This document shows, piece after piece, positions 1-41,575 of a stretch of 41,575 nucleotides of DNA. A model generated the notes under the pieces. It was not told the origin of the DNA and made no database searches. It saw only the letters and a program-made list of their open reading frames with translations. The DNA comes from Promethearchaeota archaeon (lineage in GTDB: Archaea; Asgardarchaeota; Lokiarchaeia; Sigyniarchaeales; SOKP01). The stretch covers positions 1 to 41,575 of the forward strand of contig JAGXNQ010000005.1 of NCBI GenBank assembly GCA_019894955.1, given 5' to 3'. Position 1 is the stretch's first letter. Each line of letters starts with the position of its first letter. Made by a program: the position numbers and the translations under genes.

Positions 1-56
1 ACTTAGAGATCTATATATAAACATAAATTAATTCAACCTAAAAAAGTGAACATTAA

Positions 57-1661
57 ATGGCACAATTATCTGGTGTTCCTATTATAATTCTTAAAGAAGG
101 AACTGAAAGAAAACAAGGAAGAGATGCTCAAAAAAACAATATAGCTGCCGCAAAAGCCGTAGCAGAAGCCGTAAGAACTACACTTGGACCTAAAGGAATG
201 GATAAAATGCTGGTTGATTCATTAGGAGATGTCACCATAACAAATGATGGAGCAACGATCTTAGATACGATCGATGTAGAACATCCAGCAGCTAAAATGA
301 TAGTGGAGGTTGCTAAAACTCAAGATGATAAAGTTGGAGATGGTACAACTACAAGCGTTATAATCTCTGGCGAATTATTAAATCTTGCCCAAGAACTGAT
401 GGAACAATCCGTTCATCCTACTATTATTATAAGAGGATATAGAAAAGCTTTAGTACAAAGTAAAGAAATCTTAAAAGATCTAGCTCAAAAGATCGATATA
501 AATGATGAGGAAACTCTTATCAAAGTCGCAGAAACATCAATGAATAGCAAGCTAATCGCAGGTGTGATAAATAATTTCGCTCTCATCGCAGTTAAAGCAG
601 TAAATCAAGTTAAAGAAAAACGTGGCGAGAACATTATTATTGATTTAGATCAAATTCAAATAATCAAGAAAGAAGGAAAAAGTCTTTTTGATACCTCTAT
701 TATTGAGGGTGTTATCGTTGATAAAGAAGTAGTCCATCCGATGATGCCCAAGTTGATCAAGGATGCAAGAATTGCCTTAATCAGCTCATCTTTAGAAGTA
801 GAAAAAACAGAATTTGATGCTGAAATACGAGTTCAAACTCCAGATCAACTCAATAAGTTCCTAGAAGAAGAATCTAGCATGCTTAAGAAACGGGTTCTAA
901 AATTGAAGGAAGTAGGTGCTAATGTCGTATTTTGTCAAAAAGGGATCGATGATAAGGCTCAAAATTTCCTCGCTCAAGAGAATATTCTTACTGTTCGCAG
1001 AGTTAAAAAATCAGACATGGAAAAGCTAGCAAGAGCTACTAATGCAAAAGTTGTAAATAATCTTTTCGATATCACCACCTCTGATATTGGAAAAGCAGGG
1101 AAAGTAGAAGAAAAGAAAATTGGAGATGATAGTATGATCTTTGTATCTGAATGTTCAGATCCTAAAGCTGTTAGCATTTTAATCAGAGCAGGTATCGAAC
1201 ACGTTGTTGATGAGGCTGAAAGAATGCTTCATGATGCGTTATCTGTTGTTAAAGCAGCTATAGAGCTTCCTTATATTTTACCTGGGGGCGGTGCTTCGGA
1301 AATTGAATTAGCTAAAAGATTAAGATCATTTGCTCGCTCAATTGGTGGCAGAGAGCAATTAGCTATAGAAATTTATGCAAATGCTTTAGAAATAATCCCA
1401 AAAACATTAGTAGAGAATGCAGGTCATAATCCTGTAGATTTAGTGGTAGAACTACGGTCAAAACATGAAGCAGAAAATGGTCAATCATACGGTATCAATA
1501 TTGATACAGGAAAACCCGATGATATGATTAAATTGGGAGTAATTGAACCTCTAACTATATTAACACAAGCAATTCAATCTGCTACTGAAGTAGCGTCTAT
1601 GATCTTGAAGATTGATGATGTTATCGCATCTTCTGGTTTATCTAAAGGTGGACAAGAATAA
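57..1661 (+). CDS. thsA: Thermosome subunit (group II chaperonin, TCP-1/cpn60 family)
   Basis: [33 protein letters not shown] and [11 protein letters not shown] motifs; full length 534 aa. Confidence 0.97.
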
Positions 1662-1702
1662 ATTTCAAGATTTTTTTTTAATATTTTCTTAAATTATTAT
1701 TT

Positions 1703-2155
1703 TTAAAATCCATTTAAATTTTTAAATTGAATTCCCCAAGTAAATTTTGAAAGAATAAAATCTGCATCCTCGATATAACCCGTGATATAAAGAGCAGCTG
1801 ATAAGGCTTCAACAGAGCTCAGTTTTTCCCATTTACCATAATTTACAGGATTAGCAGCTATAAGGGGAGGTAGTCTTCTACCATTATTAAAAATTCCTAA
1901 TTTTAAATCAAATAAATGCTTCCAGGAACAATCAATTACAAGTAAACCGTAATGATTGATAATAGATTTATCTCCTAAAGATATAACTTTTTGTGATAAT
2001 GGAGTTAAGACAATAGCATTTTGCATATCTCCTCTAATTTTTGATATGATTTTAAGTAAATTTAATCTTTTCAGTTTCAGAGCAGTGCATTTCTTTGGAT
2101 CGCATTCATTTAAATGAAGACAATACAAGAGAGGGATAACTGAATTAGAATTCAT
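1703..2155 (-). CDS. Tsr3/DUF367 family rRNA aminocarboxypropyltransferase
   Basis: CDPKKCTALKL, VIDCSW, RRLPPLIAANPVNYGKWEKLSSVEALSAALYI, LSKFTWG motifs. Confidence 0.92.
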   Translation of the reverse strand: MNSNSVIPLLYCLHLNECDPKKCTALKLKRLNLLKIISKIRGDMQNAIVLTPLSQKVISLGDKSIINHYGLLVIDCSWKHLFDLKLGIFNNGRRLPPLIAANPVNYGKWEKLSSVEALSAALYITGYIEDADFILSKFTWGIQFKNLNGF

Positions 2156-2179
2156 TTTTCGATGAGTATTCCTTGTTTT

Positions 2180-3178
2180 TCATTCATATTTAAAACTAGT
2201 TAAGACATTAACGGCTTTAATGAAGTTATCCGTAGTAGGCTCAGAATCGATAATAGATAAAATTGAAAATATAACATTTCTAGTTTCACATATTATTGGT
2301 ATTCCACCATAGGTTAAAGTGAATAAACCTACAAAAGATATACTTTCTGAACTTGAAACTTCTTCTAACTTAGAATATTTTAAAATTCCTGCATGGCAAG
2401 TAATTATTCCGTAGAAATTTTCAGGATCGTTACCCGAGATTGTGATATAACTAAGTAAATCTCCCAGAGAGCTACCTTCGGATTCTTCTTTCATTTTTTG
2501 AAATCCTACATTCGCATTTGCTGAAAAAGCCTCAACTGATATAGGTAAATTTTGACCGCTAACCTCACGTGCATCTATTGTTAAGCCTGCTGGGCTTACA
2601 AGGCTATATCTTATGAAAATTGGATTTTGTATTGAATTTAATACATAACTTATTGCAGGCAAGAGATTTGTTTCATCATAATTTTCTGGGGAATAAGATA
2701 CAAATGGAACTTCTGAACCCATTCCAAATAGATATATTGCACTTCTTACTCTATTTGAGAATAATTCTAGTTCATTTTCTGACTCTACAACATTTCCAAA
2801 AAACTCACTCAATTTCTGTTTTAAATAATACATTGAACTCGCTAAATTATCTGCATCTAAAGGCCATTCTTTATGATAATCATGAGCAATAGTTAATAGA
2901 GTATCATTTATCCTTATTGTAATCAAACATATTTTGTCAAAATATGAAAATGATATTACTTGATCTTTTATGTTCAGATCTTCCCAATTTTCCCCACTTG
3001 CAGAAAATGCTGCCGAAGCTAAACTGGTGATTTGGTTTGGATTAATATCAATATCACTTTTCCGCCCTATTTTAGCTATCGAAAGACCATCTAGATCACA
3101 TAGAACCACTAATATGGTTCCTTGTGAAGATCGTAAAATTGACGTCAAATACTTAATTAAAGATTCTCGAACACTCAT
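2180..3178 (-). CDS. Tandem roadblock/LC7-like domain protein
   Basis: Two regions with a roadblock-like pattern (ILVVLCDLDGLSIAKIG... and FIRYSLVSPAGLTIDAR...). Confidence 0.6.
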   Translation of the reverse strand: MSVRESLIKYLTSILRSSQGTILVVLCDLDGLSIAKIGRKSDIDINPNQITSLASAAFSASGENWEDLNIKDQVISFSYFDKICLITIRINDTLLTIAHDYHKEWPLDADNLASSMYYLKQKLSEFFGNVVESENELELFSNRVRSAIYLFGMGSEVPFVSYSPENYDETNLLPAISYVLNSIQNPIFIRYSLVSPAGLTIDAREVSGQNLPISVEAFSANANVGFQKMKEESEGSSLGDLLSYITISGNDPENFYGIITCHAGILKYSKLEEVSSSESISFVGLFTLTYGGIPIICETRNVIFSILSIIDSEPTTDNFIKAVNVLTSFKYE

Positions 3179-3353
3179 TAAAAAGACTAATTTGTTATTT
3201 GGTTGTTTTAATAACTCTAATATTTAATCTTATATATTTCTCTTTTTTATTTTTATCTATCACGATGGTTTTCCACATGAGAAAAATTTAATTAAGTCTT
3301 GATATTTTGAATATCATATAGCATTCCTATTAACAAATCTTTTATATAATTGT

Positions 3354-3438
3354 GCGGGAATTGCCAAGTTTGGTTAAAGGCGCTGGACTTAGAATCCAGT
3401 CTCGTAGGAGTTCGGGGGTTCAAATCCCTCTTCCCGCA
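3354..3438 (+). tRNA. tRNA-Leu(TAG), intronless
   Basis: Acceptor GCGGGAA/TTCCCGC, anticodon stem CTGGA-CTTAGAA-TCCAG, T-arm GGGGG-TTCAAAT-CCCTC, long variable arm. Confidence 0.93.
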
Positions 3439-3564
3439 TATTTCTTTTCTATCAATAGAATGTGTTTTTTTCAGTTCTAACTCCATTATAATAAAATTTA
3501 AAATCAAAGATTAATTAGAAAGTTATGTTTAGATTGTTTTGATCAACAAGTAAAATTAACCTAT

Positions 3565-3669
3565 GCTTCTGTAGTGTAGTCCGGCCAATCTTTCAATCTA
3601 TGCAAAGGAAAGGGCTTAGCATGCTAGGCTTTCACCCTGGTGACCCGGGTTCGAATCCCGGCAGAAGCA
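3565..3669 (+). tRNA. tRNA-Glu(TTC) with about 30-nt intron in the D-arm (about 3590-3619)
   Basis: Acceptor GCTTCTG/CAGAAGC; anticodon arm CTAGG-CTTTCAC-CCTGG; T-arm CCGGG-TTCGAAT-CCCGG; removing 30 nt restores the archaeal AAT-CATG D-arm junction. Confidence 0.87.
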
Positions 3670-3826
3670 CATAAATACTTTTTTATGATAAATTCATATA
3701 TATATATGGTTATTTGATTTTTATAAAGATGCTCAGGGATTTTATATTTAAAAAGCGGAATTATCTCATTTTCTTAATAAATTATTTGAAATGCGAATTA
3801 AAATTTAAATTAAGAGCGGAATTTAA

Positions 3827-3872
3827 CGCCCCGGGCTTGTCCAGATCTTCGGAAATCAAATCGGAAGTACTT
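3827..3872 (-). pseudogene. Truncated tRNA-Asn 3'-end fragment (acceptor strand plus possible T-arm/intron remnant)
   Basis: 10-bp exact copy cgccccgggc of the 3' end of tRNA-Asn (5219-5228) in the same orientation, with weaker similarity into the T-loop intron region; no matching 5' half found nearby. Confidence 0.5.
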
Positions 3873-3940
3873 GAATTTTTTTTAAACATATATGACCACT
3901 TTTAACTTAATTAGTTTCCTCAAAAATATCGTATTTTATA

Positions 3941-5209
3941 TTGTTTTCTCATAGAAATAATGATATGAATGAAGATCTTGACGAAAAATTTGATGACTTT
4001 CTCCAGCAAAATAATGAATTTTATGAGGATTGCGATAATGAATTCGAACCAATGGATGAATTATGTGAAGAAGAAAATGCTCTTAGCATTTTCGAACCTC
4101 GAGATGAAATTAGCAAAACAAATATGAATACATTTGAACCTTGGGAATACGAGTGTAAAAAAAATAATTCTGATAAAAAACACCATCAATCGAGTTCTAT
4201 TGAACGCTTTATAAATAAATTTAAAATAATAACAAACATTTATCATGGAAAGTATAAGGGAATGTGTGCTTACTGTAACTTAGATAATAAATTTTTGCAT
4301 ACAATTGATTTTCATCATTCTGATCCATCAATAAAAGAGATTACATGGAAGAATAGGAGGAATAAGGACTGGAAAGAGACGATGGAGTTATTCGAGAAGG
4401 AAAAAGTAATTCCTATGTGTGGAAATTGTCATTCCCGGGAACAAGCTGACCTATTTAATAGTTACAGAGAAATTATAATTAAAAAAAATCTTTTTGAAAA
4501 ATCTGCTTATCAAATTGATAAACTCATCCATGATAAGATTAAAGACCATGAAGCACAATATAATAGAAATATAAAATTTCGAATTGTAGAATGGCTTAAA
4601 AAACGTAGTGTTATTGAACAATTATACGACGGTAAATGCGTAGGATGTAATAAAATAACTGTAGAAAATAATCTTCCTGCTTTACAATTCCATCATAGAT
4701 CAGAAAGGAAAGAGGTAGAGAACAAATTTAAATGGCATAAAATTAAAAAATATGATATTAAAACAATTAGCAAAGAATTGATTAAAGAGGACTGTGTGTG
4801 TTTATGTGCAAATTGTCATAAAACAGTACATTTTAAGAACTTTAAGCTGAGTGATATTAGTATTCTTGGAAATGATTATAAAAGAGAAGTGGATAATTAT
4901 AAGTATGGAATTCAGCAAAATATACAGAAATTTGAATTAAAACTAACTGCAGTTAATAATCCCTTAGGAAAAGGGTATGGATATGGAGAAGCTTGGAAGA
5001 AGTATCTTCTTCATATCTCCAAATTATCAACAGAAGGTAAAAGAATCAAAACGTTAAATATAGCAAAAAGTGTTGGGGTTAATTCAAGAAATGTTCGTAA
5101 AAATATCCTAATTTTGTTAAATAAGGGATTCATCAGGATAGATGGGGAAAATAATAATAGAACAATATATTTAACTAAGAAGGGAAGAGAAGAATCAAAT
5201 AAGATGTAA
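3941..5209 (+). CDS. Protein with two HNH-like zinc/nuclease modules and a C-terminal winged-helix-like region
   Basis: CAYCN...IDFHHSDP...CGNCHSREQ and CVGCN...LQFHHRSERK...CANCHKTVHF; C-term LNIAKSVGVNSRNVRKNILILLNKGFIRI; start may be the ATG at 3965. Confidence 0.75.
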   Translation: MFSHRNNDMNEDLDEKFDDFLQQNNEFYEDCDNEFEPMDELCEEENALSIFEPRDEISKTNMNTFEPWEYECKKNNSDKKHHQSSSIERFINKFKIITNIYHGKYKGMCAYCNLDNKFLHTIDFHHSDPSIKEITWKNRRNKDWKETMELFEKEKVIPMCGNCHSREQADLFNSYREIIIKKNLFEKSAYQIDKLIHDKIKDHEAQYNRNIKFRIVEWLKKRSVIEQLYDGKCVGCNKITVENNLPALQFHHRSERKEVENKFKWHKIKKYDIKTISKELIKEDCVCLCANCHKTVHFKNFKLSDISILGNDYKREVDNYKYGIQQNIQKFELKLTAVNNPLGKGYGYGEAWKKYLLHISKLSTEGKRIKTLNIAKSVGVNSRNVRKNILILLNKGFIRIDGENNNRTIYLTKKGREESNKM

Positions 5210-5218
5210 AAAAAATAG

Positions 5219-5388
5219 CGCCCCGGGCATGGTTGTCGTCTTGCTCAGAGATTGAACAATGAAATCGAACATGCGACCGCCCGGTTAACTTCCGGAAATA
5301 ATGAAAAATCCATTATTTGAGCCGGGTGCTCTACTTTGTCTAGCACACCGAAGCGTTGCTCTGACCTATCTAACTGAGCTACCGAGGC
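5219..5388 (-). tRNA. tRNA-Asn(GTT) with three introns: D-loop (5335-5369), anticodon loop 33/34 (5290-5319), T-loop 59/60 (5233-5263)
   Basis: Acceptor GCCTCGG/CCGGGGC; spliced D-arm GCTC-AGTTAGGTA-GAGC; anticodon arm CCCGG-CTGTTAA-CCGGG; T-arm GCATG-TTCGATC-CATGC; anticodon-loop intron has CCGG:CCGG central helix with bulges CT^C and AA^G and an AAATAATG/CATTATTT hairpin. Confidence 0.88.
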
Positions 5389-5549
5389 GTGGTTTTTGTT
5401 AAATTCCTATATCAAATGTGTGTTTAGAGAAGCATTGAAGAATGCATCTCGAATAATTAAAGTTATTAACATTCCTTTTTAGGTTTTTCGATATGGTAGG
5501 GATATTTAAAACTAAGTCCTTAGAATTAAGTTGCTTAATAGAATTAATT

Positions 5550-6074
5550 TTAATCTTGAGATGCGTAGTAAATAAGCCATTTAGACATAGCTTGAAATGA
5601 CTCTACAATGTTTAAATCCTCTTTTGAGGAGCAAAATACACATTGATTACACTTAGCTTTCTCAGCATAATCATGAGCAACTTCTGGGTCAATTTCATGA
5701 TTTTTCAGATCCCATTTCATCCCTAATAAAATTATTGGAATGAATCCCGCTTTTTGACGAATAATTTTCAACCAATCTGGGACATCTCGAAATGTATCAT
5801 AATCAGTTAAATCAAAACATATAAATGCGCCACTTGCACCCTTGCAATAATCAGGAAGTAATTCTCTAAAGCGTTTTTCACCTGCAAAATCCCATAATTG
5901 CATTTTTACGGTTTCCCCAGTATCTAAAACTTCAGATTTTGTATTAAATCCCGCCCCAATTGTCATTTTATATCTATCTTGGAACTGCCCTGTACAATAT
6001 CTGGTGACCATCGCGGTCTTGCCAACTCCTCCAGCCCCTGCAATGATGACTTTAAATATCCAAGAGTTATACAT
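5550..6074 (-). CDS. Ras-like small GTPase
   Basis: P-loop GAGGVGKTA, G3 WDFAGEKRFR, degenerate G4 MKWD, G5-like SSKE. Confidence 0.88.
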   Translation of the reverse strand: MYNSWIFKVIIAGAGGVGKTAMVTRYCTGQFQDRYKMTIGAGFNTKSEVLDTGETVKMQLWDFAGEKRFRELLPDYCKGASGAFICFDLTDYDTFRDVPDWLKIIRQKAGFIPIILLGMKWDLKNHEIDPEVAHDYAEKAKCNQCVFCSSKEDLNIVESFQAMSKWLIYYASQD

Positions 6075-6264
6075 GATAAATAGCTTTAATATTGATAATT
6101 ATTTACGAATTTTTTTATATCTCAATAGCTAAATTACAAAACTAGGTTCATAAATAAAAATTTATCTTTTTAATAAATTAACGAAATAAAAAAGGTTTTT
6201 AAGAGATTTAGGTCTATTAATTGTTAGCACTTAATTTTAATAATAAAGGTTGTGAAGAAAGAAC

Positions 6265-6606
6265 ATTAAAGACGACGAGATTTGTCCAATATGTAGTTTT
6301 CCAAAAGAACTATGTATATGTGATAGTTTAAGCGCCGATGAGCAACAAATTATTATTTCTAACGATAAGAGGAAATGGGGGCGTGTCGTTACTGTTATCA
6401 CTTTTGAAGGTAATTTTGATGCAAATCTAAAAGATATTTTGAAAAAAGCAAAACATAAATGCGCGTCAGGAGGAACAATAAGAGATAACGAAATTGAACT
6501 ACAGGGAGATCACAAGTTAAAGATGAAAAAATTTTTGATGGATCAAGGATTTCCCGAAGAAAACATCCTCATACGAGATCGAATAAGCCAATCTTACAAG
6601 AAATAA
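6265..6606 (+). CDS. Translation initiation factor aIF1 (SUI1/eIF1 family), apparent AUU start; absent from the ORF track
   Basis: Reading frame (I/M)KDDEICPICSFPKELCICDSLSADEQQIIISNDKRKWGRVVTVITFEGNFDANLKDILKKAKHKCASGGTIRDNEIELQGDHKLKMKKFLMDQGFPEENILIRDRISQSYKK; in-frame TGA at 6253-6255 and no ATG/GTG/TTG before the conserved core. Confidence 0.9.
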   Translation: MKDDEICPICSFPKELCICDSLSADEQQIIISNDKRKWGRVVTVITFEGNFDANLKDILKKAKHKCASGGTIRDNEIELQGDHKLKMKKFLMDQGFPEENILIRDRISQSYKK

Positions 6607-6664
6607 TAATAAGGTGTTCGATTAACTAAATATTCGTAATTACTAATCAACAAGTTAGATTTTA

Positions 6665-7099
6665 ATGAGTTTCGTATTCTATAAAGTTATATTTAGAAGT
6701 ATTGGTGAAATGGAGGAATTCTCATTATCTTTAACTTTTAATAATGTAATTTCAGATAAGTACATTAATATGACGCATTATATAACTTCAATAAAGAATT
6801 TGAGTGATTTACATGAAAATGTAATTAATTTCCAAAATATTGAAGAAGTTATCTTAATGGGAGCAAATAGTCACCCTCTCTCATTTAATTATTATATTAT
6901 AATTTTAATAATACATAAAAACGAAAAAAAGGAAGGATATTTAATAGGTAATACTAAAAAATTAGGAGATTTACTGATAGGTACTTGGCCATTTAGTCAA
7001 GATCCAATCAAGACTCAACCAGATAAAATTTTGAAAAGATTTGATGAAATAATCAATAATCCTGGTAATGTTAACAAAATTAGTCTAATTTATTCCTAA
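6665..7099 (+). CDS. Hypothetical protein
   Basis: 144-aa ORF between aIF1 and a convergent kinase gene. Confidence 0.6.
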   Translation: MSFVFYKVIFRSIGEMEEFSLSLTFNNVISDKYINMTHYITSIKNLSDLHENVINFQNIEEVILMGANSHPLSFNYYIIILIIHKNEKKEGYLIGNTKKLGDLLIGTWPFSQDPIKTQPDKILKRFDEIINNPGNVNKISLIYS

Positions 7100-7103
7100 A
7101 TAC

Positions 7104-8042
7104 CTAATCAAAAAAAGATTTGTCGTTTTCTTTTAAAAACTTGGTTATCAATTTTTCATTAGGCATTCCAGTTCGAGCCCCCAATTGCTGTATCTTTAGG
7201 GCTGAAGCAGCATTTGCATATTTACATGATTTTTCTAACGACCACTTCTTTATCCAATATGCTAGCGAAAATGCGCCATTAAATGTATCTCCTGCACCAG
7301 TAGTATCAACAATATTTTTAACATTATAAGCAGGAATCATTTTTTGATATTGTTTGGTTGTTAATAATACTCCTTTACTCCCCATAGTAATAATTACAAT
7401 AGGAATCCCCTTTTTAATCAATATATCTGCTGCTTCTTTAGGCGTTTTACTATTTGTTATAGATTTTGCTCCTTCTTTGTTTGGAATTATAATATCTGCT
7501 TGTAAAAGCATTTTCTTTAAATTATTCCATCCACTTTGAGCAATTTGAGATTCTAGATCGATGCTTACGTTTACATTATTTTTTTTTGCAATTTCAATAG
7601 CCTTTTCGGTAATTTCTTGATGAATCATAGTTGTGTGCAATAATTTTGAATTGATGATAGAAAATTCATCAAAGTCAGAGATTTCAACCTTAGTTTTCAG
7701 CATATGAGGTGATTGTATAATTGATTTCTCTCCTTTTACAATAAAGATGAAATTTACTGGAGTTTTTTGCTCTTTTTTTATGAAGGTCCATTTAGTGTTT
7801 ACATTCTCTTTATTAAAGTCAGAAATTAGCAAATCTCCATATGGATCACCTCCTACGGCACCTATAAAACCACTTTTTCCACCCAATCTTGCGACTGCAA
7901 CTAAATAGTTAGCGGTTACTCCCCCTGGAAAAATATTTTCGCTTATCGCATTAATTTTTTCATCTGGTTTTGGAAAATGGGGGATTTCAGTGACCCAATC
8001 GACCACAACCTCTCCTAAACCTATAATATCGATCTGGTTCAT
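7104..8042 (-). CDS. PfkB-family carbohydrate kinase
   Basis: GGVTANYLVAVARLGGKSGFIGAVGGDPYGD and DTTGAGDTFNGAF. Confidence 0.93.
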   Translation of the reverse strand: MNQIDIIGLGEVVVDWVTEIPHFPKPDEKINAISENIFPGGVTANYLVAVARLGGKSGFIGAVGGDPYGDLLISDFNKENVNTKWTFIKKEQKTPVNFIFIVKGEKSIIQSPHMLKTKVEISDFDEFSIINSKLLHTTMIHQEITEKAIEIAKKNNVNVSIDLESQIAQSGWNNLKKMLLQADIIIPNKEGAKSITNSKTPKEAADILIKKGIPIVIITMGSKGVLLTTKQYQKMIPAYNVKNIVDTTGAGDTFNGAFSLAYWIKKWSLEKSCKYANAASALKIQQLGARTGMPNEKLITKFLKENDKSFFD

Positions 8043-8116
8043 AATCTAAGATAACAGTGTTTAATTAAAATGAGATATAAATAGATAAAATAAATATAAG
8101 TTAAATACTCATGATT

Positions 8117-10186
8117 CTAAGAATTTAACTCTTCCATGAGATAATTTAATTCCTTTGTAGGATCAGTAAATTGAAATTCAGAAACTTTCAGCTCATAATT
8201 GTTCATATCATTAAAATCATTTAATGAAGCTCTTCCACGAACAATTAAGCTACGACCTTCCAAATCTTTTAAAACATCGCTTAAATCTTCCATATCCGCG
8301 ATTTCACTTGCTTTCTTGCCAACCAACTCTTCAGCTTGCTGACCAAAAAAACTGGTTTTTATTGTGCCACTTTCATCATCCAGGACGACTTTTAAGATCA
8401 TTCTTTTCTCTGATTCTTCTTTTTTTTCACATGTACAATTGGTATCCTTTTTAAAGCACGTCGGACAAGCATCATATATGAACAAATCTCTCTTAGATAA
8501 ATCAATTTCCTTTATAATGCTTCCTTTTATTTCAAAAAATCCAATAGAATCAATTGATTCGATTTTTGTTTCCAAAAATTGTGAAGACTTATTTGAACTT
8601 GGTGAGCTTGCTTTCTTTGTAAACTTGATATCTTCATTAATTTTCTCAATTTCAGAAAATTTATTAAAAGTTGCCTCCTTTCTGTCAAACCTCTCATTAT
8701 ACTTAATTCTGACATTTGAAACTAAAACTTTCATCTCATCTGTTAATTTTTCGGCTAATTCTTCCGCTATATCTCTCCATGCAGTCACTCGAATTGAACC
8801 TGTATTATCACTAACTTCAAAATCAAGTACAGACACATCTTCTCCTGATTTAAGAGTAACTTTTCTTATCTCTCCTACAGATGTAATTACACCTTTAAAA
8901 GAAGCGGAGTTTTCAAGGTTTTCGATCTCTTTTATATTTTTAGTAATTGTAGTTTTTAACTTTTCTTCTTTTGGACGTGCTGTAATTTGAATTTCTTCCT
9001 CGATTACATTAATCTCTGAAACTCGATTATAAATAGCTTCTTTTCTGTCAAACATTTCATTGTGTTTAAGATTAACATTTGACACCAACACCGTCATATC
9101 ATTTGTTAATTTTTCGGCTAATTCTTCCGCTTTATCTCTCCATGCAGTCACTCGAATTGAACCTGTATTATCACTAACTTCAAAATCAAGTACAGACACA
9201 TCCTCTCCTGATTTAAGAGTGACTTTTCTCATCTCTCTGACAGATGTTATAACTCCTTTGAAAGATACTAATTTTTCAAGTTCTTGAATAGATTTTATGT
9301 TTTTAGCTATTGCAGCTTTATATTGAACGCTTCCTTTGGTTTTTTTAATAATTGTGTTAGGGGATGCTGTTAGTTCAATTGTTTTCGGATTTAATTTACT
9401 TTCTCGTGGAGAAAGTTGAGTAATAGAAATATTATCTCCTTCTTTTATTCCTTGAATTTTATCAACATCTTCATTCCAAAAAACTATTCTGACAATACCA
9501 GTTGAATCCATTATTTCGATGTTTCCGACTTTTCCTGTGTTTCCATCACTCTTTACAAATTCTTTTACTGGAGTATAACGAAGCACTTGACCCTTAATTG
9601 AATAAGATTTAAAATTCGGAGTAATATCTCCAATTTTCGTAAAGGCTTGCGTTATTTTAGGAATTTTATTATAATCAATATCTTCCGGGGATAAGATAAT
9701 TTTTCCAAAACGCCCAACATGTATTTCTAAATCTTGATATCGACCTTCTTTAGTATACCCATTGATAATTTTTACAACCTCATTTATTACAAAGTTTTCA
9801 TGTGTTAAAATTTTAGTATCTTCATCCCATAAAACGACTCGAATCTCCCCTGATTCATCTTGGATTGAAAATGATCCAACAAATCCTTCACTTCCATCAT
9901 TTCTTGTAAAATTGAATATTTTATTAACATCTTTTATTCTTCCTGCTAAAACAATATTTTTCATCCCAAGGGAAATATCAGAGATCTTAACTTCAATGTT
10001 ACTAATAGCATCTGTATTCTCTTTTTTTACCTCTACTTTTAGCTCTTTTGCTATTAGAAGTAGTGCTCCATCATCAGTAATTAATCCTTTAAGTTCTGCT
10101 TTTTTTTCATCCACAAGATCTTGAATGTCTTTTCGAGATAATCCTGTTTCATCCATAATTTTATTAATATACGATTCTGCTGACAT
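8117..10186 (-). CDS. Replication protein A-like multi-OB-fold ssDNA-binding protein
   Basis: Repeated OB-fold signatures (DxTGSIRVxxWRDxAEEL), zinc motif CPTCFKKDTNCTC in the C-terminal region. Confidence 0.9.
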   Translation of the reverse strand: MSAESYINKIMDETGLSRKDIQDLVDEKKAELKGLITDDGALLLIAKELKVEVKKENTDAISNIEVKISDISLGMKNIVLAGRIKDVNKIFNFTRNDGSEGFVGSFSIQDESGEIRVVLWDEDTKILTHENFVINEVVKIINGYTKEGRYQDLEIHVGRFGKIILSPEDIDYNKIPKITQAFTKIGDITPNFKSYSIKGQVLRYTPVKEFVKSDGNTGKVGNIEIMDSTGIVRIVFWNEDVDKIQGIKEGDNISITQLSPRESKLNPKTIELTASPNTIIKKTKGSVQYKAAIAKNIKSIQELEKLVSFKGVITSVREMRKVTLKSGEDVSVLDFEVSDNTGSIRVTAWRDKAEELAEKLTNDMTVLVSNVNLKHNEMFDRKEAIYNRVSEINVIEEEIQITARPKEEKLKTTITKNIKEIENLENSASFKGVITSVGEIRKVTLKSGEDVSVLDFEVSDNTGSIRVTAWRDIAEELAEKLTDEMKVLVSNVRIKYNERFDRKEATFNKFSEIEKINEDIKFTKKASSPSSNKSSQFLETKIESIDSIGFFEIKGSIIKEIDLSKRDLFIYDACPTCFKKDTNCTCEKKEESEKRMILKVVLDDESGTIKTSFFGQQAEELVGKKASEIADMEDLSDVLKDLEGRSLIVRGRASLNDFNDMNNYELKVSEFQFTDPTKELNYLMEELNS
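8707..8905. repeat. Copy 1 of near-identical OB-fold coding repeat inside the RPA-like gene
   Basis: Long near-identical stretch gttaatttttcggctaattcttccgct...tcaagtacagacacatc shared with copy 2 at a 363-bp offset. Confidence 0.9.
9070..9268. repeat. Copy 2 of near-identical OB-fold coding repeat inside the RPA-like gene
   Basis: See copy 1; offset is exactly 121 codons. Confidence 0.9.
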
Positions 10187-10348
10187 ATCATCACGTTAAA
10201 TATTACTTTTATTAGGTTTATATGGATCTTTCTAAATTATATTCTTAAAAAAGTAATCTATTAATATCTAATTAATGAATATTTTTAAAAAACAAGAGTA
10301 TTTCATATCGGTAATTTATTAAAAAATAATATTAAATTTGTCGGTAAT

Positions 10349-11116
10349 ATGAGTAATTTTAAAATCATTCCCGTATTGGATATCCTCAATTCCATATGCG
10401 TTCATGCGATTAAGGGAGAGAGAAGTCAGTATGCTCCGTTAAAATCTTACATGTTTGGATCTAGTGATCCTCATGCAATTGTAGAAACTCTTCATGATAA
10501 ATATGAGTTTAATGAGTTGTATATCGCAGATTTAGATGCTATAATGAAAAATAAACCAAACTCTGATATAATTATAAATCTCATTCAAAATTATGATATA
10601 AGAATTATGCTAGATTCGGGAGTCTCAACTAAAGATGATATAAATGCAATATTCGAACTTGGAATCAAGGATATCATTATTGGTTTAGAAACTTTAGGGA
10701 ATTTAGAGGTTATTAAAAGCACATTAAGTGTATTGGGAAGTGAAAATATAATTGTAAGTATTGATATGTATTTAGAGAAAGTCATTACAAAAATTAAAGA
10801 ATTAAAATTCAAATCTATCCCTGATATTGTGAAAATCATAGGAGATTTAGGCGTTTCTAAAATTATTTTACTTGATTTATTTCGAGTTGGACAGAAGTTG
10901 GGAGGAATTTCGCCTCTTTATCTTAGATTGAGGAATAAATTTGACGGAGAAATATATGTAGGCGGAGGAATAAAGAATTTATCAGATATTCAAACTTTTA
11001 ATGATAATGAATTTTCCGGAGTATTAATAGGAACAGCACTTTATGATGGAACAATAAAAATTCAGAAATTAAGAAATTTAATCTATAAATATGACACCAG
11101 TACTAGAAACATTTAA
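10349..11116 (+). CDS. HisA/HisF-like TIM-barrel protein
   Basis: IIPVLDILNSICVHAIKGERSQY, ELYIADLDAI, IYVGGGIKNLSDI, GVLIGTALYDG. Confidence 0.8.
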   Translation: MSNFKIIPVLDILNSICVHAIKGERSQYAPLKSYMFGSSDPHAIVETLHDKYEFNELYIADLDAIMKNKPNSDIIINLIQNYDIRIMLDSGVSTKDDINAIFELGIKDIIIGLETLGNLEVIKSTLSVLGSENIIVSIDMYLEKVITKIKELKFKSIPDIVKIIGDLGVSKIILLDLFRVGQKLGGISPLYLRLRNKFDGEIYVGGGIKNLSDIQTFNDNEFSGVLIGTALYDGTIKIQKLRNLIYKYDTSTRNI

Positions 11117-11608
11117 TGATTTTTTACACACGGGACAAGAGTGCTTCATTCTCACCCAATCGATCATGTGATCTTTATGAGCTTTAGTTTCACATAAAGG
11201 ACATCCAATTACTTCATCAAAAATTTCGATTTTTTTACTACATACAGCACATTTTGTTTTAGATGAGGTGGTAACCTTAATTAATTCTTTTTTAATATCT
11301 AAAACTACAGTTTCTGTGTTTTCTGCTGTTGGTGTTATCTGTTTCAATTCCGATTTATTATCAATGCAAAAGATAGTTCCAGCACCCTCATCTTTTGTAT
11401 TTCCTATCCATACTACTTTTCCCTTGAATTCTCCGGCGCCTTCGCTTTCTATAGATAGATTTAATCTGCGATCCTCCAAGACAAAAGTTTGTATTACTTT
11501 AGTATATTTTAACCCTTCAAGATTTGCAGATAACTGTTTAATAACTTCAATCGGTTCTTTAAATACTTGGCTAGTTATATCCAATTTAGTAATTTCTTTG
11601 GGTGACAA
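11078..11608 (-). CDS. Protein with C-terminal RING-like zinc finger
   Basis: CAVCSKKIEIFDEVIGCPLCETKAHKDHMIDWVRMKHSCPVC. Confidence 0.7.
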   Translation of the reverse strand: MSPKEITKLDITSQVFKEPIEVIKQLSANLEGLKYTKVIQTFVLEDRRLNLSIESEGAGEFKGKVVWIGNTKDEGAGTIFCIDNKSELKQITPTAENTETVVLDIKKELIKVTTSSKTKCAVCSKKIEIFDEVIGCPLCETKAHKDHMIDWVRMKHSCPVCKKSLNVSSTGVIFID

Positions 11609-11907
11609 AATTAAATCATCATGTTTTTTTGATATTTAATAATAATTATTTAATTTAAACTTTTATATCACAATTAAAAATACGAGTAAGGTCATATATC
11701 AGTATTATTGAAAAGTTCTTGGAGAAAGGAAATTAAACAAAAATATTTAATGTTTTTTTTATATCCCTAAAAGTATATGCCTCTCTTTTAGAATTTAAAT
11801 TTATGACTGTTTTTAAAAAAGAAATTAATGTTTTATTGAAAATAAAAAATTAATTAAGCTATTCATAATATGAGTTTTTTAGAAAGTCACATAAAATATG
11901 AATTGTA

Positions 11908-12636
11908 ATGGCACACAAAATAAAATTATTAGTAAGTCCTAAAAATATCGAAGAAGCAAGAATCACCATCAACTCTGGAGTTGATTATGTGGATTGCAAA
12001 AATCCTGATGAAGGTTCATTAGGTGCTAATTTTCCATGGATTATTAATCAAATGAAAGAATTGATTCCAGAAAGTAGTTCACAGAAACTCAGTGCTACCA
12101 TAGGAGACTTTCCTTATTTGCCCGGGTCCGCATCCTTAGCTGCATTAGGTGCAGCAGTTTCTGGGGCAGACATTATTAAAGTTGGATTAAAAGGACCTAA
12201 AAATGTGGAAGAAGGAGTGGATCTAATGGAAAAAGTAGTAAAAGCAGTGAAAAATTTTAATACAGAGATTAAAATAGTAGTAGCAGGTTACGCTGATTAT
12301 AAGAGAATAAAAACATCTCCTGATTTTTTATCTATCCCCATAATTGCTGCTGAGTCGGGATCTGACATAGCAATGCTAGATACATTTATAAAAGATGGAA
12401 AAGGAATATTTGATTTTTTAAGTGTTGAACAATTGAAGGATTTCAAAAAAATTTCAAAACAATTGAATCTTGAAGTAGCTTTAGCTGGTAATTTAATGAA
12501 AGAATCAATTTCAAAAATCAAAAAAATCTCACCAGATATTATTGGAGTAAGAAGCATTGTATGTGATAACTTCGATAGACAAAAAGGCAAAATTAGAGGC
12601 CATTTGATTGAAGATTTAAAAAAAGAATTATACTAA
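11908..12636 (+). CDS. mfnB: (5-formylfuran-3-yl)methyl phosphate synthase (MfnB/DUF556)
   Basis: LLVSPKNIEEARITINSGVDYVDCKNPDEGSLGANFPW, SATIGDFPYLPGSASLAALGAAVSGADIIKVGL. Confidence 0.92.
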   Translation: MAHKIKLLVSPKNIEEARITINSGVDYVDCKNPDEGSLGANFPWIINQMKELIPESSSQKLSATIGDFPYLPGSASLAALGAAVSGADIIKVGLKGPKNVEEGVDLMEKVVKAVKNFNTEIKIVVAGYADYKRIKTSPDFLSIPIIAAESGSDIAMLDTFIKDGKGIFDFLSVEQLKDFKKISKQLNLEVALAGNLMKESISKIKKISPDIIGVRSIVCDNFDRQKGKIRGHLIEDLKKELY

Positions 12637-12656
12637 GTAGGATATCTGGAAATATA

Positions 12657-13154
12657 ATGAAAGATTTAGAAATTTCTATTGGTCTTTCAGCAAATTTGTC
12701 TCTAATTGATTTACGTCTGTGTGCAAAAGAATTTATTGACTTTATAGATGGGTTTTCAGATAACAACAATACTGAAAATTACATTATCCTTACAGCTTTG
12801 CAAGATGAGTTATTAGTTGGTATGATCATTGCTGATAAGAAAAGTAATAATGATGATCCGATTATAAATTTTCTTCCCACCACCTCTTTAAAACTATTGT
12901 TCGTAGCTCCTAAATTTAGAAATAAAAAAATCGGTTATTTATTATTAAATAAATTTATAAAATTACAAAAGGAAGAAGGAATCGCTAAAATTCAAATAAA
13001 ATTACCTCAACATTATATAAAAGGTATTAAATTTTTCCAAAAATATAATTTTCATGAAAAAGAGAAGTTTCGAAACAATATCATATTAGAAAGAAATATT
13101 TGGATTGATTTTGGCATCAGAGATGCAGATATTATAGATAATAGTTTCTACTAA
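12657..13154 (+). CDS. GNAT-family acetyltransferase
   Basis: LKLLFVAPKFRNKKIGYLLLNKFIK acetyl-CoA-binding-like motif and downstream KYNFHEKEKF. Confidence 0.75.
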   Translation: MKDLEISIGLSANLSLIDLRLCAKEFIDFIDGFSDNNNTENYIILTALQDELLVGMIIADKKSNNDDPIINFLPTTSLKLLFVAPKFRNKKIGYLLLNKFIKLQKEEGIAKIQIKLPQHYIKGIKFFQKYNFHEKEKFRNNIILERNIWIDFGIRDADIIDNSFY

Positions 13155-13215
13155 CTCCTTTGAAAAATATAAACAAATCATAAACTTATTTTGGTATTAG
13201 TTATAAAATTTTAAT

Positions 13216-14037
13216 ATGTTTGAGAAAGAATTAGGGATTATTGGTATTGGTAAAATTGGTTCAGCATTACTCAAGCGATTTGTTTTAACTAATACGGTTA
13301 AAAATGAATCAATAATTATATATGATATCGATGAAACGCGTTCAAAGGACGTTTCAGAAAAACTAAATGTTGAGATCGCTAAAGACAATTTAGAATTAGT
13401 CAAAAGATCCCGCTATATTTTAATAGCTGTCATTCCTCAAGTAATCAATAAAATTTTAAGCGAAATTAGTACGGAAATTTCAGAGGACCAAACAATAATA
13501 TCAATTGCCGCAGGAGTATCTTTTGAACATATTTTTAAAATTTTAAATAAACCAATCGGTTTAATAAGAATTATGACAAATACTCCTTGCATTATTGGAG
13601 CTGCAGCAACCGCTATAGCCTCTAATGAATATGTGAATGAGAGAGAATTAACTTTTGCTAAGAAATTATTTAAATCTGTAGGATTTGTTGTGGAACTAGA
13701 CGAAATACACTTAGATGCAGTGACTGGGTTGTCTGGTAGTGGACCAGCTTATATTTTTATAATAATTGAAGCTTTAGCAGATGGAGGAGTAAAAATGGGG
13801 TTACCTCGGGATATTTCACAAAAATTAGCAGCGCATACCGTTATGGGCTCAGCAAAGTTGTTATTAGAAACGGGGAAACATCCAGGAGAATTGAAAGATA
13901 TGGTTGCAACACCCGGTGGAACAACTATTACCGCTATTCATGAGCTTGAATCCGCAAAATTAAGAGCAACTCTAATTAGAGCTGTAGAGGCAGCAACTTT
14001 AAAATCTAAAACTCTAAATAATTCTAGAAAGCCTTGA
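13216..14037 (+). CDS. proC: Pyrroline-5-carboxylate reductase
   Basis: IGIGKIGSALL Rossmann motif, TGLSGSGPAYIFIIIEALADGGVKMGLPR, TPGGTTITAIHELE. Confidence 0.95.
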   Translation: MFEKELGIIGIGKIGSALLKRFVLTNTVKNESIIIYDIDETRSKDVSEKLNVEIAKDNLELVKRSRYILIAVIPQVINKILSEISTEISEDQTIISIAAGVSFEHIFKILNKPIGLIRIMTNTPCIIGAAATAIASNEYVNERELTFAKKLFKSVGFVVELDEIHLDAVTGLSGSGPAYIFIIIEALADGGVKMGLPRDISQKLAAHTVMGSAKLLLETGKHPGELKDMVATPGGTTITAIHELESAKLRATLIRAVEAATLKSKTLNNSRKP

Positions 14038-14038
14038 T

Positions 14039-15016
14039 TTATGCAACTTTATTCATAAAATTAATAGTTTTATCCTCGTATATGCTCGATTTAGTAATTT
14101 TTATTTCTGGTATATAAGTATCAAATACATCTAACACTTTTGCTTCACTCCTCTTTTTGCATATTGCATATACCGATCTTCCCAATTGATTCATACTAGC
14201 ACCAATTATGTTTAGTTTGTTTAAATCTTCTATTAGTTCGCGTGTGTTAGTAAGTTGCAGAATATCGAGGATTAGGGTTTTTTGTACAAATTCGATGGAA
14301 GTATTCATAAAAGTATGAATACTTGGATTTTGGAGCAATTTAATTAATGCATCTCTACCAGCATACTTTATATTCATATTTAATCTTGGGTCATTTAGTA
14401 TTGATTTTGTATGAATCATTCCAAAGGAACCACAGATTACACTTAAACCCGATGGATGTTGGATCCGTTCTGAGATACAAGGATAACCTGGTTCTTTTAA
14501 AATGCACAAACCACCTCCTAATTGACCACAAATTGTTCCTAGACCTGTTTTATTTGAAACTTCGGCAATATGGGCTATCTTACCTTTCTCCCAATCTGAT
14601 ATCTTTAGTTTTAAAAGAGCAGCTATTCCATATGCAGTCCCTAGAGCTCCAGATCCGCTTGCACCATACCCACAACCTACGGGTAAATCAAAATTGTGCT
14701 CAATTTTCAAATGAGAGGTTTTTTTAAAATATTGTTTTAGATAATTGAAAATAAAGTGAGTTGTTTCGGCTTTTTCATTTAATTCTATCCCATTAATAAA
14801 GATTTGACATGTCGAATAAGAAGTATCTTTTGGATCTTGAGTAGTAATTTTAGTTATCCCGAAATTATTGATATTGAACCCCGCCCCCCTTGATCCAATC
14901 AATTGAGGATCTTGTATCTTAATTCCGTTTAATTGATCCACAATTTCAAAAAATCCAGAAATCCGGTGTGGTACCTTTACAATAACTTCTACATCTTTAT
15001 TTGACATGCAACTCAA
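14039..15016 (-). CDS. Pantoate kinase (GHMP superfamily)
   Basis: VPHRISGFFEI, GSRGAGFNIN, LPVGCGYGASGSGALGTAYG, TGLGTICGQLGGG. Confidence 0.85.
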   Translation of the reverse strand: MSCMSNKDVEVIVKVPHRISGFFEIVDQLNGIKIQDPQLIGSRGAGFNINNFGITKITTQDPKDTSYSTCQIFINGIELNEKAETTHFIFNYLKQYFKKTSHLKIEHNFDLPVGCGYGASGSGALGTAYGIAALLKLKISDWEKGKIAHIAEVSNKTGLGTICGQLGGGLCILKEPGYPCISERIQHPSGLSVICGSFGMIHTKSILNDPRLNMNIKYAGRDALIKLLQNPSIHTFMNTSIEFVQKTLILDILQLTNTRELIEDLNKLNIIGASMNQLGRSVYAICKKRSEAKVLDVFDTYIPEIKITKSSIYEDKTINFMNKVA

Positions 15017-15070
15017 GAAACTTAATTTAGCTGATCAACTATATATTAATAAATAAAAGAAAAATCAAAT

Positions 15071-15784
15071 TTGATTATTATTAAAAATATTGTAATAAAA
15101 ATTGGGGGTTCACTATTATTTTCGGAAGATCTTGAAATCAATATTCAACAAATAATTAAGTTTTGTGACATAATTAAGGCTAATCAATATTATAATAAGG
15201 TTATCATAGTATGTGGGGGCGGTAAAATAGCAAGAAAATATATTTCTGCTATAAGATATGTTCATTCGAACGAAACATCTAATGATATTATGGGGATTAA
15301 AATATCTCGAATTAACGCCCGATTATTAATGGAAGTAATTGGAGAAAGTGCTTTCCCTATAGTTCCAAAACAATTTGAAGAATTAGCACAAGCTCTTTTA
15401 TTTGATAAAATAATAATTATGGGTGGTTTGCAACCAGGGCAATCAACGACTTCAGTTGCTTTAGAAGTTGCTGAATTTATCAATGCTGATCAGGTAGTAA
15501 TACTTACTAATGTTACTGGGATATATAATAAAGATCCAAATAAATTTGATGATGCTAAGTTAATTAAAAACTTAACCCTCGATGAGCTACAAAATTTGAT
15601 TATTAATAACAGTAATGAAAAACAAGCTGCTGCTGGAGAATATCGAATTTTTGATGCGGTCTCTCTGCAAATAATGAAAAGAAGTAAGATAAAGGTCTAT
15701 GTAGTATCTGGAACGAATTTAGATGATTTTATGAAAATCTTGGATGGAAACTCTGATTTTAATGGTACTTTAATTTCAAATTAA
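15071..15784 (+). CDS. pyrH: Archaeal-type UMP kinase
   Basis: IKIGGSLL, GGGKIARKYISA, ISRINARLL, MGGLQPGQSTTSVAL, TNVTGIYNKDP; TTG start. Confidence 0.88.
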   Translation: MIIIKNIVIKIGGSLLFSEDLEINIQQIIKFCDIIKANQYYNKVIIVCGGGKIARKYISAIRYVHSNETSNDIMGIKISRINARLLMEVIGESAFPIVPKQFEELAQALLFDKIIIMGGLQPGQSTTSVALEVAEFINADQVVILTNVTGIYNKDPNKFDDAKLIKNLTLDELQNLIINNSNEKQAAAGEYRIFDAVSLQIMKRSKIKVYVVSGTNLDDFMKILDGNSDFNGTLISN

Positions 15785-15864
15785 TTTTCATTTCGAAAAA
15801 TTAATTTATTTATCCACATTTATTAAAAACTAAGATTATTCTAAGAATTAACTAGGAACTGAAA

Positions 15865-16092
15865 ATGTCTCAATCGTCATGGAAAGAACAGATAAAAAAA
15901 AAATGGGGACCTCATAGTCATTGTCCCGTATGTCGTAAAGCTATGCCTGCTGATAAACAATTTTGTAACCAAACTTGTAAGGATAATTATCTAGCAAAAG
16001 AAAAGAAAGGTAAGAAAAAAAATAGAATTCAAATGATTGTTATGTTTTCAATGCTAGGTGTTTTGATAATTTTTACGTTGTTTATGGGATGA
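15865..16092 (+). CDS. Small zinc-ribbon plus transmembrane protein (DUF2116-like)
   Basis: HCPVCRKAMPADKQFCNQTC followed by basic linker and one hydrophobic helix. Confidence 0.75.
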   Translation: MSQSSWKEQIKKKWGPHSHCPVCRKAMPADKQFCNQTCKDNYLAKEKKGKKKNRIQMIVMFSMLGVLIIFTLFMG

Positions 16093-16104
16093 TAAAGTTA
16101 ACTT

Positions 16105-16226
16105 GCAGGGATAGCCAAGCGGTCAACGGCGGTGGACAAATAAAAGAATAAAATCTTGCCAGTCTTTTAACCACACTCAAGATCCATTGACATAGGTCTA
16201 CAGGGGTTCAAATCCCCTTCCCTGCA
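16105..16226 (+). tRNA. tRNA-Leu(CAA) with 39-nt intron at 32/33 (16138-16176)
   Basis: Acceptor GCAGGGA/TCCCTGC; spliced anticodon arm GTGGA-CTCAAGA-TCCAT; T-arm AGGGG-TTCAAAT-CCCCT; BHB with GTGG:CCAC central helix, bulges AC^A and AC^T, AAAAG:CTTTT intron helix. Confidence 0.92.
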
Positions 16227-16265
16227 TCTTATCAATAGGATTTTTCACGTAGTAAATTTATTTAA

Positions 16266-16622
16266 TTATTTGGGTAATATAGATATCATTTCATTAAGAC
16301 AACTCATAATAGGTTTAATGAAATTTTCTTCAACCATTTCAGTTTTAAGAAATGATAACAATAAAACTGGAGTGTTTAGTAAATTTGCCATACGTTCAAC
16401 TATCAATTTATTCGCAATTTTATTTTTAATTCCAAATAGTGTATAGGAAGATGACGAAGTTTTAACTCCTTCGATAAGAGAAGGGTTGCTTAAAGTAACA
16501 CTTCCAATACCCATTTCTTTTTGATCAGATAATAGTAATAGGTGACTCTTATGTAATCTAAAAAGAGAGAGATAAAAACACACGTCATTAATGAGTAAAT
16601 TTCTTTCTGATATCGGTTCCAT
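16266..16622 (-). CDS. Hypothetical protein, possible PAC3/PAC4-like proteasome assembly chaperone fold
   Basis: KSHLLLLSDQKEMGIGSVTLSNPSL...SSSYTLFGIKNKIANKLIVERMANLLNTPVLLLSFL; weak family resemblance only. Confidence 0.45.
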   Translation of the reverse strand: MEPISERNLLINDVCFYLSLFRLHKSHLLLLSDQKEMGIGSVTLSNPSLIEGVKTSSSSYTLFGIKNKIANKLIVERMANLLNTPVLLLSFLKTEMVEENFIKPIMSCLNEMISILPK

Positions 16623-16642
16623 TAATCATTAACTCCAAAATT

Positions 16643-17446
16643 TTATAGTCCTGATTCCTTTATTGCCTCATTCACATCATAATTTTTATGCACAATTAGA
16701 GATAGGGCTTTTACAACACTCGTGGGATTCTCCGCTTGAAAAACATTTCTCCCATATGCAACTCCTGCACCACCAACATCAATAGATTCTTTTGTAATTT
16801 CCAAAATACCCTTAATTCCCGTTTTTTCACCACCTGCTATAATTACTGGCACCATACAACCATCAACAACTTGTTTAAATGAATCTGGATCTCCCGGCCA
16901 ATTTGTTTTCACTAAATCCGCCCCTAATTCTGCTGCAACTCGAGCTACTATTTTCACTACTCCAACTTCATATTCATCTTTAATGTTTTGCCCCCGTGGA
17001 TACATCATTGCTATTAAAGGCATTCCATATTCTCGACATTCTCGAGAGACCCTTCCCAAAGTTTCTAACATTTCAGGATCAGATTTAGTTCCTATATTTA
17101 TGTGTAAAGAAACACCATCAGATCCAAATCTTACAGCCTCTAAAACCGTATTTATTAAAACCTTATAATTTGCATCAGGGCTTAAAGAAGTTGAACCGGA
17201 TAAATGAAGAATTAGTCCAATATCGGGTCCATATCCCCTGTGTGCATGGAGAGGGATTCCAACATGGCCTATAACAGCATTTGCCCCTCCTAAAGCAATT
17301 TTATTAACCATTTCTCCTATTTCACAATCTATCCCCTTAATTGGACCAACTGTTAATCCATGATCCATCGGAACAATTACAGTTTTATTCGTTTCTCTAT
17401 TAATAATTCTCTCCAACCGAATTTTCTTACCAATATATCCCGAAAT
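16643..17446 (-). CDS. 2-amino-3,7-dideoxy-D-threo-hept-6-ulosonate (ADH) synthase, class I aldolase family; proposed AUU start at 17446
   Basis: GKKIRLERIINRETNKTVIVPMDHGLTVGPIKGI, YPRG, KTNWPGDP, AGGEKTG; GKKIRLERI lies upstream of the TTG used in the ORF track (17416); SD AAGGTGA at 17454-17460. Confidence 0.87.
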   Translation of the reverse strand: MSGYIGKKIRLERIINRETNKTVIVPMDHGLTVGPIKGIDCEIGEMVNKIALGGANAVIGHVGIPLHAHRGYGPDIGLILHLSGSTSLSPDANYKVLINTVLEAVRFGSDGVSLHINIGTKSDPEMLETLGRVSRECREYGMPLIAMMYPRGQNIKDEYEVGVVKIVARVAAELGADLVKTNWPGDPDSFKQVVDGCMVPVIIAGGEKTGIKGILEITKESIDVGGAGVAYGRNVFQAENPTSVVKALSLIVHKNYDVNEAIKESGL

Positions 17447-17571
17447 AATATTTTCACCTTTTCAGTATTGAATTTAAATTGATAATCTAAATATATAGTA
17501 TTTATCACCTTTTTAAATCTTTTAAACTCAATATAGGATTAAAATTAATATAAATTGTTTTTGAATTGGGT

Positions 17572-18000
17572 TTAGTCTAAATCTAATATCACATCAGAAA
17601 TTCTTTGTCTTCTGATGTCAAAATCATGATCGAGGTGAAGTGTAATACAGTGAATATCTTTCCTTTTTGGGTTTTTATGAACGAAACTAATAGGAACCAC
17701 GGGTAATTCTGATTCTTTAATAATATTTTTTGTAATTGGGACTGGAATGACTTCCATACATCTTTCACATTTAACTAACACTACTTTTATGTTTTTTTGC
17801 TCTAACTTTTTAATTTTACTTAATAAATCCGTCGATAATCCTGGAGAGTCAAGAGAAATCCTATCTTTCTTCTTAGGAGCTTCTGGAACTGCCGGAATAT
17901 TTAAATCTATGTTCTCTTTTTCTCTCTTGTCCTTTAAATCTTCTTTTATTTTTTCGGATTTCACATTCTTTATATCATTCATGATAGAAGATAGAAACAA
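17572..18000 (-). CDS. Hypothetical protein with CxxC motif
   Basis: KCERCMEVIPVPITKN...LPVVPISFVHKN...CITLHLDHDFDIRRQRISDVIL; adjacent to 18025-18627 on the same strand. Confidence 0.65.
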   Translation of the reverse strand: MFLSSIMNDIKNVKSEKIKEDLKDKREKENIDLNIPAVPEAPKKKDRISLDSPGLSTDLLSKIKKLEQKNIKVVLVKCERCMEVIPVPITKNIIKESELPVVPISFVHKNPKRKDIHCITLHLDHDFDIRRQRISDVILDLD

Positions 18001-18024
18001 TATTAGATATTTAAAATGAAAGAA

Positions 18025-18627
18025 CTAAACACCAAATATCTGTCTTAATTCAGCATATATTTTTGAGAGCTCAGAAATAATTTGGGCATTATTTTGTTGC
18101 ATGTAGTAATTAATATATCCCGAAAGACCCTCTCCATCCTTAATCCACTCTAAAAAGGATTGTATTTCTCCCTTCAATTGAGGATCAATATTGGGTGTTG
18201 AAGGTTGAACAGCTCCCGTGCTTCCTAGTTGTGCATTTGGATCTATATATGTTTGTTGTGAGGAATTCATATCTGATACACCTCTAGCTACATCCATCGT
18301 AGCACCCATAGGTTCACCATCGGGTTCTAAATATACGAGTAAATGATGTTCTTCATCTTTTGCCCCAATGATATGTCCTTCTCCTTTCAGTGAAGTAGCT
18401 ACCAATCTTTCAGATGTGCATTGAAGAATAGAATATTTAACACCAGAAATCATAATAAATTGGGCATTCATACCACTCCAACTAGATACAACCTTTCCCA
18501 CATCAGCACTTATATCCCAATTATCAGTTGAATATATTAAATTTCTTCCTTGAACAACTGCGGCAGCTATAATACTGGGATCTTTTTGTAATAAATTGGT
18601 AACAGCGGTTGCTGGATCTAAAGGCAT
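18025..18627 (-). CDS. Roadblock/LC7-like protein
   Basis: IIAAAVVQGRNLIYSTDNWDI...LVATSLKGEGHIIGAKDEEHHLLVYLEP. Confidence 0.55.
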   Translation of the reverse strand: MPLDPATAVTNLLQKDPSIIAAAVVQGRNLIYSTDNWDISADVGKVVSSWSGMNAQFIMISGVKYSILQCTSERLVATSLKGEGHIIGAKDEEHHLLVYLEPDGEPMGATMDVARGVSDMNSSQQTYIDPNAQLGSTGAVQPSTPNIDPQLKGEIQSFLEWIKDGEGLSGYINYYMQQNNAQIISELSKIYAELRQIFGV

Positions 18628-18743
18628 TTTATTTTTACTCGGTATTTGATTTATTTCTCTCTTTAAGAGGATATTTTGTTAATAATATCTATTATAAATA
18701 TAATTATAAATTTTATATTAAAATTTATGGAAAAGAACAACAC

Positions 18744-19196
18744 TCATTTTCCCTTCTTAAGATTTATTCGACCAAATTTGGGATTATATTTGGTTTCTTT
18801 TTCATCAACTGAATTGAAATTATTTTCAAATATATATTGATTCTCTAAGAATACTTTATGGTTATCATCATTTTTTTTCATTTGATTAATATGATCTTTC
18901 AAGTAATTTTCGTTTTCAAATAGTTTTCCACAAACCGGACAGCTTACTCTTGTGTTCTCTAAAAGGCCAATAGGTTTTTTAATAATAACTTGAAACTTAT
19001 CTAATCTTTGATTTTTTTTTTTTAGATTTTGCCGACAAAAATGCCTTATCAATTTTCCATAAGGAGGATACTCAAAAAATAATTTACTCCCATGGGTACA
19101 TTCCCAATATAATACATCAGCTTTACAACTGGGGCAAGATGTCTTAAATGAGCGGAGATAGCAGTGTTTTCCGTGACTTTTATAAAAATGTCGCAT
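18744..19196 (-). CDS. Zinc-finger protein
   Basis: CPSCKADVLYWECTHG...HFC and C2H2-like CPVCGKLFENENYLKDHINQ. Confidence 0.6.
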   Translation of the reverse strand: MRHFYKSHGKHCYLRSFKTSCPSCKADVLYWECTHGSKLFFEYPPYGKLIRHFCRQNLKKKNQRLDKFQVIIKKPIGLLENTRVSCPVCGKLFENENYLKDHINQMKKNDDNHKVFLENQYIFENNFNSVDEKETKYNPKFGRINLKKGK

Positions 19197-19358
19197 TATA
19201 TGGATTGAAAATTTGATCCTATTAAAATTTTTTTATAATTTGTTTAGTTAATAAATTCTTATTGAAGAAAATTATTAACTGATAATTCTTAAAAACGCAA
19301 ATATTTAAATGTTCGATACTGATTATAGAAATTAAGGAATTGAAAAAGTTAAGGGTAG

Positions 19359-20297
19359 TTGTTTTTGGATCTGTCAATGACGATAAATAATTCAAACTTA
19401 TGTCCAGAATGTGGAAATAAGAATTTAATCTCTGATGAGGCTCGTGGTGAGATAGCTTGTGTTGTATGTGGGTTAGTACTGGATCAAAGACTCATTGATT
19501 CGGGTCCAGAATGGAGAGCCTTTTCATCAGAAGAAGCATCTAAAAAAGTGAGGGTTGGAGCTCCAACTACTTTAACTATTCACGATAAGGGGCTCAGTAC
19601 TATGATTGGTTGGACAAATAAAGATGCGTTTGGAAAAAATATTAGCCCAAAGATGAAGGCAGAAGTGTACCGTCTGAGAAAATGGCATGTTAGAACTCGT
19701 ACAAATAAATCTCTTGATCGTAATTTAGCCTATGCCATGAATGAGTTAGATAGATTTTCATCTCAGTTAAATTTATCAAAGGAATTAAAAGAATCTGCTG
19801 CTCATATTTATCGTAAAATGGCTAATAAAAATTTAATCCGTGGAAGATCAATAGAGGCTATGCTAATTGCTTCAATATATCTCTCTTGTAAATTAAATAA
19901 GATTCCTAAAACCCTAGATGATTTTTTGGAATTTGCATTGGTAGATAGGAAAAAAATTGCTCGATGTTATAGGTTAATCATTCAGGAATTAAAGATCAAT
20001 ATTATTGTACCTTCTCCAACAACATTCATCCCAAGGTTTTGTGCTGAACTAAATCTTTCAGGGCGAACCCAGAATAGAGCTGCAGAATTATTGAAACTAG
20101 CAAAAAAATATCAGATCACTGCTGGTAAAGCACCTACTGGCCTAGCTGGTGCCGCATTATATGTGGCTGCTATGCAAGAAGGTGAACGGAGAACTCAAAA
20201 AGAAATCTCATTAGCAGCAGGTGTAACTGAAGCAACTATAAGAAATAGATATAAGGAGCTTGTAAATCATATGCAGGCAAATTTCAACGCACTTTAA
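19359..20297 (+). CDS. tfb: Transcription initiation factor TFB (TFIIB)
   Basis: CPECGNKNLISDEARGEIACVVCGLVLDQRLID zinc ribbon, DPGPEWRAF-like motif, two cyclin-like repeats; probable ATG at 19377. Confidence 0.97.
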   Translation: MFLDLSMTINNSNLCPECGNKNLISDEARGEIACVVCGLVLDQRLIDSGPEWRAFSSEEASKKVRVGAPTTLTIHDKGLSTMIGWTNKDAFGKNISPKMKAEVYRLRKWHVRTRTNKSLDRNLAYAMNELDRFSSQLNLSKELKESAAHIYRKMANKNLIRGRSIEAMLIASIYLSCKLNKIPKTLDDFLEFALVDRKKIARCYRLIIQELKINIIVPSPTTFIPRFCAELNLSGRTQNRAAELLKLAKKYQITAGKAPTGLAGAALYVAAMQEGERRTQKEISLAAGVTEATIRNRYKELVNHMQANFNAL

Positions 20298-20433
20298 TTC
20301 TTTTTATTACATCCGGACGTTTTTTATAAAGAATGCGAAAACCGCAATGAGAACATTTTATTCCTGGAAGAGCATTTAATTCTTGCTTGGAAACTTCCTT
20401 TCCGCATGCTTTTCTTGCACATACATAATTCAT
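20284..20433 (-). CDS. rpo12: DNA-directed RNA polymerase subunit Rpo12/RpoP (49 aa, absent from the ORF track)
   Basis: MNYVCARKACGKEVSKQELNALPGIKCSHCGFRILYKKRPDVIKRIKVR. Confidence 0.92.
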   Translation of the reverse strand: MNYVCARKACGKEVSKQELNALPGIKCSHCGFRILYKKRPDVIKRIKVR

Positions 20434-20508
20434 AATTGTTATAATAGACCATTAATATTAAATTTTTCGTATAAAATTTATTTAATAAATAGTCGGAATA
20501 GGCTAAAT

Positions 20509-21324
20509 CTAGATGTATAACGATTTTCTTTTATCTTCAGAGTCAATAAATTGAAAAGTATCAAGATCTTTTTCTAATTCATCTCTTTTATTTTGGAGAT
20601 TCTTAGTAATGTCATCAATGTTATCCAATGAATAATTCTTTTTAATTGGTAGTGTGAACGATTTCTTAATTAATTCTAATAGAGTAATTGAAGCTTTCAA
20701 ATCAGTAACATCTTCATTAATCATAGCAATATTATCTGTTTCAGCCAATAAAACTAATCCATCAATATTAAAACGTGCTTTAGCTAAAGTTGGAATTAAT
20801 CCATTTGCACCAATAATAACTCCTTTTTGTATTTTTTCACAATTATTTTCTGATAGAAATTTATCTAATAGAACACGATTCGTTGAACTAGCATAGATTT
20901 TAGGGATTTTTTGATTTAATTTCCTATTATTTAATGGATAAGCTCCTAACGCTATGATTAATTTTATATTATATTGGTTGATAATTTCAGCGAGGAAATT
21001 AGAGATTCGATATATCCCTTTTGGAGTTAAACTCTGAGCATCAGCAGTTATTAATAAAATATCTCGTATTTCTTCAGGATCTTTCCAGACTAATATTTCT
21101 GCTTTAGGAGCTGAAAGAATACTATCATCCACTATTGCTCCTGCTGGATAGTCATCAAAAATAAAATCCATAAAATTTTTAGCATCTAATTGCCCAATTA
21201 AGGAATCTAATGCAAATTTTCCAATATCTGCGATACCAGGCATTCCTAGTATGCTAATTGGATTTATTAAATCTTCTTTTGATAAATCAGCGTGTTTAAT
21301 AATTCTAATTCCAGATTCTGTCAA
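20509..21324 (-). CDS. PAC2-family (proteasome assembly chaperone-like) protein
   Basis: LGMPGIADIGKFALDSLIGQL, LLITADAQSLTPKGIYRI, GANGLIPTLAKARFNIDGLVLLAET. Confidence 0.85.
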   Translation of the reverse strand: MTESGIRIIKHADLSKEDLINPISILGMPGIADIGKFALDSLIGQLDAKNFMDFIFDDYPAGAIVDDSILSAPKAEILVWKDPEEIRDILLITADAQSLTPKGIYRISNFLAEIINQYNIKLIIALGAYPLNNRKLNQKIPKIYASSTNRVLLDKFLSENNCEKIQKGVIIGANGLIPTLAKARFNIDGLVLLAETDNIAMINEDVTDLKASITLLELIKKSFTLPIKKNYSLDNIDDITKNLQNKRDELEKDLDTFQFIDSEDKRKSLYI

Positions 21325-21503
21325 TTTTTTTTACCTATTATCAATACTTATGTTATAATAAATCATTGAAAAACTTCTTTTTAAAAATCGTGTGTTATCC
21401 TAATAGACACGTGATTTATCGTAAAAGTAATATATTCATATTATCACTACTTTAGATATATCATAATCTTTAGTTCTGTTTTATCATAAAAAAGAATAAA
21501 TAT

Positions 21504-22109
21504 TTGATGACGACTCTTAAATTTACATGCATGCAATGTGGGACATGTTGCTATGAAATTACTGAGCAACCAGGATCAAAACGAATCCCGTTATATCCAG
21601 AAGAAGTGATTAAATTAATTTCAATAGCTGAAGAACGGGGTTACAATTTTCAAGTTATCGAAGATCTCGTGTTTCCAGATATTAAAAATAAAAAAATACT
21701 AGTTGTAACTTATAGAATCTTATTGAATAATCAGAATGAAAGATGTCCATTTTATCAAACAGAATCTGGATGTTCAATTCATAATGAAAAGCCATTCGCG
21801 TGCCAAGCTTATCCTCTCTCTTTGACGCGTATTGATGCATTTAATTTTAAGATTTCAATTGATCCTCTCTGTAATTTTATTATTGATAACTATGATCAAT
21901 TATTAAATGTTGATCTAGAAACCTTAAAAATTATCTTTAAAGATGAATTCCCTAAAGCTGAAAAATTCTACAGAAAAAATAAGAGACTGCAATTAAAAAT
22001 TCGAGAATTAGAATATGAAGGGAAAATAGAGATTCCAAGAGAAGTACACATTAAAGATTTTAATAAATATCTGAACAAATGGGAACGAGAGGAAATAATT
22101 GTAAAATAA
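21504..22109 (+). CDS. YkgJ-family Fe-S/zinc cysteine cluster protein
   Basis: FTCMQCGTCCYE, RCPFYQTESGCSIHNEKPFACQAYPL. Confidence 0.88.
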   Translation: MMTTLKFTCMQCGTCCYEITEQPGSKRIPLYPEEVIKLISIAEERGYNFQVIEDLVFPDIKNKKILVVTYRILLNNQNERCPFYQTESGCSIHNEKPFACQAYPLSLTRIDAFNFKISIDPLCNFIIDNYDQLLNVDLETLKIIFKDEFPKAEKFYRKNKRLQLKIRELEYEGKIEIPREVHIKDFNKYLNKWEREEIIVK

Positions 22110-22123
22110 ATTAGGAGATAATT

Positions 22124-22759
22124 ATGAAAAAGTTTATATCTTTATTTTCGGGGGGATTAGATAGTCCTGTGGCAGCATATTTAATTGCTAAAAATGGTTT
22201 TGAACCGATCTTTCTTTCATTTTTAACTTCAGATGATAACGTAAATTCCTTAAAATTAAAAATCATCCATATACTAAAAAAACTAAAAACTCAAATTGAT
22301 CATAAGATAAAAGTGTATTTTATTAACCACGATCCCAATCTAAGTTTTTTCCAACAAAACTGTGAAAGAAAATTGACGTGCATTTTATGTAAACGAATGA
22401 TGTTGCGTATTGCTGAGGCAATAGGTAAACGGGAGGGTACAAACTTAGTCGTTACTGGGGATATCCTTGGTGAACAAGCAAGTCAAACTCTTGATAATCT
22501 TATTGAATATAATGATTTAATGCGAAATTTCATTATCATTAGACCATTAATTGGATGGGATAAATTAGAAGTAATAGATCTAAACAAAAAACTAGGGTTA
22601 TACGAAATTACATCATTGAAATCTGCTTCTTGTCAATTTAATCCTATTTATCCCGAAACACATGCGAAAAAGCATGAAATTATTAAATCTGAACTTCTTT
22701 ATAATGTGTCAGAACTTGTTGAAAATTCATTGAATAGGGCTGAAATTTTAGAATTTTGA
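22124..22759 (+). CDS. ThiI-like PP-loop protein lacking THUMP domain
   Basis: LFSGGLDSPVAAYL, CILCKRMMLRIAE, VTGDILGEQASQTLDNL. Confidence 0.85.
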   Translation: MKKFISLFSGGLDSPVAAYLIAKNGFEPIFLSFLTSDDNVNSLKLKIIHILKKLKTQIDHKIKVYFINHDPNLSFFQQNCERKLTCILCKRMMLRIAEAIGKREGTNLVVTGDILGEQASQTLDNLIEYNDLMRNFIIIRPLIGWDKLEVIDLNKKLGLYEITSLKSASCQFNPIYPETHAKKHEIIKSELLYNVSELVENSLNRAEILEF

Positions 22760-23149
22760 TTCTAGTTCTTTTATCATAATATAATATCTTTTATCTTCTA
22801 ATTCTTTAATATTATATTCTCCTAATGATTCACTGAGGATTTGAGCAATAATATGTTTACAATAGTTTCGTTTTCTGTTAATTACTACATTTTTATAAAA
22901 TTCTTGGCAGGAACAGTAAAGTTTTGGATACACTAAATGCTTATTCTTTTTTTCTCCTTTTACAATCCAAGATATTCTTTCAGAGGGTTTATATATATTC
23001 TTTATAACCCCCCTACTAAAGCTTTCTAATACTTTTTCAAAGTTAATAGCAAAATTTGTATTAATAAAATTGATGATTTCATCATCTATAATCCCTTTTT
23101 TTACGATTAGGGTTTGCATTTCAAATAATAAATCTTTTGACATTTGCAT
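22748..23149 (-). CDS. SWIM zinc-finger protein
   Basis: LYCSCQEFYKNVVINRKRNYCKHIIAQ (CxC...CxH). Confidence 0.75.
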   Translation of the reverse strand: MQMSKDLLFEMQTLIVKKGIIDDEIINFINTNFAINFEKVLESFSRGVIKNIYKPSERISWIVKGEKKNKHLVYPKLYCSCQEFYKNVVINRKRNYCKHIIAQILSESLGEYNIKELEDKRYYIMIKELESKF

Positions 23150-23191
23150 CTCATATATATATAATTATTATATATATTTAGGATCATAGAT

Positions 23192-24490
23192 TTGAATACT
23201 ATTCTTTACTTACCAACACGATATTTCCCCGCAATCTCTGGAGCTGAATTTTATATTCAAAGATTAGCAGAAATATATAAAAAGGATTATAAATGGGATG
23301 TAGACATATTTACATCTAATGCTTTAGATTTCAAAGCTCTAAGAGATCCTAAAGGAAAAATAATTAAAGAAACTAATAAGTATTTTTACAATGTTAATAA
23401 TGTGAATGTAAATAGGTTTCCGATAACCTATAAAGAAGAGTTTGGAGAATCACTAAAAGAATTAAAAAGAATTCCAAATTTAGAGTCTCTTCAACTTCCT
23501 AATGAGACCATCAGTCAATTATTAAAAAATGGACCTTATCTAAAGGAAATTATTGACATTTTTCTCAATTGTAAACAAAAGGATTATGATATTATACATA
23601 CTACCTTTTTTCCTTATTTTAATTTGGTAATAGCATTATTAATAGGAAGGATTCTTAAAAAACCGGTTATTTGCACACCATTTTTTCATTTTTCTAATCC
23701 TAGATATTTGGATTCCAATTTAATTTCTGTATTACGTAGCTTCGATATGCTCATAGCTTGTACCTCAAGAGAAAAAGATTTTCTCATTAACAATTTAAAT
23801 TTAACCAAGTCTAGAATCACTACCATTCCTATGGGCGTAGATTTTGACAAGTTCGCTATAGTTAAAGAAAATTTCAACTTTAAACTACACTATTTTACAA
23901 GAAAAGAGAGAAATTATAAATTAGTTTTGTTTTGTGGGTATAAGAATTTTGAAAAGGGAGCTATTTCAATTCTAAAAGCAATTCCCCTGATATTAAAAAA
24001 ATATCCAAAAGTATATTTTACTTTTATTGGTCCTTCAACTACTGCTTACAATCGTGAATTTGCAAAAACTAAGAAAACTACAAATGCTAGAATAATTAAT
24101 CTTTCACCAGATAATTTAACGGGATATTTTGACAAAAATAAGATTGCTGCATTTATGGAAAGTGACCTTTATTTAATGCCAAGTCGAAGTGATGCTTATG
24201 GTATAGCATTTTTAGAAGCATGGTCTGCGGGTAAACCTGTGATCGGTGCTCGCATTGGTGCAACTCCAGAAGTAATTCAGGAAAATATAGATGGTCTTCT
24301 TGTTGAGTTTGATAATCCTCAAGATATTGCTGATCAAGTAGTAAAACTTCTAAGAAATAAGAAATTAAGAAAGAAACTTGGCGAACAAGGTAAAGTGAAA
24401 GTACAAACTTACCATTCATGGCAGAATATCGCAAATATAACGAAAAATGTATATAATAACGTAATTGATAGTTGGAGAGTTAGAAATTGA
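23192..24490 (+). CDS. GT4-type glycosyltransferase group 1
   Basis: YFPAISGAEFYIQRL, IPMGVDFDKF, LYLMPSRSDAYGIAFLEAWSAGKPVIGARIGATPEVI. Confidence 0.93.
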   Translation: MNTILYLPTRYFPAISGAEFYIQRLAEIYKKDYKWDVDIFTSNALDFKALRDPKGKIIKETNKYFYNVNNVNVNRFPITYKEEFGESLKELKRIPNLESLQLPNETISQLLKNGPYLKEIIDIFLNCKQKDYDIIHTTFFPYFNLVIALLIGRILKKPVICTPFFHFSNPRYLDSNLISVLRSFDMLIACTSREKDFLINNLNLTKSRITTIPMGVDFDKFAIVKENFNFKLHYFTRKERNYKLVLFCGYKNFEKGAISILKAIPLILKKYPKVYFTFIGPSTTAYNREFAKTKKTTNARIINLSPDNLTGYFDKNKIAAFMESDLYLMPSRSDAYGIAFLEAWSAGKPVIGARIGATPEVIQENIDGLLVEFDNPQDIADQVVKLLRNKKLRKKLGEQGKVKVQTYHSWQNIANITKNVYNNVIDSWRVRN

Positions 24491-25707
24491 AAACGATTGC
24501 CGGTAACAAATATTTAATTAACAAAGATAATCTCATTACTATCGATTCAGTATCATTAAAAACTCTCTTAGAAGGTTGTAAAACACCGATTATGGTCTTT
24601 TTGGAAAGCAAAATTAGAGATAATATCCAAACATTTAACAAAATATTTAACTCTGTATTTAGCAATTATGAAGGTTTTTATTCATTTAAAGCAAATTTTC
24701 TACCAGACATTTGTAGTATAATTCAATCTGAAGGTATTGGTGCTGAAATCGTTGGAATTCCAGAACTTAACCTTGCTTTAAGGTTAGGATATTCCTCCGA
24801 CAAGATTATTGCTGGAGGACCATATTTACCAGATCAATTTATTGAGAAGTGTGTGCTAAATGATGTACGAGAAATTATCATTTATAATATTAATGATATA
24901 AAGAGAGTAAATGAAATTTCTGAAAAATACGGAAAATCTCAAAATTTATGCTTAAGAATTAATTCACAGAAATTTGGTAGTAAATTGGGTATAGTATTAG
25001 ATGCTAAAACACTTTCAAAATTGGAAAAAATCTTACAAGATTGCAAAACTATATGTTTAAAAACCATCCTATCCCACCGTGCGACTCAAATGAATAATTT
25101 TGAACAATTTAGAATTAATTTAGAAAATGTAACACATGCCTATACTCAATTAAAAAATTCAGGGATAAAAGTTGATAATATAAATTTAGGAGGGGGATTT
25201 CCGGAAGCAGTTGTTATTCCTGAAATACAACTAAAAAAAATAGCTCTAAGATTGAAAGAATATTTGGATTTATTGGAAATTAATGTGAATCAGATTTATT
25301 TTGAACCCGGAAGATATTTTGTTGGTGATGCTGGTATATTTCTAACTGAAATAATTAAAGTAACAGATGATCGCTGGATTTTTTTAAATATTGGAAATAA
25401 TATCTGCCCAAAATTTGCACGATGTTCCTTAAGGTTTTATAATGCAACTAAAATAAATGCGTCACATAAATTTAAAACCTCTATAGCAGGTATCATCCCT
25501 ACTGATCAAGATATTCTTGTGAAGGATTATTTTTTTACCCAATCTCTAGATGAAGGAGATGTCGTTATCATAACTAATGTAGGTGCTTATACTTTAACAT
25601 TTTCAAATCGATTCCCTTACTCCCTCCCTCCAATCTTTCTCGTGAGTGGAACAAATGTTAAAAAAATTTTTGATCCTATTGTTGATAGTGATTTTTCACT
25701 TCGATAA
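24487..25707 (+). CDS. PLP-dependent decarboxylase, fold type III (diaminopimelate/ornithine decarboxylase-like)
   Basis: FYSFKANFLPDICSII PLP lysine region, NLGGGFPE, EPGRYFVGDAG; overlaps the glycosyltransferase stop by 4 nt. Confidence 0.83.
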   Translation: MKTIAGNKYLINKDNLITIDSVSLKTLLEGCKTPIMVFLESKIRDNIQTFNKIFNSVFSNYEGFYSFKANFLPDICSIIQSEGIGAEIVGIPELNLALRLGYSSDKIIAGGPYLPDQFIEKCVLNDVREIIIYNINDIKRVNEISEKYGKSQNLCLRINSQKFGSKLGIVLDAKTLSKLEKILQDCKTICLKTILSHRATQMNNFEQFRINLENVTHAYTQLKNSGIKVDNINLGGGFPEAVVIPEIQLKKIALRLKEYLDLLEINVNQIYFEPGRYFVGDAGIFLTEIIKVTDDRWIFLNIGNNICPKFARCSLRFYNATKINASHKFKTSIAGIIPTDQDILVKDYFFTQSLDEGDVVIITNVGAYTLTFSNRFPYSLPPIFLVSGTNVKKIFDPIVDSDFSLR

Positions 25708-25810
25708 TACCATGGTATATTTTTTGGTAATATTAGCATATTATATTCATTCTAATTTTTGACACATATTATTTCTATAACATAATAGTGATTCATTCAG
25801 TTGAAATTAT

Positions 25811-26917
25811 ATGGAATCATTTATAAAAACAGCCAGAAAAAGAGAAGTAGTAACTCCTGCCAAAAGTATATTTGGACATGCTAACATCAAAATAGTAGGT
25901 TGTGGGGGTGCGGGGAACAATACAATCAACAGATTAATGAAAATCGGAATTAAAGGTGCTAAATGTGTGGCTGTAAATACAGATTGCCAACATTTGGACG
26001 TAGTTGAATCTCACATTAAAATTCTAATTGGGAAAAATCTTACTCGTGGTTTAGGTGCCGGGGGTAACCCAGAAATTGGAAGAGCTGCAGCTGAAGAATC
26101 TAGAGAAGATCTAACAAAAATCTTAAGAGATTCAAATTTGGTCTTTATTACATGCGGTGAAGGAGGGGGAACAGGAACTGGAAGTGCTCCTATCGTTGCA
26201 GAAATTGCCAAATTGGAAGGAGCAATTGTTGTAGGTGTAGTCACTTTACCATTTGAAACTGAAATTGGGCGGATTGATAAAGCACAAATTGGTCTAAGTG
26301 AATTAAGGAAGTATGCGGATACTTTAGTAGTAATTGACAATAATACGCTTTTGGAAATCGCTCCTGATTTACCGATAATAGAAGCTTTTAGCGTAGCAGA
26401 CGAGGTGCTTGCTACGATGGTTAAAGGTATCACTGAAACAATATCGTTACCGTCACTAATTAACCTTGATTTTGCTGATGTAAGAACAATATTAAGTACT
26501 GGAGGTGTTGCTATTGTTGGTGTTGGAGAATCTGGGGAAAAACAAAATAGGGTTGAAGATGCTATTGAAGATGCTCTTAATTCCCCATTGCTTGATGTAA
26601 GTATTGATGGTGCTAAAGGAGCTTTAATTCATATCACAGGAGGAAATGATATGACCCTAGCAGAAGCCAATTCCGTTGCAAAAAAAATTTCTGAGAAAAT
26701 GGATGTGAATGATTCTATGGTTATATGGGGTGCAAGAGTGAATGATGAATATGATGGGTATCTGCGTGTAATGCTTCTTATTACAGGTATTAAATCGCCT
26801 CAAATTTTTGGAAAAGATTCCCAGATTGTTGAGCCTTTACAAAATAGAACATTCTCCAAACAAAAAGTTGGATTGTCTGATGATATCTTTAACATCGGTG
26901 AAATTGCTTTTGATTAA
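25811..26917 (+). CDS. ftsZ: Cell division GTPase FtsZ
   Basis: GCGGAGNNTINR, GGGTGTGSAPIVAE, ADEVL, DFADVRTI. Confidence 0.97.
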   Translation: MESFIKTARKREVVTPAKSIFGHANIKIVGCGGAGNNTINRLMKIGIKGAKCVAVNTDCQHLDVVESHIKILIGKNLTRGLGAGGNPEIGRAAAEESREDLTKILRDSNLVFITCGEGGGTGTGSAPIVAEIAKLEGAIVVGVVTLPFETEIGRIDKAQIGLSELRKYADTLVVIDNNTLLEIAPDLPIIEAFSVADEVLATMVKGITETISLPSLINLDFADVRTILSTGGVAIVGVGESGEKQNRVEDAIEDALNSPLLDVSIDGAKGALIHITGGNDMTLAEANSVAKKISEKMDVNDSMVIWGARVNDEYDGYLRVMLLITGIKSPQIFGKDSQIVEPLQNRTFSKQKVGLSDDIFNIGEIAFD

Positions 26918-26961
26918 ATTTTTTCTAATAACTTTTTAAATCTAATTTTAGAAATTATTCT

Positions 26962-27339
26962 ATGGAAAAAAATGATTATGATACTCAAATTCAAGTAAAT
27001 AAATTACTTAAAAAACTTGGAATATGGAAAAACTTATTTTCAGTTAAAATAAATTTCTATGTTGAAGGGTGGGCAGCATATCTAATGGAAAAGAACATCT
27101 ATCCTCGTCTAATTGTAATTTTCAAACCTTTTGATTGCGAATATTTCTCAATTAAAAGTTTTGAAGTCTCTTATGATGCAAAAGCAAGGGAAATTCATTC
27201 TGAAATTTATGCACGAGACCTTATCTATGGTTTTGAGAACTTATTTAAAGAATTAAAAGAAGTTATTTATGGAAAAGATGTGGTTTCTTCTTTTTCGACA
27301 GATTTAATTGATACAAACAATATGGATGAGATACGTTAA
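26962..27339 (+). CDS. Hypothetical protein
   Basis: 125-aa ORF downstream of ftsZ in the same orientation. Confidence 0.55.
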   Translation: MEKNDYDTQIQVNKLLKKLGIWKNLFSVKINFYVEGWAAYLMEKNIYPRLIVIFKPFDCEYFSIKSFEVSYDAKAREIHSEIYARDLIYGFENLFKELKEVIYGKDVVSSFSTDLIDTNNMDEIR

Positions 27340-27375
27340 ATTAAAATGAAAAGAATTCAGAGGAATAACCAAATA

Positions 27376-27933
27376 TTAAAACTCTGGTTTATATAACTGT
27401 CGAAATTCTTCTTTTTTCTTCTCATTATATCTAGTTTCTAAAAATCTCATTACTGTATGGTGTGGTATACCATTTAATAACATACTCACCGATTTCCTTG
27501 CAATTTGTAAGCTATTGTAATCAGCAATAATAGAAATTGTTTTTCCAAGAACGGATATATAACAAGTTGCATATCTTTCTATAGCTTGTCTCATTTCACC
27601 ATTTCTTCCAATGATCCTTCCTTTCATTCGCTTAATCTTTTTTTCAGATCTCCCTAGTATATTTTGGAGATTAAATATTTCGAGATCATATGTTTCTTCA
27701 AGCAATTTCATTGCTTTTATGGGATTAAAACCCCTATTTATAGCATTAAGAATTTTTTCTGCAATGAATATATTCAACGGATTGTAATTAGGAGCTTCAA
27801 TATTTGTATTAATTTCACAATGACCCGATGTACTATCTAGATTTATATTTACACCTAATATATCTTCTATTTGGCGCTTTGTTTCACCGTTTTTACCGAT
27901 GATGACTGCAATTCGACTTTTTCCTATTTTCAT
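27376..27933 (-). CDS. KH-domain RNA-binding protein (archaeal Dim2/Pno1-like)
   Basis: IAVIIGKNGETKRQIE, GRIIGRNGEMRQAIERY, AMKLLEETYDLEI; next to RIO1. Confidence 0.9.
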   Translation of the reverse strand: MKIGKSRIAVIIGKNGETKRQIEDILGVNINLDSTSGHCEINTNIEAPNYNPLNIFIAEKILNAINRGFNPIKAMKLLEETYDLEIFNLQNILGRSEKKIKRMKGRIIGRNGEMRQAIERYATCYISVLGKTISIIADYNSLQIARKSVSMLLNGIPHHTVMRFLETRYNEKKKEEFRQLYKPEF

Positions 27934-27977
27934 CTTTAGTTATCTATTTTTATATATACATATGAATCTAATTAATT

Positions 27978-28802
27978 TTATATATCTATTACTTCATAAT
28001 AAAACGATTTTGGATCAGGAAGATCTATTCCTTGTTTACTAAAATAATTGAAAATATTTTTAATATCTCTTACCAAATAAATCTCCGCTTTAGGATGTTG
28101 AATATCTACAGCTTGAGAGATATCAATGATTACGGGTTTCTGATTGTGGTATAATATATTAAACTCAGATAAATCCCCGTGAACTAATCTTGCATTCTGA
28201 TATAAATCTTTTATGAACTTAAGGATTTCATCAAATAAAACGTTGACATCTTTTGGATTTTTTATATCTTTTAGTTTTGGAGCTGGAATAGATTCAAAAC
28301 CTATATATTCCATAAGTAATACGTTATTCTTAATTAGAATAGGTTCAGGAACTGCTAAACCTACTCTATAGGCTCGTTTTAAATTTTTATATTCCTTACT
28401 AGCCCATAAGAATATTACTTTCGATATATTATGAGGAATTTTCTTAAAACGTGGATCCCCAATAATATAATTTCTCATCCATTTAGATGTATTGCTATCG
28501 ATCTTATAGATTTTTACTGCAACCTCTTTATGATTATGATCGTATGCTAAGTAAACATTAGCCTCTTTGCCTGCAGAAATAATTCCCGTTATATGATCCA
28601 AAGCGCCATTAACTAAGAGTTTGCCCAATAATTCGTGGGTTCTTTCATCCAATACGGATTCTATGACTGCTTTCTTTTTTGATTGATCAATATTTCTAAT
28701 TCTATTTGAATCGAGTGTTCTTTTTTCCAAATCATCGATATCACCATCATATTCATTCCCTAAATCATCTTCATCAAATTCTTCTTCCGTATCGTCTTTC
28801 AA
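27978..28802 (-). CDS. rio1: RIO1-type serine protein kinase
   Basis: GIISAGKEANVYLAYD, VAVKIYKIDSNTSKWMRNYI, LVHGDLSEFNILYHNQKPVIIDISQAV. Confidence 0.95.
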   Translation of the reverse strand: MKDDTEEEFDEDDLGNEYDGDIDDLEKRTLDSNRIRNIDQSKKKAVIESVLDERTHELLGKLLVNGALDHITGIISAGKEANVYLAYDHNHKEVAVKIYKIDSNTSKWMRNYIIGDPRFKKIPHNISKVIFLWASKEYKNLKRAYRVGLAVPEPILIKNNVLLMEYIGFESIPAPKLKDIKNPKDVNVLFDEILKFIKDLYQNARLVHGDLSEFNILYHNQKPVIIDISQAVDIQHPKAEIYLVRDIKNIFNYFSKQGIDLPDPKSFYYEVIDI

Positions 28803-28805
28803 AAT

Positions 28806-29732
28806 TTAATTATCATCTCGTAATTTTATATTCATTTTCTCATTAAAGAAATATGTGAAGTTTTTTATCAATCTGTTATCTAAGTGATCTCGAAGAATGA
28901 CTTTGTTTTTAGAAATGCTCTCAACATGATAAATATCATCATTAATAATAACTGTATCATTTTTCTTAAAAGGTAAAAGTCGAATAAGGTTCTTTAATCT
29001 ATATAAATTTCTTCCTTTTTGTTTATCTCTTCCAACTAGCTTTTTCGTTCTTTTTAGTTCAAAATAATACTTAGATCTAAGATAGGAAACAATATAATTC
29101 ATCAATTCATTAGTACTGAGTAATAAATCAACTCCATTCTTGTGCTCGACCAATTTAGATATGTATTGACGATCGTCCTTCTGAAATTTTTTTTCTACAT
29201 ATGCATAGATTTCGTCAATTATAGTATCAATAATATCAAAATTGAGGGGGTTAGAAACTCTGATCTGCAAAATTGATAAAAAATACATCCCTCCTCTCAA
29301 GTTAGTACAATTCTTACATAATTCGTAATCAATTCTTACTGCAACTTCTTCCTCATAAAAAATGCTTTGATTTTCCTTTAACCATCCCATAATTTTAACA
29401 TCTAGAGATACCAATAGATCTTTGTTAGAGTAATTGAAAGAATTTTCATTTAATTCTATTTCAAACTCAATTAGATTACCTTTATTAACTGATTTTAATA
29501 AAAACCTTTGTAAAGCATCCTTAATCGCCTCATCAATATCTCCAGAGGTGTTATCAAACCAATTTTCTTTTTTCGAGTATCTTCCGCAATCAAGACACAC
29601 ATTAATGTGGAATAATTTATCAAGTTCAAATAGAGGATGTTCCTCTAAATAACATTCTAAACACATCCCAAAATGAGGTGTATTATCATCAATATCCTTA
29701 CCACATATAGCACAAAACTTACGAGGCATCAA
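28806..29732 (-). CDS. nmd3: NMD3-related ribosome export/assembly protein
   Basis: FCAICGKDIDDNTPHFGMCLECYLEEHPL, VCLDCGRY, YELCKNC. Confidence 0.88.
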   Translation of the reverse strand: MMPRKFCAICGKDIDDNTPHFGMCLECYLEEHPLFELDKLFHINVCLDCGRYSKKENWFDNTSGDIDEAIKDALQRFLLKSVNKGNLIEFEIELNENSFNYSNKDLLVSLDVKIMGWLKENQSIFYEEEVAVRIDYELCKNCTNLRGGMYFLSILQIRVSNPLNFDIIDTIIDEIYAYVEKKFQKDDRQYISKLVEHKNGVDLLLSTNELMNYIVSYLRSKYYFELKRTKKLVGRDKQKGRNLYRLKNLIRLLPFKKNDTVIINDDIYHVESISKNKVILRDHLDNRLIKNFTYFFNEKMNIKLRDDN

Positions 29733-30025
29733 AACATCATCTTCATAGCCATTGGTACACCATTTATTGTACGTACTCCTTCTTTTGGTAGTATATTATG
29801 GGAAATAGCTTTTTCAATAATATTTTTCCCTACAATATTAAAATATTGGGCATGCATCAAAATTTCAATTGCATCATCAATATCCATTAAGGCACCACTA
29901 AAAAATTGCTCTGTAATCTCAATTCTTGAATTATCTTCCTTAAACACCTTTTTAAGAAGTGGTTCATCACAACAAGCTACAGTTTCAATTTCATTGTTAT
30001 GATGTATCTTTAAATAAACATTCAT
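29729..30025 (-). CDS. DUF424-family protein
   Basis: VYLKIHHNNEIETVACCDEPLLKKVF...GALMDIDDAIEILMHA...GVRTINGVPMA. Confidence 0.85.
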   Translation of the reverse strand: MNVYLKIHHNNEIETVACCDEPLLKKVFKEDNSRIEITEQFFSGALMDIDDAIEILMHAQYFNIVGKNIIEKAISHNILPKEGVRTINGVPMAMKMMF

Positions 30026-30047
30026 TTTTGTATGCTAAGTCCTAAAA

Positions 30048-30461
30048 CTACTTTTCTTTAATCTCTTCCCTTGCTCCACATGCCGTACATTTAAGGAATA
30101 TCTTTTTACCTTCACGTTGAATATCGGTATCTGGTTTTTTACAAATTTTACATAGAACATACATCTTTGTATATTGGTCTATTAGACGATCTAACGCTTG
30201 TTCTTTATGAATTCCTTTCATAAATAATTGTTGTCCCCGAATCTCTCCCATAGTACCAGCTTTTTTAAGGAAAATTCCCAAAAAATGTCTTCTATCTCTA
30301 TTTAGCGTGTTAATTATTTTATTTAAATTTGTGATATAAGTATTTCGAGATTCTATTCTTAGTTCTACTTTAGGAATTTCGAACCTTGAAGATTTTTTTA
30401 CATTCTCAGGAATTTTTTCATATGCTCCATCCAAAAGTTTCTCATAATCGTTTAAATCCAT
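30048..30461 (-). CDS. Translation initiation factor aIF2 beta subunit
   Basis: YEKLLDGAYEKIPE, GTMGEIRGQQLFMKGIHKEQALDRLIDQYTKMYVLCKICKKPDTDI, CTACGA. Confidence 0.95.
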   Translation of the reverse strand: MDLNDYEKLLDGAYEKIPENVKKSSRFEIPKVELRIESRNTYITNLNKIINTLNRDRRHFLGIFLKKAGTMGEIRGQQLFMKGIHKEQALDRLIDQYTKMYVLCKICKKPDTDIQREGKKIFLKCTACGAREEIKEK

Positions 30462-30523
30462 CGTTCTCAGGAAATTTTTTTTATAATTATTATAATAATT
30501 CTTTCAAAAATAATTTTTCTATT

Positions 30524-31270
30524 TTAATCATAACTTTGATATACATTTTCATCTGACATATAAATTTTAGAAGCTTGCTCTAAATCTCTAATATAACGTA
30601 TTAACTTATTTTCTGTGATTTGCATTTTTATCTTTAACTCTTTTAGATGAGTATCTTTTCCATTATGAGAGTTTTCTTTAATGATCGAAAAAATCATTTC
30701 TTTTATCGAATCCTCCGTTTTATTATCATCTAGTTCTTGTTGAGAAATTTCCGGAGAAATAATTGATGTATCATTATACTCACCAAATTCATCTCCAATT
30801 TCATTAAATTTTTGCGTTTTCTTAGGAATTTCTACAACTTCTCCTGATCTTATTTTCTTAATTATTATAGCATCATGAAGCAAAATATCATTTGGATCAC
30901 TAATTATTTTGATGATTTCAATCCTGAGAGACGTAATTCCTTCTCGAGATTGTAACACTCCGATAAAATATGCTAAATTTCCTATCTCATATCTCCCAAT
31001 TTCTTCAGGCCCTACTTTCCATTTTGAAGATCGTATCAATCCTGTTCCGTCATCTAAATCCAAATTAAGATTAGACGATGTTTCACTATCGAAACTTGGA
31101 AATTCGTATTTATCCCTAATTGTGGCAAGAAAACGAACACGTTTGATTTTTCCAAATATTGAATGAAATACATTTTCAATTTCATTGTAATTTGCATCTA
31201 AAATATGTTTAATCCAGCATCTAATAGCGGGAAATCTTACATATTGGCTTGTTTCAGTCATTGGTATCAT
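30524..31270 (-). CDS. RPA32-like protein: OB-fold plus C-terminal winged helix
   Basis: OB-like DLDDGTGLIRSSKW...IGNLAYFIGVLQSREG; C-term MIFSIIKENSHNGKDTHLKELKIKMQITENKLIRYIRDLEQASKIY. Confidence 0.75.
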   Translation of the reverse strand: MIPMTETSQYVRFPAIRCWIKHILDANYNEIENVFHSIFGKIKRVRFLATIRDKYEFPSFDSETSSNLNLDLDDGTGLIRSSKWKVGPEEIGRYEIGNLAYFIGVLQSREGITSLRIEIIKIISDPNDILLHDAIIIKKIRSGEVVEIPKKTQKFNEIGDEFGEYNDTSIISPEISQQELDDNKTEDSIKEMIFSIIKENSHNGKDTHLKELKIKMQITENKLIRYIRDLEQASKIYMSDENVYQSYD

Positions 31271-31355
31271 GTTTCGTTTATTTAAAAAAGATTAATATGA
31301 ATAAGAAGTAAATTAATTTAGTGTTTTATGTTGTGTGATAAATAAAAAGGATAAG

Positions 31356-31494
31356 TAGCGGGGGTTCGATTTTCAGCTCGCTGGATAGCAGCTTGTTTTA
31401 AGCATTTGAACGAACGATCTCAGGGTTTCTAAAAGGAAAGTTAATCTTTCCATTTATGAGCCCTGCGGCATAAACCAGGCTAGCCCACCCCGCT
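31356..31494 (-). tRNA. Initiator tRNA-Met(CAT) with two introns: anticodon loop 37/38 (31427-31454) and T-loop 59/60 (31370-31404)
   Basis: Acceptor AGCGGGG/CCCCGCT (A1), anticodon arm CAGGG-CTCATAA-CCCTG with three G:C pairs typical of initiators, T-arm GTTCG-TTCAAAT-CGAAC; T-loop intron has BHB GTTCG/CGAAC outer, TTCA/TGAA central, AA^T bulges on both sides. Confidence 0.9.
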
Positions 31495-31636
31495 CTTTTT
31501 AATTCCTATGAAAATTTTAAATTTTATATATATCTTTAATATTATCTCTATTTTAATTTTTTACCATTTTTCGTGCTATTTTTTAATTTTTTTTTTTATA
31601 TATTGATATAATAATCACTAATCAAGAAAATCAACT

Positions 31637-32335
31637 ATGGCAGATTCTCATTCAAAGAGTTTTTTTGGGAAAAATATTGGATTAATTATTCGGAGTTTTT
31701 CAAAATTCGAACCTTATATTATTATTCAATGTATTAAGAAAAATCCAAATGGAGTGTGGGAAAAATTATCATCTAATGAAGGGAAAACGATAAAATGTTC
31801 CTTAGAAGAGATTGCGATTATTCTGCAAGTCTTAAATAAGAGAAAATTTAATTGGCAAGGAAATCACAAGTTCAATGATATAATTACAAAATTATCTATA
31901 TGTTGGGAGGACGAAAATGCAGAAGTTTTATGGATAAATATTGGAAATTATTCAAAAATGCTTAATTCAGGTCAAATCGATATTCTAGCTTTATTACTGA
32001 CCCATTTATTGAATGAGAAAATCATTTATGCAACATCTTATAAACCTTCTCAAACGCCTAATGCTGTAAAGGAACGATTTGACGAAAATGTTGTGGAAGA
32101 ATTAAGAACTCTATCCCAAAAGATCTCTATCGAGGAGACTATTTCAAAATCAATGACAGAAGTTAACGGGAAAATAACGGGAGAGACAAATAAAGCAATT
32201 TTACTTGAAATTGAGGAGGGTCATAAATCTTGGATTCCAAAATCCTGTATTCATTCTCAATACGATCCAAAACCAATGCTTTTACAATCTTTCTTGGTTG
32301 AAAATTGGATCTTAAAAAAAGTGAATGATACTTAA
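31637..32335 (+). CDS. Hypothetical protein
   Basis: 232-aa ORF with GETNKAILLEIEEGHKSWIPKSCIHSQYD C-terminal segment. Confidence 0.65.
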   Translation: MADSHSKSFFGKNIGLIIRSFSKFEPYIIIQCIKKNPNGVWEKLSSNEGKTIKCSLEEIAIILQVLNKRKFNWQGNHKFNDIITKLSICWEDENAEVLWINIGNYSKMLNSGQIDILALLLTHLLNEKIIYATSYKPSQTPNAVKERFDENVVEELRTLSQKISIEETISKSMTEVNGKITGETNKAILLEIEEGHKSWIPKSCIHSQYDPKPMLLQSFLVENWILKKVNDT

Positions 32336-32403
32336 TCAAAAGAATAAACTTAATTTTATTATTTAATTTACCTTGATATAAGAGAAAAAAGGCTTGTTAT
32401 TTC

Positions 32404-34188
32404 ATGTTATTAAATAATTTTATTGTAGATTTCCTCCTAAATCCATGGTTTGTAATTTCACTAGTTTTTTGGATTTTTATATCAATTTTAGTTTTATTAT
32501 TGAGAAATAAGAAAGAAGCATATAGCATCTTTTTCCCATTTCTCGCTCTTTTTAAAACTAAAAAACTGAATAAACTCATAGTTCATATATCTAGAAAAAA
32601 TCCCAAATTTTGGAGGATTTTTTGGAATATTGGTATTTTTGTATCCTTTGGTTTTACAATTTATGGGTTTTATTTTTTTTTCAGTAACGTAGTTAATCTA
32701 ATATTCACCCCAAGTATCGAAAATGCAATTATTCCCCTTATCCCCGGTGTAACGATTGATCTTCCGGTCTTTTTTTATATGTTATTACCCTTATTGTTAA
32801 TTCTAACCACACATGAATTCGCTCATGGAATTTCAGCCGCAATTGATGATGTTGAAATAAAATCAACTGGACTCTTAGGTGTTGGACTTTTTTATTTGGT
32901 AGGATTCGGAGCTTTCGTGGAGGTTGATGAACGATCGTTAAGATCCTCAAAATATCATCGAAATACCAGATTACGAATCGCTGCGGCTGGAACCTATATC
33001 AATTCTATCGTTGTAGGTATAGCTCTCTTACTCTTGCTCATATTTCCAATGCTAACTTCACCTTTCTTTTCACAAGTTTCTCAAGTCTATACCGTATTGA
33101 GTCCTGAAGAAGGAGGATTTAATGATGGAATTTTAATTTATGGTGATGCAATCGTAGCGATTAAAAAAGAAGGAGAATTAGATTCTCAATATGTATATCT
33201 AGATTATTATCAAGGAATCGACTTATCCTCTATCTTGGACAATCAAACACGGATTAAATGTTCTGTAAGAGATAATTTAACTATGAAAATTTACAACCCT
33301 TTTGTTGATTTATCCTCCGAAAAAGAGATCATATTAGGTCCTCGTTACGATCTCAGCATTGATTATGAATATACTTCAGATTATGAAATAAGAATTACTT
33401 ATAATTATACCAGTGATCAACAAACTAATATTTTAATAAATTACATAAATGGTACTGCAATAAATCGCACTTCTGGAAATACATTAGAGAAATTTTTAAC
33501 TCAATTCGACCTTAAAACTCTTGATTTAAATAGTACTACAAATCAACGCTACTTAATAGAGCCTGAAATATTGGGAGTATTTGTAGGTGTACAAACTACC
33601 TTTTATTGGATGCATAAAAACGATTTTGCTAAATTTTTATCTGCGAATTGGCCAGATTTTTGGTTAAAAGAAATTTCTTGGTTATTTATAATAGGATTTA
33701 GCTTAACTCTATTTAATATGATGCCCCTTCCAATTTTTGATGGTGATAGAGTTATAAAAGAGATTGTAAATAGCATTTTTGGGAGTTCTTATAGTTCAAA
33801 AAAAATGAAAGTTGACAGACTTATATATAATGATGATGATTTAGATTGTAAGTTATCAGAATATCGTATTGAAACAATTAATGAAGTAAAAATTACGATA
33901 AAAGATAGAAATAAAATTGAAAGTGAGATATTCCTTGGTGAGGAAAATTATGAACTGTTTGATTCGATCGGAGATGGATTTAAAGATGCTTTAAAGCTTC
34001 ATCTTCCAACAACCACAACAATTGAGAAAAATGCTATCTTTGATATCTCATATGAATATTTATATGATGAGAAAAGAAAAATAAAACAGATTGTCTTAAA
34101 TACAATAAGAGCTATAGCCTTGATATTGATAGTTTCTAATTTCGCATTATCCTTTATTAAATTTGGATTCAATCTTTTTTGGATCTAA
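32404..34188 (+). CDS. Site-2 protease family (M50) membrane metalloprotease
   Basis: THEFAHGISA (HExxH) and FNMMPLPIFDGDRVIKEI; multiple TM segments. Confidence 0.9.
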   Translation: MLLNNFIVDFLLNPWFVISLVFWIFISILVLLLRNKKEAYSIFFPFLALFKTKKLNKLIVHISRKNPKFWRIFWNIGIFVSFGFTIYGFYFFFSNVVNLIFTPSIENAIIPLIPGVTIDLPVFFYMLLPLLLILTTHEFAHGISAAIDDVEIKSTGLLGVGLFYLVGFGAFVEVDERSLRSSKYHRNTRLRIAAAGTYINSIVVGIALLLLLIFPMLTSPFFSQVSQVYTVLSPEEGGFNDGILIYGDAIVAIKKEGELDSQYVYLDYYQGIDLSSILDNQTRIKCSVRDNLTMKIYNPFVDLSSEKEIILGPRYDLSIDYEYTSDYEIRITYNYTSDQQTNILINYINGTAINRTSGNTLEKFLTQFDLKTLDLNSTTNQRYLIEPEILGVFVGVQTTFYWMHKNDFAKFLSANWPDFWLKEISWLFIIGFSLTLFNMMPLPIFDGDRVIKEIVNSIFGSSYSSKKMKVDRLIYNDDDLDCKLSEYRIETINEVKITIKDRNKIESEIFLGEENYELFDSIGDGFKDALKLHLPTTTTIEKNAIFDISYEYLYDEKRKIKQIVLNTIRAIALILIVSNFALSFIKFGFNLFWI

Positions 34189-34972
34189 AACAAAGTACCA
34201 ATTGGTGATTAGTTTCAATATTTCAAAAAACTGCTTCAAATGTAATAAAACTCCTACAATTCAGAGAAGACATTCAGGGCAATTTCTCTGTTTAGATTGT
34301 TTTAAATCAAGCATAGAAAAAATTATCTCTAAAACAATAGCAAAATATAATATGCTGAGCCCAAATGATAATATAATTATAGCATTATCAGGAAGTAAAA
34401 ATTCAATAACACTTCTTTATAATCTTAAGAAAATTCAAGAAAAAGCATACAGAACACGACCCATTATTGCCTTATCAATTGATGAAGGAAACACAATTGA
34501 ATTAACAAGAGATTTATGTGCTTCACTTTCTATTGAGCAAGTTATAATAAATTCAAATGAGATCAATAAAGGTGAACCATTTCTGCTCCAATTAGTAGAA
34601 ATTGCTTCTACTAATTTAGGAGGGAATATACTTGCTCTTGGATATAATTTAACTAATTTATCGAATATATTTTTAAATCAATTAATATTCAGTAAAGATC
34701 CATTTCAAATAGTTAATCACCAAGATGATACCATTAAAATGATAACTCCACTAATGAGAATTCCAAAAGAGGAAATTAATATATACTATAAAATAAAAAA
34801 AATGAGGATTGGTAAAGACCAAGTACAAAAAAAAAGGGATTCCATAGTACAAATTCATACTGAAAATTTTTTAAATGACTGTAAAAGTTTTAGTCCAGAA
34901 ATTGAATTCAATTTACTCAATGGATTGTTAGAGTTAACAGAAATCAATAACCAATCAAAGAATCCTACTTAA
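34163..34972 (+). CDS. TtuA/Ncs6 (Ctu1)-like PP-loop protein with degenerate motifs
   Basis: N-term CFKC...CLDC zinc site; PP-loop SGSKNS; GYNLTN in place of GHNxDD. Confidence 0.78.
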   Translation: MDSIFFGSKTKYQLVISFNISKNCFKCNKTPTIQRRHSGQFLCLDCFKSSIEKIISKTIAKYNMLSPNDNIIIALSGSKNSITLLYNLKKIQEKAYRTRPIIALSIDEGNTIELTRDLCASLSIEQVIINSNEINKGEPFLLQLVEIASTNLGGNILALGYNLTNLSNIFLNQLIFSKDPFQIVNHQDDTIKMITPLMRIPKEEINIYYKIKKMRIGKDQVQKKRDSIVQIHTENFLNDCKSFSPEIEFNLLNGLLELTEINNQSKNPT

Positions 34973-35943
34973 TTTTTCATTAAATAATTCGAGAGATTTT
35001 TCAATGGTAAATATTCTCTAATTTCATCTTTAAATAAAGGTACTTCTATTAGATTTTTATTCCAATTCTTTCTAAAGCGCTCTTTGATTTTATTTAGATT
35101 TTTTTGTTGCATACGCCTTCTAGCTTTACAAAATTCACATAACTCACTATTTGCTTCATACAATTGATTTATAATTATATTTGAGTTTGGAATGTGGTAA
35201 TTTACTAATTCATTTAATAACCGTTCTGTCTCTAATATTGCCATTTCTTCCGAAATCATAACAACCACAAAAGAACTTTTAAGTGGATCAGTTAAATCCT
35301 CTTTGGCTCGGAGAATAGCCTCATTTAATCGTTCTAGTATCTCTAACGATTGATCACCTTTATTAGATTCTCCTCCAAACATGCTTTTAATGGCTCCAAA
35401 CATAGTTCCAAGCTTCATTTTCATTTTCAGTATTTTCCCGATCCAACCTGATAAAGTTTCAGGAAGACCTAAAAACCGAAGAGTATGACCAGTAGGTGCC
35501 GTGTCAAATATAATCAAATCAAAATCATGTTCAGTTTCGATGAATTCAAGAACTTTTAATAATGCTAAGGTCTCGTCTATTCCTGGAGGATTCATTGATG
35601 ATAAATCAGTTAAATCCTCCATAAAAGGAATATTAGATATTCCTATATCTTCAATTGGGTTTATATTTGTAAGTCCTTGAAATTCTGTGATATTAGCTTG
35701 AGAGTTTATTTCTAATGCAGTAAGATTCGCTATTCCTGGAACAGCAGTAGGGATTCCAGGAGGTAGACTAACACCTAAACTATCACCTAATGAATGAGCA
35801 GGATCAGTGCTAATTATAAGCGTATTTCTACCCTGTTCTGCTGCCCAAATTGCCGAACTCGAAGCACAAGTCGTTTTGCCTACTCCACCTTTTCCACCAA
35901 ATAAAACCATATTTAGGTTAAGTAATATTTCATCTAACAACAT
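34969..35943 (-). CDS. GET3/ArsA-family ATPase
   Basis: FGGKGGVGKTTCASSSAIWAAEQGRNTLIISTDPAHSLGDSL, FDTAPTGHTLRFL. Confidence 0.95.
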   Translation of the reverse strand: MLLDEILLNLNMVLFGGKGGVGKTTCASSSAIWAAEQGRNTLIISTDPAHSLGDSLGVSLPPGIPTAVPGIANLTALEINSQANITEFQGLTNINPIEDIGISNIPFMEDLTDLSSMNPPGIDETLALLKVLEFIETEHDFDLIIFDTAPTGHTLRFLGLPETLSGWIGKILKMKMKLGTMFGAIKSMFGGESNKGDQSLEILERLNEAILRAKEDLTDPLKSSFVVVMISEEMAILETERLLNELVNYHIPNSNIIINQLYEANSELCEFCKARRRMQQKNLNKIKERFRKNWNKNLIEVPLFKDEIREYLPLKNLSNYLMKN

Positions 35944-35953
35944 AATAGTTCAA

Positions 35954-37231
35954 TTAATAGTCAATTTTATATCTAAGAATAGCCACAACTCCCCCAAACG
36001 TACTTTTAAGGGTTTCTCCTCCTTCCGTTTCACCAGACAAAATTTCCACATTGCTTCCTAAAGATTCTGCGATATCACCCAAATATTCAATAATCGGGTA
36101 ATAATCTGTAGTACTAAATGAGTTTGAATTGCAGTTTGGACACAAATCTACTTTTTCATTTGATTCATCAATTTTTATTTGAGTGGATGTTATATAATCA
36201 TAATGTTGACAATTCGAGCATTCTCTTTTAATTTTGTATAAACCTAATTGTTCAGACATTATTAACGTATCTACAGCACCTAGATTTAAAGCTCGTTCAA
36301 CTTCTTCTTGCCCATAAATAGCCATTCCGATATCACTAGTGATTTGTTTCATAAAGTTCTGCCATATAAATTGTTCTCTAACATATTTTACATTTTCAAT
36401 CTGGTTTTTTACTTTTTCAACTAGAGCTCTTAATCCTTCGGTTCCTCCATAGCCTAAATCTACAGTGTCTAGGATTTTTTCTCGTAATCTATAATCTAGA
36501 CTTTCATCATTGACAAATTTCTCTTTTGATGGACCAGGACCCCCAATAAAAATACCTTGTAATTGCTCCATGCCCAAAAATAATTCATTTACCTCACTAG
36601 AAATATGTCGATAGAAACTAATTTCTCCTTCTTCAATCAAACGTTCAAATCGTTTTTGTGATTGACCACCAGCTTTATGTTTTCCATGTATATTAGACGT
36701 AAATTCTCTAACTTCCTCCATATGATTTCCTCTTAAATATCCTACTGCAGACTTTTTTCTTCCTATTACTAATAATCCATAAGTTTCTTTTGTCTCTAGC
36801 ATTTCCTCTAAAGGTCTTGTCAAGAATTCACTAGCACAATGGTACCTAAAGGTGTTTACTTTTTCAGGAGCGTCAAGGATATATTTTTCCATTCGCTCCG
36901 TACCCGGTGTGTTATTTTGAGGTATGGCACCAGCAAACATTACTAATCCATTATCAGAAACTTCACGATAATTTTTTAACATTCCTAAAAGTGTTGATAT
37001 TCCATCTAATACGTTTTTCCTGGTTAATTTTGATTTAATATTTTGACTTTCACTCACTTCATTTTTCAAATAATTTGTAACATCAGAAAGTTTACGATCA
37101 TGAGGAATATATAATGAAATTAATTCCGTATGGAAACCTTTCTTTGATTTCAAAGTTTCCAGTATCCGCTTAACCTTGAAGCGTTGAAGATCAGTAGCTT
37201 TCTTTACATTCTCTGCATTCATGCTTATCAA
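35954..37231 (-). CDS. prf1: Peptide chain release factor aRF1 (eRF1 family)
   Basis: NIKSKLTRKNV, HGKHKAGGQSQKRFERL (GGQ), GGPGPSKEKF. Confidence 0.97.
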   Translation of the reverse strand: MISMNAENVKKATDLQRFKVKRILETLKSKKGFHTELISLYIPHDRKLSDVTNYLKNEVSESQNIKSKLTRKNVLDGISTLLGMLKNYREVSDNGLVMFAGAIPQNNTPGTERMEKYILDAPEKVNTFRYHCASEFLTRPLEEMLETKETYGLLVIGRKKSAVGYLRGNHMEEVREFTSNIHGKHKAGGQSQKRFERLIEEGEISFYRHISSEVNELFLGMEQLQGIFIGGPGPSKEKFVNDESLDYRLREKILDTVDLGYGGTEGLRALVEKVKNQIENVKYVREQFIWQNFMKQITSDIGMAIYGQEEVERALNLGAVDTLIMSEQLGLYKIKRECSNCQHYDYITSTQIKIDESNEKVDLCPNCNSNSFSTTDYYPIIEYLGDIAESLGSNVEILSGETEGGETLKSTFGGVVAILRYKIDY

Positions 37232-37317
37232 CTATATATTAAAAGAATCAAAAGATTAATAGTTTTTCGTTATATTCAATACATATAAAGTACGAATGCA
37301 ATTGAGTTGGTAATTTA

Positions 37318-38121
37318 ATGGGAAACAATGAAAATAACCACGTAAAAGTTCCAAAGGATCATCCTCGCCTTACAAGTTTAATGTATCGTCATAAAATTAT
37401 CGAAGGTATGAAAAATTTAGTAGTTGCGGAAGCAGGGTTAATAGCTCACGGTCGAGGTGAATGCTTTGATTATATTTTAGGTGAAATAACAAATAAGATA
37501 GCAATACAAGCTATTAATGCAGCGGTTGCTCAATTACTTCTAGCTCAACATCCTGTAATAAGTGTAAATGGTAACGTAGCTGCCTTATGTCCAGAAGATT
37601 TAGTTTTACTTTCAAAAACTCTAAACGCTCCCTTAGAAATAAATTTATTTTATCGAAAAAAGGGTAGAATAGATGCAATCAAGAAGCTACTAAAAAAAGC
37701 TGGTGCTCAAAAAATTCTTGGGGTAGATGAAAACACTATGGTCGAAATTGAAGAATTATCAAGCAATCGAAGAATGGTAGATCCTAGTGGTATTAAAATA
37801 AGTGATGTTGTATTTGTACCTTTAGAAGATGGCGATAGAACAGAAGCCTTGAAAAAATTAGGAAAAACAGTTATTGCCGTTGACCTAAATCCCTTAAGCA
37901 GGACTGCTATCTGGGCGGATATTACTATCGTTGATAATATTATACGTACACTTCCACTAATGGTGAAAATTGCATTACAATATAAAAAATATACCAAAGA
38001 ACAATTAAAAAATATTGTAAATGAGTTTGATAATAAAAAGAATATTCAAGATATTTTAGAGTTTATAATTGAATATATTAATTTACAAAAAGAAAAGGCT
38101 TTCGACATCTTATATAAATAA
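37318..38121 (+). CDS. 4-phosphopantoate--beta-alanine ligase (archaeal phosphopantothenate synthetase)
   Basis: IPKDHPR-like VPKDHPRLTSLMYRHKI, HGRGECFDYILGE, SVNGNVAALCPEDLV, DLNPLSRTA. Confidence 0.93.
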   Translation: MGNNENNHVKVPKDHPRLTSLMYRHKIIEGMKNLVVAEAGLIAHGRGECFDYILGEITNKIAIQAINAAVAQLLLAQHPVISVNGNVAALCPEDLVLLSKTLNAPLEINLFYRKKGRIDAIKKLLKKAGAQKILGVDENTMVEIEELSSNRRMVDPSGIKISDVVFVPLEDGDRTEALKKLGKTVIAVDLNPLSRTAIWADITIVDNIIRTLPLMVKIALQYKKYTKEQLKNIVNEFDNKKNIQDILEFIIEYINLQKEKAFDILYK

Positions 38122-38213
38122 AATTATTTAAAAAAGCTTAAAAGAATCTAAAATATTATCTTATATAGTTAACTTCATTGTCTACGCTAACTAAATTACG
38201 AATATGAATAACG

Positions 38214-38741
38214 ATGGGAACAGATAAGGAAACTAGAACTGTAAATTTCAATGATAATAGCGGAAATAATCCAATTTTAATTAGGCGCTGTACTTTAGAA
38301 GACTTAGAAGGCGTAATTGAAATAAATGAGAAAGAGTTGCCGGAAGATTATCCTTATTTTTTTTATAAAAGCATTCTTGATAATTTTAATGAATCTTTTT
38401 TAATAGCAGTTGATATTAATGGCAATGTTGTTGGATATATCATGTGGCGAGTGGAAAAAGTACCTGCCATTGATAGTTTGAAAATAATTAATAAAGGCCA
38501 CTTAGTATCTATAGCGGTTATTAAGGGATTTAGACGATTGGGAATATCAAAAGCTCTTCTTACAAAATCAATGGAAGAGATAAAGAAAAGAGTAATAGAT
38601 GAATTTGTTTTAGAAGTCCGAGTTAGTAATTATGCAGCAATTAATCTATATAAAAAATATAACTTTTCATCTCAAAGCATTAAATATAAGTATTATCGAG
38701 ATGGGGAAAATGCATACTTCATGGTTTGCAAAGCTAAATAA
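38214..38741 (+). CDS. GNAT-family N-acetyltransferase (RimI-like)
   Basis: LVSIAVIKGFRRLGISKALLTKSME, LEVRVSNYAAINLYKKYNF. Confidence 0.88.
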   Translation: MGTDKETRTVNFNDNSGNNPILIRRCTLEDLEGVIEINEKELPEDYPYFFYKSILDNFNESFLIAVDINGNVVGYIMWRVEKVPAIDSLKIINKGHLVSIAVIKGFRRLGISKALLTKSMEEIKKRVIDEFVLEVRVSNYAAINLYKKYNFSSQSIKYKYYRDGENAYFMVCKAK

Positions 38742-38743
38742 TC

Positions 38744-39760
38744 TCAAGCATATGATTTCTCCAAACCCTTAATAAGAAGTGTTATAATTTTGTTAAAAGG
38801 CACATTAATATTTAATTCCTTAGCTAATTGAACTATTTTGCCATTCATAAAATCTATTTCAGTAAATTTACTTTTCAATACATCCTGAAGCATAGAATTT
38901 AAATTATTGCTCGTATCTTCTGCTACTTGGTACATTATGTTTGCATAATCTTTTTGTGGTAGTTTTATTCCTAGCTTCTTTGCAATTTTTAATGCTTCTA
39001 GAACTAGTACTTTCATTAATTTTTTTAATTTCCCATTTTCTAACAATTGGCCATTTTTTAATCGAGTAATTGCTCCTAATGCATTAATTCCAATATTAAC
39101 CATCACTTTTTCCCAACAATAAATATTAATATCATTCACAATCTCAGTCTTTAAACCACTTAAATTGAGCAAATTTCGTAATAATTCAAGCACATCCTTA
39201 ATTGATTTGTTTTTTAGTTTATTAGATTTAATGAATGAAAAACCAATTTTAGTAAATCCACTTCCAGCGTGATAAATCTGACCTGGATTTTTAATATACG
39301 CACCGTGAGTTGTAACTATTCTTATTATTTTTTCTTTCTCACAAAACTGACTGACAATATCCTCATTACCTATTCCATTTTGTAATATAATGACCCAAGA
39401 ACTTGAATCGATAATCTTTTTATACTGGATTAAAGAATTTTCCAAGTCAGGAGTTTTAGTAGAAATAAAAAGAAAGTTAAAATGATAGGTGGAGTTCTCT
39501 TTTATAATTTTATCAACTTGATTGAGATTTTCATATGCAATTATATTACTAATTTTCAAGATTTCTCCACATGTTTGGATCTCTAAACCCCTTTTCTTTA
39601 TCTCTAGACAATGTTCTTTTCTGCAAAAAAACGTAATTTCAATAGAATATTCATTATGTTTAATTGATGATAATAAGCCACCAAATAAACTACCTATAGA
39701 GCCCGCACCGATAAACCCAAACTTCAATTTTTTTTTAGGTGAATTTAATATATTCATCAA
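38744..39760 (-). CDS. panE: 2-dehydropantoate 2-reductase (PanE family)
   Basis: FGFIGAGSIGSLFGGLLS, ILQNGIGNED, CWEKVMVNIGINALGAITR. Confidence 0.92.
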   Translation of the reverse strand: MMNILNSPKKKLKFGFIGAGSIGSLFGGLLSSIKHNEYSIEITFFCRKEHCLEIKKRGLEIQTCGEILKISNIIAYENLNQVDKIIKENSTYHFNFLFISTKTPDLENSLIQYKKIIDSSSWVIILQNGIGNEDIVSQFCEKEKIIRIVTTHGAYIKNPGQIYHAGSGFTKIGFSFIKSNKLKNKSIKDVLELLRNLLNLSGLKTEIVNDINIYCWEKVMVNIGINALGAITRLKNGQLLENGKLKKLMKVLVLEALKIAKKLGIKLPQKDYANIMYQVAEDTSNNLNSMLQDVLKSKFTEIDFMNGKIVQLAKELNINVPFNKIITLLIKGLEKSYA

Positions 39761-39776
39761 TAATTCAACATTAAGA

Positions 39777-40652
39777 TTATGTTAGGAAATTTTTTAGGCT
39801 TGTTTGATTTTTGGAATAGACTCCTGATTTCTTTTTAACATCTAAAATACTGACTTTGTTTGGATCATTTTTTGGATTAACACCTAATGCCTTCATCAAC
39901 ATTAATGAGTTTTTTACAGCATATCCAGAATAATGATTGTTAAAATAGATACCGATTTTTTTGACTTTCGGAATGATTTTTAATATAGATTGAGCCCATT
40001 GCTGAATTTCCTGATCAGAAAATAGATAATCGAACCAAGGTTTCTCCCCATAACCATGAAATCGAATATAGGCAAAATCATCATTTGTTACATCCATTCT
40101 AGGAGGTAATAGTGGTTCAATAACCCCACAATAAACTAATTGCTCTTTCTTCAAAAAATCAAAAACCTCATCTTCCATCCATGAGTTGTGCCGAAATTCT
40201 ATTGATAAGTAATATCCATCTTCTTTTGGATTAGTTGGCCAATTATCAATGAAATCCTTTAAAAGATCAAAATGACTTTCTTTTTTAAATGAAGGGGGTA
40301 ACTGGATTAACAATGATAGTAGCTTTTTCGATTCTACAAAAGGAGTCATTAGTTTTAAAAATTTAGATAAATCATCACTACAATGTTCTAAAGATAATTT
40401 ACTTTTATGTGTTATAGATTGAGGAAGTTTTACTGAAAAAAGGAAATTATTTGGTGTTTTATTCACCCAATTCTTTACCGTCCAATATGAAGGCATATGA
40501 TAAAATGTTGTGTTGATTTCATTAGTATAAAAAATTTCGGAATAGTACACTAGAAAGTCTTCTTTTTTCAAACTCTTAGGATAAAATGTACCAACCCATT
40601 CATCATACCCCCAACCAGAGGTTCCAATTAAAATATTATTTCCCATTAACAC
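39777..40652 (-). CDS. DUF72-family protein
   Basis: IGTSGWGYDEWVGTFYPKSLKKEDFLVYYSEIFYTNEINTTFY, YLSIEFRHNSW, YIRFHGYG. Confidence 0.92.
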   Translation of the reverse strand: MLMGNNILIGTSGWGYDEWVGTFYPKSLKKEDFLVYYSEIFYTNEINTTFYHMPSYWTVKNWVNKTPNNFLFSVKLPQSITHKSKLSLEHCSDDLSKFLKLMTPFVESKKLLSLLIQLPPSFKKESHFDLLKDFIDNWPTNPKEDGYYLSIEFRHNSWMEDEVFDFLKKEQLVYCGVIEPLLPPRMDVTNDDFAYIRFHGYGEKPWFDYLFSDQEIQQWAQSILKIIPKVKKIGIYFNNHYSGYAVKNSLMLMKALGVNPKNDPNKVSILDVKKKSGVYSKNQTSLKNFLT

Positions 40653-41014
40653 ACCTCTTTTAAGCTTTTTACTATAACGTAGTATTATAAACTTAATGAA
40701 TTTAAAAATTAGAGATTATTTAAGATGAACTCGGAGTTGATTTATAATATTCCTAATATATTTTCATTTATTATAATTCTCTGAATGTAAATAAAATTAA
40801 AAAATTGACTAATAATCTCTTTATTAGTACGGCAGGAATAAATCATAAAGTTCCTCATTTACCTTTTAAAGTTTATGGAATGCGACCATAAAATTTTTAA
40901 TGTAATAAAGATTGTTATATTTCGTCGAAGATTTTTAAAAATTAGGTTAAAAATTTAACCCTCAAATCATCGATAAGTTATTGGTTGAGAAAAACATCTC
41001 ATCCATATGTGATG

Positions 41015-41175
41015 ACATGGCACCAATAGCCGGTTTCGACCTCACTTAAGTACACCAGTATCGGCTTCGGTCGGCGTGACTGGAGAAACATGAGGTGAGT
41101 GCTTAAAATGACCATTACTTTGGTTGGTTTAAGTGTATCGAACCAAGTGTGACCAATATGAGTTCATGCTCATAG
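41015..41175 (+). ncRNA. Structured leader RNA upstream of 23S rRNA (or unassigned ncRNA)
   Basis: Hairpins 41055-41083 (CCAGT/ACTGG with inner TTCG tetraloop stem), 41124-41146 (TTGGTT/AACCAA), 41157-41174 (TATGAG/CTCATA), plus alternative long-range pairing GGTTTCGA..CACTTAA with TTAAGTG..TCGAACC. Confidence 0.4.
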
Positions 41176-41336
41176 GAACAAACTCCCCTTAACAAATAAA
41201 GAGTCTTTAAAAACTTTAATCACATCTAATGTGGTTAAATTAGTAATTGTCTCCAATTTATGTAATTTTAATTAATTAAATGCTTTTAAAAATTCAAGTC
41301 TTAACACGAGCATTCTGAATCTTTCCTTGAGTAGTA

Positions 41337-41575
41337 GCCAATACGCCTACGCTATTTGGTGGATATCTTGGCTTGGGCACTGATGAAGAGCGTGACAAGC
41401 TGCGTTAAGCTCGGGTTAGTCGCATGTAGACGTTGACCCCGAGATTCTCGAATAGGACATCCCCTTGCGGCCCAATAATCCGCAAGATTCCCAATAGGGA
41501 AGAGGAACCCTGGGAAGTAAAACATTTTAGTACCAGGAGGAAAAGAAAACAACCGTGATTCCGTTAGTAACGGCG
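41337..41575 (+). rRNA. 23S rRNA, 5' portion (runs off window end)
   Basis: AGCCAATACGCCTACGCTATTTGGTGGATATCTTGGCTTGGGCACTGATGAAGAGCGTGACAAGCTGCG conserved 5' end; 5' boundary approximate. Confidence 0.93.

Follow-up and report, generated by a model that had tools for sequence, protein, structure and literature searches.

The stretch of DNA analysed here (the window, 41,575 nucleotides of contig JAGXNQ010000005.1 from a Promethearchaeota archaeon) carries a gene for aIF1 (SUI1/eIF1) in a conserved neighbourhood, positions 5550-8042, that it shares with genes for a Ras-like GTPase, an uncharacterised protein and a PfkB sugar kinase (Table 1). The source genome is a 2.77 Mb MAG (88% complete, 244 contigs) in which a single aIF1 copy was detected.

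Table 1. Features of the aIF1 locus and other genes of the window
Feature	Position	Strand	Description and basis
Chaperonin (Cpn60/TCP-1)	57-1661
Ras-like GTPase	5550-6074	-
TATA-like element TTTTTAAGAG	6196..6205	+	~60 nt 5' of the AUU; similar AT-rich element in relatives
Shine-Dalgarno-type element AAAGGTTGTGA	6245..6255	+	9 nt between its last base and the AUU; 34-sequence alignment, 16S 3' end
Mini-frame GTG AAG AAA GAA CAT TAA	6252..6269	+	stop overlaps the AUU; 5-codon frame in 32/34 distinct close sequences
In-frame TGA	6253..6255	+	excludes an upstream NTG start; translation; kept in most relatives
aIF1 (SUI1/eIF1) CDS	6265..6606	+	113 codons and TAA, very probable AUU start; translation, Pfam SUI1, NF002096, conserved relatives
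AUU start codon (very probable)	6265..6267	+	no in-frame NTG; ATT or ATC in distinct close relatives; ATA in genus g6 and other families
Zinc-knuckle codons CX2C...CXC of aIF1	6283..6321	+	translation; motif per PMC6237735
Uncharacterised 144-aa ORF	6665-7099		no Pfam match
PfkB sugar kinase	7104-8042	-
RPA-like multi-OB-fold protein (Rep_fac-A_C)	8117-10186
TFIIB	19359-20297

The aIF1 frame reads IKDDEICPICSFPKELCIC...DRISQSYKK followed by TAA, and its translation from the AUU is I(AUU)-KDDEICPICSFPKELCIC...SYKK-stop. This product matches the Pfam SUI1 family (E=2.2e-17, 63.7 bits against a cut-off of 25.5) and the NCBIfam SUI1 model NF002096 (5.6e-33, 113 bits against a curated cut-off of 98), so the frame encodes a complete aIF1. 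The N-terminal zinc knuckle, of the CX2C...CXC type found in ~64% of archaeal aIF1 proteins, is present as CPICSFPKELCIC, with SFP replacing the GLP of the archaeal motif CX2CGLPX3C-phi-C (PMC6237735). By translation, there is no in-frame ATG, GTG or TTG between the TGA at 6253 and the zinc-knuckle Cys codons; the next in-frame Met codon lies near the C-terminus, and an in-frame TTG at 6250 directly abuts the TGA. An earlier note on this DNA had described a complete aIF1 preceded by this in-frame TGA and lacking a canonical start before the conserved region, and the translation and both family matches bear out that description.

Comparison with relatives allowed us to evaluate the AUU at 6265, which the same note had put forward as the start codon. 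Within the genus and in neighbouring genera, nine variable bases separate AAAGGTTGTGA from ATT AAA GAC GAC, and Lokiarchaeia genomes from independent assemblies share the layout AAAGGTTGTGA-N9-ATT-AAA. A sequencing or assembly indel masking an ordinary ATG or GTG start might be suspected in a MAG of 244 contigs, but dozens of genomes from separate assemblies, among them that of a 95% identical relative (L002), have the same layout, and the likelihood of such an error is practically negligible. Every same-genus relative whose 5' end is intact keeps the layout, which rules out both chance and an indel as its source. Among the 34 distinct close sequences, 33 have ATT as codon 1 and one has ATC; NTG never occurs there. 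Mean entropy at codon positions 1/2/3 of codons 2-21 in these sequences is 0.26/0.08/0.73, a codon periodicity which indicates that coding begins right after codon 1. In the start column, 46 of the 48 AUH codons are ATT, compared with 49% (312/643) of the Ile codons within the same aIF1 genes, where ATA makes up 31% and ATC 21%; the sequences are related, and the comparison is descriptive.

The 3' end of 16S rRNA is GGATCACCTCC in all eight loci examined, and the ideal Shine-Dalgarno sequence is therefore GGAGGTGATCC. The duplex of AAAGGTTGTGA with the 16S 3' end has a predicted energy of ~-7.9 kcal/mol, in the same register as that of GGAGGTGA in paralogues. The median pairing energy is -7.6 kcal/mol for aIF1 leaders versus -4.0 kcal/mol for 414 control leaders of the same group. 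Second-copy aIF1 genes (L081, L084, L086, L088 and L091) have AGAGGTGA or GGAGGTGA in this register, ~8 nt before ATT or ATA; these copies belong to genomes G018, G036, G004, G012 and G073, and their strong Shine-Dalgarno element contains an in-frame GTG. Nearly all positions of AAAGGTTGTGA, with AAAGG and GTGA fully so, are invariant in the 34 distinct sequences. Pairing would be stronger with GGAGGTGA, yet selection seems to maintain the interrupted form. The position of TTTTTAAGAG is consistent with a leadered aIF1 mRNA. A structured leader or known RNA element was considered and rejected, given the absence of any Rfam match within positions 5000-7500 and a folding z-score of -0.23.

Taken together, the conserved AUU or AUC in near relatives and AUA elsewhere, the upstream in-frame stops, the Shine-Dalgarno element at a fixed distance and the coding signature strongly support initiation at AUU, and we consider it very probable that the codon at 6265 is the start of this aIF1 gene.

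The GTG at 6252 had also been noted as opening a short competing frame. This frame exists as described and is conserved in close kin, being altered in 2 of the 34 distinct close sequences. Its GTG is part of the Shine-Dalgarno element and its stop is formed by ATT-AA. Several relatives have lost or changed the frame: L010 has CAA in place of the stop, L028 an earlier stop and L090 GGG for GTG, and L108, L119 and L124 of other families have no GTG at the corresponding position. A competing role is doubtful, given both the overlap of the GTG with the Shine-Dalgarno element and these losses. In close Lokiarchaeia kin, the overlapping GUG mini-frame and the invariant GGTTGTGA may nevertheless add a canonical decoy start.

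The conserved mini-frame would also fit a prfB-like arrangement, in which translation starts at GTG 6252 and a +1 shift at CAT-TAA enters the aIF1 frame; GTG, four codons and TAA are found in 32 of the 34 distinct close sequences. The upstream-frame stop expected at a prfB-type shift site is not conserved, however, since L010 and L028 deviate, as does L090 at the GTG itself, and these three loci led us to reject the shift. The location of the GTG within the Shine-Dalgarno element, its absence from L108, L119 and L124, and the failure of a CAU-to-AUU slip to re-pair further argue against this very improbable reading. Readthrough of the TGA from the TTG at 6250 was likewise rejected: the TTG is replaced by TCG in L025 and by CCG in L028 and L030, and genus g8 has extra TAA and TAG stops. 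A start at a GTG inside the Shine-Dalgarno element is permitted by the frame in genus g6 and in the paralogues, and is excluded in genome G059 (L090, GGG) of that same genus.

To assess the breadth of this feature, we surveyed 121 Asgard aIF1 loci for those with no in-frame NTG between the upstream stop and the first Cys codon. This was the case in 61 of the 121 loci, with AUU, AUC or AUA, or in two loci CUG, as the apparent start, and in 52 of the 73 Lokiarchaeia loci (71%). By family the counts are 47/57 in f1, 2/7 in f2, 1/1 in f5, 2/2 in f7, 2/5 in f8, 1/1 in f12, 3/3 in f13 and 3/5 in f17, and zero in the remaining sampled families. The codon at the expected place is AUU or AUC in f1, and AUA in genus g6 of f1 and in f2, f5, f7, f12, f13 and f17. 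Genomes of genus g6 have an in-frame GTG inside the Shine-Dalgarno element, which L090 replaces with GGG, leaving AUA as the only start common to this genus. In the f8 loci L162 and L164, the TGA is followed after one codon by CTG TCA GAC GAA, which aligns with GTG TCT GAC of sister genomes, and the start is probably CUG. One locus (L161, family f27) was left out: what looked like an AUA start is followed four codons on by an in-frame ATG, and the zinc knuckle is missing. Alignment of aIF1 starts across Asgard archaea, as the earlier note had suggested, thus reveals a recurrent non-NTG start that is not universal: f4, f9, f18, f20 and others have ATG or GTG, and several families have GUG or UUG. 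On the aIF1 protein tree, NTG starts appear or disappear at least 12 times, which implies repeated gain or loss of the trait.

The survey also revealed a split aIF1 gene in the 'complete' chromosome CP070831.1 (G076), where codons 1-24 are separated by ~353 kb from codons 20-106 on the other strand (L063/L085 and L067/L113), with a masked N stretch beside tRNA-like sequence. Either the chromosome is misassembled here or an inversion has its breakpoints within aIF1.

For comparison, conserved ORFs of the Lokiarchaeia loci were clustered into 23 control families with 543 copies, including translation factors, ribosomal proteins, a Ras-like GTPase and others, and were screened for the same absence of an in-frame NTG. 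Automatic screening flagged 17 of the 543 copies, ~8 of which (~1.5%) were clean on inspection, versus 52 of 73 for aIF1 (Fisher p ~1e-49, kinship ignored). Apparent AUA starts were found for eS27 (L238, L242 and L254) and eS4 (L273, L277 and L287, all of genus g6), an apparent AUU start for eL42 (L231), and an apparent AUA or AUU start for aIF6 (L206). These copies have no in-frame NTG back to the stop, and their orthologues mostly have ATG at the aligned position, which suggests that AUH starts are under-annotated in Lokiarchaeia. A rare ATT start has also been inferred for a tubulin of Kariarchaeaceae, an Asgard family, in an independent 2026 paper (PMC13394414). AUH starts are thus not unique to aIF1; judged from these alignments, the non-canonical start is conserved and strongly enriched in aIF1 of Lokiarchaeia, while not exclusive to it. 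The isolated ribosomal protein and aIF6 copies and the tubulin proposal would be expected if Asgard, and especially Lokiarchaeial, ribosomes generally tolerated AUA, AUU and AUC, so that the aIF1 case had no regulatory meaning. We regard this as quite improbable in view of the contrast between ~1.5% in controls and 71% in Lokiarchaeia aIF1, and because the control AUA and AUU starts are sporadic or confined to one genus.

The aIF1 of Sulfolobus (S. solfataricus) favours discrimination against non-canonical starts and destabilises initiation complexes formed on them (PMC6237735, PMC8211752). In the light of this published activity, the purpose of the aIF1 start is best explained as negative feedback exerted by the factor on its own AUU, a reading that we favour with moderate confidence. 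The Lokiarchaeon aIF1 mRNA is very probably translated from the AUU, positioned by the upstream Shine-Dalgarno element; high aIF1 levels would reduce initiation at this codon and low levels would increase it, resulting in a translational negative feedback that holds aIF1 constant. The evidence for this discrimination was obtained with Sulfolobus rather than Asgard ribosomes. As some Asgard families have ATG or GTG at the start of aIF1, such feedback, if real, is not universal.

The main rivals to feedback are the general tolerance discussed above and a fixed low rate of aIF1 synthesis, whereby the AUU is the start and acts merely as a static throttle. The conserved weak start and the retained Shine-Dalgarno element fit a constant low rate equally well, and the GUG and UUG starts in several Asgard families would then be milder throttles. 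Against this reading, which we consider unlikely, stands the identity of the product: rejection of such codons has been reported for this same factor, and some dependence on the aIF1 level is therefore expected, unless the Asgard aIF1 lacks this activity.

Autoregulatory circuits of this type have precedents in the other two domains. IF3, the product of infC, and aIF1 are unrelated proteins that act on different types of ribosomes. In both cases, a fidelity factor is encoded by a gene with a non-canonical start: infC starts with ATT in E. coli and ATC in Streptomyces, and the codon is the sensor of a feedback system (PMC5472188). The infC feedback was shown by experiment and is abolished by an AUU-to-AUG change, according to work cited in PMC5472188, whereas for aIF1 feedback is inferred; a lineage-conserved start other than AUG, GUG or UUG is found in aIF1 as well, in the form of AUU, AUC or AUA. 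The homologous eukaryotic factor eIF1 also has a weak initiation site in its own mRNA, a poor AUG context conserved across lineages (PMC5823381). In eIF1 the AUG is kept, the flanking context is weak and the site is reached by scanning, whereas in aIF1 there is no AUG, and the codon itself is weak and placed by a Shine-Dalgarno element. In Streptomyces, the GTC start of sigR is repressed by IF3 and thereby senses the level of the fidelity factor (PMC5472188), although sigR is bacterial and does not encode an initiation factor. The Kariarchaeaceae tubulin gene AtubA resembles aIF1 as an Asgard gene with an inferred ATT start at a plausible distance from its ribosome-binding site, but it is a single case outside the initiation factors, and the accessible part of the paper makes no regulatory proposal for it (PMC13394414). 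Together with the published activity of aIF1 against non-canonical starts and the strong enrichment of such starts in this gene, the infC and eIF1 precedents make an aIF1 autoregulatory circuit plausible.

The principle itself is already known from bacteria (infC) and eukaryotes (eIF1); in our literature search, which had slight coverage of subscription papers, no archaeal aIF1 gene was described as having a non-canonical start. A broader scenario, which we advance only tentatively and consider rather unlikely, is that control of a/eIF1 by its own weak start site is ancient. Asgard archaea would use AUU, AUA, AUC or CUG behind a Shine-Dalgarno element, with the GUG mini-frame and GGTTGTGA as a possible decoy in close kin, and eukaryotes would have inherited the loop from an Asgard-like ancestor, the weakness moving from the codon to the AUG context as scanning arose.

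In Asgard genomes, aIF1 and some genes for ribosomal proteins would be overlooked or cut short by gene finders that demand ATG, GTG or TTG. If the feedback is true, all three domains share one logic, in which the factor that polices start codons is made from a start that it polices; archaea and eukaryotes would do so with homologous factors and bacteria with an unrelated one. The feedback would also provide an evolutionary lead on the control of eIF1 from the presumed archaeal relatives of eukaryotes.
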